Positions 1 to 38,746 of a DNA stretch of 38,746 nucleotides are shown here, piece by piece. This stretch comes from a virus. The position numbers were made by a program, and so were the translations under genes. Location: IMG/VR virus record IMGVR_UViG_3300025674_000125, positions 1 to 38,746 of that record; one strand, 5' to 3'. The notes under the pieces are model-generated. The model saw only the letters and a list, made by a program, of their open reading frames with translations, was not told where the DNA came from and searched no databases. Numbering within the stretch: the stretch's first letter is position 1; every line of letters starts with the position of its first letter.

Positions 1-381
1 CGCGACGTACACGATCACGATCTCCGTGGTCAACGCCTACACGGGCGCGGCCCAATTCCCCAACGCGATCAGCTTCGCAGCCGGCGCCTCCGCCACGGCT
101 ACCGCGGCCAACGCCGTGACCGCGTTCGATGCGATTTTCGGGGCCGGCGCCACGGCCACCAGCGTGGCCGGATCGGACATTACGATCACCGTCACGATCG
201 CCGCGCCAAATCAGATCGGACAAATCGTCGTCCCTCCCGCCGCGTCCGGCGGTGGTGGCTCGGAGGACTTCGACCTCACGAGCGCGGCGCCACTCCGTGA
301 GGCTATCCGATCGGGTGTCGTCATGGATTACGACGTGACCCCGCCTGCGTCGTTCGGCGTGAGCCCCACGGCCACCCAGGC
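1..381. repeat. Left copy of the near-identical contig ends
   Basis: Bases 1-381 match 38366-38746 with 15 substitutions and no indels (127, 130, 134, 136, 181, 223, 250, 259, 268, 284, 319, 328, 346, 349, 355 in left coordinates). The first 126 bases are identical. Only two residues change (Ile/Val and Ala/Thr). Both copies lie in the same frame of the cement protein gene. This is best read as overlap of a circular or circularly permuted assembly. Confidence 0.9.
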
Positions 382-616
382 CGGGGACGCCGTGAGCGTG
401 GCCGAGGGCGGCCTCAGTGTCTTTGTCGCGGACCCGGGCGTGAGTGTCACCGCCGGCGCCGCGGTCTACGTGGAGACCACCGCCGGCGCGACTCAGGGCC
501 GCGTCTACACGTCGTCCAGTGCTACCCGCTACCTCCTCCCGGGCGCCTCGTGGGTCCAGGGTGGAGTCACCCTCTCAGACGGCACCTCCGCCGCCGTGAT
601 CCAACTCCCGGAGTAA
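2..616 (+). CDS. Capsid cement/decoration protein, 3' part (5' end is at the other end of the window)
   Basis: This frame is open from base 2 to the TAA at 614-616 and has no start of its own. It is the C-terminal 204 residues of the gene that begins at 37800, joined across the contig ends to give 393 residues. The N-terminal part here is a Thr/Ala/Val-rich beta domain. After a GGGG linker comes a compact C-terminal domain (from EDFDLTS) ending in ATRYLLPGASWV and a Val/Ile-rich tail. That end resembles the structural cement protein Gp24 family of myoviruses with DUF2184 capsids. The role, by family and by position directly before the major capsid gene, is to coat and stabilise the mature head. 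The internal GTG at 26 is not a real start. Confidence 0.75.
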   Translation, partial: ATYTITISVVNAYTGAAQFPNAISFAAGASATATAANAVTAFDAIFGAGATATSVAGSDITITVTIAAPNQIGQIVVPPAASGGGGSEDFDLTSAAPLREAIRSGVVMDYDVTPPASFGVSPTATQAGDAVSVAEGGLSVFVADPGVSVTAGAAVYVETTAGATQGRVYTSSSATRYLLPGASWVQGGVTLSDGTSAAVIQLPE

Positions 617-620
617 TCCC

Positions 621-1763
621 ATGATTCACCAAGCAAGCCGCGATCTCGTGGCAACCGTCAACGCCGCCGCGCGGGACGCCATGGCTGAGTCCATGGACTC
701 CGCGATCCGTGCGGACGGCCACGCCGTCCCAATGAGCCCTGAGCGGGTCCTAGTCAAGCGTCACCTCCTCGCACGGGCGGACGCCCTCGGGGTGGACGTG
801 GAGAGCCCACGCGGCCAGCGGTGGCTCCGTGAGTGTGCGCGGATCATCCTCCGCCCCTCGGAGGCCCGCGCGGACGCCGCCTACTATGACGGCACCCTCC
901 GCACGCCCTACAGCGGATCGATCCTCATGACGCCGACACAAGATCGCGCGGACATCCTTAGCGGGATCCCCGTGCGACAGGTGGCCGCCGGCGCTAAGAC
1001 CTACATGCTCCGCGGCGCGTCCGTGGCGGGTGAGGCTCAGCCCTACGCGGAGGGCCGCTCCAGCTACCCCCGCCCGTCGTATGACCTCACGGAGTCCGAG
1101 GCCCCGCTGGGGTTCTGGTGCTTTGAGATCCCGGATCGGTGGCTGTCTAGCATGTATGACAGCTTCGCCGGCCTGGACGTGGCGAGCATGGACCTCCGGG
1201 CTATGCGTACCGCGTTCACCGAGGCGGAGTACGCCACCCGGATCAGCGGATACGGCCCCCTCGGTGGTCTTTTCGGTATCGGGATCCCGGAGCTAACGAG
1301 CGCCCAGACCTACACCGGCGCCACGGCGATCCAGACGCTTTACTCGGACTTCCTCGCACTCGTGGACGAGGGCCGACTGAGCAACCCCACCGGGGGCGTC
1401 TATGACACCCTGATCATCTCGGATCGCCCGTGGTACCGCATGAGCCACAGCACCAACCTCGGGAGCGGTGGCAGCACGGACGCACAAACTCAGATCGTCG
1501 CGGCCCTCCAGGCGCGCGGGATCTCCCGGATCGTCGTGGGGCGCTCGCTCCGTGACGTGGACGGGGGGACCAACGTGGACGGGGGGCTCCTATTCCAGTC
1601 CTCGGACGAATTCGGGCTCGCTCAGGTCCGTCAGATGGGCGCCACCCCGGTCCATACCTACCAGACTGCGAACGGCTCCAACACCGTTTACGCGGCCTCG
1701 TGGGGCGGCCTGGAGTGTCCTAAGCCTGAGACGGCCCTCCTCCTCAAGCTCCCCACCTCGTGA
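621..1763 (+). CDS. Major capsid protein (DUF2184-like)
   Basis: 380 residues. This is the main shell subunit of the head, of the DUF2184 family (HK97 fold) as recognised from overall pattern. Supporting features are an N-terminal helical arm, an aromatic YYDGTLRTPYSGS segment, the central RPSYDLTESEAPLGFWCFEIP stretch and a C-terminal segment (NTVYAASWGGLECPKPETALLLKLP) like the end of that family. A CGGAG ribosome site sits at 609-613 and the ATG at 621 follows the cement gene stop by 4 nt. The order protease-scaffold (36809), cement (37800), capsid, DUF4054-like connector is the standard order for these phages. Confidence 0.88.
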   Translation: MIHQASRDLVATVNAAARDAMAESMDSAIRADGHAVPMSPERVLVKRHLLARADALGVDVESPRGQRWLRECARIILRPSEARADAAYYDGTLRTPYSGSILMTPTQDRADILSGIPVRQVAAGAKTYMLRGASVAGEAQPYAEGRSSYPRPSYDLTESEAPLGFWCFEIPDRWLSSMYDSFAGLDVASMDLRAMRTAFTEAEYATRISGYGPLGGLFGIGIPELTSAQTYTGATAIQTLYSDFLALVDEGRLSNPTGGVYDTLIISDRPWYRMSHSTNLGSGGSTDAQTQIVAALQARGISRIVVGRSLRDVDGGTNVDGGLLFQSSDEFGLAQVRQMGATPVHTYQTANGSNTVYAASWGGLECPKPETALLLKLPTS

Positions 1764-1772
1764 GTGTGATCC

Positions 1773-2174
1773 GTGTCCGTATACGATGACGCCCGCGCCC
1801 TAGCCCCGGAGATCGGAGGACTCACGGACGCCACCTTGGCCCCGTTCCTACCGCTCGCTCAGGCTATGGTGGGCGTCTCGTGGTACGGCGCGGACTACGC
1901 CACCGCCCTAGCCCTAGCCCTGGCCCACCGCGCGATCCGCGCCCTGGCCAATTCGGGCGGGACCTCCGGAGGAGGCACGATCGGCGGCGGGACCGTGGGA
2001 CCCCTCACGGCCGCCTCCAACCGCGCCGCCTCCGTGAGCTACGGGACGCCCCTCGGGGCGTCGTCCGGCTACCTCTCCGCCGCGGACGCGGACCTGATGC
2101 TCACGGCGCCCGGTCAAGCCCTCCGCGTCCTCCGGGACAGTAAGAGCGGCAACAGCCCACAGGTGATCCTGTGA
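1773..2174 (+). CDS. Head-completion/connector protein (DUF4054-like)
   Basis: 133 residues, GTG start. The N-terminus has helices typical of DUF4054 head-tail adaptors (FLPLAQAMVG, the aromatic WYGADYATALALALAHRAIRAL run with its conserved His), then a loop, then a beta segment with ASVSYGTP. A low-complexity insertion, SGGTSGGGTIGGGTVG (about residues 62-77), sits where the family has a flexible loop. It lies directly after the major capsid gene and its stop overlaps the next start (GTGA at 2171), so the two are likely translationally coupled. The presumed site of action is the portal/neck ring. Confidence 0.7.
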   Translation: MSVYDDARALAPEIGGLTDATLAPFLPLAQAMVGVSWYGADYATALALALAHRAIRALANSGGTSGGGTIGGGTVGPLTAASNRAASVSYGTPLGASSGYLSAADADLMLTAPGQALRVLRDSKSGNSPQVIL

Positions 2175-2680
2175 GTGAGCCGCGCCGTGTCTCGGACGTG
2201 ATCCGGGACCTGGAGGCCCTGGCCGGATTTGAGATCCGACTCGGGATCCAGGGTAACCTGGCCAGCGCCCTCAAGACCTGGACGGGGCCGAACGGCCAGA
2301 TCGAGACCGATCCCAATTTAACCCTCGTGGAGGTGGCCGTGGCCCTGGAGTACGGGGACGCCACCACCCCGGAATACGCGCCGTATCGGACGGCCGCGGA
2401 GGTAGACGGCCCCCGGTGGTTACGTGCTACCCGGACGCGGATCCAGTCCTACGCTGAGACCGGGGACGCCGCGGCCCTGGAGACCGGTCTCCGTCAGGTG
2501 GCGGTGGCCATGGTCCAAGACCAGAAAGCCACGATCGTCGAGATCGATCAGCCGCCCAACAGCCAAGAGACGATCAACCGTAAAGGGTCGGACAACCCCA
2601 TGATCGACACGGGGCAATTCCTCAACTCACAGCGCGCCGTCCTCGTGATCCCCGGCGCGCCTCCCTTTGTAGCCGGGTAA
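2171..2680 (+). CDS. Head-tail connector / tail-completion protein (HK97 gp10-like)
   Basis: 169 residues, GTG start overlapping the previous stop. Family-like features are VALEYGDATTPEYAPYRTAAE (the usual 'E(F/Y)G... P.R.F' element), RWLRATR, and the C-terminal TINRKGSDNPMIDTGQFLNSQ, which matches the 'KGSD.PLIDTG.L..S' signature of neck/tail-completion proteins. It most likely joins the head to the tail terminator during assembly. The position between the DUF4054-like and neck genes agrees. Confidence 0.65.
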   Translation: MSEPRRVSDVIRDLEALAGFEIRLGIQGNLASALKTWTGPNGQIETDPNLTLVEVAVALEYGDATTPEYAPYRTAAEVDGPRWLRATRTRIQSYAETGDAAALETGLRQVAVAMVQDQKATIVEIDQPPNSQETINRKGSDNPMIDTGQFLNSQRAVLVIPGAPPFVAG

Positions 2681-2683
2681 CCC

Positions 2684-3073
2684 ATGGCCCTACCCCTCCC
2701 CGGACTGGACGCGGCCGTGAGTGTCACGCGCCACCGATACGGCGCCCAGACGATCGGATCGGACGGCCGCCCCGTGAGGGCCGCGGAGTCCTCCACCGTG
2801 ATCCGCGCCGTCGTCCGGGACCTGGACCTCTCCGAGATCCGCGCCCTCCCGGAGGGGTGGCGTGAGACGGCCTCCGTGGGCGTCACGACGTCCGCGGACC
2901 TTCGGACGGGGGACGACACCGCCGGGACCTGGCCGGACGTCGTGGAGGTGGACGGAGAGCGCCACACGGTGATCAAGGTCGGGAGCGGTCCACCCGTGGG
3001 ACCCCTCCCCCGTGTGTATGATGCGATCTGTATCCGTGAGCCGGCCCGCGGGCCTCGGGGGTGGACGCCGTGA
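2684..3073 (+). CDS. Neck/head-closure-like structural protein
   Basis: 129 residues. No catalytic motif. The protein has an acidic helix with LSEIRALPEGWRETASVGV followed by beta strands (DVVEVDGERHTVIKVGSG), the pattern of small head-closure proteins of these myoviruses. The function comes from the pattern and from its position between the gp10-like and tail-terminator genes. ATG at 2684 is used; the downstream gene overlaps its end. Confidence 0.5.
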   Translation: MALPLPGLDAAVSVTRHRYGAQTIGSDGRPVRAAESSTVIRAVVRDLDLSEIRALPEGWRETASVGVTTSADLRTGDDTAGTWPDVVEVDGERHTVIKVGSGPPVGPLPRVYDAICIREPARGPRGWTP

Positions 3074-3597
3074 CCCGTGAGCAGATCCGCCAAGCCGTCC
3101 GCGGACTGATCAAGACGGCCCTATCCCTCCCGGACGCTCAGGTCCTCGTGGCGGACTCCGCCGGGACCGTCCCCGCCGGGTCCGATCCTTTCATTACGGT
3201 CAACGTGATCGATGGGGCCGCGGTGGATCACCAGTCCGCCCCGGTGGGCGTGGGCGGGTCTCCGCGCCTCCGCGTGAGCACACAGCGCCGCGTCCGCGTG
3301 AGCGTCAACGCGTACGGGTACCAGGCGGAGGAGTACCTCCAGACGGTGGGCGCCGTGTGGTATTCTACCCACCCGGACATGGACGCCGTGAGGGCCGCGG
3401 GACTCACGCCGGGGAAGCCCACGCCGATCCGTGAGCTACGCGCCACCGTGGACCGCTACCCGTCCCCCCGCTACCAGGTGGACCTCATAGGATACCACCG
3501 CGTCACTCTCTCCGATGCTACGATAGGCACGATCGATCAGATCGACGTGGATCAGACTCTCGGAGGGGTGACCCTCCCCACCTACACGATCACCTGA
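3070..3597 (+). CDS. Tail terminator / phage neck terminator protein (gp12-like)
   Basis: 175 residues from GTG 3070, which forms the GTGA overlap used across this genome. An in-frame GTG at 3061 would add three residues. Beta-rich centre with RRVRVSVNAYGYQAEEYLQTVGAVW and a late YQVDLIGYHRV strand, resembling the LIC_12616/neck-terminator family that caps the tube and sheath at the head-proximal end. It is followed directly by the sheath gene, the usual arrangement. The C-terminal tail (DQIDVDQTLGGVTLPTYTIT) is also typical. Confidence 0.65.
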   Translation: MTREQIRQAVRGLIKTALSLPDAQVLVADSAGTVPAGSDPFITVNVIDGAAVDHQSAPVGVGGSPRLRVSTQRRVRVSVNAYGYQAEEYLQTVGAVWYSTHPDMDAVRAAGLTPGKPTPIRELRATVDRYPSPRYQVDLIGYHRVTLSDATIGTIDQIDVDQTLGGVTLPTYTIT

Positions 3598-3604
3598 GGA
3601 CACC

Positions 3605-4681
3605 ATGGCCGCTACACCTCCGAGCTATATAGAGAGCGCGATCTCCGTCTCCGTCGTGGACGGGACCGCGATCGACATCACCACAGATTTCGACGTGGCG
3701 ATCGTCGCGGACATCACGGGCGGGAGCGCCGCGGGGGACGTCTATCGCGAGTATGCCGCCGCCTCCGCCGTGACCCAGGCCGCCACGGACCTCACGGCCG
3801 GCGACATTACCCAGATCGTCCACGATCAGATCGTAGCGATCTACTCGCAAGAAAAGACCCCCGCGCGCGTGACCGTGATCAAGCTGGGGGCCGGTACCTA
3901 CGCCGCCGCGATCTCCGCCGCGGAGGCCGCCGGCTACCGCGCCCCGTGGAATTTTGCCTACTTGCTGATCGACTCACGGACGGCCGCGGACATTGTGGAC
4001 GCGTCCGGCGCCGCGGAGTCCCGGGACCTCCTCCTCGTGGCTCAGTCCTCGGATGCGGACTGGCTCACGGCCTCCCTTCCATCCGGTTTTACCTCGATCG
4101 CCACGGCTACCAAGACCCTGATCGTATACGAGGACACGGACGGCGCCGCTGTGGACGCGGCCTGGGTGGGACGCCTGGCCGGGACCGCCTCGGACACTGA
4201 GCGCCAATCCGGGATCGTGAGGCTCAACGGACTCACGGAATACGGGACCCTCCTCACGGCTACCCAGCGCGGCCACCTCTCGGACAACCGGGCGAGCTAT
4301 CACCAGATCACGATCCCCGGCGGATCCACCCGGAACATGGCGATCGCCAAGACCCTGAGCGCGCGCACGTTCTCGCTCGCGTTCGCCCTCCTCTGGACCA
4401 AGGTCAGACTCACGGAGGCCCTCGGGGAGGTCCTCGCCACGGAGATCGCACGGGGTACCGAGCTAACGAACGACGAGCCGGGCAAGGACAAGATCCGCGC
4501 CGCCGTCCGATCGGTGATGCTCACGGGACAGGTCCCGCCCTACTTCGGACCCTCCGCGGACTACCCGGAGGCATACGAGATCACGTCCCTCACGGTCTCC
4601 GGGACCGCGGCCAGCGTGGCCGTTACCGCTAATTTCATTGAGGGGATCCGCACGGTCTCCGCGTCCGTTACCCTCGTCTGA
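3605..4681 (+). CDS. Tail sheath protein (DUF3383-like)
   Basis: 358 residues. The N-terminus (YIESAISVSVVDGTAID) and later segments match the DUF3383 sheath family: YSQEKTPARVTVIKLG, an Ala-rich helix, PWNFAYLLIDSR, AWVGRLAGTAS, the TIPGGSTRNMAIAK segment and a C-terminal beta part around AYEITSLTV. Sheath subunits stack around the tube and contract at infection, so this gene is the best evidence for a contractile tail. 'ACACC' separates the ATG from the previous stop. The tube gene follows after 12 nt. Confidence 0.82.
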   Translation: MAATPPSYIESAISVSVVDGTAIDITTDFDVAIVADITGGSAAGDVYREYAAASAVTQAATDLTAGDITQIVHDQIVAIYSQEKTPARVTVIKLGAGTYAAAISAAEAAGYRAPWNFAYLLIDSRTAADIVDASGAAESRDLLLVAQSSDADWLTASLPSGFTSIATATKTLIVYEDTDGAAVDAAWVGRLAGTASDTERQSGIVRLNGLTEYGTLLTATQRGHLSDNRASYHQITIPGGSTRNMAIAKTLSARTFSLAFALLWTKVRLTEALGEVLATEIARGTELTNDEPGKDKIRAAVRSVMLTGQVPPYFGPSADYPEAYEITSLTVSGTAASVAVTANFIEGIRTVSASVTLV

Positions 4682-4693
4682 TAGGAGGCCCCC

Positions 4694-5155
4694 ATGGCAG
4701 CCGGTACGATCGACCTATCCCGCGCGTCCCTAGTCCTCTCCACCACGGGACAGATCCCCCCGTCCGGGGCGGATACCTTCCTCACGGGCACCTTCCCGGA
4801 GGTGGTGGAGTCCGTGAGCACCATGAGCGACGGGCAAGCCGTCCGCCGCGTCCGTCAACCGGGCGCCATGGACTTCACGATCACCTGTGGCAAGCATTCC
4901 GAGGCCCACCGCCTCCTCGGTCTCAAGTGGGACCGGGAGACCGCACAGCGCGCCTCCCGTCTCAAGATCCCCGGGGAGAACTTGCAAGCCAACGATCCCA
5001 CGTCCGGGACCGTGTTCTCCGCGTCCGAGGTGGTGATCAAGCAGCCCCCCGCCCTCTCCATGGACTCCTCCGCTGAGGTGACGTGGGTCCTCACGGGTAC
5101 CCAGATCGCCGCCGTGTACGGCCGCCTGATCCCCGTGGGTGGGGGCGCCGCGTGA
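4694..5155 (+). CDS. Tail tube protein (DUF3277-like)
   Basis: 153 residues with an AGGAGG ribosome site 7-8 nt before the ATG. Features shared with contractile-tail tube proteins are a short beta N-terminus, a 'MSDGQAVRRVRQPGAMDFTI' segment (the family's 'DG..V.S..p..g.v.v.l' element), a helix with SEAHRLLGLKWDRE and C-terminal beta strands. Its position between sheath and tail chaperone is diagnostic. The stop overlaps the chaperone start in a GTGA. Confidence 0.75.
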   Translation: MAAGTIDLSRASLVLSTTGQIPPSGADTFLTGTFPEVVESVSTMSDGQAVRRVRQPGAMDFTITCGKHSEAHRLLGLKWDRETAQRASRLKIPGENLQANDPTSGTVFSASEVVIKQPPALSMDSSAEVTWVLTGTQIAAVYGRLIPVGGGAA

Positions 5156-5655
5156 TCTCCGTGAGCTACCAGGGCCGGGATTACACCCACCCGGGCTACC
5201 CCTCCCCGCGCGCCATGTTCGCGATCGCCCGCCGGGCCGCGGTGGCGCTGGACGGCCCGGTGGTCTCACTTGTCCCGCGCCTCCTCGGATCCTACGCACA
5301 GATCGCGGCCTCCGCGGACTCCGCCGTGGCCGCCGGCGTGGGCACCATAGCCGCCCACCGGGACGCGGTGGCGGAGGCCCTCCAGGGCCGCCCCCTCTCC
5401 GCCCTCCTGGATGACCTCACGTCTGAGGCCGTCCTGGACCTCGTGGATGAGGTACTCCGCGGCGCCACCGTGGACGGCGCGCCCGCTGGGTCCACGCACG
5501 CGTGGCACGCCTCCGGGGACCCGTGGGGGCCTCACGCCGTGGCCGCCTTGATCCTCTGGACGGCCCAGGGTTTCAGCTGGCCCGGTGGTTCCAGCGGCGC
5601 CACCGGGAAACAGGCACCCAAGCCGGGATCCCGTCGTGGGCGCTTGAAGCGCTAG
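5152..5655 (+). CDS. Tail assembly chaperone, short form (gpG-like)
   Basis: 167 residues, GTG start overlapping the tube stop. Mostly helical, with no enzymatic motif. It sits between tube and tape measure, where lambda has gpG. Up to residue 141 (Phe at 5572-5574) it shares sequence with the frameshifted long form. Past that point it ends in a basic, low-complexity tail (GKQAPKPGSRRGRLKR) and TAG. Chaperones of this kind coat the tape measure and recruit tube subunits. The tail after the slip site looks unconstrained, as expected for a 0-frame ending. Confidence 0.72.
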   Translation: MISVSYQGRDYTHPGYPSPRAMFAIARRAAVALDGPVVSLVPRLLGSYAQIAASADSAVAAGVGTIAAHRDAVAEALQGRPLSALLDDLTSEAVLDLVDEVLRGATVDGAPAGSTHAWHASGDPWGPHAVAALILWTAQGFSWPGGSSGATGKQAPKPGSRRGRLKR

Positions 5656-5864
5656 ACGGAGACCCGGAGGACCCGGACCTCGTGAGCGCGTGGATCTCCG
5701 TGGGCCTCTCTGAGCGCCTCGGACGCCCGGGCCTCACGGCCGCGCGCCTCATGCCACCGGAGGACCTGATCCGGTCCCTCCTACTCCTAGAGGCTTTCCG
5801 TGGTATGGATAGGTTCCAAGCCATGCAGCGGCGCGCCCTGGCCGCGTTAAAGGGGGCTCAGTGA
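5152..5864 (+). CDS. Tail assembly chaperone, long form by programmed -1 frameshift (gpGT-like)
   Basis: Join of 5152-5574 with 5574-5864, giving 237 residues. The -1 frame has no good start of its own near the junction but is clearly coding after it: FQLARWFQRRHRETG, IPSWALEALDGDPEDPDLVSAW, then a helical MPPEDLIRSLLLLEAFRGM and QRRALAALKGAQ. It ends at TGA 5862-5864, overlapping the tape-measure GTG. This is the G/GT arrangement of tailed phages: the minor fusion binds the tape measure. Seen: the two overlapping coding frames and a perfect slip heptamer. Inferred: the frameshift itself. Confidence 0.8.
5568..5574 (+). promoter_or_regulatory. Slippery heptamer GGGTTTC for -1 ribosomal frameshift
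   Basis: In the upstream frame the codons read cag-GGT-TTC, so the heptamer is G-GGT-TTC, the X-XXY-YYZ form. After slipping by -1, the Gly and Phe tRNAs pair with GGG and TTT. The shift joins the frame that stops at 5655 to the frame that runs to 5864, exactly where the downstream coding signal begins. GC-rich sequence follows and may fold, but no specific stimulatory structure is claimed. Confidence 0.82.
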
Positions 5865-7396
5865 TAGTTGAGGATCTCGTCCTCCGCCTCCGCGGGTTGG
5901 TGGACCCGGACGTAGACCAGATCAAGAAATCCGCCGCGGAGGCCGCCGCCGCCGTGGCCGCCATGGCCGCCGCCCTGGCCGCCCTCACGGTAGCGTCCGC
6001 CCAAGCCGTGAGAGAGCAGACCCGATTAGCTGAGGGCCTCGGGGAGACGGTCCAGACGGTCCAGGAATTAGGATACGCTTTCCGCCGGTTCGGCGCGGAC
6101 GAGGCGGACGTCGGGGACGCCCTGGCCACGATCGTTGATCGGGCCGAGGACGCTAAGGGGGGGATGCAATCCTTTATTGAGGATTTCGCCCTCGTGGGCG
6201 TGGCCGTGGATGACCTCCGGGACAAGAGCCCCGCTCAGATTTTTGAAGCCTTCATAAAAGGAGCATCCGAGACGGCGGACGCCAACAAGCGACTAACCGC
6301 CGCCGTCCGGGTGTTCGGTGATGACCTCGGACGGAAACTCCTCCCCCTCCTCGTGCGCGGGACCTCGGAGCTAGACGCCCTCAAGGCGGAGGCCCGGGAC
6401 CTCGGTCTCGTCCTGGACGACGCCACCGCCGCCGCGGCGGAGGACCTCTCAGACGGCCTGGACGCCCTCACGGCGCGCGTGGGCGGCCTCGTGACCGGCC
6501 TCGGTCTCCGCCTGATCCCCACCGGTCAGATCCTTGTCCGTGAATTGGGCCGCCTCCTGGACGTGATCCAGCCACTGATTAGCCGTGGATTTGATCTCCT
6601 TGCCACGTCGATCGAGCGCGCCGCCGCCGCCCTGGAGACGCCGGCGGGGCGGATCGTGGCCGTCCTGGCCGGGGGCGCCGCGTCCGTGGGTATAGCCGGC
6701 GCAATAACCCAGGCCCTAGCCGCCGTCCCGGTATTGGGGGCCTCCATGGCCGGACTGGCGACCAAGCTAGGCGCGTTGGGACCTCATGTCGCCGTGGTGG
6801 CCGCCCTAGCTCTAGCCGTGGACGATCTAAACGCGGCCGCGGAGGGGGAGGCATCCCTCACGGGTACCCTGGCCGATCGGCTAGGATTAGGCGACGAGAC
6901 ACGGGACGCCCTCATGGGGATCAAGACGCTACTGGTGGAGGTGGCGGACAATTTCGGACTCCTCGCGCGCGCGGTGGCGGACGCGGTGGCGGACATGATC
7001 CCGGAATTCGAGTGGATCGAGGACGCCCAGCGCGGCCTGATCCGTTTCTCCCGCGCCGTCCGGGCGATCGGCCGGTACACCCTTAAAAGAACGGAGGAGG
7101 CCACCACCTCCGCCGCCCGAGGATTTGACCTGGCTGGACGATACGCCGCCGGGGAAGCGGGGGTCCAGATGGTGCCGGACGCCCTCGGAGCGGGTGGCTT
7201 GACGGGCGCCGTGGTGGGGGCGGCTATGGAGGCACGCTCACAGGCCCTCTCCACGTCCGCGGTCTCCCCGCTGGACACACTCCCCCCGGTCTCGGTCACG
7301 GTCTCCACAGGCCCCTCACGGGACGAGATAGCGCGCGCCGCCGGGGCGGAGGTAGAACGACAGGTCCGATCGGCCCTCGTGGAGTCTGGAGGCTGA
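5861..7396 (+). CDS. Tail tape measure protein
   Basis: 511 residues, GTG start overlapping the chaperone stop. It is an Ala-rich, mostly helical protein: a long N-terminal coiled region (about residues 20-75), a repeated ALAAVPVLGASMAGLATKLGALG-type hydrophobic segment around residues 265-320 that may cross a membrane, and a Ser/Pro-rich C-terminus. By position (after the chaperone) and composition it sets tail length and passes into the host envelope. It is short for the family, implying a short contractile tail. Confidence 0.82.
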   Translation: MIVEDLVLRLRGLVDPDVDQIKKSAAEAAAAVAAMAAALAALTVASAQAVREQTRLAEGLGETVQTVQELGYAFRRFGADEADVGDALATIVDRAEDAKGGMQSFIEDFALVGVAVDDLRDKSPAQIFEAFIKGASETADANKRLTAAVRVFGDDLGRKLLPLLVRGTSELDALKAEARDLGLVLDDATAAAAEDLSDGLDALTARVGGLVTGLGLRLIPTGQILVRELGRLLDVIQPLISRGFDLLATSIERAAAALETPAGRIVAVLAGGAASVGIAGAITQALAAVPVLGASMAGLATKLGALGPHVAVVAALALAVDDLNAAAEGEASLTGTLADRLGLGDETRDALMGIKTLLVEVADNFGLLARAVADAVADMIPEFEWIEDAQRGLIRFSRAVRAIGRYTLKRTEEATTSAARGFDLAGRYAAGEAGVQMVPDALGAGGLTGAVVGAAMEARSQALSTSAVSPLDTLPPVSVTVSTGPSRDEIARAAGAEVERQVRSALVESGG

Positions 7397-7397
7397 G

Positions 7398-7919
7398 GTG
7401 AGTGAGACGGCGTATCTATACCGGGAGCGGGACGGGGGGATCGTGGAGATCGCGATCCCGGCCGCATCGATCACCCGGCCGGCTATCGTGGCACAGCACC
7501 CGATGCAGTCCAGGACCACCACGTCCACGGGGCGCGCGCGTCTCCCCACGTCGATCCAGGTGTCGGTCTATATCTCCACCTCGGATTTAGGACCGGACGC
7601 GGCGGAGCGCCTCCGCGTGGAGCTAGTGGACAGCGCGGAGAGGTGGCGCCTCTATACCCCCGGACGCCCGGGGATCCGGGACCTCGTGATCGGGACGACG
7701 GTGGAGCGGCGGGACGTGTACCAAGCCGTGATTGTGGATCTGGAGCTACAGGAGGCGCGCCTATTCACGGTCACGGACGAGGCGATCGCCGCGCCCTCTC
7801 CGAGGCAAGACGCCGCCGCCGGCCTGGCCGCGGAGGAGGACCGGGGGACCGTCTCCACCCAAGAGCCCGATCAGGCTCAGGGATCGTATATTGCGCGGTT
7901 CCTCGGACTAGGGGGGTGA
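7398..7919 (+). CDS. Baseplate/Dit-like tail protein
   Basis: 173 residues, GTG start. Beta-rich first 110 residues (ASITRPAIVAQHPMQSRTTT, then SIQVSVYISTS, WRLYTPG and VYQAVIVDLELQEARLFTVT), resembling the Dit-like domain that links tube and hub. A disordered acidic/Ala-rich tail follows and ends IARFLGLGG. Position directly after the tape measure and before the plug gene supports a baseplate role. The family call is by pattern only. Confidence 0.5.
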   Translation: MSETAYLYRERDGGIVEIAIPAASITRPAIVAQHPMQSRTTTSTGRARLPTSIQVSVYISTSDLGPDAAERLRVELVDSAERWRLYTPGRPGIRDLVIGTTVERRDVYQAVIVDLELQEARLFTVTDEAIAAPSPRQDAAAGLAAEEDRGTVSTQEPDQAQGSYIARFLGLGG

Positions 7920-7923
7920 TGAT

Positions 7924-8235
7924 ATGGCCGCCGTCGTGATACCCGTGGACGTGGGGGACGCCTACCGCCTCCGCCTGGACGTGGACCTCTCCGGGGTCTC
8001 CGTGACTCTCCGTCTCCAGTGGCGGGACGCCTCCTCCGGGTGGTACCTCTCCGCCGCCCTCCCGGACGGGACAAGCCTCCGAGACGGGGCGCGCCTGTGT
8101 ACCGGGGCGGAGGTCCCGCTGGATCTCACCGTGGCCGGCGCGCCCTCTCCGGGCCGCCTGTATTGCCTCGGATCGCTAGAACTCACACAGCGCGATCGTC
8201 TCGGGGTTACCTCGTTTCTCGCCTGGGTGGTCTGA
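7924..8235 (+). CDS. Baseplate plug-like protein
   Basis: 103 residues. Beta protein with YRLRLDVDLSGVSVTLRLQWRDASSGWYLSAALPDGTSL, then a Leu-rich strand and a C-terminal aromatic strand (TSFLAWVV). This matches the small 'baseplate plug' family found between the Dit-like and hub genes of DUF3383-sheath myoviruses. Its stop abuts the T-run of the 8236-8340 control cassette. The hub gene, normally next, has been displaced to 8847 by two inserted small genes. Confidence 0.6.
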   Translation: MAAVVIPVDVGDAYRLRLDVDLSGVSVTLRLQWRDASSGWYLSAALPDGTSLRDGARLCTGAEVPLDLTVAGAPSPGRLYCLGSLELTQRDRLGVTSFLAWVV

Positions 8236-8340
8236 TTTTTTTCGCGTATCTTGTTTTTCTGCTTGCGCGTTATCCAGGGGCGCCATAAGTGCTGTGTGTC
8301 GGGGGGGAGATGACCACCCCCCACGAGACAGGAGAGACAC
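8236..8340 (+). promoter_or_regulatory. Control cassette copy 1: T-run, TTGCGCGTTATC box, GACCA leader hairpin
   Basis: A T-run (8236-8242) directly follows the plug gene stop, but no strong terminator stem precedes it. The box TTGCGCGTTATC lies at 8263-8274; the -10 region is weak (TAAGTG/GTGCTG near 8286-8294). The leader hairpin pairs G-run 8301-8306 with C-run 8317-8322 and carries GACCA at 8312-8316 in the loop. The ribosome site GGAGAGACAC runs directly into ATG 8341. Same architecture as the copies at 23.4, 26.9, 27.6 and 28.0 kb. Confidence 0.7.
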
Positions 8341-8583
8341 ATGCTGGCCAGAATCCGAAAGCAACTCGAAGCCACCGTCAAGAATGAGACCGGATGCAAC
8401 GTGGAAATCATCGTTTCCAAGTCGATCGCGCGCGGCGTGTTCGTGTGCGTGTTCGGAATGCCCGCCGACGTCGATAGAGTCCGGGCTCTGATGGACGCCA
8501 CGGGCTCTCTTGTCTGGACAGACCGCGAGACCTACCCGGAAGACGGACCTGAGGTGGCCGACAACTTTCGGTTTGCCGCCTAG
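8341..8583 (+). CDS. Small unknown protein, accessory insertion in the baseplate operon
   Basis: 80 residues, not recognised. The start is fixed by the GGAGAGACAC site immediately upstream. It begins with a basic helix (MLARIRKQLEATVKNETG), followed by beta strands (NVEIIVSK, GVFVCVFGMP) and a short helix around ADVDRVRALMDATG. The compact alpha-beta pattern (beta-beta-alpha) could be an RNA/protein-binding or inhibitor fold, but no family is claimed. Codon use at the start is less GC-biased than in the structural genes. It has its own control cassette and breaks the baseplate gene order, as a moron would. Confidence 0.65.
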   Translation: MLARIRKQLEATVKNETGCNVEIIVSKSIARGVFVCVFGMPADVDRVRALMDATGSLVWTDRETYPEDGPEVADNFRFAA

Positions 8584-8636
8584 TCGGCACCCGGACCCAT
8601 AGCTGACCACCCCCGCCGCCCCACGGCCCCGCGTGG

Positions 8637-8642
8637 TATCGT
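8637..8642 (+). promoter_or_regulatory. Putative -10 (TATCGT) in a GCGTGGTATNGTGA motif
   Basis: TG-G-TATCGT looks like an extended -10. The same GCGTGGTAT string occurs at 10329-10337 before the gp25-like gene and at 24799-24807. No clear -35 is visible. A transcript starting about 8649 would include the AGGAG site used by the gene at 8671. Confidence 0.4.
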
Positions 8643-8670
8643 GAGGGCGGCCACCATAGGAGACGACACC

Positions 8671-8850
8671 ATGACCGAGATCCTATCCTTTACGGCTGAG
8701 CTTGTCCTCGTGGCGTGGCTCGCGATCCTTGCCTCCGTGCCCGTACACCAAATGGGGTGGATCCCCGATCCGATAGACGCCACCCTGGCCGCCTATTGTG
8801 TGATCTCGATGGTCTGGCTGTGCCTCACGATCGCGCGGGCCACGCCGTGA
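8671..8850 (+). CDS. Small membrane protein with two TM segments
   Basis: 59 residues. ATG 8671 is chosen because AGGAG lies 9 nt upstream; a longer GTG start at 8641 has no ribosome site. Two hydrophobic segments are visible: about residues 7-21 (FTAELVLVAWLAILASV) and 38-55 (AAYCVISMVWLCLTIA), joined by a short loop with a VHQMGW motif. It could be a holin-like or superinfection-exclusion protein; neither is shown. It is inserted between the baseplate plug and hub genes, and its stop overlaps the hub GTG. Confidence 0.6.
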   Translation: MTEILSFTAELVLVAWLAILASVPVHQMGWIPDPIDATLAAYCVISMVWLCLTIARATP

Positions 8851-9659
8851 GATACGGCCACCGCCTCCGCGTCCGCGTCACGGGATCCGGGCGCGCCGTG
8901 ACCGTGGACGCCGTGGACGGGGACGGCCCCACCGTGGAGATCAAGCTGGCGCGGACGGCGGACACAAAGGCCGACGAGGCACAGGTCACGGTCTACGGAC
9001 TCCGCCCGGGGTACCTCTCCGAGCTAGTCCGGGACGGCGCCACGTGTCAGATTTCCGCCGGCCTCGGATCCTTGTCCGGCCTGTGTACCGGCCGGATCGT
9101 CCCCGGGTCCTACGTGGACGGGGTGAGCGGTCAGGACCGCGTGACCTCCTGGACCATGCTGGATGGGCGCGCCGAATTGCGGGACGTCACGGTCTCCCGG
9201 TCCTGGACGTCCACGGACTCCGCCGCCGTGTGGGACTATCTCGTGGCTCAGTCCGGCCTCCCCCTCGGTAGCCTCCGCCCGGGCCGGGTGGTCCAGTACC
9301 CCCGCGGCTATGTCATGGCCGGCGGGTGGAGGCGGGAGGCGGAGAGGATCGCCGCGGCTACCGGGTCCCGATTCGTGATCCAGTCTGGGACCCTCCAGGT
9401 ATGGCCGGACGGGGGGACCCTCACGGATCGCCGTCTCGTACTCGGACCCGATCAGATCGTGGGCGATCCCGCCGCCGTGGACGGTGGACGCGTCCGCGTG
9501 GCCACGGTCTACACAGGCCGCCCCGTCAACCCCGGCGACACGTGGCGGATTGAGGGCGGAGAGTACGCCGGGATCTGGACCGCGGAGGCCACGGAGTGGA
9601 CCCTCTCCTCCGGGCGGACGCCCTCGTGGTATATGACCATGACCGGGAGGAGAGCATGA
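8847..9659 (+). CDS. Baseplate hub protein
   Basis: 270 residues from GTG 8847, overlapping the TGA of the membrane-protein gene. Beta-rich protein with TVEIKLARTADTKADEAQVTVYGL (strands of the gpP/gp27-type hub barrel), the SWTMLDGRAELRDVTVSRSWT segment, a helix AVWDYLVAQSG, REAERIAAATGSRFVI, and C-terminal strands. The usual 'V.GD...L....V..s....' hub pattern and its position directly before the spike support this. The hub connects the tube to the central spike. Confidence 0.65.
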   Translation: MRYGHRLRVRVTGSGRAVTVDAVDGDGPTVEIKLARTADTKADEAQVTVYGLRPGYLSELVRDGATCQISAGLGSLSGLCTGRIVPGSYVDGVSGQDRVTSWTMLDGRAELRDVTVSRSWTSTDSAAVWDYLVAQSGLPLGSLRPGRVVQYPRGYVMAGGWRREAERIAAATGSRFVIQSGTLQVWPDGGTLTDRRLVLGPDQIVGDPAAVDGGRVRVATVYTGRPVNPGDTWRIEGGEYAGIWTAEATEWTLSSGRTPSWYMTMTGRRA

Positions 9660-10321
9660 GCGACACGGCCCGCCCGCGTCTCGTGTCCGCCCTGGCCGCC
9701 TGGAGTAGGGCCGCCGCGGCGGAGGTGGTGGTGGCACGATCGGCGGAGGTGGTAGGCGTGGACTCGGACGGGTGTGTCTCCGTGCGTATGCTCACGCCGA
9801 TCCAGGAGGTGGTGGCGGAGGTCCCCCGCTGGGTGGAGGCGCCGATCCTCCCTCGGATCCCCGTGGCGTATATGAGCCTCGGAGACCTCACGATCACGGC
9901 CGCGCCGTCCGTGGGCGATCGGGGTCTCGTGCTTGTCCGGGACGTGGCCCACGGAGAGGTGGACGACGGACAGGGGGGCGCCGTGGTGTACCCGGAGGAC
10001 CCGCGCCGGTGGGATCCGGTGGACGCGGTATATCTACCCGTAGCCCTCACGGACTCCACCTGGGACACGGCCAAGACCCCCGCCACCGGGGGCGCCGTCG
10101 TCCTAGCCGCCGGGACGGCCCTCCACGTGGGGAGCGCCTCCGCGGCCTCCGCGGTGGCCCTGGCCCAAGAGACCAATTCACGCCTGGACGCCCTGGAGGC
10201 GTTCGCGGCCGCTCACGTCCACACGGGCGGGACTCTCCCGGGTGGTCTCACCGGCACACAAAACGGGACCGCCCCGTCCGGGTCCTCCGTGGCCTCCTCC
10301 CGCCTATACACGGACGACTGA
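9656..10321 (+). CDS. Central spike / Gp138-type baseplate protein
   Basis: 221 residues, ATG overlapping the hub stop (ATGA), with GGAGGAGAG upstream. The N-terminal OB-like beta domain (VVGVDSDGCVSVRML, VWVEAPI, VPVAYMSLGDLTI, VGDRGLVLVRD) matches the Gp138/Mu gp45 membrane-piercing spike family. A short Ala-rich coil follows, then a tip with HVHTGG (an HxH motif of the type that binds iron in some phage spikes) and Gly/Thr-rich turns. It would puncture the outer barrier during contraction. Confidence 0.72.
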   Translation: MSDTARPRLVSALAAWSRAAAAEVVVARSAEVVGVDSDGCVSVRMLTPIQEVVAEVPRWVEAPILPRIPVAYMSLGDLTITAAPSVGDRGLVLVRDVAHGEVDDGQGGAVVYPEDPRRWDPVDAVYLPVALTDSTWDTAKTPATGGAVVLAAGTALHVGSASAASAVALAQETNSRLDALEAFAAAHVHTGGTLPGGLTGTQNGTAPSGSSVASSRLYTDD

Positions 10322-10333
10322 GGCCGCGCGTGG

Positions 10334-10339
10334 TATGGT
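10334..10339 (+). promoter_or_regulatory. Putative -10 TATGGT giving a leaderless or near-leaderless mRNA
   Basis: TATGGT preceded by TGG (extended -10) lies exactly 6 nt before the ATG at 10346. There is no Shine-Dalgarno sequence in the gap (gacgcc). Transcription from this element would start at or next to the A of the start codon. The same geometry occurs at 34904-34909 and on the minus strand at 18616-18611. Confidence 0.45.
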
Positions 10340-10345
10340 GACGCC

Positions 10346-10777
10346 ATGCCATACGCCACCGACAGCACAGGCGCGATCTCTTTCCCCCTCCGCCCGGTGG
10401 ACGGGGTGGAGGCCGTGGTGGTCCGACTTACCACGAGACTCCAGACGATCCAGGGGGAGTGGCCCTCCGATACCTCGATCGGCCTCCCCTGGCTGGACTG
10501 GATAGAGGCGGGGCGCGTCCCCCCGGCGGAGGCTGAGGCCCTCGTCCGCGGTCAGGTGGAGGACGATCCCGCCGTGGTCTCCGTGGACGCCGTGAGCGTG
10601 ACCACGACGGGGGAGGCTGTGGCGATCACCGTCCGCGCGACGATCGCCACCGAGGGCGCCACGGCGCCGGTGGTTCTCACCGTCGGATCGGACCCCTACG
10701 CGACACGGGCCGCGCCTCCGTGGTATCTATCCTCAGGCGCCCTCCGATACACGCGGGGCGCCCTCTGGGGCGCGTGA
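10346..10777 (+). CDS. Baseplate wedge protein, gp25-like
   Basis: 143 residues. It begins with a short strand FPLRPVDGVEAVVVRL, then a helix-rich middle and the IGLPWLDWIEAGRV element, PPAEAEALVRGQVEDDPAVVSVDAVSV (the 'I...L..dpRV..v..v.v' pattern of gp25/W-like wedge proteins), and C-terminal strands. It sits between spike and J-like genes, as usual. No ribosome site precedes the ATG; see the -10 element at 10334. Confidence 0.65.
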   Translation: MPYATDSTGAISFPLRPVDGVEAVVVRLTTRLQTIQGEWPSDTSIGLPWLDWIEAGRVPPAEAEALVRGQVEDDPAVVSVDAVSVTTTGEAVAITVRATIATEGATAPVVLTVGSDPYATRAAPPWYLSSGALRYTRGALWGA

Positions 10778-11940
10778 TGGGGACTTTCACAGACAGCGGC
10801 TACACCCCCTCCACGGCGGGACAGATCGCGGACGAGATCCGGGACGCCATCGACACGGAGATCGGCGCTCAGGATTACGGGACCGCCTCCACCCCGACGA
10901 TCGCGGGTGGCTGGACCCTCGGACTCGGGGCCACCCTGGCCGCACAAGAGGAGCGGGCCGCCCTCATCGTGGACGCCGTGGACCCCCGGACGGCGCGCGG
11001 CGCCCTCCTGGACGGCCACGCGGACGCGGTGGCGATCACGAGGCAGGCCGCTACCTCCTCGATCTATGTGATGCGCGGCGCCACGATCTCCGGGGTCTCC
11101 ATCCTCCGCGCCGGGGACATCCTCCAGGATGACACGGCCGCCGCGAATTTGTGGGCCGTCGTGACCACGGTCACGGTCACCACCTCGGACACCCTGATCA
11201 CGATCCAGGCTCAGGCCACCGGGCCGATCGTCCTGGATACCGTGATCAATACCTACTTCACGCCGATCACGCCGATCGCCAATGCCCCCGCCATGAGCTA
11301 CCGATCGTCATTCGGGGATCCCTTCACGATCGGATCCGCGCGTGAGACGGATCCTGAGCTACGCGTGAGGATGCAGCGATCACGGGCCGCGGTACCCTCC
11401 CCCACCCGGGACGGGATCCGATCCGGCCTCCTGGCCCTCACGTGGATCCAGGCCGCGTCTATCGTGAGGACCGCGCCCCACACGATCGCCGCCTATATCT
11501 ACCCCACCCCCGCCACCGCCACGCAGGAGCAGGAGGCGATCGACGCGGTAGGGTACCGCGTGGCCGCCGGGACCCTCACGACGGCCGGGACGGGGACCAC
11601 CGTGTCCGGGGACTACACGACGGCGGACGGGTCCACCGTGGCGATCGTCCTCACGGTCCCCGCGGCTCAGACGGTGGACGTGGTGGTGGCCCTCACCTAC
11701 GCGGCGGGACTACCCACCGCGGATCAGGCTACCGCCCGCGCGGACGCGGAGGCCGTGATCGTGTCCGTGTTCGCCGCCCTGGACGTGGGGCAGGCCCTAT
11801 CCTACGCCGGGACCTATTGCGCGATCTATGACGTGGAGGGCGTGATCGGCCTCACGCTCACGCTAGACGGCGGGACCTCGGACGTATCCCCCGCCACCTC
11901 CACGACCCAACTCACGCGCGGCACGGTGACGATCACATGA
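10777..11940 (+). CDS. Baseplate J-like wedge protein
   Basis: 387 residues from ATG 10777; GTG 10774 in the same frame is an alternative. The N-terminus (GYTPSTAGQIADEIRDAIDTEIG) and LEERAALIVDAVDPRTARGALLDGHADAVAITR-type helix followed by beta strands are typical of the Mu gp47/P2 gpJ family, as are DPELRVRMQRSRAAVPSPTRDGIRSGLLAL and the C-terminal beta domain. These proteins join into the ring linking hub to wedges. Overlaps both neighbours by a few bases, so it belongs to the same operon. Confidence 0.75.
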   Translation: MGTFTDSGYTPSTAGQIADEIRDAIDTEIGAQDYGTASTPTIAGGWTLGLGATLAAQEERAALIVDAVDPRTARGALLDGHADAVAITRQAATSSIYVMRGATISGVSILRAGDILQDDTAAANLWAVVTTVTVTTSDTLITIQAQATGPIVLDTVINTYFTPITPIANAPAMSYRSSFGDPFTIGSARETDPELRVRMQRSRAAVPSPTRDGIRSGLLALTWIQAASIVRTAPHTIAAYIYPTPATATQEQEAIDAVGYRVAAGTLTTAGTGTTVSGDYTTADGSTVAIVLTVPAAQTVDVVVALTYAAGLPTADQATARADAEAVIVSVFAALDVGQALSYAGTYCAIYDVEGVIGLTLTLDGGTSDVSPATSTTQLTRGTVTIT

Positions 11941-12515
11941 GCGATCACACCTACCCCGGGATCGATGACTGGAGGCGGGACACGCTAGACCGCGCCCCCT
12001 CACGCTCACGCGCGGGAGACGGGGCGGAGTGGTATGTGGGCCTCACGCGGACAGCGGCGGATCTGGAGCTCGTCCTGGAGGGCGTGGCCCGGGAGATCGG
12101 AGACCTGGAGGCCGCGGGCCGGTACGTCCTGGACGCGCGGGGCGCCCTCTATGGCGTGGACGCGGCGGGGGTCTCCACCGAGGAGCTACGACGCCTCACG
12201 ATCGGCGCGCGCGCCGCCATGGCGTCCACCGGGACGGATGCGACACTATACCGAATGTGGACCGCCCTCACGGGATCCGAGGACGTCCAGGTCCGGGTGG
12301 TGGGCGTGACCTCACGCTCAGTCTATCTCTCCGCGCGGGTGTCTTTTGTCCCGTCGTCCTCGTGGCTCAGGGCCGCGGGGCGGATCGTCGATCGCTCCGT
12401 GGAGGCCGGGATGGACTGGAGCGCCGTCGTCCACGTGGGCGGCGTGCTAGTATGGGGCGCCGCGCCGCCGGGGTGGGGCGTCGGGACGTGGGCTTATCCA
12501 CTCGTGAGACCGTGA
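11937..12515 (+). CDS. Baseplate wedge / tail protein I-like (DUF2612-like)
   Basis: 192 residues, ATGA overlap with the J-like gene. It has a helical N-terminus (LVLEGVAREIGDLEAAGRYVLDARGALYGV), an LRRLTIGARAAMASTGTDATLYRMWTALTGS segment resembling the 'R..I......s.Gt...l......l' core of DUF2612, a beta strand region (VQVRVVGV) and a Gly/Trp-rich C-terminus (GWGVGTWAYPLVRP). It probably attaches the fibres to the baseplate. Confidence 0.62.
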   Translation: MSDHTYPGIDDWRRDTLDRAPSRSRAGDGAEWYVGLTRTAADLELVLEGVAREIGDLEAAGRYVLDARGALYGVDAAGVSTEELRRLTIGARAAMASTGTDATLYRMWTALTGSEDVQVRVVGVTSRSVYLSARVSFVPSSSWLRAAGRIVDRSVEAGMDWSAVVHVGGVLVWGAAPPGWGVGTWAYPLVRP

Positions 12516-12524
12516 GGGGTTGAC

Positions 12525-13511
12525 ATGGCAAGACCAACAGTGATCCCGGAGTGGGCCACGGCGATCACGCCGGCCACCCCGTCCGCGGGTACCCTCCAGG
12601 TGGGGGCCGTGGCAGGACAGGCCGCGTCACCTGATGACGCGAATTGGACGTGGAAACACACGGCGCTGTGGGCGGAATACCTCTCGGACCTCTCACCCGT
12701 GGATCGTCTCCTGGACGTGGACGCGATCCGGTCTACCGCGTCCGGGGCGGGGGTCACCCCGACGGCCCTAGCCCTCACGGGGCTCACGCTATCCCTTCAG
12801 GGGTCGAACGGGAGCACGGCCACGCAGTGGACCATGGGGGCCGCGTCCGCGGCCTTCACCTATGACGACGGAGTGTCCACCACTACGTATTCAGCTTTCG
12901 TCCCGTCCTACGGCTGGATCTACGCGATCGGCCAGATCGTGAGCGCGGGGACGGCGGACGATGCGTTCCGATACGGCTACTCCTCCTCCACCGTGGGGGC
13001 CTCCCCCCTCACGCTCAAGTATCAGATCACGGACGGTAACGGAGGATGGGCGCCTAACGGCGTGGTATCCGGCCTAGGTACCGCCTTTAGCGCAACCGGC
13101 TATGTGAATTTCATATATCCGGCCACCGCGTCCGCGTTCACGTGGCTGCGCGCCCTCTCCGGGGAGCTATCGGGACACAACGCCACCGCCGCCGCCTCCG
13201 GTGGTCACGGATTCACGGCCCGAATTACCACCCTCTCCGGGACCCTGGACGCGGATCAGGGGGATGACATCCTGGTAGAGGTGGTGGCTCAAAATAGGTC
13301 CACCGCCGCGGATACGGTGATCCTCCAGATCCCAAGCACTGGGACGCCACACAGCGGGGGCGCTACCGCCTTTACCGACACGGGCGCCCACAGCGTGGAC
13401 CTGGCAACCAATCGGTACTTTGTCCGCGTCACATGCACAGGCACCGGATCCGCGGCCCTCGTCGCGGCCAAGGACATCCAGATCGCGATCGACAAGTACG
13501 CAGTGGAGTGA
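12525..13511 (+). CDS. Tail fibre-like protein 1
   Basis: 328 residues. The N-terminus has VIPEWATAIT...GAVAGQAASPDDANWTWKHTALWAEYLSDL, the 'P.WA... NW.......W..yL' motif seen at the baseplate-binding end of many phage fibres. The rest is Ser/Thr/Gly-rich beta structure, with the C-terminal third (LVEVVAQNRSTAADTVILQIPS) forming an Ig-like/jelly-roll pattern. No enzymatic motif. Placed right after the wedge genes, it is the most likely receptor-binding component together with the next two genes. Confidence 0.6.
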   Translation: MARPTVIPEWATAITPATPSAGTLQVGAVAGQAASPDDANWTWKHTALWAEYLSDLSPVDRLLDVDAIRSTASGAGVTPTALALTGLTLSLQGSNGSTATQWTMGAASAAFTYDDGVSTTTYSAFVPSYGWIYAIGQIVSAGTADDAFRYGYSSSTVGASPLTLKYQITDGNGGWAPNGVVSGLGTAFSATGYVNFIYPATASAFTWLRALSGELSGHNATAAASGGHGFTARITTLSGTLDADQGDDILVEVVAQNRSTAADTVILQIPSTGTPHSGGATAFTDTGAHSVDLATNRYFVRVTCTGTGSAALVAAKDIQIAIDKYAVE

Positions 13512-13514
13512 CCC

Positions 13515-14345
13515 ATGAGTAGCGACCTACAGACCCGATCTATCCAGTACGCGATCCAGTCCACCGGGACCAACCCGGAACTCAGCCGGGACGTCCTGGA
13601 CGCCACCGTGGCCCCCACGGCTCAGGGTACCGGCTACGACGTGGGCGCCGCCCTATACGGGACCGTGAGGCTACATATGCGGCGCGGGGGGCCGTCGATG
13701 GTCGTGGACCTCCAGATCACCACGGAGGACCTCACGACGGGCGTAACCTACACGGCCACCGTGGACGGGAACGCCGTGGTCTATACCGTCCCGGCCTCCC
13801 CGCCCGCGGACGTGGCCGCCCTCGTGGAGGCTATCCGAGACGCGATCAACGGGGACGCCACGGTGGGCGCCCTCGTGACCGCCACCGCGATCGAGAGGAC
13901 CGCCACCGGGGACGCCGGCGGGACGTCTTTCGATACCGTGAGGCTCACGTGGGACACGCCCACGGCGTCCTCCCTCGTGTGGGCGATCTCCGGGTCCACC
14001 GCGCGGGCCACGGTCTACGCGGACCCGGAGGACGCGCGCCTCCGTGTATACGGCGCGTGGTCCACGGCCTCCGTGAGTACACGCCTGGCCGCGGAGTATG
14101 ACGATCTAGAGAGGTCCCGGGCATGGGAGATCCTACGCGGCGCGGACGGGACGGCCGCGGACGTCACGGTGGCGGACGGCCTCGGATACGCTCAGCCGAT
14201 CTACGTGGCCGAATTGGCCAGCGTGAGACCGTACCTCACGGGGATCGGTAACACCTTGATCACCACGACCACGGCCACCACGATCCCGACGATCACGATC
14301 CAGGATCCCCTCGTGTTTGTGACCTTCGCCCGGGTGGCGTCGTGA
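13515..14345 (+). CDS. Tail fibre-associated structural protein
   Basis: 276 residues, not recognised at family level. The N-terminal third is beta-rich; the middle (YTATVDGNAVVYTVPASPPADVAALVEAIRDAINGDATVG) is a recurring module of phage structural proteins, also present in the cement protein at 37800 in the related form 'TTAEIAAGLGAAVDADA'. The C-terminus (PYLTGIGNTLITTTTATTIP) is Thr-rich. It could be a fibre shaft or a fibre-binding protein. Confidence 0.5.
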   Translation: MSSDLQTRSIQYAIQSTGTNPELSRDVLDATVAPTAQGTGYDVGAALYGTVRLHMRRGGPSMVVDLQITTEDLTTGVTYTATVDGNAVVYTVPASPPADVAALVEAIRDAINGDATVGALVTATAIERTATGDAGGTSFDTVRLTWDTPTASSLVWAISGSTARATVYADPEDARLRVYGAWSTASVSTRLAAEYDDLERSRAWEILRGADGTAADVTVADGLGYAQPIYVAELASVRPYLTGIGNTLITTTTATTIPTITIQDPLVFVTFARVAS

Positions 14346-15064
14346 CCCGGCCCCTATTCGGATCCCGTGGACTGTGGCCGGGCGTGAGCGCCGGCGCCGC
14401 CGCCCCCGCGTGGGAGGTCCTCCAGTATTCGGAGATCGCCGCCACCTACGACAACACCAACCAGACCGCGGCGATCGCGGACGACGGAGACGGGTATCTC
14501 CTCCTCTCCGCGAATGATGACGCCCTGGCCCCGGCGGACTACCCCTCACGGATGATCTCCGTCGTGTGGACCCTCCCCGCGCGCGTGGCGTCCGTGGGTC
14601 CCGGTGGGTATGGCGTCCTTTTCCGCGCCACGCTGGACACACAGCCGGCCCTCGGAACCAATTTCAATTTCGGGATCGGACTCACGGACGGGGACCCCGG
14701 GGTCTCCGGGGCGGCTACCCTGATCGCCGGCCTCCGGTACTCCGCCACGAACGGCCGGCTATACGCGTCCTCACGGGGTGGCGGTGGCGCGGACAAGATC
14801 CAGAATTGGACCACCCCCGCCACGATCGCGGAGGTATACGTGAGCCCCTCCGCATCCGGCGTGGCCCTCAATCAGATCGACGTGTACGGCCTGGACGCGG
14901 CCCGAACAACCAACACTGACGCGACGATCCAGCAGCAGGACAATACCGCCTATGTGGCCCCCCTCCAGGTGATCCTCTCGTGGGGGCGGGACTCTACCGC
15001 GTCCGGCGGGTCCGTGAGCCTCCGCGCCAAATTTGAGGCCCTGTGGTATCAGTTGCCGTTCTAG
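14342..15064 (+). CDS. Tail fibre/receptor-binding-like beta-sandwich protein
   Basis: 240 residues, GTG start overlapping the previous stop. It has the composition of a lectin/glucanase-like jelly roll: alternating short strands with aromatic residues (WEVLQYSEIAATYDNTNQ, MISVVWTLPA, GYGVLFRATLD, FNFGIGLTDGD, VILSWGRDS, KFEALWYQLPF). No catalytic residues are evident. Last gene of the tail operon, a common place for the host-recognition tip. Function is inferred. Confidence 0.5.
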   Translation: MTRPLFGSRGLWPGVSAGAAAPAWEVLQYSEIAATYDNTNQTAAIADDGDGYLLLSANDDALAPADYPSRMISVVWTLPARVASVGPGGYGVLFRATLDTQPALGTNFNFGIGLTDGDPGVSGAATLIAGLRYSATNGRLYASSRGGGGADKIQNWTTPATIAEVYVSPSASGVALNQIDVYGLDAARTTNTDATIQQQDNTAYVAPLQVILSWGRDSTASGGSVSLRAKFEALWYQLPF

Positions 15065-15099
15065 TTACGCCGTGCTAACCTCCGGGGAGGAGGTAGCAC
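15053..15099 (+). promoter_or_regulatory. Promoter overlapping an SD-sequestering hairpin before the nuclease gene
   Basis: A -35-like TTGCCG (15053-15058) lies 17 nt from the extended -10 TGC-TAACCT (TAACCT at 15076-15081). The same bases form the 5' arm of a hairpin: GTGCT (15072-15076), one bulged A, ACCTCC (15078-15083), a 5-nt loop, then GGAGGTAGCAC (15089-15099), 11 pairs. The 3' arm contains the GGAGG ribosome site of the gene at 15101. Read-through transcripts would hide the site; transcripts from the local promoter (start about 15088) would lack the 5' arm and leave it free. Confidence 0.6.
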
Positions 15100-15100
15100 C

Positions 15101-16222
15101 ATGCACCACAGACCAACCACGATCACCCTAGCCGCCCGCGCGTGTCCTCACGCCGTGACCCTTTACGAACAGGGGGCCGCCCGGGACCGGCGGATCTTCC
15201 ACGCCGGGACCGCTTGCCACGAGTATCTCCGCGCCCTCGTGGACGGGGACGACTTAGACGCCCTATACCGTGAGCTAATCGCCACCGGCCGGACGGGAGA
15301 GGACGCGGAGGGACCGCTGGACCTGGACTCCGTGGCCGTCGGGTGGGACCTGGCCCGCGCGTGGGATCGGGTCCATCCTATCCCGGACGGGGCGGAGGCT
15401 GAGGTCCCCCTGGCCATGGACGCGGAGGGCCGCCCGTGCGAGTATGAAGCCGGACACGTGCGCACGCGGATTGACTTGATCGCGCCGTACTATGACGAGG
15501 ACGAGGACCTCCAGGGGGTCCGCGTCATGGACTACAAAACGGCGTGGACCGCGGAGACCCAACTGGACACCATGCAGCGCCGGATCCAGGCCGTCCTAGC
15601 CTGGGACGCATACCCGGACGCGGAGATCGTCCGCCTGGAGATCGGGGCCGTGCGGACGCGTAAAGTCCACGCGCGGACCCTGTACCGTGAGCATGACCAG
15701 GACGTGATCGACGCGTGGCGCCATGACATCCTCCAGGCCGCCGCCGCCCTCTCCGAGACCCGGGAGCCGTCCCCCGGGGCCGCGTGTCTCTCGTGTGAGT
15801 ACGCCGCCGCGTGTGATCACGCGTGGACCCTGGCCACGGATGACGACGCGGATCCCGTCCTCCGGTGGGCCGCCGCGGAGGCCGTCCGCGCCGCCGTGGC
15901 GCCCCTGGCCCGGGAGGCTACCAAGGACACCCCGCGCCACGGGATCGGCTACCACGAGGCGTCCAGCGCCTCCACGGACGAGACCACCCCGGAGACCGTG
16001 GTGGCCTTCTGGGAGGCGGGGACAGGGATCGCCCTCCCGGCGGAGTACCGCGGCGCGATCGTGGGTCTCGTGTCCAGCCTCAAGATCGGCGCCACACAGA
16101 TCAAGGCGATCGCCTCCGCCCTCACCGCGCGGGGCAAGGGTGGTAAGCCGGCGCGCGATGAGTTCACCGCCGCGGCCCTCCCCGGTGAGTCCGTGTCCAA
16201 GCGGTGGGGGGTGATCAAGTGA
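15101..16222 (+). CDS. Fe-S RecB/Cas4-type nuclease (PD-(D/E)XK)
   Basis: 373 residues. A single cysteine (C15, RACPHAV) and a C-terminal trio (C229, C232, C238 in CLSCEYAAACDHAW) match the four-cysteine 4Fe-4S layout of AddB/Cas4 nucleases. GTACHEYL (H40) is the helical 'G..H' motif, D125 (RTRIDLIAPY) is motif II and D144-Y-K146 is the D/E-x-K. It is followed by Q/Y helices (QRRIQAVLAWDAY). Residues 245-373 are an extra helical region of unknown role, rich in Ala. Expected activity: DNA-end resection in recombination or replication. Translation may be gated by the hairpin at 15072-15099. Confidence 0.8.
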   Translation: MHHRPTTITLAARACPHAVTLYEQGAARDRRIFHAGTACHEYLRALVDGDDLDALYRELIATGRTGEDAEGPLDLDSVAVGWDLARAWDRVHPIPDGAEAEVPLAMDAEGRPCEYEAGHVRTRIDLIAPYYDEDEDLQGVRVMDYKTAWTAETQLDTMQRRIQAVLAWDAYPDAEIVRLEIGAVRTRKVHARTLYREHDQDVIDAWRHDILQAAAALSETREPSPGAACLSCEYAAACDHAWTLATDDDADPVLRWAAAEAVRAAVAPLAREATKDTPRHGIGYHEASSASTDETTPETVVAFWEAGTGIALPAEYRGAIVGLVSSLKIGATQIKAIASALTARGKGGKPARDEFTAAALPGESVSKRWGVIK

Positions 16223-16392
16223 AAGCGATCGACACCCGCCGCGGACGCGTGACCGTGACCCGGACGGATACCCACTACGTGATCGCCGGCCCGTCCGGTG
16301 AGCACAGGCTCAGGATAGACCGCACGGACGCCCGCCGCCTGGAGGCCCACGTGGCCGGGTTCGTGGCGTGGAACGATAGATTGAACGATTAG
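16219..16392 (+). CDS. Small unknown protein
   Basis: 57 residues, GTG start overlapping the nuclease stop, so likely translated with it. Beta-hairpin-like sequence (GRVTVTRTDTHYVIAGPSGEHRLRI) followed by a helix (DARRLEAHVAGFVAWND). Not recognised. An upstream in-frame GTG at 16204 is less likely because the 4-nt overlap is the rule here. Confidence 0.55.
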   Translation: MKAIDTRRGRVTVTRTDTHYVIAGPSGEHRLRIDRTDARRLEAHVAGFVAWNDRLND

Positions 16393-16438
16393 CCGGGAGA
16401 TCCGGTTGATGCCGGGCCGCGCCTTTTGTCCAATTGGG

Positions 16439-16451
16439 GCCGGTCACCGGC
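16439..16451. promoter_or_regulatory. Palindrome GCCGGT-C-ACCGGC
   Basis: A perfect 6-bp inverted repeat with a 1-nt centre lies just before the terminator. It may be an operator, for example for the HTH protein encoded nearby at 16716-16988, or a chance GC-rich palindrome. Confidence 0.3.
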
Positions 16452-16452
16452 G

Positions 16453-16492
16453 CCCGCCTCGGGGGGTGGTCCTCCGGGGCGGGTTTTCTTTT
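16453..16492 (+). terminator. Intrinsic terminator after the nuclease unit
   Basis: CCCGCC (16453-16458) pairs with GGCGGG (16478-16483), with more pairing possible inside, followed by TTTTCTTTT (16484-16492). It ends the tail/nuclease transcription unit or separates it from the small gene at 16507. Confidence 0.7.
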
Positions 16493-16506
16493 GTGTGGAG
16501 GTGAGC

Positions 16507-16719
16507 ATGAGACCGACTGAGACCGCGGGCCTACTCGTGGACGACTTGACGCGCGCCGTGGAGCGCCTCCAGGGCCACCTGAGACACGGCGCCCCGGCGG
16601 AGGTGGACGCGGAGGTCCTGGAGATCGTGACGTGCCTGAGGGACCTAGAACGCCACCTGATCGCCTCCGGGGGACTGGACGCGGATCGGATACCGTGGCG
16701 ACCTCTCCGCCTTTGCTAG
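16507..16719 (+). CDS. Small unknown helical protein
   Basis: 70 residues; a strong GGAGGTGAGC ribosome site precedes the ATG directly after the terminator. Predicted mostly helical (ETAGLLVDDLTRAVERLQGHLRHG, EVLEIVTCLRDLERHLIAS), a likely dimerising helix pair. Its TAG overlaps the stop of the convergent HTH gene by 3 nt, so the two genes collide tail to tail. Confidence 0.55.
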   Translation: MRPTETAGLLVDDLTRAVERLQGHLRHGAPAEVDAEVLEIVTCLRDLERHLIASGGLDADRIPWRPLRLC

Positions 16720-16988
16720 ACCACGCGGAGGACGGCCACGAGGTCCGAGACCTCCACGCCGGGGGCGTCCACCTCTAGGACGTCCAGGATCGCCGCGGCA
16801 CACAGGCGATCCCACGCCTCCCCGGCGGCCACCTCACGGAGGCGGAGGACGTCTCCGATCGTGGTGCGACACCGGCCTGAGCGGCGCTGTGAGACGGCGG
16901 GGCCTGTGACCTCAAGCGCCGCCGCCACCGCCTCCCGGGTGAGGTCGTGGTGGTCCATATACGCCACGAGGGCGGCGGGTGATCTCAT
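16716..16988 (-). CDS. Cro/CI-type HTH regulator
   Basis: 90 residues. The start is ATG at 16988-16986 (minus), chosen because GGAGG lies 6 nt upstream; an upstream ATG (17051) lies inside terL. The N-terminal half is a helix-turn-helix: SPAALVAYMDHHDLTREAVAAALEVTGPAVSQ, recognition helix around TGPAVSQRRSG, then TIGDVLRLREV. The C-terminal half (LDVLEVDAPGVEVSDLVAVL) may be a small dimer domain. Only 32 nt separate it from the terL stop, so it is probably co-transcribed with terL. It could control the convergent or divergent operons. Confidence 0.65.
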   Translation of the reverse strand: MRSPAALVAYMDHHDLTREAVAAALEVTGPAVSQRRSGRCRTTIGDVLRLREVAAGEAWDRLCAAAILDVLEVDAPGVEVSDLVAVLRVV

Positions 16989-17020
16989 GTGGTCCTCCAG
17001 GGGTAAGAGCCCCGTAACCG

Positions 17021-18604
17021 CTACCAGCCAAGCCCGGAGAGGGCCTGCCAATATTCACCGTGATCCCGGACGGGTGCGGACTCCAGGCGATACCTGAGCG
17101 CCTGACACAGCGCGTCCGCCTCGTCGTCCACCTCCCCCCGCATATCCGGCCGATCCCCTCGGAGGCGGAGGAGGCGAGCGCGGAGGTCCAGGCCGTCCGC
17201 GTCGTGACCGTAACACCAGGAGACCGCGGCGCCGTGGCGCGCCTCGGGGAGCCGGACGCGGCCTAGCATCCACAGGCTCAGGGTCCCCTGGATCTGGTCA
17301 CGCTTAGACCCACGGCCGGACGTGGGGACCTCCTCCAGTTGGGGGAACATCGATCGGAGAGCAAGGACCGCCACGCGGCCGGACGACGCCCCCTCCACGA
17401 GGGCGCGCTGTGGCCGGTAGTCCTCCAGGACGGCGCGGAGACGGCGGATCACCCCTAGCTCATCCCACTGGCCGCGGTCCTGGTAGATCAGATCGTGACA
17501 CTCCCCGCGGATCGCGATCACCTGGATCGCCGTCCAGTCCCCGGCGCCCTCGGTCTGTGCGGAGTCCATCGAGACCCATAGCTCCGAGGCGGACGCGCGG
17601 ACGTGATCGGGGTGGTCCGGGTAGGTATGAGAGAGGGCCTCCGGGGGGAAAAGACCACCCACGGCGTCCACGTCCTCACCGTCCAGGAGGGGGGCCGCCC
17701 ACCGTCCGAGGATGACCCGCTGAGCGGCCTCTTTCGCCTCCGTCCACCCGGGGGTGAGGTAGCCCCGGGGACCGTATCGCCACGGCTCGGGACCGCGGAG
17801 GGGATAGCTGTGGCGCGCGATCTCCATGGTGAGCCCCGCCGCCTCCACCTCCTCCCGTTTACGGATCCAGAACCCCTTGGAGTCCGTGGCCCCGCGGCGC
17901 GTCCCAATATCCCAGATCTCCCCGCCGCGATCGGCCACGCGTCCGAGGGCGGAGGAGAGGAGGAGGTCCTCCACCTGGCGGACGTTGGCCGGGGACTGTG
18001 CGTCTCCGATCGTCTTGTAGAGATCGTCCGCGATCACCACGTCCAGGGGGAGACCCTCCAGGCCGCCGCGTCGTCCGGTGGATGCGAAACGAACCGGGGG
18101 CCGATCCGCCACCGGGTGAGGGACGGTCCACCGCGTGGCCGCGTCCGACTGATCACGCCGCGCGCCCTCGTGGCCGGGACCGTCCGGGACGCGGAGGTGG
18201 GGCCACGTGGCCACCGCCGCCGGGGACCGCATGAGGCGCCGCATATCCCGCCCCCACTCCCGGGCGAATTCCTCATTATACGCGAGGACCCCCACGGATA
18301 GCCCGGACGCGAGCGCCATAGCCGCGGCACGCTTGACGATCTCCGACTTGCCCGATTGCTGGGGGGCGTCGATCAAGAGGATCCGCACGGCGCCCCCGTG
18401 GCCGCCGTCCACGAGTCGCCCGATCGACCCCTGGAGGATCCGGCCTATGTGACCTTGCCACCCGTGGGGGACCATGGCCCCGCGGAGAGTGTGAGGTCCT
18501 TGTCGGCACCACTCCACGACGTCCGCGCGCGCGCGGGCCGCACGGATCCGCCGCGCCCTCTCAGCCTTGACGGCCTCTCTCAGAATGTGATCCGGGATCG
18601 ACAT
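17021..18604 (-). CDS. terL: Terminase large subunit
   Basis: 527 residues. ATPase domain: Walker A APQQSGKSE (residues 80-88), Walker B DVVIADD (D193 D194), a coupling region around GTRRG (235-239). Nuclease domain (RNase H fold): D347 in SMDSAQ, E404 in VEGAS, and an acidic cluster D493-D497 in VDDEADAL. This motor cuts and pumps DNA into the prohead. It is the only large gene on the minus strand and lies far from the probable small terminase (30082) and portal. A -10-like TAACGT sits exactly 6 nt before the ATG, with no clear Shine-Dalgarno. Confidence 0.9.
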   Translation of the reverse strand: MSIPDHILREAVKAERARRIRAARARADVVEWCRQGPHTLRGAMVPHGWQGHIGRILQGSIGRLVDGGHGGAVRILLIDAPQQSGKSEIVKRAAAMALASGLSVGVLAYNEEFAREWGRDMRRLMRSPAAVATWPHLRVPDGPGHEGARRDQSDAATRWTVPHPVADRPPVRFASTGRRGGLEGLPLDVVIADDLYKTIGDAQSPANVRQVEDLLLSSALGRVADRGGEIWDIGTRRGATDSKGFWIRKREEVEAAGLTMEIARHSYPLRGPEPWRYGPRGYLTPGWTEAKEAAQRVILGRWAAPLLDGEDVDAVGGLFPPEALSHTYPDHPDHVRASASELWVSMDSAQTEGAGDWTAIQVIAIRGECHDLIYQDRGQWDELGVIRRLRAVLEDYRPQRALVEGASSGRVAVLALRSMFPQLEEVPTSGRGSKRDQIQGTLSLWMLGRVRLPEARHGAAVSWCYGHDADGLDLRARLLRLRGDRPDMRGEVDDEADALCQALRYRLESAPVRDHGEYWQALSGLGW

Positions 18605-18679
18605 GCCACCACGTTACCACGTGCTCACCCTTGACGGGTGGGGTTACCGCGTGCTAACCATGGAGCGGGAGGTGAGACA
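18605..18679. promoter_or_regulatory. Divergent promoter region with a repeated GTTACC-CGTGCT-ACC motif
   Basis: Two direct copies, GTTACCACGTGCTCACC (18613-18629) and GTTACCGCGTGCTAACC (18643-18659), lie 30 nt apart. Rightward: TTGACG (18631-18636), 18 nt, TAACCA (18655-18660) preceded by TGC. Leftward: TGG-TAACGT (18616-18611 on minus) ends 6 nt before the terL start. The nuclease-gene promoter at 15065 carries a third copy (GTTACGCCGTGCTAACC). The repeated 17-mer may be an operator for a phage regulator. Confidence 0.55.
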
Positions 18680-19813
18680 ATGACCACACGCTCACGCTAT
18701 GACCTGGACGCGCGCCCCGTGGCGCCCGTGGACGCCCTCGTGACCCTCGGACGCAAGGGGACCAACGGCGCCCCGGAGGGTAAGGATCGATTCTGGATCG
18801 TGTCGCCGGACCTCGTGACGCAAGAATTCAAGGCGCGCGGGGGCCGCGGCTACCGCGGAGAGGTCCACCCTCTCCACCCGGCCCTCCAGGAGTGGCACGA
18901 ACAAGCCACGGACGAGGAGCGCCGCACGCTCACGTATGAGGTGGAGTCCGCCCGTGTGACGGACGCGATCGAGATCGGGCGCGCTAGACCCAAGGCGCCG
19001 GACGGGAGAGAGACGCCGAGCAAGATCGAGTGGTGCCGACAGGTGGAGCGGGGCCGCGCGGCCTCGTGGGATTTCAACGCCGCCCGGTGGACGCCTCGGG
19101 CCTGTGCCGGCGACACGTGCCCGGACGCGCGCGGGTGCAAGCCACGCCTCCAGGTGATCGCGCGCCTCGTCTGGACGGGGCGTTGGTCTCACCTCCCCCG
19201 CCTCCGTGTCCGCCTCCGGTCCCGTGGGTGGGGCGCGGCCAAGGGTCACATGGGGGTGGTGGACCTCCTGGACTCCACGTGGGCCGGCTACATGATCGCC
19301 GCCTCCGGACGGTACGACCTCCAGGGCCGCCCGTGGCATGAGGTCCAGCGGGACGCGGGCCTCCCGGACTACCTGGCCGCCGGACTCCAGATCCGCGCCC
19401 ACCTCCACGAGGTCACGCGGGACGGAGGCCGCCGCCGTTACTGGGGCCTCCGGGCCTCCACCGTCCAGCCCATGGCCGAGTGGCTAGAGGGACAGAGGCA
19501 ACGGATCGACCTAGCCCGGGTGATCCGCGGGACCGCGGAGGCCGCGCCCGTGGCCCCGGCCCCGGTACCCGTGCCTGTGGCGCCGTCCGTGGCCCCTCCC
19601 GTGGCGCCACCGCCTCCCGTGGTGGACGCGGTGGACCCCGCCCTCCAGGGCCGCCGTGAGGCCGCGGAGGCGTACCTGAGGAGCCGGGGGATCGAGGTGG
19701 AGGAAGTGGCGGACGTGACCGGGGGCCGCCCGTCCTCGGAGTGGACCGCGGAGGACCTCACCCAGATCCGACTGTGGATCCAAGGCGCCACGCGTGGCGG
19801 GGGTGAGGAGTGA
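18680..19813 (+). CDS. RDF-like / putative metal-binding DNA metabolism protein
   Basis: 377 residues; ATG 18680 has GGGAGGTGA just upstream. The N-terminal DALVTLGRKG...GKDRFWIVSP resembles the 'G.lRlG.k...G.P...D.F.f' start of recombination-directionality-factor-like phage proteins annotated as hydrolase or metal-binding. A cysteine cluster follows (ACAGDTCPDARGCKPRLQVIARL, about residues 150-172), as in that group. Residues ~290-325 are a Pro/Val/Ala linker leading to a small C-terminal helical domain (RREAAEAYLRSRGIEVEE). With no integrase here, a replication/recombination role is more likely than excision control. Confidence 0.5.
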   Translation: MTTRSRYDLDARPVAPVDALVTLGRKGTNGAPEGKDRFWIVSPDLVTQEFKARGGRGYRGEVHPLHPALQEWHEQATDEERRTLTYEVESARVTDAIEIGRARPKAPDGRETPSKIEWCRQVERGRAASWDFNAARWTPRACAGDTCPDARGCKPRLQVIARLVWTGRWSHLPRLRVRLRSRGWGAAKGHMGVVDLLDSTWAGYMIAASGRYDLQGRPWHEVQRDAGLPDYLAAGLQIRAHLHEVTRDGGRRRYWGLRASTVQPMAEWLEGQRQRIDLARVIRGTAEAAPVAPAPVPVPVAPSVAPPVAPPPPVVDAVDPALQGRREAAEAYLRSRGIEVEEVADVTGGRPSSEWTAEDLTQIRLWIQGATRGGGEE

Positions 19814-20241
19814 CCGCGCCGGCCCTCCTCGTGGACGTGGCCGCCGTGATCGAGTCTCACGAGGCCACCCGGATCCCCCTCGGAGTGGTGGACGTGTCCC
19901 TCCGCGCCCTGGACCGCCTCCGGGCCGCGGGCCTCCTTCGCCTGGAGGGCGGAGAGGTGGGCCTCACGCCGCGGGGGTGGCGCGCCGTCGTGGAGTCCAC
20001 GAGACCGATCGGACCCCTGGAGGCATACGTCCAGCGGCGCCCGGACGTCCAGGGCGTGGGCCTCCGCGTGGCCCGGGCCGTGGATGCACTTGGGACGGGA
20101 TGGCACGCCACCGCCACGATCCAGGCGCGCGCCGGGGTCTCGGACAAGTCGGCCCGGGACTGGCTCAGGCGCCTCGTGGAGGCGGGGATGATTGATCGGA
20201 GAGACGGACGTCACGGGGCGTCCACCTGGAGGAGACGATGA
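19810..20241 (+). CDS. Protein with two winged-helix-like domains
   Basis: 143 residues, GTG overlap with the previous gene. The first half (VDVSLRALDRLRAAGLLRLEGGEVGLTPRGWRAV) and second half (ATIQARAGVSDKSARDWLRRLVEAGMIDRRDG) both read as winged helix-turn-helix units: helix, recognition helix ending in AGLL/AGMI, then a basic beta wing. It ends WRRR. Possible roles are transcription regulator or replication initiator that loads the helicase. It lies within the DNA-metabolism operon. Confidence 0.5.
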   Translation: MTAPALLVDVAAVIESHEATRIPLGVVDVSLRALDRLRAAGLLRLEGGEVGLTPRGWRAVVESTRPIGPLEAYVQRRPDVQGVGLRVARAVDALGTGWHATATIQARAGVSDKSARDWLRRLVEAGMIDRRDGRHGASTWRRR

Positions 20242-21557
20242 CACAGCACACACTAGGCCGCCACCTCGTCCACGCCGGGGACAATCTGGAGCTACTCCGG
20301 GGCCTCCCTGACAATTCCGTGGACGCCGTGGTGACGGATCCGCCCTATGGCCTCGGACGCCACCCGGACGCGGTGGCCATGCTCCGGGACTGGCTGGACA
20401 CGGGCTACCACGAGGTCAAGGGGGCGGGATTCATGGGGCGCGCGTGGGACGCGTTTGTCCCCCAGCCGGTCCTGTGGCGTGAGGTGGCGCGGGTCCTCAA
20501 GCCCGGGGGGCACCTCGTGGCGTTTTTCGGCACGCGGACGTATGACGTCGGGACACTCGCGATCCGCCTGGCCGGCCTAGAGGTCCGGGACGCCCTGGCC
20601 TGGGTGTACGGATCTGGGTTCCCCAAGAGTCACAACGTAGCGATCGCCCTGGACAAACAGGCGGGGGCCATGGGACACCGGGGAAGGGCCCACCACGCCT
20701 ACGCGATCGGGGACGACTTCGAGGGCCGGGACCTCGTGGCGCCAAACTCTCACACGCCGGACCATGTACCGATCACGGACGCCGCGCGACAGTGGGACGG
20801 GTGGGGGACGGCCCTCAAGCCAGCACTGGAGCCGATCGCCCTGTGTCGCCTCCCGCCCTCGGAGTCCTCGATCGCCCGGAACGTCCTGAGGTGGGGGACG
20901 GGGGGGATCAACGTGGGCGGGTGTCGTGTGGGCACAAACGTAGACACGCGGAGGACTGCGGGAGTAAGCACGACTGAGCGCACGACTTATGGCAAATTTG
21001 CCGCGGACGCGGGCGCTGGCCGTGTGGAGTTTGGATCAGAATCGGGCGGCCGCTGGCCCGCCAACCTCCTCCACGACGGGAGCCCGGAGGCCGTGGCGGG
21101 GATGCCGGAGACGGGGGCGGGGCGTCAATCATGGAGAGGAGAACGGCCGCACTATAGCGGGGACACTATGAAAGATCTGAGGCCGCGCGGCCACGACGAC
21201 GACGGCGGATCCGCCGCGCGCTACTTCTACAGCGCCAAGACGTCCCCGGCGGAGAGGGCCGGGTCCAAACATCCGACGATAAAGCCCCTGGCCCTCATGA
21301 GATACCTTGTCCGCCTCGTGACCCCACCGGGGGGCGTGGTCCTCGATCCGTACCTCGGGAGCGGGACCACCCTCCTCGCCGCGGAGGCGGAGGGGGTCAC
21401 GTGCTACGGGGCGGAGGCTGAACACCTGGAGGACATCCTCCTCCGGTGGGACCACCGACACGAGATCCGCCGCGCGTCCGAGGGCGTCCAGGAGGCCGGC
21501 GGGGGACGTGACGAACACGACGCACAGGGGGAGCTATTCCCGGGGGTGGCGCCGTGA
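20238..21557 (+). CDS. DNA methyltransferase, beta class (N6-adenine or N4-cytosine)
   Basis: 439 residues, ATGA overlap. Motif IV DPPYG comes first (about residues 34-38) and the SAM-binding motif I DPYLGSGTT last (about 370-378), the order of the beta class. KPGGHLVAFFGT and the PTIKPLALMRYLVRL segment are also typical. The middle (ARNVLRWGTGGINVGGCRVGT, GGRWPANLLHDG) is the phage-type target-recognition region. No cognate restriction enzyme gene is near. It probably protects phage DNA from host restriction or marks replication; the target sequence cannot be read from the protein. Confidence 0.85.
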   Translation: MTQHTLGRHLVHAGDNLELLRGLPDNSVDAVVTDPPYGLGRHPDAVAMLRDWLDTGYHEVKGAGFMGRAWDAFVPQPVLWREVARVLKPGGHLVAFFGTRTYDVGTLAIRLAGLEVRDALAWVYGSGFPKSHNVAIALDKQAGAMGHRGRAHHAYAIGDDFEGRDLVAPNSHTPDHVPITDAARQWDGWGTALKPALEPIALCRLPPSESSIARNVLRWGTGGINVGGCRVGTNVDTRRTAGVSTTERTTYGKFAADAGAGRVEFGSESGGRWPANLLHDGSPEAVAGMPETGAGRQSWRGERPHYSGDTMKDLRPRGHDDDGGSAARYFYSAKTSPAERAGSKHPTIKPLALMRYLVRLVTPPGGVVLDPYLGSGTTLLAAEAEGVTCYGAEAEHLEDILLRWDHRHEIRRASEGVQEAGGGRDEHDAQGELFPGVAP

Positions 21558-23332
21558 CCGCCGCCGCCACGCCGGACCTGTGGAGCGGGTCCCAGTGGCC
21601 CCCGCGGAGGTGTCAGGACGAGGGGGTCCGGGCCGCCCTGGCTCACGCCGGATCGCCACTGATCGACAGCTGCACCGGCTCCGGCAAATCTATGATGATC
21701 TCCGAGCTTGCATGGTACCACCGGGAGACCATGCAACCGCGGGACGTGGTGATCGTGATGACCTCCCGCCAAGACCTCGTGGCGTCCCTCTCCGAGTCCG
21801 CGCGCCACCGCCTCGGGGATGACGTGGGCGTCTGGTACGGGCGCCGGAAACAGTGGGGGCGCGTCGTGTTCTCCTGCTACCAGTCCCTCCCCGCCGTGGC
21901 GGACGAGGTGGCCGCCCGCGGGTACCGCGTGGCCCTCCTCATATGCGACGAGGCCCACCGCCTCACGACGCCGGCCCGGTGGGGGGAGGTCCAGCGGCTA
22001 GACCCGATCAAGCGGATCGCCCTCACGGCTACCGCCTACACGGGACAGGGGGAGCCGATCCCGGGGTGGTCTATCTGCTACAGCTACCGCGTGATCGACG
22101 CGATCCGGGATGGCGTCCTAGTCCGCCCTGAGCCCCGCCCGTGGACCGGCGCGGACGGGGAGGGGATCAACACGGCCGCCCTGGACATGATCCTCCGGGA
22201 CGCGCCCCCCGGCCCCGGGGTGGTCTCCGCGGACTCGATCACGGACGCCACGTGGTACGCTCAGATCCTCACCGCTCACGGGATACCGGCCCTGGACTAC
22301 CACAGCCGGATCACGCCGCGGGAGAGACGGCGCCGCCTGGACGCCCTGGCCACCGGGGAGATCCGCGCCCTCGTCCACCCGCGGATCATGACGGAGGGCG
22401 TGGACGTCCCGTGTCTCCGGTGGCTGTGTCTCCGCGTCCAGCGGAACCTCCGGGATCTCGTCCAGGAGGTGGGCCGGGGGATCCGGTCCCTCTCCGAGCC
22501 GGACGCGTGGGGGACCAAGGATCGCTGTGTCGTCCTGGACCCACGCCACCAACTCCCCCACGTGGAGCGGATCGACCCGGACGGCCGGACGGTCCACGAG
22601 GGCCACGACGTGGAGGCGATCCTCCGCGCCCTGGAGGGCCACGAGGACCCGGACGGGGAGACGGAGACCCCGGCGGAGAGGAAGGAGCGGGAGGCCCTGG
22701 AGAGGGCGGAGGACACGGTGAGGCGCGTCTCAGACGTGTCCGCGTGGTGTACGATCGCCCGGGACCGGCTCGCGATCGCCGGGTGGATACCGCCCGGAGA
22801 GGTTACGGGGTGGGGCGATCGGTGGCTCCTCCGGGAGCCCACGGCGCGACAGCGGGACGCCCTGGACAAGCGGCGCCGGACGCTGAGGTGGTTCCCCCCG
22901 GAGTACCGGGACGCGATCCGCGTGGCCCTGGACCACCCGGACCACCTCACCCGGGGAGGCGCCCGGGATCTCCTCTCGGTCCTGATCGCCGTCTCCAGGC
23001 GCGCCGGTATGCACGCCTCCGGGGGTGGCGATCAGGCCCTCGGGGTGGCCAACGATCTCACCCGCCGCCACGGGTGGACGGCCACGCGCGGGGACATCCT
23101 GGAGACCCTCGGGAGGGGGTGGGACATCACGCCCCGGGACCTGGCCGACACGTGGCTCAGCCGGGACTGGATACGCGCGGAGGACCTCGGATCGGGGCGG
23201 GTGACATTCACCCCCGCCGCCCTGGAGGCCGTCCAGGCGCGGAGGGCCGCCGGGCCGCGGGTCCTCTGGACGTGGACGTGGCCCCCGGAGGTGGAGCTAC
23301 CGCCGCCGCCCGGGGACGACGGGGAGGAGTGA
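21554..23332 (+). CDS. Superfamily 2 DNA helicase (DEAH)
   Basis: 592 residues, GTG overlap with the methyltransferase. Motif I TGSGKS (about residues 41-46), motif II CDEAHR (about 131-136), motif III LTATA (about 158) and motif VI QEVGRGIRS (about 302-310) in two RecA-like domains, as in the UvsW/Res-type DEAD/DEAH family. After residue ~390 come charged helical regions ending in a Pro-rich acidic tail. Likely recombination-dependent replication or fork remodelling. The neighbouring methyltransferase invites a restriction-system reading, but no nuclease domain is seen. Confidence 0.82.
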   Translation: MTAAATPDLWSGSQWPPRRCQDEGVRAALAHAGSPLIDSCTGSGKSMMISELAWYHRETMQPRDVVIVMTSRQDLVASLSESARHRLGDDVGVWYGRRKQWGRVVFSCYQSLPAVADEVAARGYRVALLICDEAHRLTTPARWGEVQRLDPIKRIALTATAYTGQGEPIPGWSICYSYRVIDAIRDGVLVRPEPRPWTGADGEGINTAALDMILRDAPPGPGVVSADSITDATWYAQILTAHGIPALDYHSRITPRERRRRLDALATGEIRALVHPRIMTEGVDVPCLRWLCLRVQRNLRDLVQEVGRGIRSLSEPDAWGTKDRCVVLDPRHQLPHVERIDPDGRTVHEGHDVEAILRALEGHEDPDGETETPAERKEREALERAEDTVRRVSDVSAWCTIARDRLAIAGWIPPGEVTGWGDRWLLREPTARQRDALDKRRRTLRWFPPEYRDAIRVALDHPDHLTRGGARDLLSVLIAVSRRAGMHASGGGDQALGVANDLTRRHGWTATRGDILETLGRGWDITPRDLADTWLSRDWIRAEDLGSGRVTFTPAALEAVQARRAAGPRVLWTWTWPPEVELPPPPGDDGEE

Positions 23333-23367
23333 GGATCCCGTGGTGGTGGGGATCCTTGGATTTTTTT
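23333..23367 (+). terminator. Intrinsic terminator (cassette copy 2)
   Basis: GGATCCC (23333-23339) pairs with GGGATCC (23349-23355), followed a few bases later by TTTTTTT (23361-23367). It begins immediately after the helicase TGA and closes the DNA-metabolism operon. Confidence 0.8.
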
Positions 23368-23463
23368 CGCTTAAATGTGGCCTGTATTGTTGCGCCTTAT
23401 CTGACAGCACCTTAAAGGTATTTTGTCGGGGGGAGAGACCAGCCGCCCGCAAGGAGAGACACG
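23368..23463 (+). promoter_or_regulatory. Control cassette copy 2: TTGCGCCTTATC box and GACCA leader hairpin
   Basis: Box at 23390-23401 (one change from the consensus). The -10 is diverged (AGGTAT at the conserved spacing, or TATTTT slightly downstream). The leader hairpin pairs CGGGGGG (23427-23433) with CCGCCCG (23443-23449), one G-G mismatch; GACCA (23437-23441) is in the loop. Ribosome site AAGGAGAGACACG precedes ATG 23464. Confidence 0.65.
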
Positions 23464-23856
23464 ATGACCAAGCCAACCAACAGCCCGAACCCAAACATCC
23501 GACGCAACGCACAGGCCGCGAGCCAAGCAGTCCTCAACAAGAACCGCCGCGGAGAGTGGCTCACCTCCGCCGCCGCGGAGGCTGTGGCCAACAAGTACGG
23601 CCGGGATTGCTCCCTCATGTTCAACGTCGCAAGCAGCAAGCAACACGAGCGAGCATACGGGGAGGCCGCCCTCCTGATCGCTGCAATCATCCGGTGCATC
23701 CGTGACTATTACCTCCCCACGGGTGAGGCGATCAATGGGAAGTTCATGCACGTGGAGACGCTGGCTCGACTCAACTTCCAACTCCTCGCCCAGTACGGCC
23801 GGGATCCCATGATGTACGCCGTTTGGAGCGAGGCCACGCAGGCCGACTGGACCTGA
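23464..23856 (+). CDS. Unknown protein under cassette control
   Basis: 130 residues. Not recognised. The N-terminus is Asn/Gln-rich and basic (TKPTNSPNPNIRRNAQAASQAVLNKNRRGEW), unlike the Ala/Glu-rich style of most proteins here, and its codons are less GC-biased. A helical core follows (TSAAAEAVANKYG, YGEAALLIAAIIRCIRDYYL, METLARLNFQLLAQYG). It could be a DNA- or RNA-binding early protein. It has its own terminator-promoter cassette and shares a leader hairpin type with the next gene. Confidence 0.65.
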   Translation: MTKPTNSPNPNIRRNAQAASQAVLNKNRRGEWLTSAAAEAVANKYGRDCSLMFNVASSKQHERAYGEAALLIAAIIRCIRDYYLPTGEAINGKFMHVETLARLNFQLLAQYGRDPMMYAVWSEATQADWT

Positions 23857-23861
23857 TACCG

Positions 23862-23900
23862 GCCCCCTCCGGGGGGCGTCTACCGGCCCCCACGGGGGCC
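23862..23900 (+). promoter_or_regulatory. Two intercistronic hairpins before a GGAGAGACACC site
   Basis: GCCCCC/GGGGGC (23862-23877) and GGCCCCC-AC-GGGGGCC (23885-23900), then AAGGAGAGACACC and ATG 23920. The second hairpin and the following TCACAC(A/G)AGGAGAGACAC are repeated at 27253-27268, with a shorter version at 28168-28181. There is no T-run, so these look like processing, stability or translation elements rather than terminators. Confidence 0.55.
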
Positions 23901-23919
23901 TCACACAAGGAGAGACACC

Positions 23920-24129
23920 ATGATCAAGACCGAGAACGCGCCGCGCGAATTGTCGATGTCCGCAAAGGTGCGCCGAGAATTCGTCGCGGAGGAGCTAGAG
24001 ACCGTCCAGGCGGAGATCACATTCCTAGCCGCGGACGCGGAGACCTGGACTCAGGAGGACCTGTTCCGCCTGTGCCACCGAATGAGGGCCGCCGCGGACG
24101 CGTGCCTCGTGGCCGCCTACACCTCGTGA
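23920..24129 (+). CDS. Small acidic helical unknown protein
   Basis: 69 residues with a good AAGGAGAGACACC site. Mostly helical (SMSAKVRREFVAEELETVQAEITFLAADAETW, EDLFRLCHRMRAAADACLVAAY), a likely coiled-coil hairpin. Not recognised. Its stop overlaps the GTG of the primase-like gene, linking it to replication genes. Confidence 0.6.
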   Translation: MIKTENAPRELSMSAKVRREFVAEELETVQAEITFLAADAETWTQEDLFRLCHRMRAAADACLVAAYTS

Positions 24130-24812
24130 GGGACGGCCTAGACCGCCTCCGCGCCCTCACCCCGGCGGAGGCTCTACAGCGCGCCGGGGCGGCGGAGAGG
24201 GGGCGCGGACGGTGGGGGCCGTGTCCAGCCTGTGGCGACGATCGGAGGCGGGGCGCGGTCCTCGTCTCCGCGCGTGCCTGGACGTGTCAGGTATGCCACG
24301 CCTCCGGGGACGCGATCGCCACCGCGGCGATCATGGCCACGGGGGACCGCCGCGCGCGAGGGGACTGGGGCGCCGTGGTCACGTGGGCGGAGGTCCACGG
24401 GTGGATCACGGACGACGGGATCGCCGTCCCGCCGCCGCCGCCGGTGGAGACGGTCCACGGGATCCTCCCGGACTACCCGGACGGGGTGGCCACGGAGTCC
24501 ACGGCGTGGCGCCGCCACCTCCGAGACACGGACGCGCCTGTGGTGGCCTCTCTGGCCTCTCTCGCGGTGGCCGCCGGCTACCCGGACGCGGAGGCCGTCC
24601 ACGAGGCCCGGAGCTACCACGAGGCCCGGGAGGCGTCCGTGGCGCGCGATCGCGCGGAGGCGTCCAGGTTGGCACGGGACGCGCGCGCCTGGAGGGCCGC
24701 CGGGGCGGAGGAGGTGGCCCGGGTCCTGGCCGCCACGGCCTGGAGGCTGTGGATTCGATCGGCCACGGTCTCCGAGACTAGACAGCGCCCCCGCCGCGCG
24801 TGGTATCGGTAG
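24126..24812 (+). CDS. Primase-type zinc-ribbon protein
   Basis: 228 residues from GTG 24126 (GTGA overlap). The N-terminus GRWGPCPACGDDRRRGAV...WTCQVCHASGDAI holds C33, C36, C54 and C57 in the CHC2-like primase zinc-binding layout, including the GD after the last ligand. A PPPPP linker follows at about residue 100. The C-terminal region is a long Arg/Glu/Ala helix. No Toprim or polymerase catalytic motifs are visible, so it likely supplies template recognition to a primase whose helicase partner is the DUF927-like gene next door. Confidence 0.7.
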   Translation: MRDGLDRLRALTPAEALQRAGAAERGRGRWGPCPACGDDRRRGAVLVSARAWTCQVCHASGDAIATAAIMATGDRRARGDWGAVVTWAEVHGWITDDGIAVPPPPPVETVHGILPDYPDGVATESTAWRRHLRDTDAPVVASLASLAVAAGYPDAEAVHEARSYHEAREASVARDRAEASRLARDARAWRAAGAEEVARVLAATAWRLWIRSATVSETRQRPRRAWYR

Positions 24813-24829
24813 CGACACACAACAAAGAA

Positions 24830-24862
24830 CGCCCCCCGCCGCGGGGTAAGCGGTGGGGGGCG
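24830..24862 (+). promoter_or_regulatory. Strong hairpin in the leader of the DUF927-like gene
   Basis: CGCCCCCCGCC (24830-24840) pairs with GGTGGGGGGCG (24852-24862), one G-U pair; two more inner pairs give about 13 bp with a 7-nt loop. No T-run follows, and a CAGGAG ribosome site comes right after. It is preceded by a GCGTGGTATCGG -10-like string (24799). Possible attenuator or RNA-stability element. Confidence 0.5.
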
Positions 24863-24878
24863 CAGGAGATTTGACACA

Positions 24879-26855
24879 ATGCCGAGTGACCAAGCCCGAC
24901 CCGGATCCCGTACCACAGCCACGGATACGGATCAAGCCCTACTAGCTCTCCGCGCCCTCGTGGAGTGTGCCACGCATCACCCGGACAAGGTGGACGCGTG
25001 GCGCGATTGGTTGGACCGGATCCCCCTCGGGGACGGCGCGGCCCTCGTGGGCGTCCGTGAGGTGGACGTCCTCTTGGAGCGCCTGGCCTCCGTGCCTGGA
25101 TACGCCTCCAGGGCCGCCGCCGCGCGTCGGATTCTTCGGAGCTACCACGAGACGGGGCCGCGGATCCGCGTCGTCCAGGGGGGCGCTGAGGCGCCCTCCG
25201 TGTCCCTCTCGGAGAGGATGGTCTCCGAGGGCTACCACGACGCCCCGGACGGCCTCGTGGTCCCGGACGGCTACCGCCTCCAGGAGGGGGAGATCGTCCG
25301 CGTGACCTCCGAGGACCGGGAGGACGTGACGGTCTCCGAGCGCCCGATCGCGATCGTGGGACGCGCCACGGACGCGGAGACCGGGGAGGCGTCCGTCTCC
25401 GTGGCGTGGCGATACGAGGGCCGGTGGATCGCGGAGACAGTGAGCCGGTACACCGTGGCGGACGCGCGCGCCCTCGTGGCCCTCTCACGCCGTGGGGCGC
25501 CGGTGGACTCCACCACCGCCTCCGAGGTGGTCCGGTGGCTCAGGCGACAAGAGAGCGCCGCTCACGGCCTCCCCTCCGTGGCGTCCATGGAGCGCCTGGG
25601 ATGGACCCCGGACGGGACCGGGTACCTGTGGGGGACCACCTCGATCGGGCGCCCCGTCCACCTCGTGGCGCCGGGTGAGGGGGAGCGATCCCGGGCGGAG
25701 GGGTACCGCGCGCGCGGGACCCTGGAGGGATGGATCCGGGACGTGTGGACGCCATCCCGGGATCAGCCGGCCGGCCTCGTGATCCTGGCCGCCGTGACGG
25801 CGCCGCTTGTCCACGTCCTGGACGGCCCCGGGTGGACGCTGGACATCGGAGGCCCACCGGGGACGGGGAAGTCCGCCGCCCTCAAGGCCGCCCTCTCCGC
25901 GTGTGGAGACCCGGCGCCGCTGTGGCACCTGTGGGGGCCGAATTGGGCCGGGGTCCGTAACGCGCTGCAATTCGCCCACAGCGTCCCGTGTGTCCTGGAC
26001 GATACCAAGCACACGGCCGGGGACTGGAGTGTGGTCCAGCGGGTGGTTTATACGGCCTACGATCGCGCGTCTCAGGCCCTCGGACAGGTGGGCGGCGGGA
26101 CCCAGCGCGCGCGCCCCGTGAGGACGATCGTCCTCTCCACGGGTGAGAGCCGGATCGCGTCCCACTGTGCGGACGCCGGGGGCGCCGCGTCTCGTATGCT
26201 CACCCTGGACCGGGCGCCGTGGGCGGACATCGAGATCGCGCCGCGGATCCACGACGCGGTACAGGAGCACCACGGCCACCTCCTCCCCCTCGTGGTCCGG
26301 TGGCTACTGGACCACCGGGACGAATGGACGGATCTGAGGACCCAGTGGCGGGAGGTCCACCGGGCGCGGACGATGGGGGAGAGACGGGCGGACGTGATCC
26401 GCGTGGCTCAGCTTCCCGCCATGCTGGAGATCGCGGCCTCCGTGGTACGGCGCGCCGCGGCCCTGGAGGTCCCCCGGGGCCTCCTCGATCTAGCCTGGAC
26501 CCTGGCCACCGCGGCGGAGGCTGAGCGGGACACGGCGGCTACCGCGTGGCGCTGTGTGGAGCAATACCGCGCCACGAGGCCGGACAGGTGGGCGGGGGTC
26601 TCGGACGCCCGGACGCCCTACCTCGGACTCCAGGCCGCGGCCGTGGTGTACTGGACCCGGGAGGGGCTAGACGAGGCCCTCCGATCCGGGGGCTACTCCG
26701 CGGCGGACGTCCTCTCGATGTGGGGTGAGCGCGGGTGGCTGGAGGCCGCCACCTCCGGGGGGTACCAGGTGAGACGGAAGATCGGAACCACCCGCGCCTG
26801 GGTCTATGGTCTCCGCCGGGACCGCGGGCCGGACGCGGAGGGGGACGCGGACTGA
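24879..26855 (+). CDS. DUF927-type primase-helicase ATPase
   Basis: 658 residues. ATG 24879 has CAGGAG 10 nt upstream. A beta-rich region (residues ~130-290, with ISVAWRYEGRWIAETVSRY-like strands and LGWTPDGTGYLWGT) matches the DUF927 fold. The ATPase follows: Walker A GPPGTGKS (about 325-332), Walker B CVLDDT (about 371-376), then STGESRIASHC and an arginine-rich region. C-terminal helical winged domain (TSGGYQVRRKIGTTRAWVYGL). With the zinc-ribbon protein upstream it is the best candidate for the replicative helicase loader or primase-helicase. Confidence 0.78.
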   Translation: MPSDQARPGSRTTATDTDQALLALRALVECATHHPDKVDAWRDWLDRIPLGDGAALVGVREVDVLLERLASVPGYASRAAAARRILRSYHETGPRIRVVQGGAEAPSVSLSERMVSEGYHDAPDGLVVPDGYRLQEGEIVRVTSEDREDVTVSERPIAIVGRATDAETGEASVSVAWRYEGRWIAETVSRYTVADARALVALSRRGAPVDSTTASEVVRWLRRQESAAHGLPSVASMERLGWTPDGTGYLWGTTSIGRPVHLVAPGEGERSRAEGYRARGTLEGWIRDVWTPSRDQPAGLVILAAVTAPLVHVLDGPGWTLDIGGPPGTGKSAALKAALSACGDPAPLWHLWGPNWAGVRNALQFAHSVPCVLDDTKHTAGDWSVVQRVVYTAYDRASQALGQVGGGTQRARPVRTIVLSTGESRIASHCADAGGAASRMLTLDRAPWADIEIAPRIHDAVQEHHGHLLPLVVRWLLDHRDEWTDLRTQWREVHRARTMGERRADVIRVAQLPAMLEIAASVVRRAAALEVPRGLLDLAWTLATAAEAERDTAATAWRCVEQYRATRPDRWAGVSDARTPYLGLQAAAVVYWTREGLDEALRSGGYSAADVLSMWGERGWLEAATSGGYQVRRKIGTTRAWVYGLRRDRGPDAEGDAD

Positions 26856-26865
26856 GCGACCCGCC

Positions 26866-26902
26866 ACGATCCCCGCGCCGTGGGGATCGTCGGATTTATT
26901 TT
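26866..26902 (+). terminator. Intrinsic terminator (cassette copy 3)
   Basis: ACGATCCCC (26866-26874) pairs perfectly with GGGGATCGT (26882-26890), followed by a T-rich tract TTTATTTT (26895-26902). It closes the primase-helicase operon. Confidence 0.8.
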
Positions 26903-26997
26903 CGCGTTATGTTGCTTTTATTGTTGCGCGTTATCTCTAGCCGTGTTCTTATGCTTTCACCGGAGGGACGGACCACCCGCCGGAAGGGAGAGAGAAC
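26903..26997 (+). promoter_or_regulatory. Control cassette copy 3: TTGCGCGTTATC box, TATGCT, GACCA leader hairpin
   Basis: Box at 26924-26935; TATGCT at 26950-26955, 26 nt from the start of the box. Leader hairpin: CCGG-A-GGG (26960-26967) with CCC-G-CCGG (26976-26983), seven pairs flanking an A-G mismatch; the loop ends in GACCA (26971-26975). The ribosome site GGGAGAGAGAAC precedes ATG 26998. Confidence 0.7.
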
Positions 26998-27243
26998 ATG
27001 ACCAACGCAACCGCCGCCGCCGAAATCATCGAGATCGCAGAAAGCCTGGAGGACTGGGCGATCGCCGTGGACGGGGACGCGGACGAGGCGCTCACCCTCA
27101 TCGCGATCCGCAACTGCGCCCGGGAGACCCTCCAGGACATGCGCGCCGCGTGGGGCCTCTACGCGGACGGGATCCTCCCCCTCCACGACGGGCAAATCCT
27201 CAAGCGCGCTCAGAGCATCCTGCAAAACCTGATCAACGGCTGA
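26998..27243 (+). CDS. Small unknown helical protein
   Basis: 81 residues. Entirely helical in appearance: AAAEIIEIAESLEDWAIAVDG, DEALTLIAIRNCARETLQDMRAAWGLYADG, QILKRAQSILQNLING. Acidic N-terminal half, amphipathic, likely oligomeric. Not recognised. First gene of the island of small genes after the helicase operon; an anti-defence or host take-over role is a guess from position and size. Confidence 0.6.
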   Translation: MTNATAAAEIIEIAESLEDWAIAVDGDADEALTLIAIRNCARETLQDMRAAWGLYADGILPLHDGQILKRAQSILQNLING

Positions 27244-27252
27244 GACCAACCC

Positions 27253-27268
27253 GGCCCCCACGGGGGCC
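27253..27268 (+). promoter_or_regulatory. Intercistronic hairpin GGCCCCC-AC-GGGGGCC
   Basis: Identical to the hairpin at 23885-23900 and followed by the same TCACACGAGGAGAGACAC ribosome-site block before ATG 27287. Confidence 0.55.
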
Positions 27269-27286
27269 TCACACGAGGAGAGACAC

Positions 27287-27526
27287 ATGCGACGACGCAA
27301 CACCACCCCCCCTACCTACCGCCCCGCTGAGGGCGCCCCCCGCGTGGAGGTCCTCCGCGCCGCGTACCTGTGCGGCCGGGACCTCTCCCCGCGCGACCAC
27401 CGCGCCAACTGGATCGACGCCCTCACGGGCGACGACTACCGGGACGCCGTGGAGGCGTACCACGCGGGCCAGTCCGCGGAGTGGTCCGGGGACGATCGCG
27501 CCGTGGAGGACTTGATCCGCCTCTAG
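27287..27526 (+). CDS. Small unknown protein
   Basis: 79 residues. A basic Pro/Thr-rich N-terminus (MRRRNTTPPTYRPAEG) leads to a helical, acidic domain (VEVLRAAYLCGRDLSPRDHRANWIDALTG, DYRDAVEAYHAGQSAEW, DDRAVEDLIRL). Not recognised. It shares the leader hairpin of the gene at 23920 and ends before the terminator at 27547. Confidence 0.6.
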   Translation: MRRRNTTPPTYRPAEGAPRVEVLRAAYLCGRDLSPRDHRANWIDALTGDDYRDAVEAYHAGQSAEWSGDDRAVEDLIRL

Positions 27527-27546
27527 GGCGCCCCCGCCGCCACCGG

Positions 27547-27585
27547 CCCACGATCCCCACCACGGCGGGATCGTGGGTTTTTTTT
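27547..27585 (+). terminator. Intrinsic terminator (cassette copy 4)
   Basis: CCCACGATCCC (27547-27557) pairs perfectly over 11 bp with GGGATCGTGGG (27567-27577), followed by eight T (27578-27585). The strongest terminator in the window. Its core ACGATCCC is shared with copy 3. Confidence 0.88.
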
Positions 27586-27682
27586 GCGTCCGTGTTGCTT
27601 TTATTGTTGCGCGTTATCTCTAGCAGTGTGAATATACTTTCACCGGGGGGACGGACCAACCCCCGACGAAAGGAGAGACACC
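27586..27682 (+). promoter_or_regulatory. Control cassette copy 4: TTGCGCGTTATC box, TATACT, GACCA leader hairpin
   Basis: Box at 27607-27618, preceded by TTGCTTTTATTG as in copy 3; TATACT at 27633-27638 (26 nt from the box start). Leader hairpin: CGGGGG (27644-27649) with CCCCCG (27660-27665), with GACCA at 27654-27658. Ribosome site AAAGGAGAGACACC before ATG 27683. This is the best-conserved copy with copy 5. Confidence 0.75.
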
Positions 27683-27910
27683 ATGGCAGCAACCACCACC
27701 GACCGCCGCGCGGCAACCTTCACCCTCCACGGCCACCCGGACCACGGGGACGTGGACTTCATTATCTGGCCCGCGGACAATACCGCGATGGTCTCGGGTG
27801 ACCTTGGCAACCAAGCCATGGACGTCCAGTCCGCGCGGGACCTCTACCGCCGCCTCCGGGCGGAGATCCGGGCGGAGGCCCGGAAGTGGGCACGCACGGC
27901 CCCATGGTAG
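27683..27910 (+). CDS. Small unknown protein
   Basis: 75 residues. Beta-rich first half (ATFTLHGHPDHGDVDFIIWPADNTAMVSG) with three His, then a helical basic second half (SARDLYRRLRAEIRAEARKWARTAPW). The HGHPDHGD segment could bind a metal, but no family is recognised. A single-gene unit between two full cassettes. Confidence 0.6.
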   Translation: MAATTTDRRAATFTLHGHPDHGDVDFIIWPADNTAMVSGDLGNQAMDVQSARDLYRRLRAEIRAEARKWARTAPW

Positions 27911-27931
27911 GCCGTCCGCGCCGCGCCGCCG

Positions 27932-27957
27932 CCGCCCCCTCGGGGCGGTTTTTTTTT
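27932..27957 (+). terminator. Intrinsic terminator (cassette copy 5)
   Basis: CCGCCCC (27932-27938), loop CTC, GGGGCGG (27942-27948), then nine T (27949-27957). The stem differs in sequence from copies 2-4, while the downstream promoter part is nearly identical to copy 4. Confidence 0.85.
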
Positions 27958-28054
27958 GCGTCCGTGTCGTTTTCTACTTGCGCGTTATCTCACAATGTGC
28001 CAATATACTTTCACCGGGGGGCGGGATTGACCACCCGCCTCGGGAGATGACACC
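27958..28054 (+). promoter_or_regulatory. Control cassette copy 5: TTGCGCGTTATC box, TATACT, GACCA leader hairpin
   Basis: Box at 27978-27989; TATACT at 28004-28009, again 26 nt from the box start; then TTTCACCGGGGGG as in copy 4. The leader hairpin pairs GCGGG (28021-28025) with CCCGC (28034-28038) plus outer pairs, with GACCA at 28029-28033. The ribosome site GGGAGATGACACC before ATG 28055 is less conserved than in the other copies. Confidence 0.72.
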
Positions 28055-28162
28055 ATGACGACGATCGCCACCGCCTACGCCGCCCTCACCCGCCTCACGG
28101 CGGATCCCTTTGTGGCCGCCCTGGTTCGGATGGCGATCCGCGCCGTGGTGGAGTCCTGCTAA
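28055..28162 (+). CDS. Micro-protein of 35 residues
   Basis: The frame reads MTTIATAYAALTRLTADPFVAALVRMAIRAVVESC and ends in TAA. Its amphipathic to hydrophobic helix (about residues 17-33) may insert in or lie on a membrane. It sits at the expected start site behind a full control cassette and is followed by a hairpin and a second ribosome site, so it is very likely translated. Not recognised. Confidence 0.55.
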   Translation: MTTIATAYAALTRLTADPFVAALVRMAIRAVVESC

Positions 28163-28167
28163 CAACC

Positions 28168-28181
28168 GGCCCCGCGGGGCC
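28168..28181 (+). promoter_or_regulatory. Intercistronic hairpin GGCCCC-GC-GGGGCC
   Basis: A perfect palindrome followed by ACACGAGGAGAGAGACC and ATG 28199; the third member of the hairpin plus ribosome-site block at 23885 and 27253. Confidence 0.5.
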
Positions 28182-28198
28182 ACACGAGGAGAGAGACC

Positions 28199-28378
28199 AT
28201 GACCAAGACCCAAGCAAACGAGACCCTCAGCCGCCGCGGCCTCACGTGGTGGTCCGATCAGTGGGAGATCGTGGACGCCCTGGCCGGGTATATGTTCGCA
28301 AGGAGTGACCGGACCCCGGAGGCGTGGGACCTATGCTGGGAGGCCGCTGAGGGCCTCCTGGAGCGGTGGGGACAGTGA
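28199..28378 (+). CDS. Small Trp-rich unknown protein
   Basis: 59 residues: MTKTQANETLSRRGLTWWSD and then QWEIVDALAGYMFARSDRTPEAWDLCWEAAEGLLERWGQ. Helical, with six Trp in 59 residues and an acidic C-terminal half. Strong GAGGAGAGAGACC site. Not recognised. Its stop overlaps the GTG of the next gene. Confidence 0.6.
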   Translation: MTKTQANETLSRRGLTWWSDQWEIVDALAGYMFARSDRTPEAWDLCWEAAEGLLERWGQ

Positions 28379-28728
28379 GCCGCCGCCGCGCCCCCGCGTG
28401 CCTCGTGTGCCACGCGGAGACGGGCCTGGAGACGATCACGGACTACCCGGACGGGTGGCGGGGCCTCCGGTCCTACGTGTGCAGCCGCGGCCCCACGGAG
28501 TGGACGACGTGCCAGCTAGTCCTCCTCCGCCGGGAGACCATGGCTGAGCGCCGCGCCCTCCAGGACGCGGACGCGCGCCTGGCTGAGATCGTAGCAGAGG
28601 ACGCCGCGCGCCTGGACGGGATCGTGGCGGAGGGCGCCGCCCACCTAGCCGCGATCGTGGCCGAGTCCGAGGAGAGCACGGAGGCCCGCCGCCCTCGTGG
28701 CAAGTCGCGCGCGCCTCGGGGGCGGTAG
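28375..28728 (+). CDS. Zinc-finger protein with a triple 11-residue repeat
   Basis: 117 residues, GTG start overlapping the previous stop. N-terminal C9-x2-C12 and later C36 and C46 suggest a small zinc-binding domain (CLVCHAETG... YVCSRGPTEWTTCQL). Residues 69-101 are three consecutive undecads: LAEIVAEDAAR, LDGIVAEGAAH, LAAIVAESEES. This pattern forms a right-handed coiled coil, so the protein probably multimerises. The C-terminus is basic (RRPRGKSRAPRGR). Not recognised; a nucleic-acid-binding adaptor is possible. Its last 84 bases overlap a minus-strand frame. Confidence 0.6.
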   Translation: MSRRRAPACLVCHAETGLETITDYPDGWRGLRSYVCSRGPTEWTTCQLVLLRRETMAERRALQDADARLAEIVAEDAARLDGIVAEGAAHLAAIVAESEESTEARRPRGKSRAPRGR

Positions 28729-28869
28729 GTCCTCCCGGGTGAGGAGGGCCTCCACGCGTGCCAAACGACGCCGCGCGCGGGGTTCCCATCCCGGGACGTG
28801 GTGATCGATCGTCTCCAGGATCTCCGCCGCTAGTCCGAGCACGTCCACCGCCACCTCCAGGGCGGACAC
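28645..28869 (-). CDS. Possible small minus-strand protein
   Basis: 74 residues from GTG at 28869: VSALEVAVDVLGLAAEILET, IDHHVPGWEPRARRRLARVEALLTRED, LPPPRRARLATRAAGLRALLGLGHDRG. Helical, plausible composition and codon choice, and the only sensible frame between 28729 and 28869. It overlaps the end of the plus-strand zinc-finger gene tail to tail and has no clear ribosome site. It would be transcribed away from the origin region. Could be a chance frame. Confidence 0.4.
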   Translation of the reverse strand: MSALEVAVDVLGLAAEILETIDHHVPGWEPRARRRLARVEALLTREDLPPPRRARLATRAAGLRALLGLGHDRG

Positions 28870-28987
28870 GGTACCACGTCCACGCGCGCCCTGTGGCCCC
28901 TCTGACGACGCGGAGGGGGTCCCCGGGTGTCGTGACACCCCCGCGGGCCACGCGCCGCCGTGGGGGCCTCCAGGGCCTCCGTGGGGG

Positions 28988-29017
28988 CTTGGACGCACTT
29001 GGACGCACTTGGACGCG
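28988..29017 (+). repeat. Iteron block A: three tandem CTTGGACGC(A/G) decamers
   Basis: Copies of CTTGGACGC begin at 28988, 28998 and 29008: exactly 10-bp spacing, one helical turn, so bound proteins would lie on the same face. Confidence 0.85.
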
Positions 29018-29039
29018 GGAAAAGATAGGATCTACCGTA
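29017..29039 (+). repeat. Second origin element, copy 1 (GGAAAAG-TAGGATC-CGTA)
   Basis: The 23-mer at 29017-29039 matches 29244-29266 at 18 positions, sharing GGAAAAG, TAGGATC and CGTA. Further TAGGATC boxes occur at 29070-29076 and, inverted, at 29286-29292. Confidence 0.6.
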
Positions 29040-29054
29040 GCCCCGGACGTGGTG

Positions 29055-29097
29055 TCTAAATCTATCTTTTAGGATCTAAGGTAAGAATTAAAAGAAA
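29055..29097. other. AT-rich patch in the origin region
   Basis: A run of mostly A/T including TCTATCTTTTAGGATCTAA and AATTAAAAGAAAG, lying between oppositely oriented iteron blocks A and B. Such composition is very rare in this genome. It is a candidate DNA-unwinding element. Confidence 0.6.
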
Positions 29098-29190
29098 GTC
29101 CAAGCGTGTCCAAGTGGTGTCCAAGTGGTGTCCAAGTGATAAACCAGGGATCCCCCTACACTTTCTCCCAGGTGTCCAAATTGTCCAAGT
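29098..29190 (-). repeat. Iteron block B: six inverted copies (GTCCAAGT on plus)
   Basis: GTCCAAGC at 29098 and GTCCAAGT at 29108, 29119, 29130 and 29183, plus GTCCAAAT at 29174. Spacing is 9-11 bp within clusters. Orientation is opposite to blocks A and C. Confidence 0.85.
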
Positions 29191-29243
29191 GTTTCAGGAG
29201 AGACCCACGAAATCCGGGAGGCCGCGGCGGGGGGGGTCTACGC

Positions 29244-29266
29244 CGGAAAAGCTAGGATCGTTCGTA
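29244..29266 (+). repeat. Second origin element, copy 2
   Basis: Matches 29017-29039 at 18 of 23 positions; lies between iteron blocks B and C and is followed by a run of C. Confidence 0.6.
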
Positions 29267-29312
29267 CCCCCCCCCCGGAGACTCAGATCCTATGGGTATA
29301 TCTCAGGAAAAC

Positions 29313-29403
29313 ACTTGGACACTTGGACACTTTGACGATAGCGCCGGGAGGACGCCGACAACGCGCGCCCAACACCACTTGGACACCTCGGATTCACTTG
29401 GAC
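29313..29403 (+). repeat. Iteron block C: ACTTGGAC copies
   Basis: ACTTGGAC at 29313, 29321, 29377 and 29396, plus ACTTTGAC at 29329. The first three are tandem at 8-bp spacing, unlike the 10-11 bp spacing of blocks A and B. Confidence 0.85.
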
Positions 29404-29426
29404 ACCCCCCGCGGCGGGTGAGCATG

Positions 29427-29435
29427 TGCTAACTA
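29427..29435 (+). promoter_or_regulatory. Extended -10 TGC-TAACTA before the RuvC-like gene
   Basis: TGC-TAACTA at 29427-29435 matches the promoters at 15076 and 18655. A start about 29442 would give a very short leader that begins just before the GGAGAGGAGC ribosome site. No -35 is evident at 17 nt, where GC-rich iteron-flank sequence lies. Confidence 0.45.
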
Positions 29436-29452
29436 GAGCAGAGGAGAGGAGC

Positions 29453-30085
29453 ATGACCACGCCGCGAATACTGATCGGAATCGACCCAGGACACGACGCC
29501 GCCGCCGCCGTGGCCCTCCTGGACACGGGGGATCCCGTCCTCCAGGTCCTGGCCGTTTCGAGCTACCGGAGGACACAGCGGGCCAAGGTCCGCGGGTGGA
29601 CGGTGGAGACGTGGACTGCACAGGATCAGGTGGCCGTCCCTGGCGTGTGGTATAGCGTCGCCGAGCAAGCCGCCACCGGCCTAGTGGCCTGTGTCCGATA
29701 CGTGGGCAGGATGCACCCAGAGACCCCCGTGGTGGCCGTGACGGTGGAGGGCGCCCGATGGGGTGGGGGAGAGGGCCGGCGCCGGACGGCGGCCTCTATC
29801 GCGTCCCTCGCCACGTCCAGGGGGCGGATCCTCCAGGCCCTCCACGCCGCCGGCTACCCGGCCACGTCCGAGCCCGTGGCGGCGGAGTGGCGCCCCCGGG
29901 TCCTCCGGGTCTCCGGGGCCTCCTCGGGGGAGGCGTCCAAGCACGCCGCGATCGCCTGGGTCACGGGCCGCCGCGTCCTCCGCCGGGACGTCCCGGACTG
30001 GAGGGTGGCGTGGCCGGAAGCGTTGACCTGTCAAGACCACGAGGCGGAGGCCGCGTGTCTCGCTGTGTGGGGGAGGCCCGCGTGA
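29453..30085 (+). CDS. RuvC-like Holliday junction resolvase
   Basis: 210 residues; ATG 29453 follows GAGGAGAGGAGC. RNase H fold: first strand with the catalytic Asp, ILIGIDPGHDAAAAVAL (D10), a second acidic residue in VTVEGARWG (E about residue 98) and the C-terminal ECQDHEAEAACLAVWG-like helix (CQDHEAEAACLAVWGRP) carrying the last acidic/His residues. It would resolve branched DNA before packaging. First gene right of the origin. Confidence 0.75.
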   Translation: MTTPRILIGIDPGHDAAAAVALLDTGDPVLQVLAVSSYRRTQRAKVRGWTVETWTAQDQVAVPGVWYSVAEQAATGLVACVRYVGRMHPETPVVAVTVEGARWGGGEGRRRTAASIASLATSRGRILQALHAAGYPATSEPVAAEWRPRVLRVSGASSGEASKHAAIAWVTGRRVLRRDVPDWRVAWPEALTCQDHEAEAACLAVWGRPA

Positions 30086-30531
30086 CCCGTCCTTTACGGT
30101 CCCCGTGTGGCCGCCTCCTGGAGGACCGGGAGGCGGAATTGGTCCGTATGCGGTCCAAGGGCTACACGTGGAGCATGATCGGGGACCACCTCGGAGTCAC
30201 GAGACAGCGGGCCTATCAGATCGGCAATAAGCCCCACGTAAAGGCGACGATCCAGGACTTCGCACGGGACCACCTGGAGGCCGCGCGGACGCGACTATCC
30301 GAGGGCTACTGGGTGGCAGTGGACGCCATGATCGAGATCGCGAGCGACAAGGACCACCCTCAGCGCCTGGCCGCCGCGCGCCACCTCGTCCAGGCCGTGG
30401 ACGGGATCCGGGCGGAGGTGGTGATCTCGGACGTGGAGGCACGCCACCGCGCCGCCGCGATCGCCGCGTCCCTCTCGGACGAGGACCTCCAGATCGCGGA
30501 GGCCGCCCCCCTCACCCTGGAGGGGGAGTAG
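30082..30531 (+). CDS. Probable terminase small subunit
   Basis: 149 residues, GTG overlap. N-terminal helix-turn-helix (YTWSMIGDHLGVTRQRAYQIGN) that would bind the packaging site. A helical centre YWVAVDAMIEIASDKDHPQRLAAARHLVQAVDG resembles the oligomerisation region of TerS proteins ('...A...L.e.a...d...rl.AA..lld..g'), and the C-terminus is acidic (DEDLQIAEAAPLTLEGE), as expected for the part that docks on the motor. It lies upstream of the portal, though terL is far away. A general HTH regulator is the alternative. Confidence 0.6.
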   Translation: MTRPLRSPCGRLLEDREAELVRMRSKGYTWSMIGDHLGVTRQRAYQIGNKPHVKATIQDFARDHLEAARTRLSEGYWVAVDAMIEIASDKDHPQRLAAARHLVQAVDGIRAEVVISDVEARHRAAAIAASLSDEDLQIAEAAPLTLEGE

Positions 30532-30596
30532 TTGCGCGCGCTACCGTTGCGCGTTAATGCCTTGCATGTATGCAAACGACCCAAGGAGATCGACCC
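30532..30596 (+). promoter_or_regulatory. Promoter/operator with TTGCGCGTTA box and TTGCAT-GT-ATGCAA palindrome
   Basis: TTGCGCGCG (30532-30540) and TTGCGCGTTA (30547-30556) resemble the box of the control cassettes. The palindrome TTGCAT-GT-ATGCAA (30562-30575) overlaps the expected -10 (TATGCA). It is placed to be an operator for the winged-helix protein of the gene it precedes. AAGGAG follows 9 nt before ATG 30597. No GACCA hairpin is present. Confidence 0.55.
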
Positions 30597-30854
30597 ATGC
30601 CACGCGGACGCAGCCCCCTCACGATAGCTCAGATCATGGCCGGGATTGACCCCGATCGCCCCGTGACCGCGGACGGCCTAGCCGCCGCCGCCGGTACCTC
30701 CAGGCGCACGGCTCAATATCGGATCCGCCGCCTCCGGGCGGAGGGTCTACTCTCCCCCGTGGACGGGGAGACCACCGGCCCGCGTGGTCAAGGCGTCCGC
30801 GCGGAGTATACTCTCACCGACACGGGACGCGCGGCCCTGGCCGCCGCCCCCTAG
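30597..30854 (+). CDS. Winged-helix transcription regulator
   Basis: 85 residues; ATG 30597 is preferred over ATG 30570, which lies inside the operator palindrome, because AAGGAG precedes it. Helix-turn-helix: VTADGLAAAAGTSRRTAQYRIRRLRAEGLLSPVDG, with the wing ETTGPRGQGVRAEYTLTDTGRAAL. Resembles MarR/PadR-type or replication-initiator wHTH domains. Probably autoregulates through the palindrome at 30562. May control the packaging/head operon downstream. Confidence 0.65.
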   Translation: MPRGRSPLTIAQIMAGIDPDRPVTADGLAAAAGTSRRTAQYRIRRLRAEGLLSPVDGETTGPRGQGVRAEYTLTDTGRAALAAAP

Positions 30855-30867
30855 ACCCGGCGGCCCC

Positions 30868-32949
30868 ATGCCCACGATCCGCGATCGCGTCCTCTCATGG
30901 TTAGACCTCACCCCACCCCCGGAGACCCCGCCGGACGAGTCCCGCGCGGACTCCGTGATCCAGTCCTCCGCCATGGGGTTCGGGATGGCCGGGAAGGACC
31001 GCGTGGACGAGGTGACGCCTAAAAGCGGGCTCAGGTGGTGGTCACAGGCTCAGCTTGTCCATAGCTACATGAGAGGAGGGATCGCCCGACGACTGGCGAT
31101 CGCGCCACCCATGGACGCGATCCGCCACGGGTACACCGTGACCACGGACACGGAGGAGGAGGAGACGGTCCCGCGCGCCCTCCACGTCCGCCGCGCCGCC
31201 CTCCAGGCCCGACAGTACGCCCGGGCGTTCCGGGGCGCCCTCGTCTACGTGAGGGTAGACGGCGATCAGTCCGCCCCCCTCGGAGACGGCCCCCACGAGG
31301 TCCGAGCCCTCCACGTGATCATGCCCTCCGAGGCCACCCCCTCCGCCCTCTCACGACAGGCGGACGTGGATCGGCCGGACTGGACGGCCCCCGAATTCTG
31401 GGACCTCCACCCGACGCGGCCGGGTCTCACCTTCAGCGGGGAGCGCCGGGTCCACGCGTCCCGCGTGATCGTCGTCCCGGGCTTGGACGTCCCGCTGGAC
31501 GTGACGCCGCCTGATGACGGATTCCAGGCCGCGGTCCTGGACGTGTACTGGGAGAGTCTCCGAAATCTTGAGGTGGTGACATCCTCCACCACGTCCCTCA
31601 TGTCCGAGCGATCGGTGGCCGTCTATGAGCAGGACGGGAACGGCGCCGCCTCCGGGCGTGACGGCGTGTCCTGGCTGGACCGCCTCCGCGCCCTCCGCCG
31701 GGCTACCTCGGTCCTCGGGGCGATCACCCTCCCGCCGGGGTGGAAGGTCTCCCGGACGGACGCGACGATCACCGGGTGGCGAGACGCCAAGGTCTCCGCG
31801 TATGAGGACGTGGCCAGCGTGGAGGGGATCCCCCCCGCGGTGGCGATCGGTACGCCGCCGGCCGGGATGACCTCGGACGATCAAGCCTCACGCCGGACGT
31901 ACCACCGCCTCCTGGACGGACAGGAGCGGCCGATCCTGGAGGACGTGATCCTCCGGGTCCACGAGATCGTCCACGGCCTAGACGAGTCCCGCCGCATGAT
32001 CTGGCCCGCCCTGGAGGAGCCCACCGCCGTGGAGCGCGCTCAGATCTCCGCCACCCTGGCCCAACGGGACGCGGCCCTCTACGCCGCCCAGATCGTGGAG
32101 CGTGACGAAATCCGGGGCCGCCACCTCGGGGACCGGGAGATCGAATACCTCCAGATCGATCCGACCCTGGACGACGCCGCGGACGCGATCGAGGTGGACC
32201 CGGGAGAGGACACGGCCGCCACCCTGGAGGAGATCCTCCGCGCGGACGCGGAGACGTACCGCCCCCCGGAGTCCGCCCGCAACAACGCCCGCCGCGTCCT
32301 CAAGTGGCGGGAGGAGCACGGGGACGAGGTGGCCGGGATGACCCGCGTAGGATGGACCCGCGCGCGTCAGCTAGCCGAGGGCCGCCCCCTCTCCCGGGAG
32401 ACGGTGGGAAGAATGGCGGCATTTGAGCGCCACCGCAAGAATTCCGAGGTGGCGCCGGAATACAAAGACACCCCCTGGAGGGACGCCGGCCGCGTGGCGT
32501 GGCTTGGATGGGGCGGGGACTCCGGGGTGGCGTGGGCCGCCCGGATCGTGGCCCGCGGGGACGCGGAGGACAAGAGCACGCCGGCCAAGCCCTCCGAGCG
32601 GATCAAGGGCTCACGGACCAACCCGCGCGGGACGGCCTCCGGGTCTCGTGGCGGGATCGAGGTCTCCGAGGAGACTGAGGCCGCCCTCCGGTCCAAGGTG
32701 GACGAACACAACGACGGCGCCACCGAGGGCCGCCGGGTGGATCTGGGTATGCTTAAAGCCGTCTACCGCCGCGGGGCCGGGGCGTTCTCCACCTCTCACC
32801 GCCCCGGGATGACCCGTAACCAGTGGAGCATGGGGCGCGTTAACGCTTTCTTGCACCTCGTGAGGACGGGGAAGCCTCAAGACGCGGACTACACCGGGGA
32901 CAACGACCTCTTACCCAAGGACCACCCCCGATCCACCCGGGAGGGGTAG
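30868..32949 (+). CDS. Portal protein with two C-terminal extra domains (DUF1073-like)
   Basis: 693 residues. Residues ~20-430 read as a DUF1073-type portal: GIARRLAIAPPMDAIRHGYTVT, LQARQYARAFRGALVYVRVDGD, a long stem helix around ISVEGIPPAVAIGTPPAGMTS, DQASRRTYHRLLDGQER. Two phage-associated modules follow: ~463-565 (ARRVLKWREEHG... ARQLAEGRPLSRETVGRM, LGWGGDSGVAWA), seen in prohead and protease proteins, and ~594-690 (TEAALRSKVDEHND, LKAVYRRGAGAFSTSHRPGMTR, VNAFLHLV), another common phage module. A 12-subunit ring would carry twelve copies. No clear ribosome site precedes ATG 30868. Confidence 0.78.
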   Translation: MPTIRDRVLSWLDLTPPPETPPDESRADSVIQSSAMGFGMAGKDRVDEVTPKSGLRWWSQAQLVHSYMRGGIARRLAIAPPMDAIRHGYTVTTDTEEEETVPRALHVRRAALQARQYARAFRGALVYVRVDGDQSAPLGDGPHEVRALHVIMPSEATPSALSRQADVDRPDWTAPEFWDLHPTRPGLTFSGERRVHASRVIVVPGLDVPLDVTPPDDGFQAAVLDVYWESLRNLEVVTSSTTSLMSERSVAVYEQDGNGAASGRDGVSWLDRLRALRRATSVLGAITLPPGWKVSRTDATITGWRDAKVSAYEDVASVEGIPPAVAIGTPPAGMTSDDQASRRTYHRLLDGQERPILEDVILRVHEIVHGLDESRRMIWPALEEPTAVERAQISATLAQRDAALYAAQIVERDEIRGRHLGDREIEYLQIDPTLDDAADAIEVDPGEDTAATLEEILRADAETYRPPESARNNARRVLKWREEHGDEVAGMTRVGWTRARQLAEGRPLSRETVGRMAAFERHRKNSEVAPEYKDTPWRDAGRVAWLGWGGDSGVAWAARIVARGDAEDKSTPAKPSERIKGSRTNPRGTASGSRGGIEVSEETEAALRSKVDEHNDGATEGRRVDLGMLKAVYRRGAGAFSTSHRPGMTRNQWSMGRVNAFLHLVRTGKPQDADYTGDNDLLPKDHPRSTREG

Positions 32950-32951
32950 CT

Positions 32952-34712
32952 GTGCCCGTCCAGCGTGTGAGCCCGGACGCGGAGGGCCGCCCCGGCTACC
33001 GGTGGGGAGAGTCCGGCGCCGTGTACCGCTACACCCCGGGAGACCCTCGGGGACGACGCCGCGCCCACGCCCTGGCCGCCCGTCAAGGCCGGGCCGTCCT
33101 CGCACGGAGGGCGGACGCACGAGACCCCCGGAGGCCCTCGGATCGCGCGTACCGCCGCGCCGCCGTGGCATACGTGGACGCCCTGGAGAGGTGGATCCTC
33201 TCCGTGATCCGCGGGGCTATGGCCGCCGCCCGGGCGGACGAGGACGACGAGGACCCGGACGACATCACGGCGGAGACAGACCTGGAGGAGATCCGCCGTC
33301 AAGCGGACGCCGCCTACGCCGCGCGCCTGGAGGTCCAGCGCCGCGCCCTCCTCTCCCCCGGAGACGGTGGACCCCCCGCGCCACCCTCGGAGGAGGAGAT
33401 GGCCCGGATCCTCACGCCGGCCTCCCGGGTCTCCACGTCCTCCGCGCGCCGTGAGCTACTCCGAGCCGGCGCGGACCCTGAGCGCCTGGACGTCCGCCTG
33501 GGTCTAGCCTCAGACGCGGGGATCCCGGAGATCGACATCATGCCCACGGAGTACGAGGCGCGGCGGATCGTGTCCTTTGCCTCGGAGGGGGTCAGCCTGA
33601 TCTCCACCGTGGGCGCGGACCTCCTGGACTCCGTGGACGTGGTACTGGCTCACGCCGTGAGGGACGGCCTCCGATACACTCAGATCCGAGACCTCGTGGA
33701 GGCCCGGACGGGGATCTCCACCCGCCACGCGGAACTGATCGCCCGAGACCAGATCGGCAAATTGAACGGGAAGATCGTACAAGACACCCAGGCCGCCGCC
33801 GGGGTGGAGTCCTACACGTGGCGGACGGCCAACGATCAACGCGTCCGAGGCAACCCCGCCGGCCCCTATGCCAAGAGCAGACAGGACCACTGGGGACTCC
33901 GTGGCACGGTCCACCGGTGGGACAAGCCGCCCCGCCGCGCCGGCCCGTACGGGGAGCCGGCCCACCCGGGAGAGTCGATCCAGTGTCGATGCTACGCGGA
34001 GGCGATCCTGCCGGATGACCTCAAGCGCCCCTCACGAGGCGCGCGGGACGTCATGCGACAGATGGGACCACGAGGGCGCGCCCAAGACCCGGACGCCCCC
34101 CTCGTGGACGTCACGGGCGCCACCTGGAGGGACGAGGCCGGGGCGCCGCTGGACCGCGCCGCGCCACGCCGTCCAGGCGCCGCGATCCCCCGATCCGTGG
34201 GCGGCCACGTCGTGGAGGACACCACCCGGCCCACCATGACCACCACGCGGATCGTGGACGACGGGAGGCGCGCCGTGGCCATGATCTCCGCCTGGGTCCG
34301 AGGCTCACGATCCAAGGCGTCCAACGCGCTCAAGATCGCCGCCATGGATGAACTAGGCGGAGGCGGGATCCCGTATTCCCGGCGGTCCTGGACGTACTCC
34401 GCCCGGGACATCGACAGGACGCGCGCGGCCACGCGGACGCTATACGAGGAGACCCAGGCCGCCCTCCGCGCCACGGGGCGGGATACCGTGACCCTGTACC
34501 GCGGGATCCGATCGGAGTACGCCGTGGAGGGGGCGATCGAGGCGTGGACCTCGGACGTGGCCACGGCGCGCAAATTCGCCGGCCCGGACGGGTATATCCT
34601 CACGGAGGAGATCCCGATCGATCGCGTCCTCACCTACTCCGGCGGCCCCCGGTGGAAGAATGGACCGTGGGGGGAACAATACGAATTCTTGATCCTCGGG
34701 AGGAGACCATGA
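32952..34712 (+). CDS. SPP1 gp7-type minor head protein fused to an ADP-ribosyltransferase
   Basis: 586 residues, GTG start. N-terminus YRWGESGAVYRYTPGD...RRAHALAARQGRA is a small basic phage module. Residues ~256-352 are the gp7/Mu gpF fold: TRHAELIARDQIGKLNG, ESYTWRTANDQRVR, HWGLRGTVHRW, GESIQCRCYAEAIL. Residues ~425-586 form an ART: arginine motif TLYRGIRS (about 513-520), EAWTSDVATARKFAG (STS-like motif, with TSD) and a C-terminal GEQYEFLIL, giving QYE at the ExE/QxE position. Such a protein would be built into the head and delivered with the DNA to modify host proteins early. Confidence 0.8.
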   Translation: MPVQRVSPDAEGRPGYRWGESGAVYRYTPGDPRGRRRAHALAARQGRAVLARRADARDPRRPSDRAYRRAAVAYVDALERWILSVIRGAMAAARADEDDEDPDDITAETDLEEIRRQADAAYAARLEVQRRALLSPGDGGPPAPPSEEEMARILTPASRVSTSSARRELLRAGADPERLDVRLGLASDAGIPEIDIMPTEYEARRIVSFASEGVSLISTVGADLLDSVDVVLAHAVRDGLRYTQIRDLVEARTGISTRHAELIARDQIGKLNGKIVQDTQAAAGVESYTWRTANDQRVRGNPAGPYAKSRQDHWGLRGTVHRWDKPPRRAGPYGEPAHPGESIQCRCYAEAILPDDLKRPSRGARDVMRQMGPRGRAQDPDAPLVDVTGATWRDEAGAPLDRAAPRRPGAAIPRSVGGHVVEDTTRPTMTTTRIVDDGRRAVAMISAWVRGSRSKASNALKIAAMDELGGGGIPYSRRSWTYSARDIDRTRAATRTLYEETQAALRATGRDTVTLYRGIRSEYAVEGAIEAWTSDVATARKFAGPDGYILTEEIPIDRVLTYSGGPRWKNGPWGEQYEFLILGRRP

Positions 34713-34882
34713 GAGAGAGGACAGTCCAAGCCACGGACGCGGACGGACGGCCGATCACGGTCACACTTTACACCCCGGAGACCCCGGAGGACGTGGAGAT
34801 CCTACGCCGCCGCGCCACGGAGGAGGGCCTGGACGATCGGACGTCGATGGCCGACGGGGCCACACGACGCGGCACAAGATGA
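34709..34882 (+). CDS. Small unknown protein
   Basis: 57 residues, ATGA overlap with the ART gene; GGAGGAGACC precedes the ATG. Beta N-terminus (RTVQATDADGRPITVTLYTPETP) followed by a helix (EDVEILRRRATEEGLDD) and a basic tail. Not recognised. The close coupling to the ART fusion suggests a related role, such as a cofactor or antidote, but nothing in the sequence proves it. Confidence 0.55.
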   Translation: MRERTVQATDADGRPITVTLYTPETPEDVEILRRRATEEGLDDRTSMADGATRRGTR

Positions 34883-34903
34883 CGCCACGCGCCGCGCGCG
34901 TGT

Positions 34904-34909
34904 TAGGGT
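34904..34909 (+). promoter_or_regulatory. Putative -10 TAGGGT
   Basis: TAGGGT lies exactly 6 nt before GTG 34916 and 18 nt before ATG 34928. The latter has GGAGG at 34918-34922. A transcript starting about 34916 would carry this site at its very 5' end. Confidence 0.35.
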
Positions 34910-34927
34910 GGCCACGTGGAGGACCTC

Positions 34928-35314
34928 ATGGCTCAGACGTACCTCAAGATCCAGACCACGCCGCCACCGGCCGATCATGTGATGGACTGGATCCTCTCCC
35001 TCGGAGAGATCGCGGACGCCGTGAGCGCCCACGAGGTGGAGGCCCTGATCTCCATGGGTCACGCGGTCCAGGTGGCCGCCCTGGCCGCCCTGGCCACGCC
35101 GCCGGGAGACCTCCCCCCGGGCGCGCCCCCACCCGCTGAGCCGGACGCGGCCCGCGCGTGGCTGGAGACCCACGGCGCGATCGCGGACGATGCGAACGCC
35201 GGAGGACGTGAGGCCCTGATCGCCGCCGGGGAGGCCGTCCCGATTATGGCCGCCCTCCTCGTGATGCAGTGCCCCGCGTGGCTTGAGACCATGATCCGGG
35301 AGGCTATGCCATGA
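34928..35314 (+). CDS. Unknown Ala-rich protein
   Basis: 128 residues from ATG 34928, chosen for GGAGG 5 nt upstream; GTG 34916 would add four residues and fit a leaderless mRNA. Helical: DHVMDWILSLGEIADAVSAHEVEALISMGHAVQVAALAALA, a Pro-rich break (PPGDLPPGAPPPAEP), then AARAWLETHGAIADD and AVPIMAALLVMQCPAWLETMI. The second hydrophobic stretch could touch a membrane. Lies between head and lysis genes; not recognised. Confidence 0.55.
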   Translation: MAQTYLKIQTTPPPADHVMDWILSLGEIADAVSAHEVEALISMGHAVQVAALAALATPPGDLPPGAPPPAEPDAARAWLETHGAIADDANAGGREALIAAGEAVPIMAALLVMQCPAWLETMIREAMP

Positions 35315-35697
35315 GTCCGATCGACATCACACGCGCCGCGGCCTCCTCCGTGGCCCTGGCCCTCTCCCTCGTCCCGGACGATCGGGTGGCCGGATTCGCC
35401 CGACCCGTGGCGGAGATCCCCGCCATGGTGGACCGGGTGATCCGCCGCCGCGGACGCATCCAGGGACAAGCCCGCGCCGTGGGCGCCTGGGTGGACATCC
35501 TGGACGACGCGATCCCCGGCGTGGACGCTGTGATCCCGGAGGAGGTCCGGGACGCCCTGATTACCGTGGGCGTGTGGGCCGCCGCCGCGATCGGTGGTCT
35601 CGTGGAGGCCCGCGCGGAGGAGGGCCGCCCCGCCAAGACCCCCGCCAAATTCGATCACCTCACGCTCCAACCTCACGCGGTCAAGGTGGAGCCATGA
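35311..35697 (+). CDS. Unknown protein near the lysis genes
   Basis: 128 residues, ATGA overlap. Contains ITRAAASSVALALSLVPDDR and, later, ALITVGVWAAAAIGGLVEARAEEG, both hydrophobic enough to be weak membrane segments, then a polar C-terminus (KFDHLTLQPHAVKVEP). It might be a holin-like protein upstream of the amidase or a minor structural protein. Confidence 0.5.
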   Translation: MSPIDITRAAASSVALALSLVPDDRVAGFARPVAEIPAMVDRVIRRRGRIQGQARAVGAWVDILDDAIPGVDAVIPEEVRDALITVGVWAAAAIGGLVEARAEEGRPAKTPAKFDHLTLQPHAVKVEP

Positions 35698-36095
35698 GAG
35701 AGATCGCCGCCCTCGTGATCCACCACGCCGCCGCCGTGACCACCCTGGAGGAGATCGACAGGTGGCACCGCGCGCGCGGGTGGCGTGGCGTGGGGTATCA
35801 CTATGTCGTGGAGGCGGACGGCCGCCTCCGCCTCGGACGCCGTGAGGACGAGATGGGGGCTCACGCCGCCGGACGCAACCAGGACACGATCGGGATCTGT
35901 GTCGCCGTGGACGCGCGGGACGGGATCCCCTCCGCCTCGTGGGATCAGCTTGTGACCCTCACGCGTGACCTGATGAGGCGCCACGGGCTCACGGTGGACG
36001 ACGTGATCCCCCACTATCAGATCGGATCCACGGAGTGTCCGGGATTCCCGATCGAGGACCTATACGAGGCGATCGATCCGAGGGGGACCGCGTGA
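35694..36095 (+). CDS. Endolysin: N-acetylmuramoyl-L-alanine amidase (T7 lysozyme-like)
   Basis: 133 residues, the size of a single Amidase_2/PGRP domain with no separate wall-binding part. Zinc ligands: H10 or H11 in LVIHHAAAV, H107 in VIPHYQIG, C115 in STECPG. GVGYHYVVEADGRLRLGR (Tyr of the active site) and GAHAAGRNQDTIGICV are also canonical. It cleaves the amide bond between MurNAc and the peptide. No signal peptide, so it needs a holin. ATG overlaps the previous gene's stop. Confidence 0.88.
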   Translation: MREIAALVIHHAAAVTTLEEIDRWHRARGWRGVGYHYVVEADGRLRLGRREDEMGAHAAGRNQDTIGICVAVDARDGIPSASWDQLVTLTRDLMRRHGLTVDDVIPHYQIGSTECPGFPIEDLYEAIDPRGTA

Positions 36096-36358
36096 CCGCC
36101 GCCGCCGTGATCCTCACACTGGCCGCCCTCGTGACCCTCGGACGCCGTGGCCACCGCCGCCGCCGTGACGATCAAGATCGGGCGCGCCGTGAGATCCTAG
36201 CCATGGCCGCCGCCACGTCCTCGGACCTGGCCGCCCTATCTTCACGCCTGGACGCGCTCCGTGAGGATCTGGACGTCCTCCGGGACATCGTGATCGCGGT
36301 GGCATACCCGGAGACGCGGGACACGCCACCTCAGGGAGGACAGCGTGAGCGATCCTGA
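36092..36358 (+). CDS. Small protein with one N-terminal TM and a coiled coil (spanin-like?)
   Basis: 88 residues, GTG overlap with the amidase. Hydrophobic residues 3-16 (AAAVILTLAALVTL) are followed directly by RRGHRRRRDDQDR (positive-inside) and a helix-rich DLAALSSRLDALREDLDVLRDIVIAVA. This layout matches inner-membrane spanin or holin-accessory proteins. The next gene starts inside it (GTG 36345). Assignment rests on topology and position. Confidence 0.5.
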   Translation: MTAAAVILTLAALVTLGRRGHRRRRDDQDRARREILAMAAATSSDLAALSSRLDALREDLDVLRDIVIAVAYPETRDTPPQGGQRERS

Positions 36359-36776
36359 GCTACGCGCGACACGGAGAGACCAGCGGGAGCGCCTCCGCCG
36401 CGCCGCGGAGGAGGGCGGATCCGCCGCCCTCGTGGAGGCTTTCGTGGACCTCCAGGCCGATCACCTTGACGAGATCTCCAACCTCGGACGGGAGATCCGA
36501 TCCATGGCCGATCGGGTGGCGTCGATCGTGGAGGCATCCATGAGACAGGCGGACGCCCTGGAGGCGGACATGGCCGCGCGCCGTGAGACCACCGCCTGGA
36601 TCCGTGGCGCCCTGTCCTCACGGTGGGGCGTGGCCGTCGTGACCCTGGCTCTACTCTCTCAAGGGATCGGATCCGCGGTCCTGATCGGTGGGGCGGCCTA
36701 TCTCCTCGGGGTCCGTGGCGTCGTGGACCTCGTGACGCATACGATCGGGCCGTCCGTGCCGATAGGTCCGAATTGA
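36345..36776 (+). CDS. Holin-like membrane protein with coiled-coil N-terminus
   Basis: 143 residues, GTG start overlapping the previous gene by 14 nt. Long acidic/basic helix (RRDQRERLRRAAEEGGSAALVEAFVDLQADHLDEISNLGREIRSM...), then one or two TM helices (WGVAVVTLALLSQGIG and SAVLIGGAAYLLGVRGV). Together with the amidase and the spanin-like gene it completes a lysis group. It could also be a membrane anchor. Confidence 0.5.
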   Translation: MSDPELRATRRDQRERLRRAAEEGGSAALVEAFVDLQADHLDEISNLGREIRSMADRVASIVEASMRQADALEADMAARRETTAWIRGALSSRWGVAVVTLALLSQGIGSAVLIGGAAYLLGVRGVVDLVTHTIGPSVPIGPN

Positions 36777-36790
36777 CCCCGGCCCCCTCG

Positions 36791-36796
36791 TATGGT
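36791..36796 (+). promoter_or_regulatory. Putative -10 TATGGT before the prohead protease gene
   Basis: TATGGT lies 12 nt before ATG 36809 in the only gap (32 nt) between the lysis and capsid genes. A short leader with GTGAGGT would result. Same hexamer as at 10334. Confidence 0.35.
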
Positions 36797-36808
36797 AGGC
36801 CGTGAGGT

Positions 36809-37786
36809 ATGGACGCCACCCCTCACGATACGCCACGCGCCGATCGCGCCCTACTCCGATCCCCCGTCCGCCTGGACTCGGGATCCGTGAGGTATGATGC
36901 GATCCTCACGTCCGCGGGGACGCGTCTCAGGTACGCCCACGGGGAGGAGACGGTGGCCGCGGAGGCCCTGGAGGACCCGGAATATCTGGAGGCCCTCCGA
37001 GGCGTCCCGGTGATCCTAGACCCCGATCTCCACTGGCCCGGCGTGAGGGTGGACGACAACGGCGCCGCGATCGTGGGGACCGTGACGCGCGCGGACTATC
37101 GGGACGGCGCCCAGATCGTGGAGATGACCCTCCACGCCCCGGACGCGATCAAGTGGATCGAGGACCACAAGGACGGCCCGGATCGACCCGGCGTCTCCGT
37201 GCGGTATGATGTGGCCGACATGGACGGCCACGTCCAGCGCCGCCGCCGCGCCCCGAATCACGTACTACTCACCCTCCACCCGCGAGACACCACCGCCCGG
37301 ATCCGGGCTGACGAGGACACCATGACACCAGACGAGATCCGGGAGGCCCTGGCCCCCCTTTTCGAGCATCTACAGGAGGCCCTCCAGGAGATGGGGGGAC
37401 GCATGGACGCCATGAAAGAGGCCCTCAAGGCCGACGCCATGCACGAGGACGACCCGGCCGCGGACGCCATGCACGAGGACGAGGACCCACGCGCGGACGC
37501 GCGGATCCGTGTCCACGCCGTGGAAAAGATCGCCCGCGTCAAGGGGATCGACCTCCCGACTGAGGCCACCCTCTCCGAGTGTGAGGCCCTCGTGGTGGAG
37601 TCCCTCGGACTCCGCGCGGACGGCCTGGACGCCGCCGCATACCTGGCCGCCCTCTCTCACCTCGTGGACGAGGCCCCCGCGGCCCCGGCCCCCGCGCCCC
37701 GCGCGGACGGCCTCCGTGGGCGCCCCGTGCCCGTGACCCCTCCCGCCGCGTCCTCGGACGTGGACGCCATTTTCTCCTCACTCTGA
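36809..37786 (+). CDS. Prohead protease/scaffold (DUF2213-like)
   Basis: 325 residues. Protease part residues ~20-165: RYDAILTSAGTRLRY start, GVPVILDPDLHWPGV (H75), GAAIVGTVTRADYRDG, and PGVSVRYDV (S130), the His/Ser pair expected for this family, with NHVLLTLHPRDTTARI. From ~175 a coiled-coil scaffold (DEIREALAPLFEHLQEALQEMGGRMDAMKEALKADAM) contains a duplicated ADAMHED-D-DP segment. A Pro/Ala linker leads to a short conserved-looking C-terminus (ASSDVDAIFSSL) that likely binds the capsid protein. Self-cleavage frees the scaffold during maturation. Confidence 0.75.
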   Translation: MDATPHDTPRADRALLRSPVRLDSGSVRYDAILTSAGTRLRYAHGEETVAAEALEDPEYLEALRGVPVILDPDLHWPGVRVDDNGAAIVGTVTRADYRDGAQIVEMTLHAPDAIKWIEDHKDGPDRPGVSVRYDVADMDGHVQRRRRAPNHVLLTLHPRDTTARIRADEDTMTPDEIREALAPLFEHLQEALQEMGGRMDAMKEALKADAMHEDDPAADAMHEDEDPRADARIRVHAVEKIARVKGIDLPTEATLSECEALVVESLGLRADGLDAAAYLAALSHLVDEAPAAPAPAPRADGLRGRPVPVTPPAASSDVDAIFSSL

Positions 37787-37799
37787 TCGGAGGCTCTAA

Positions 37800-38746
37800 A
37801 TGCCACTCTCACAAATTCGGGGCCGCGCCGGTCAAGCGATCGGCGCCCGTCTCGGTACCGAGTACACCGCGGACGATCTAGCTAAGATCGTGACCTCTGG
37901 ACGCGCCTCAGCCCCCGTGGCTCAGGTCTCCACCGTCACGGTGGACAGCGCCCAAAACTCCACGCTTTACAGCCTGGACATCCTCCCCCCGGGCTATGAG
38001 TCCCCGATCGTGGTGTCCTTCACCTCGGACGGTACCGCCACCACGGCGGAGATCGCCGCGGGCCTCGGGGCCGCCGTGGACGCGGACGCCGCCGCCTCGG
38101 GATGGTTCGACACCGGCGTCGTGAGCAACGTCCTCACGCTCACGGGTAACGCGCCCGGGATCGCGGTCTCCGTGACCTCCAGCGCCGCCTCCGCCTCGGA
38201 CCTCACGATCGCCACGGCTACCGCCGCGGCCTCGGGTGGCTCGCACACCTTCGGGCGCGTCGTCAACCTGGCCACCTTCGACGCCGCCTCAGGCGCGTGG
38301 AACGTGAGCGCGGCAGCCATGCCCACGCGCGCGTCCCTCGTCCTGGCCGCGGTCCACGACGCCGGCGCGACGTACACGATCACGATCTCCGTGGTCAACG
38401 CCTACACGGGCGCGGCCCAATTCCCCAACGCGATCAGCTTCGCAGCCGGCGCCTCCGCCACGGCTACCGCGGCCAACGCCGTGACCGCGTTTGACGCGGT
38501 GTTCGGGGCCGGCGCCACGGCCACCAGCGTGGCCGGATCGGACATCACGATCACCGTCACGATCGCCGCGCCAAATCAGATCGGACAGATCGTCGTCCCT
38601 CCCGCCGCGTCCGGTGGTGGTGGTTCGGAGGATTTCGACCTCACGAGCACGGCGCCACTCCGTGAGGCTATCCGATCGGGTGTGGTCATGGACTACGACG
38701 TGACCCCGCCGGCCTCGTTTGGCGTGAGCCCCACGGCCACCCAGGC
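37800..38746 (+). CDS. Capsid cement/decoration protein, 5' part (runs off the end)
   Basis: 315 codons are visible. ATG 37800 has CGGAGG about 7 nt upstream. Residues 1-40 (MPLSQIRGRAGQAIGARLGT...DDLAKIVTSGR) would bind the capsid. Residues 40-155 form a beta module with VSTVTVDSAQNSTLYSLDI and TTAEIAAGLGAAVDADA, a repeat type also found in the fibre protein at 13515. A second beta module follows (ITISVVNAYTGAAQF...NQIGQIVVPP), then GGGGSEDFDLTS. The last 381 bases duplicate the window start; the full protein closes in frame to the stop at 616 (393 residues). Confidence 0.72.
   Translation, partial: MPLSQIRGRAGQAIGARLGTEYTADDLAKIVTSGRASAPVAQVSTVTVDSAQNSTLYSLDILPPGYESPIVVSFTSDGTATTAEIAAGLGAAVDADAAASGWFDTGVVSNVLTLTGNAPGIAVSVTSSAASASDLTIATATAAASGGSHTFGRVVNLATFDAASGAWNVSAAAMPTRASLVLAAVHDAGATYTITISVVNAYTGAAQFPNAISFAAGASATATAANAVTAFDAVFGAGATATSVAGSDITITVTIAAPNQIGQIVVPPAASGGGGSEDFDLTSTAPLREAIRSGVVMDYDVTPPASFGVSPTATQ
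38366..38746. repeat. Right copy of the near-identical contig ends
   Basis: Matches bases 1-381 with 15 substitutions (13 of them silent) and no gaps, in frame within the cement gene. Confidence 0.9.

Follow-up and report, generated by a model that had tools for sequence, protein, structure and literature searches.

The DNA analyzed here (hereafter the window) is a 38,746-b phage contig from IMG/VR (IMGVR_UViG_3300025674_000125) with a G+C content of 69.8%. Downstream of its DUF927 gene lie three similar intergenic cassettes, all on the + strand and each comprising a predicted terminator, a conserved box, a -10-like hexamer, a leader hairpin and a ribosome site, as located by a terminator scan, an nhmmer profile and a covariance model. 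The first, W_D1 (26864-26997; terminator 26866-26890, box 26924-26935, TATGCT 26950-26955), precedes two genes of 81 and 79 aa (26998-27526, +); the second, W_D2 (27548-27682; terminator 27548-27577, box 27607-27618, TATACT 27633-27638), precedes a 75-aa gene (27683-27910, +); and the third, W_D3 (27928-28054; terminator 27931-27949, box 27978-27989, TATACT 28004-28009), precedes a 35-aa gene (28055-28162, +). Two further + strand copies were located by nhmmer, the covariance model and the sequence itself: W_C (23330-23463; terminator stem GGATCCCGTGGTGGTGGGGATCC, box 23390-23401), ahead of a 130-aa gene (23464-23856, +), and W_A (8236-8340; T-run, box 8263-8274, -10-like CATAAG at ~8284-8289, leader hairpin and ribosome site; 76.5 bits with the covariance model), which has a tail gene on one side and the baseplate region on the other and precedes an 80-aa gene (8341-8583, +).

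Searches of IMG/VR with the terminase, portal, capsid and two small genes returned essentially the same contigs each time and identified only two relatives, G1 (IMGVR_UViG_3300040807_003040, 38,963 b, ~91% DNA identity to the window) and G2 (IMGVR_UViG_3300040810_001033, 40,808 b, ~82% identity), with one extra distant match in the portal search (39% over ~100 aa). No relative of the terminase was found in GTDB genomes, and the window DNA had no match among 50,697 phage records at the sensitivities used. Backbone gene order is identical across the three phages, and the families found in the window include Terminase_6C, Phage_portal_3, a Mu F-like head protein, an N6/N4 methyltransferase, a helicase, DUF927 and PD-(D/E)XK. 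Since the phage also encodes an Amidase_2 peptidoglycan amidase (lysin), its host is a bacterium; an archaeal (TATA/BRE) promoter was rejected on the basis of this amidase and of Shine-Dalgarno sites at most genes.

The two ends of the contig (1-381 vs. 38366-38746) are 96% identical over 381 b, and therefore the genome probably closes on itself, with ends that would come from slightly different variants. About 10 copies of GTCCAAGTG/CACTTGGAC, in both orientations, occupy 28989-29405 of the window and 35791-36225 of G2, within a ~700-nt stretch without a ribosome-site-led ORF that is kept in G2 and at which the G1 contig breaks; these are possible origin or partition iterons. G1 carries a ~950-b insertion without a cassette (31090-32060) between the N6/N4 methyltransferase and helicase genes, with a cytosine-methyltransferase-like ORF (FPCQDIS motif, read by eye), and in G2 an alanine-rich ORF of 220-240 aa, which the window phage lacks, is present as two tandem copies that are 80% identical (24918-26315).

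Anatomy of the cassette

The five window regions align over ~105 nt, with the parts in the order T-run, AT-rich stretch, box, -10-like hexamer, TTTCACC/TTGTGTC, G-run hairpin, ribosome site and ATG. A first, sequence-only reading of this DNA had described these regions as one repeated cassette, and all the parts that it listed are present in all five. It had also proposed a profile and covariance search of relatives, and the nhmmer profile built from the five window copies alone found 11 more copies in G1 and G2, at 36.9-91.0 bits vs. a maximum of 9.4 bits in 20 simulations of these genomes with a third-order Markov model. There are thus 16 copies in total (5 in the window, 7 in G1 and 4 in G2), all on the + strand and with 74-79 nt between box and ATG, and a covariance model made from all of them recovered those 16, with no other match in 256 kb scoring above 18.3 bits. 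The cassette had no match in Rfam, and pattern scans of other phages and bacteria gave chance matches only, with no match in GTDB genomes.

At the upstream end, a full predicted terminator hairpin precedes the boxes at 23390, 26924, 27607 and 27978, while only a T-run with a weak stem precedes that at 8263. At the downstream end, the ribosome site was expected to be of the GGAGAGACAC type, and this sequence is exact before three of the five window cassette-led genes but is replaced by GGAGAGAGAAC and GGAGATGACACC before the other two.

The leader hairpin, first noticed in the window copies, folds in all 16 (-11.8 to -21.6 kcal/mol), with its stem at or a few nucleotides from the predicted transcript start. 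It is GC-rich and has a recurring GACCA loop, and its arms differ from copy to copy. We found no covariation across aligned columns of the 16 copies because the 3' arms shift register; exchanging the 3' arms between copies lowered the mean stability from -15.5 to -14.4 kcal/mol (permutation p=0.015), which lends modest support to selection on hairpin pairing. Some hairpin loops (G1 16763-16785, G2 12456-12482) contain GATGACCA(AC) and resemble the ribosome site plus the ATG-ACC-AAC start of cassette-led genes, and the leader hairpin may derive from a duplicated start region.

The box as originally given, TTGCGCGTTATC, is matched in full at 8263, 26924, 27607 and 27978 and with a single mismatch at 23390, but its invariant core is shorter, TTGCGCGTTA, with variation in the last two bases of the box and a G to C change at position 7 in two of the 16 copies. 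A -10-like hexamer 26 nt from the box start had likewise been proposed; this holds for three window copies (boxes 26924, 27607 and 27978) and four in G1, which make up a TATRCT class (TATACA in one) of seven copies, but not for the other nine, whose best -10 match lies at +21 to +23 (CATAAG, TTAAAG, TATCTT, TATAAG). In a sigma70-type promoter, the -35 and -10 hexamers are normally 16-18 nt apart; the seven TATRCT copies, with 20 nt after TTGCGC, have a spacing that is unusual for sigma70, and the other nine have 15-17 nt. TTGCGC retains the TTG of a sigma70 -35, a sigma70 consensus scan did not call the cassette promoters, and scans that covered some of the gene products recognised neither a sigma factor nor an RNA polymerase.

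A supposed partial copy of the box ahead of 30597 turned out to be a separate promoter-like site, TTGCGCGTTAA-N10-ATGTATGCAA (30547-30575, +), which has neither terminator nor hairpin and is kept in all three phages. It carries an AT-rich -10-like hexamer at the normal 15-17 nt and precedes a core gene, the small HTH-like gene at 30603, which is followed by the portal operon; judged from its layout, this site shows the box as a putative stand-alone promoter element as well. Because nine cassette copies and the 30547 site have a -10-like hexamer at 15-17 nt, a host sigma70-type reading of the predicted promoter would be adequate for most copies. The idea that reading of the box requires a phage or alternative factor is not supported, given the conserved TTG, the spacing in 9 of 16 copies and the failure to recognise a sigma factor or RNA polymerase in the products scanned. 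In another phage, of 64% GC, a T-run, a T-rich stretch and TTGCGCGTTA-N14-TATGCT (TTGCGC-N18-TATGCT; 18.3 bits, E=0.21) precede a small HTH-like gene. With a single copy, no hairpin and that score, this look-alike was rejected as a cassette; it may indicate that the box has wider use as a promoter element.

The box may alternatively serve mainly to bind a phage regulator, e.g. the HTH-like 30603 protein, with the repeats kept as operators or switches for regulation only. The 30603 product weakly matches a transcription regulator, and TTGCGCGTTA is near-invariant while the position and spacing of the -10 vary, which is more than a plain -35 needs. However, this explanation, which we regard as quite improbable, would leave the co-conserved T-run, leader hairpin and ribosome site, as well as the mosaic units described below, unaccounted for. 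Binding of a regulator at the box is compatible with the explanation that we favor as an extra function.

Cassette-led genes and their movement between sites

Every gene behind a cassette is small and gave no family match where scanned, and none of these genes is shared by all three phages. Both the 80-aa gene behind W_A and the 75-aa gene behind W_D2 are absent from G1 and G2; unrelated genes take the place of the 130-aa gene behind W_C in both relatives; the 81-aa/79-aa pair behind W_D1 is absent from G2 and in G1 lies behind the second site-D cassette, not the first; and the 35-aa gene behind W_D3 is in G1 (94% aa identity) and was not found in G2. The sequence-only reading had described the proteins behind all five window copies as small and of unknown function, and Pfam, PHROG and PADLOC gave nothing above noise for the cassette-led proteins covered by those scans. 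The 80-aa product of 8341-8583 has a sub-threshold KH domain match (E=0.03) and may, judging from that match, bind nucleic acid.

To quantify this, we scored the 51 window genes as accessory when missing in at least one of G1 and G2. Accessory status was found for 5/5 cassette-led genes vs. 6/46 others (Fisher p=2e-4) and, among genes of ~150 aa or less, for 5/5 vs. 5/19 (p=0.006). Four of the six accessory genes that are not directly behind a cassette (23920, 27287, 28199 and 28375) come after a cassette-led gene; the remaining two are 16507, at site B, and 29453, inside the gap of the G1 contig.

Cassette-linked variation occurs at four places: A (tail/baseplate), B (before the terminase), C (helicase/primase) and D (after DUF927). 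At site A, the window has the 80-aa gene, G1 has two genes led by cassettes, and G2 has a gene of the 148-aa type. Site B provides an empty and a filled version: the window has a single terminator (16452-16504, +) that aligns with G1 25313-26075, and G1 has a terminator, a cassette, the 148-aa gene and a second terminator; the insertion point is the terminator T-run, unoccupied in the window. Site C has three different genes in the three phages, and the series of units at site D differs in each. Genes have also changed sites: G1 carries the 148-aa gene at site B and G2 carries it at site A (64% aa identity), and a 79-aa gene located at site D of G1 recurs at site C of G2, with 96.5% nucleotide identity over 255 bp vs. 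~82% for the backbone. We looked for relatives that keep the genes without the cassette and observed the opposite, with the same cassette preceding different small genes in G1 and G2. Three of the four G2 cassettes cluster by genome, not by site, as expected from local homogenisation or duplication of copies.

Mosaic cassettes and a proposed route of gene exchange

Two cassettes of G1 are mosaics. G1_D3, the third cassette at site D of G1, equals W_D2 at 41/41 informative positions from its upstream terminator up to the -10; beyond the -10, from hairpin to ATG, it equals W_D3 at 10/11. The 75-aa gene that separates W_D2 from W_D3 in the window is missing in G1, where the flanking cassettes correspond to this one mosaic copy. 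The second site-A cassette of G1 (G1_A2) combines a site-D-type terminator with a nearly identical (98%) copy of G1_A1, with the junction at the T-run. Each of the two splits was reached by 0/20,000 permutations, and the breakpoints differ, being the T-run in G1_A2 and the block between -10 and hairpin in G1_D3. W_D1 was also tested as a mosaic of two G1 copies, and this was not supported. The mosaics are the products expected from recombination between copies, by deletion or insertion. Together with the empty and filled site, the moved genes and the accessory association, they support the central earlier proposal, that of a plug-in unit by which accessory genes are spread, also within the tail/baseplate operon.

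We consider it likely that these are promoter-terminator cassettes read by the host that double as patches of homology for recombination, analogous to the PeSL elements discussed below and unrelated to them in sequence, in a small phage of 70% GC. The upstream stem and T-run would stop incoming transcription, the TTGCGCGTTA box and downstream -10 would restart it, most likely via the host RNA polymerase, and the transcript would start at or just before the GC-rich hairpin, which may shield its 5' end, with a strong ribosome site next. We infer promoter and terminator activity, the transcript start and the function of the hairpin from the arrangement of these parts. Because the same ~105-130 bp is repeated before every accessory unit, the copies could serve as homology patches; recombination between them, within a genome or between co-infecting phages, would insert, delete, duplicate or swap units of gene plus terminator and leave the neighbouring operons undisturbed. 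We infer generalised homologous recombination to be the agent of this exchange. Counted against this explanation are the 20-nt spacing in seven copies, the absence of hairpin covariation, and the variable genes (e.g. 23920, 28199, 28375) that lie downstream of a cassette and not directly behind it.

A simpler possibility is that these are ordinary repeated promoters and terminators, i.e. that the phage drives its small early or accessory genes from a single type of promoter, with gene turnover having other causes. The box-plus-(-10) site at 30547 precedes a conserved gene, so the promoter type is not limited to accessory genes, and harmless insertions naturally fall at the ends of transcription units. 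We nevertheless find this explanation unlikely, since similarity extends beyond the promoter hexamers over the whole ~105 nt, T-run and leader included, the same genes occur behind cassettes at different sites, and two mosaics have breakpoints inside the cassette. The location of those breakpoints also bears on whether the cassette is a site-specific or transposing element, integron-like or MITE-like, whose movement depends on a dedicated recombinase that acts on the hairpin or box. The strict orientation, the conserved GC-rich hairpin with its recurring GACCA loop and the precise insertion at site B would suit such an element, yet the breakpoints vary by event, the hairpin arms vary among copies, there is no target-site duplication except the terminators themselves, and the subset of ORFs examined yielded no recognisable integrase or transposase; we thus judge this alternative highly improbable.

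Returning to exchange at promoter-terminator cassettes, one may tentatively go further and postulate, at somewhat less than even confidence, that a PeSL-like shuffling cassette arose independently in a small contractile-tail lineage of 70% GC, equipped with a dedicated leader hairpin and with an extended box that would be read by an unusual holoenzyme or a phage regulator, and that most of the accessory genome consists of interchangeable units at four sites, one of them within the structural operon.

Comparison with known systems

A sigma70 early promoter of the T4-type phage is among the features that define PeSL (promoter early stem-loop) elements. As described in PMC4503421, which refers to Arbiol et al. 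2010 and Comeau et al. 2014, the PeSL of T4-type phages combine a terminator stem-loop with a promoter, occur in many dispersed copies with small ORFs between them, and allow these ORFs to be shuffled between related phages by recombination at the elements. Measured against that account, our cassette shares the fusion of a terminator-like stem-loop and a predicted promoter in one intergenic element (terminators at 26866, 27560 and 27931, immediately ahead of box and -10), the dispersed similar copies flanking small ORFs (5, 7 and 4 in the three genomes), and ORFs between cassettes that differ or shuffle among the window, G1 and G2. It departs from the same account in that: 1) the carrier phage, of 38.7-40.8 kb and 70% GC with Phage_portal_3, Terminase_6C and a Mu F-like head protein, is not T4-type; 2) the cassette sequence is unrelated and includes an added conserved leader hairpin; and 3) copies are also found inside the tail/baseplate operon. 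The cassette works like a PeSL and, with both phage and sequence unrelated, is not a member by descent.

Other systems offer partial parallels. In the haloarchaeal tailed virus HGTV-1, TATA-box and inverted-repeat motifs before many ORFs were proposed to be PeSL-like (PMC3950731). Our cassette likewise is a repeated, predicted promoter plus inverted repeat ahead of ORFs; unlike HGTV-1, with its archaeal promoter and host, the host here is bacterial as judged from the Amidase_2 amidase, and gene movement is shown here by comparing relatives. The morons of lambdoid phages are small ORFs, each with its own promoter and terminator, that have been inserted into another operon between two of its genes; they are described as GC-deviant and as acquired independently through non-homologous recombination (PMC1524935). 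Sites A and B fit this layout, with a predicted promoter, whereas the base composition of the cassette-led window genes does not deviate in the way that would signal recent arrival from a foreign source (GC3 0.75-0.90 vs. roughly 0.8-0.9 in most core genes), a single homologous cassette is common to all units, and the mosaics show recombination between copies. The two different breakpoints, and the lack of a recognised integrase in the ORFs covered, also separate our units from integron-type gene cassettes, which have a dedicated recombinase and a single fixed crossover site. In Campylobacter group II phages, kilobase arrays of 72-86 bp repeat units separate modules of 28-55 kb (PMC4546147); those repeats, like our cassettes, bracket variable ORFs and permit rearrangement of modules, but here we find single promoter cassettes with one gene each.

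The shuffling of genes via promoter-terminator elements, for which large T4-type phages are the known case and one archaeal virus a suggested one, is thus extended to a small lineage unrelated in sequence, indicating convergent evolution of plug-and-play gene slots. The mosaic cassettes allow homologous recombination at regulatory repeats to be tested directly, and the cassette itself provides a sequence tag that predicts which small genes of unknown function are tradeable, yielding a definite set of genes that are candidates for host takeover or counter-defence.

Follow-up and report, generated by a model that had tools for sequence, protein, structure and literature searches.

The SaPI/PICI origin comprises an AT-rich region between two sets of iterons, and a segment holding rep and ori replicates a plasmid (PMC6092414). 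SaPI Rep recognises this iteron origin, which lies downstream, through its C-terminal domain and apparently as two hexamers; SaPIbov1 Rep and Cch are related DUF927 helicases, and in Cch2 the C-terminal domain binds direct repeats downstream of its own gene (PMC7581432). A 2018 paper regarded this layout as unique to phage-inducible islands.

Here, we describe an array of the octamer ACTTGGAC in a 38.7 kb virus record of 70% GC (the whole stretch, referred to below as the window), which is most likely an origin of the SaPI/PICI design housed in a GC-rich tailed phage. As in the Rep-ori systems of SaPIbov1, PT1028 and the E. coli PICIs, a DUF927 helicase with a C-terminal winged helix is encoded upstream of short iterons arranged in opposed sets, and the three-gap geometry is common to both (36/89/35 bp in the SaPI cluster L133, 36/122/40 bp in the window). 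The differences lie in the genomic context (a tailed-phage genome of 70% GC with portal, tape measure, baseplate, terminase and lysin genes) and in the array itself, which is placed 2.1 kb from rep, contains an extra block (A) and has its outer blocks flipped. PICI satellites are defined as helper parasites without virion genes, a definition that does not cover the window, since it encodes portal, head morphogenesis, tape measure, baseplate wedge, terminase and amidase proteins. SCCmec Cch is a DUF927 helicase like the window's Rep, whereas Cch2, a member of a different helicase family, is accompanied by just three iterons (AAGTG) and resides in a chromosome cassette rather than a phage.

Closer in lifestyle are the tailed phages THSA-485A (Thermoanaerobacterium) and FP_Epona (Faecalibacterium), in which an array of the same geometry, without annotation in their records, directly follows a DUF927 primase-helicase gene; they differ in that their Rep is primase-fused and only 21-23% identical to that of the window, their repeats are others and the centre is AT-rich. 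The geometry is also found in the DUF927 plasmids pSJEF4-2-2 of Geobacillus and pFP4 of Streptomyces (repeats TGTCACAA and AGTTACCC), the former having its left outer block oriented as the inner pair, as in the window, and the latter a similarly GC-rich centre (53-55% GC in the GC-rich Streptomyces DUF927 plasmids of this layout).

The array, its surroundings and its relatives

The initial annotation had claimed about 14 octamer copies in three blocks of alternating orientation. Ten exact copies of ACTTGGAC were counted, all within 28997-29403 and none elsewhere in the window (0.54 expected per whole 38.7 kb window; 0 of 100 shuffles gave ten), and allowing at most one mismatch brought the region to 14 (the 10 exact copies and four one-base variants), far above chance. 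The orientations were as described, but the copies fall into five sub-blocks, A (3, +), B (4, -), B2 (2, -), C (3, +) and C' (2, +), B having been merged with B2 and C with C' in the earlier count.

Table 1. Features of the proposed origin, its helicase and the adjoining resolvase gene (window positions)
Feature	Position	Strand	Description
Rep, DUF927 AAA+ (MCM-like) helicase, proposed initiator	24879-26855	+	PF06048, E 6e-22
Rep C-terminal winged helix, residues 583-646	26625-26816	+	Predicted structure: helices 594-603 and 608-618, wing strands 630-646
Block A	28987-29014	+	Iterons at 28987, 28997, 29007 (GCTTGGAC, ACTTGGAC, ACTTGGAC); 10-bp period; addition to the usual class architecture
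Second repeat, TAGGATC	29026, 29070, 29253, 29286-29292	+, +, +, -	Four sites inside the proposed origin
Least stable 40-bp stretch in the window	29057-29096		5.8 sd above the mean by nearest-neighbour stability; inside the A-B spacer
Block B	29098-29137	-	Iterons at 29098, 29108, 29119, 29130; 10-11 bp period, gaps 2-3 bp; left outer block in class register
Block B2	29174-29190	-	Iterons at 29174, 29183; 9-bp period, 1-bp gap; 36 bp from B; left inner pair in class register
Central spacer B2-C	29191-29312		122 bp, 61% GC; class counterpart is the AT-rich centre between inner pairs
Block C	29313-29336	+	Iterons at 29313, 29321, 29329, head to tail, 8-bp period; third is ACTTTGAC; right inner block in class register
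Block C'	29377-29403	+	Iterons at 29377, 29396; 19-bp period, 11-bp gap; 40 bp from C; right outer block in class register
RuvC-like Holliday junction resolvase	29453-30085	+	phrog_1770, E 2.5e-8; directly downstream of the proposed origin

The array lies in a gap (28729-29452) that, in keeping with the claim of a gene-free region, contains no conserved gene, and in which no sigma-70-type promoter or terminator was recognised and no tRNA or Rfam RNA was found. The AT-rich patch reported between A and B was likewise confirmed: this spacer (29015-29097) has 41% GC in a 70% GC genome and includes the least stable DNA of the window, most likely the melting element, at a position that is also AT-rich in the relative G002 (contig 3300040810_001033, helicase 86% identical); the segment 29277-29316 ranks third in low stability. 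GC skew, put forward as a check in the initial annotation, gave no clear switch and is uninformative for this genome. A candidate hairpin in the central spacer (29228-29277) was rejected, its stability not exceeding that of shuffled sequences (z -1.1 in the window and +0.4 in G002).

In G002 the array occupies the same place beside RuvC with its orientation and key spacings kept; the recurrence next to this gene in a related phage, to which the initial annotation had pointed, was thus found. At the position of block A the copies ACTTGGCC and ACTTGGAC are kept, the three exact copies of B are unchanged, and C' is identical. The B-B2 spacer measures 36 bp in both (the B2 copies of G002 being degenerate), and the B2-C spacer keeps its length (122 bp against 121 bp in G002) even where part of it is only 35-45% identical. 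Within 28980-29420, repeat positions are 85% and the rest 70% identical, and when the repeat mask was shifted circularly, 25 of 439 placements reached this repeat-position identity; conservation peaks in the stretch that runs from B through B2 to slightly past it. In 3300040807_003040, the closest relative (97% identical helicase), a contig break in this region hides the array.

No match to 28400-30600 was obtained by DNA-level search among phage records, and a triple-octamer scan of all viral contigs recovered the same array only in G002, most other hits being unrelated coding or low-complexity repeats (e.g., ACTTGGACTTGGAC). Among the loci compared, the window's Rep is encoded only by its two close relatives, and since the other loci lack it the family cannot be recognised by the octamer alone. 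Non-coding tandem arrays of ACTTGGAC were seen in the viral contigs L036 (e.g., ACTTGGACACG x5), L041, L042, L045, L047 and L057, with no match to the window's helicase in the sequence available for each; they are perhaps other origins or operators.

Several further features of the two genomes were recorded. All four second-repeat sites are altered in G002 with loss of GATC (AGGTTC/AGGTTCTA or AGAATC versions), which contrasts with the abundance of GATC elsewhere in both genomes (591 observed against 107 expected from composition in the window, a 5.5-fold excess; 497 against 109 in G002). CGATCG is also abundant in the window (102 against 13), and TGCA is depleted (29 against 107). AT-rich modules dispersed at 23330-23448, 26864-26982, 27548-27665, 27936-28036 and about 8193-8300 consist of a GATCCCC...GGGGATC hairpin with a T-run and then TTGCGCGTTATCTC...ATACTTTCACCGGGGGG, and look like terminators with a phage promoter immediately after. 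Upstream of rep, the ORF at 23823-24812 (+) bears a CPAC...CQVC motif that by eye resembles a CHC2-type primase zinc finger; it had no Pfam match, and in the Geobacillus plasmid a protein annotated as CHC2 is encoded at the equivalent site. The large terminase gene (17021-18604, -) is the only large conserved minus-strand gene found and is divergent from the replication genes. The portal (30784-32949) carries a C-terminal extension (DUF5824, residues about 490-720) with relatives 36-74% identical in many unrelated viruses, including those of Salinibacter and Halorubrum.

A helicase class with a fixed array geometry

We collected 80 viral loci encoding such helicases, which form 44 clusters at 80% identity; in 42 of these clusters there is an array in which a single 8-mer occurs five times or more, and in 36 the richest 400-bp window of the ~11 kb locus starts at the helicase stop codon. 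The gap that first follows the helicase gene contains 9-10 short-repeat copies in THSA-485A, FP_Epona and the SaPI-like PT1028, each with a repeat sequence of its own, while phiRg507T2_3 and Jekyll have a weaker array signal there; the repeats of other class members are also quite different from that of the window. A shared geometry (outer block, gap, inner pair, gap, inverted inner pair, gap, outer block) was recognised in 38 of the 44 clusters, the window included, and in none of 25 control viral loci, with acceptance ranges that were fixed after about 28 maps had been inspected. The median gaps are 40/94/40 bp (ranges 30-54, 78-125 and 34-59), inner-pair copies are usually 0-1 bp apart, and the inner pairs are oppositely oriented in 38 of 38 clusters, an alternation that is consistent with two helicase assemblies placed face to face with a melting region between them. 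The window's gaps (36/122/40 bp for B-B2-C-C') are inside the class ranges, and its opposed sets are spaced accordingly. This comparison strongly supports the earlier proposal of an iteron-type origin.

The window departs from the class in three respects. Its array starts 2.13 kb past the rep stop, behind small ORFs, unlike the 36 clusters with the array at the stop; arrays displaced from the helicase also occur in L081, L091, L107, L129 and G002. On both sides its outer blocks point the same way as the inner ones, which is seen in no other of the 38 (the outer block is opposite to the inner in 36 of 38 on the left and 34 of 38 on the right), and we call the origin a variant because outer-block orientation is not required by published definitions. 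Finally, it has the extra block A. The DNA between its opposed sets is 61% GC, the most AT-rich stretch being that between A and B; this is probably not a strong objection, considering the 53-55% GC centres of the GC-rich Streptomyces plasmids.

The helicase and its proposed reading of the repeats

The sequence of Rep matched SaPIbov1 Rep (PDB 8tch, E 1.7e-19) and SCCmec Cch (5dgk, E 1.8e-11), and a Foldseek search with its AlphaFold2 model (mean pLDDT 78.9) returned the same two as the only strong matches (E 1.1e-24 and 7e-20, respectively). HTH_56 was matched in 25 of 28 helicase family members and was sub-threshold in the window's Rep (23.3 bits against the Pfam cut-off of 26.2). From the predicted fold, we propose residues 583-646 as the iteron-binding domain.

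Covariation within the class points the same way. Where helicases >80% identical have different iterons, their pairwise identity is 74% over the last 80 residues and 91% elsewhere (lower in 38 of 38 pairs), and in same-iteron pairs the values are 94% and 95%, figures that come from non-independent pairs and from a gene whose 3' end can travel with neighbouring DNA. The helicases of L150 and L151, for instance, are 95.7% identical overall and 62% over the last 40 residues, and their repeats are AGTTCCCG and AGTCCCCA. Such divergence is to be expected if the C-terminus reads the iterons; for the closest C-terminal relatives (L075, L074 and L076), comparison did not settle the strand correspondence of the repeats. 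The iteron binder is thus likely the C-terminal winged helix of the DUF927 helicase, which displaces the small proteins put forward in the initial annotation (wHTH 19810, wHTH 30570 and HTH 30082).

Those same three proteins underlie the strongest alternative, in which the array is an operator through which one of them controls the downstream RuvC-portal operon. The array does lie between two co-directional gene sets, and all three proteins are encoded nearby; yet the search for a promoter or terminator came out empty, the geometry tracks the DUF927-helicase class instead of these regulators, and wHTH 19810 is only 56% identical between the window and G002 over 131 residues with the repeats unchanged. 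We regard pure operator function as improbable, while a dual role, as origin and as a site of control by Rep, may exist. Opening of the origin by host DnaA or another host initiator is more doubtful still: in a sequence comparison GTGTCCAAG shares TGTCCA with the high-GC DnaA box TTGTCCACA, but the copies read CCAAG and not CCACA in both the window and G002, an initiator helicase of SaPI type is provided by the phage itself, and class members elsewhere have quite different repeats. Least credible of all is a partition or packaging site (a parS, cos or pac-like array), for although centromere-like and packaging sites are also marked by clustered short repeats, no ParA/ParB-like gene was seen among the proteins scanned (part of the ORFs), the array is not adjacent to the terminase gene, and its geometry goes with the DUF927 helicase.

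We therefore hold it very probable that the array is the phage's replication origin, with Rep as its initiator. By analogy with the SaPI and Cch literature, from which the binding, melting and ring steps are drawn, the C-terminal winged helix of Rep would bind the ACTTGGAC iterons, and the oppositely oriented copies on either side would load two helicase rings facing each other; AT-rich DNA beside or between the blocks (29057-29096, possibly also 29277-29316) would then melt, and the rings would unwind outwards in both directions. Iteron plasmids (RK2, R6K) and lambda O origins also place several initiator-bound direct repeats beside AT-rich DNA, but their initiators recruit the host helicase, whereas the initiator proposed here is the helicase itself. 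The resolvase gene directly follows the proposed origin, and nuclease/resolvase genes are also found downstream in THSA-485A and FP_Epona.

Because block A is extra, the A-B spacer is the least stable DNA and 29277-29316 ranks third, two registers are possible: B-B2-C-C', as in the class, or one in which A and B take the role of inner pairs on either side of the AT-rich spacer (cf. Jekyll and phiRg507T2_3). The array may combine both.

The presence of the layout in tailed phages and plasmids contradicts its supposed uniqueness to phage-inducible islands. The kind of origin is already known; its presence in tailed phages and its fixed geometry appear to be new in the literature searched (which included few subscription papers). 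We consider it probable that the SaPI/PICI-type origin is a general phage/plasmid replicon with a fixed ~40/95/40 bp spacing, whose iterons change their code in step with the helicase's C-terminal winged helix, that satellites may have taken from tailed phages, and of which this phage has an extended version, in which a fifth, AT-flanked block is added. Its occurrence in tailed phages and plasmids alters the question of where the satellite replicons came from. Moreover, nature supplies dozens of helicase-iteron pairs, some of them with nearly identical helicases but different repeats, from which one could work out and test a recognition code, and for self-loading helicases of the DUF927 type the constant spacing yields a prediction of the placement of two rings on DNA.

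What the first reader, a model, noticed from the sequence alone, without database searches (positions are those of the whole stretch)
32952..34712. ADP-ribosyltransferase fused to the minor head protein
A gp7-type head protein carries a C-terminal ART-like domain (TLYRGI, WTSD, QYE at the ExE/QxE position). Head-bound ARTs such as T4 Alt enter the cell with the DNA and reprogram it. A Gln two residues before the catalytic Glu is typical of C3-like (Asn-modifying) rather than Arg-specific enzymes, so the target may be unusual. The small gene at 34709 is translationally coupled and could be a partner.
Basis: partly seen in the sequence, partly recalled or inferred. Interest (0 to 1): 0.75.

Follow-up and report, generated by a model that had tools for sequence, protein, structure and literature searches.

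The report
Virus head protein carrying an ADP-ribosyltransferase
A bacteriophage head protein ends in a predicted ADP-ribose-transferring enzyme that probably enters the bacterium with the virus DNA, and it moves between unrelated viruses together with a tiny neighbouring gene that probably keeps it in check; this is a new variant of a known kind of phage weapon.

Summary
The finding is real. The 586-aa protein at 32952-34712 has a MuF/SPP1-gp7 minor-head domain (residues 228-348, PF04233). Residues ~421-586 form a separate conserved domain. Curated family libraries miss it, but profile, fold and motif evidence place it in the R-S-E class of mono-ADP-ribosyltransferases (ARTs). Arg517, W532-T533-x-D535, Gln576 and Glu578 are invariant in homologues down to 36% identity, and GPWGEQYE fits the published ARTT-loop pattern xxφxxQxE.

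The main addition: the ART domain and the tiny overlapping gene downstream (34709-34882) form a module. Both occur together, with a 4-base overlap, in every phage record found with the domain (seven records, window included), including one lineage whose MuF domain and portal are unrelated to the window's in pairwise comparison. The partner is absent from eight short-MuF relatives examined.

Head-borne MuF-ARTs with adjacent immunity genes are already known (EFV, Bxa, Microbacterium phage Percival). New here are the QxE motif (EFV has ExE; Bxa modifies Arg) and the partner family. 'C3-like/Asn' is over-specific: QxE is also typical of guanine-modifying Scabin/pierisin. Verdict: new variant of a known kind. 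Catalysis, injection, target and partner role are inferred, not shown.

The parts
30784..32949 (+). Portal protein gene directly upstream (Phage_portal_3), with a C-terminal DUF5824 segment at 32737-32907
   Evidence: PF06381 E=5.9e-32, PF19141 E=2.6e-7; phrog_146; PF19141 place
32952..34712 (+). MuF-ART fusion gene, 586 aa, GTG start
33633..33995 (+). MuF / SPP1-gp7 minor head domain (residues 228-348)
   Evidence: PF04233; TIGR01641 below its cut-off; phrog_324
33996..34226 (+). Variable linker between head domain and ART domain
   Evidence: poorly alignable between window and L014; 77% identical to G002 against 89% for MuF plus linker as a whole
34212..34709 (+). C-terminal ART-type domain (residues ~421-586): N-terminal helical part, then split-beta core
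34500..34502 (+). Arg517, predicted NAD-binding Arg of the R-S-E triad (LYRG)
   Evidence: invariant in alignment A3
34545..34556 (+). W532-T533-S534-D535, position of the STS motif
   Evidence: W, T and D invariant in A3; aligned to SFTTS of T4 ModB by hhalign
34662..34685 (+). ARTT loop GPWGEQYE: aromatic W573, Gln576, catalytic Glu578
   Evidence: Q and E invariant; aromatic W/F/F/F, His in G002; matches the loop pattern X-X-φ-X-X-E/Q-X-E of PMC7827354
34709..34882 (+). Small acidic partner gene, 57 aa, ATGA overlap with the MuF-ART stop; candidate immunity/inhibitor protein
   Evidence: homologues in every MuF-ART locus found; absent from 8 short-MuF loci

Best explanation
The gene encodes a virion-borne MuF-ADP-ribosyltransferase of the MuF polymorphic-effector kind. 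The MuF domain places the protein in the head near the portal (inferred from SPP1 gp7). The C-terminal R-S-E class mono-ART domain enters the host with the DNA (inferred) and, using NAD+, ADP-ribosylates a host molecule early in infection (inferred). The QxE motif makes a non-arginine target more likely: an Asn/Gln side chain or a guanine base. The 57-aa acidic protein, translated from an overlapping start codon and inherited with the ART domain, most likely binds the basic ART domain and blocks it in the cell that makes the particles (inferred). Shown here: the fusion, ART-type motifs and profile similarity, selection on the sequence, and co-inheritance of domain and partner on unrelated head backbones.
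For: MuF domain and portal neighbour. ART identity from several lines: (a) profile-profile matches to phage SP-15 gp258 (E 5.4e-7) and to the mycobacteriophage R/WT/ExE family phrog_4776 (E 1.5e-6; hmmscan E 3e-4 to 0.016, which did not depend on motif-based selection); (b) alignment of LYRGI and the STS region with T4 ModB, a known ADP-ribosylase (P 0.0023); (c) AlphaFold2 model pTM 0.65, whose first 25 VIA-align rows are all ART-superfamily chains (ExoS/ExoT, C2-I, Vis, Certhrax, C3bot1, SpvB, KptA, TreTu; Z 2.9-5.3), and BFVD matches at E 6e-7 to 1e-4 including a head morphogenesis protein and SP-15 gp258; (d) R, WTxD and QxE invariant, and an aromatic ARTT residue in 4 of 5. Module: window against L022 lineage gives 40% identity over the ART domain (Z 49), 36% in the multiple alignment, yet no pairwise similarity for the MuF part (Z -0.7) or the portal (Z 0.2; phrog_146 against phrog_104). 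The partner is homologous across lineages (shuffle Z 4.6-10.7 between lineages), found in 7 of 7 records and in none of 8 short-MuF relatives. ART domain pI 9.5, partner pI 4.8-5.3. Precedents: Bxa and its immunity proteins (PMC11699363), EFV (PMC3000352), MuF toxins followed by small ORFs in 89.4% of cases (PMC5576092).
Against: No Pfam or NCBIfam match and no PDB sequence match for the domain. The AlphaFold2 model is only moderately confident (pLDDT 65.5; the ARTT loop is under 50). Foldseek against PDB alone found nothing significant (best E 1.5), and VIA-align Z stays at or below 5.3, a level its notes call inconclusive taken alone. Nothing shows enzyme activity, virion presence or injection. 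The window phage and its close kin have no detectable integrase, whereas published MuF toxins are reported almost only from temperate phages, so 'immunity' in the lysogen sense may not apply here.
Confidence: 0.72

Rival explanations
1. Alt-like host-takeover enzyme: the ART is a benign early modifier of host machinery (such as RNA polymerase or ribosome), and the small protein is an assembly chaperone or packaging factor that keeps the domain soluble and inactive until ejection, not an immunity protein.
For: The phage appears to lack an integrase, so protecting a lysogen is not needed. T4 Alt precedent and about 44% of phage ARTs in head-packaging contexts (PMC9503650). Weak link to T4 ModB.
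Against: The partner diverges faster than the ART domain and the head part (50%, 73% and 89% identity window/G002), and both move as a cassette, which is more typical of effector/immunity pairs. The L022-type record carries two tyrosine recombinases, so at least one carrier may be temperate.
Confidence: 0.35
2. The small gene is an ordinary head-assembly gene that merely sits downstream of MuF and is unrelated to the ART activity.
For: It lies in the head operon and gives no family match.
Against: Absent from eight short-MuF phages with comparable portal-MuF-protease order; present in all seven ART carriers, with the same start-stop overlap, even where MuF and portal are unrelated.
Confidence: 0.12
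3. The C-terminal domain has an ART-like fold but is catalytically dead and serves as a structural or binding domain.
For: No activity data; ARTT loop poorly modelled.
Against: R, WTxD, Q and E are all retained at 36-43% overall identity and the domain is under purifying selection.
Confidence: 0.08
4. The domain is not an ART; the short motifs are coincidental.
For: No curated family match; two homologue lineages were found by motif-bearing patterns.
Against: Independent profile matches, the fold ranking and BFVD matches agree on ART.
Confidence: 0.04

Closest known systems
Bxa of Bacteroides stercoris prophage (PMC11699363)
   Different: Bxa modifies arginine and has two immunity proteins, one an ADP-ribosylhydrolase; here QxE, one 57-aa partner, and no hydrolase recognised among the genes scanned
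EFV toxin of Enterococcus faecalis V583 prophage (PMC3000352, PMC5576092)
   Same: MuF1-type head protein with a C-terminal ART; mutation of its ExE glutamates relieved toxicity in yeast
   Different: EFV has ExE (E461, E463) and VIP2/C2-like similarity; here QxE and no Pfam match
MuF-VIP2 fusions of Microbacterium phages Percival and Goodman/Johann (PMC7302621)
   Same: MuF-ART fusion as a predicted virion component, in phages of high-GC bacteria; the Goodman/Johann cluster shows no features of temperate phages
   Different: Annotated as VIP2-like; sequences not fetched here, so subfamily kinship and motif are untested
phrog_4776 proteins of mycobacteriophages (LeBron gp117 and others)
   Same: Profile match, shared VYRG and SWT motifs
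   Different: Stand-alone, not MuF-fused, ExE in place of QxE, annotated hypothetical
Bacillus phage SP-15 gp258
   Same: Best named-phage profile match (E 5.4e-7) and BFVD fold match; shares the helical N-terminal part and the LYLFRG motif
   Different: Not MuF-fused as far as seen, DEAE in place of EQYE, and no partner homologue in the 8-kb region fetched
T4 Alt / ModA / ModB
   Same: Phage ARTs of the R-S-E class; Alt is head-packaged and injected
   Different: Only ModB aligns, and weakly; ModA does not; Alt was not compared; no MuF domain
C3 exoenzymes and Scabin/ScARP/pierisin
   Same: Q-x-E in the ARTT loop
   Different: Secreted proteins with Rho Asn or guanine as targets; no sequence-level similarity found

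Membership tests
MuF polymorphic toxins (PMC5576092) | MuF-superfamily domain | tested here: met
   PF04233 above cut-off
MuF polymorphic toxins (PMC5576092) | Gene immediately downstream of the portal | tested here: met
   Portal ends 32949, MuF gene starts 32952
MuF polymorphic toxins (PMC5576092) | C-terminal extension with a toxin/effector domain | tested here: met
   ART-type domain by profile, fold and motifs; toxicity not tested
MuF polymorphic toxins (PMC5576092) | Small ORF under 150 aa downstream (candidate immunity gene) | tested here: met
   57-aa gene, conserved
MuF polymorphic toxins (PMC5576092) | Carried by a temperate phage or prophage | tested here: inconclusive
   No PF00589 or PF00239 match in G000-G003; two PF00589 matches in G004. 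Records may be incomplete.
MuF polymorphic toxins (PMC5576092) | C-terminal domain exchanged between different carriers (polymorphism) | tested here: met
   Same ART and partner on unrelated MuF and portal
R-S-E class mono-ADP-ribosyltransferases | Arg on strand 1 (xRG) | tested here: met
   R517 in LYRG, on the modelled strand 92-99
R-S-E class mono-ADP-ribosyltransferases | S-T-S type motif on strand 2 | tested here: met
   WT[ST]D on the modelled strand 109-113, with Thr in place of the usual Ser; aligned to SFTTS of ModB
R-S-E class mono-ADP-ribosyltransferases | [Q/E]-x-E in an ARTT loop | tested here: met
   Q576-Y-E578, aromatic at the φ position (pattern)
R-S-E class mono-ADP-ribosyltransferases | Split-beta NAD-binding fold | tested here: inconclusive
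   Moderate model; VIA-align Z up to 5.3 with the first 25 rows all ART superfamily; Foldseek PDB not significant
R-S-E class mono-ADP-ribosyltransferases | NAD+-dependent ADP-ribose transfer | not testable with these tools
   Needs purified protein
C3-like Asn-specific exoenzymes | Q-x-E motif | tested here: met
   but shared with the pierisin/Scabin group
C3-like Asn-specific exoenzymes | Modification of Asn of a Rho-type GTPase | not testable with these tools
   No target data
C3-like Asn-specific exoenzymes | Sequence similarity to C3 exoenzymes | tested here: inconclusive
   No PDB sequence match; C3bot1 only among many ART fold matches
Pierisin/Scabin guanine-modifying ARTs | Signature Rβ1-RLa-NLc-STTβ2-WPN-WARTT-(QxE) | tested here: inconclusive
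   QxE and, in the window only, a Trp at the ARTT aromatic position are present (Phe or His in relatives); the other elements could not be placed

The most novel reading that the evidence does not exclude
This is a distinct subfamily of head-injected ARTs that does not modify arginine (Asn/Gln or a nucleic-acid guanine instead), spread as an effector-plus-inhibitor cassette across unrelated phage head types, including phages without an integrase, where the small partner protects particle production rather than a lysogen.
Probability: 0.35. Interest if true: 0.65.

Novelty: new variant of a known kind. Interest (0 to 1): 0.45.

Why it matters
What MuF toxins do in the infected cell, and whether they are really delivered with DNA, is still an open question in the papers read (PMC5576092, PMC11699363). 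A subfamily that standard family libraries miss, with an unusual active-site residue and a minimal 57-aa partner, gives a compact testable pair. Finding the same pair on unrelated head backbones is sequence evidence that the ART and partner are one unit. If the target is not arginine, it would widen what phage head enzymes are known to modify.

Tried and rejected
Direct Pfam, NCBIfam and PDB sequence scans of the domain found nothing; the best PDB profile hit (E 1) was 2kxi, labelled only 'uncharacterized protein', not used as evidence. The first AlphaFold2 run with three near-identical sequences was uninformative (pLDDT 45); Foldseek on the second model against PDB gave no significant match. 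Genome-contig scans found no relative in sequenced bacteria by short exact patterns, a low-sensitivity test. tblastn of the domain or partner against named phages gave only chance-level hits, apart from a weak SP-15 hit later supported by profiles. A relaxed motif scan added no new family member. T4 ModA did not align. Relatives of a virus record cannot be drawn. Three guessed accessions for mycobacteriophages were not in the collection, so Percival and VIP2-type phage ARTs were compared from the paper only. 'C3-like' was rejected as a filing because QxE does not distinguish it from pierisin/Scabin.

Full report
What is there. The reading frame at 32952-34712 is a 586-residue protein that follows the portal gene after two bases. 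Residues 228-348 are a MuF/SPP1-gp7 minor-head domain (PF04233 E 2e-8; phrog_324 E 1.8e-36; TIGR01641 34.7 bits, below its 39.65 cut-off). In eight phages whose MuF matches the window's, the MuF gene is short (about 250-305 aa), ending soon after this domain, and no homologue of the partner follows. The window protein instead continues through a variable linker into a further domain of about 165 residues.

Homologues. The C-terminal domain has close relatives in two IMG/VR records, G001 (90% identity over the domain) and G002 (73%; its gene is split over the ends of a contig with a 127-base terminal repeat). Two pattern scans added L014 (42%) and the L022/L031/L034 group (36%). Because those scans used parts of the motif, invariance at those positions is partly by selection. 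The conserved N-terminal half (W..GS......K......LG..G...Y..TQ..LR..G) and the partner gene were not part of any pattern.

Is it an ART? No curated family matches. Positive evidence is independent and concordant. PHROG scanning of the unselected sequences gave phrog_4776 (E 3e-4 to 0.014), a mycobacteriophage family that also holds L012 and carries VYRG, SWT and ExE; profile-profile comparison with such sequences gave E 1.5e-6. SP-15 gp258 matched at E 5.4e-7, and T4 ModB, a known ADP-ribosylase, aligned LYRGI with LYRGI and WTSDVATARKFA with FTTSLHTACSFS (P 0.0023 for one comparison). The second AlphaFold2 model (pLDDT 65.5, pTM 0.65) has the order helices, strand with Arg, strand with the STS-type motif, helix, strands. 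Among 678 PDB chains re-aligned by VIA-align the first 25 rows are all ART-superfamily chains, led by ExoS at Z 5.3. The Z values are low and the tool warns about this range; the weight lies in the unanimity of the family. Foldseek against PDB was not significant; against predicted viral proteins it gave five matches under E 0.001, among them a 'head morphogenesis' protein and SP-15 gp258.

Active site. Arg517, W532-T533-x-D535, Gln576 and Glu578 are invariant. GPWGEQYE fits the ARTT-loop rule X-X-φ-X-X-E/Q-X-E (PMC7827354), with φ as Trp, Phe, Phe, Phe or His. Papers relate E at the sixth position to Arg targets and Q to Asn, Gln or Cys (PMC3000352; PMC7827354), but Scabin and ScARP use QxE to modify guanine (PMC7828395). 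The motif therefore makes arginine less likely and leaves protein amide or guanine open.

The module. The 57-aa gene at 34709-34882 starts inside the stop of the MuF-ART gene (ATGA). Its homologues follow the ART in every lineage: G001, G002 and L014 with ATGA, and L022 with GTGA. Pairwise shuffle tests between lineages give Z 4.6-10.7, and a profile finds it in 7 of 7 ART-carrying records. Since that profile was built from these sequences, the meaningful points are the pairwise tests and the absence from eight short-MuF loci, where only a chance-level hit (E 6.6) appeared. In the L022 group the ART domain is 40% identical to the window's in local alignment (Z 49), while the MuF parts do not align above chance (Z -0.7) and the portals belong to different PHROGs (phrog_104 against phrog_146; Z 0.2). 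The simplest reading is that ART plus partner moved as one unit between head types. Identity falls from head part (89%) to ART (73%) to partner (50%) between window and G002, as expected of a faster-evolving effector pair. The ART is basic (pI 9.5) and the partners acidic (pI 4.8-5.3).

How it probably works. Shown: fusion, motifs, selection, co-inheritance. Inferred from SPP1 gp7 and MuF toxin literature: location near the portal and entry with DNA. Inferred from motif and fold: NAD+-dependent mono-ADP-ribosylation of a probably non-arginine target. Inferred from genetics and from Bxa (PMC11699363): the partner blocks the enzyme in the producing cell. The window phage and its kin show no integrase, so protection during particle production is as plausible as lysogen immunity; G004 has two tyrosine recombinases.

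Relation to the known. MuF-ART fusions and small downstream immunity genes are established (PMC5576092; PMC9503650; PMC7302621; Bxa; EFV). A text search found no paper holding the three words MuF, ADP-ribosyltransferase and QxE together, though the library is incomplete. I file this as a MuF polymorphic-effector system with a new ART subfamily and partner: a new variant of a known kind, of moderate interest.

Noticed in passing
window 32737-32907 (portal C-terminus); L001; L002: The portal protein ends in a DUF5824 segment in the window and G001, but the 90%-identical portal of G002 lacks it: a second optional C-terminal extension on a portal-region head protein, function unknown.
   Followed up: partly
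window 17024-18604 (-): The large terminase subunit is encoded on the opposite strand and about 12 kb away from the portal-MuF genes (Terminase_6C, phrog_38), an unusual arrangement.
   Followed up: no
L012:8057-8692 (-), mycobacteriophages LeBron gp117, JoeDirt gp121, Moostard gp114, Silverleaf gp114: phrog_4776, annotated 'hypothetical protein' in over 100 actinobacteriophages, carries VYRG, SWT and ExE and matches this ART domain: probably an unannotated family of stand-alone phage ARTs.
   Followed up: partly
L066:2640-4049 (Bacillus phage SP-15 gp258): Annotated hypothetical; C-terminal part looks like an ART of the same broad family with DEAEVVLLG at the ExE position.
   Followed up: partly
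L007/L002 (G002 ends): The G002 contig has a 127-base direct terminal repeat that falls inside the ART domain gene, so the gene is split over the contig ends; the record is probably a complete circularly permuted or circularised genome.
   Followed up: partly
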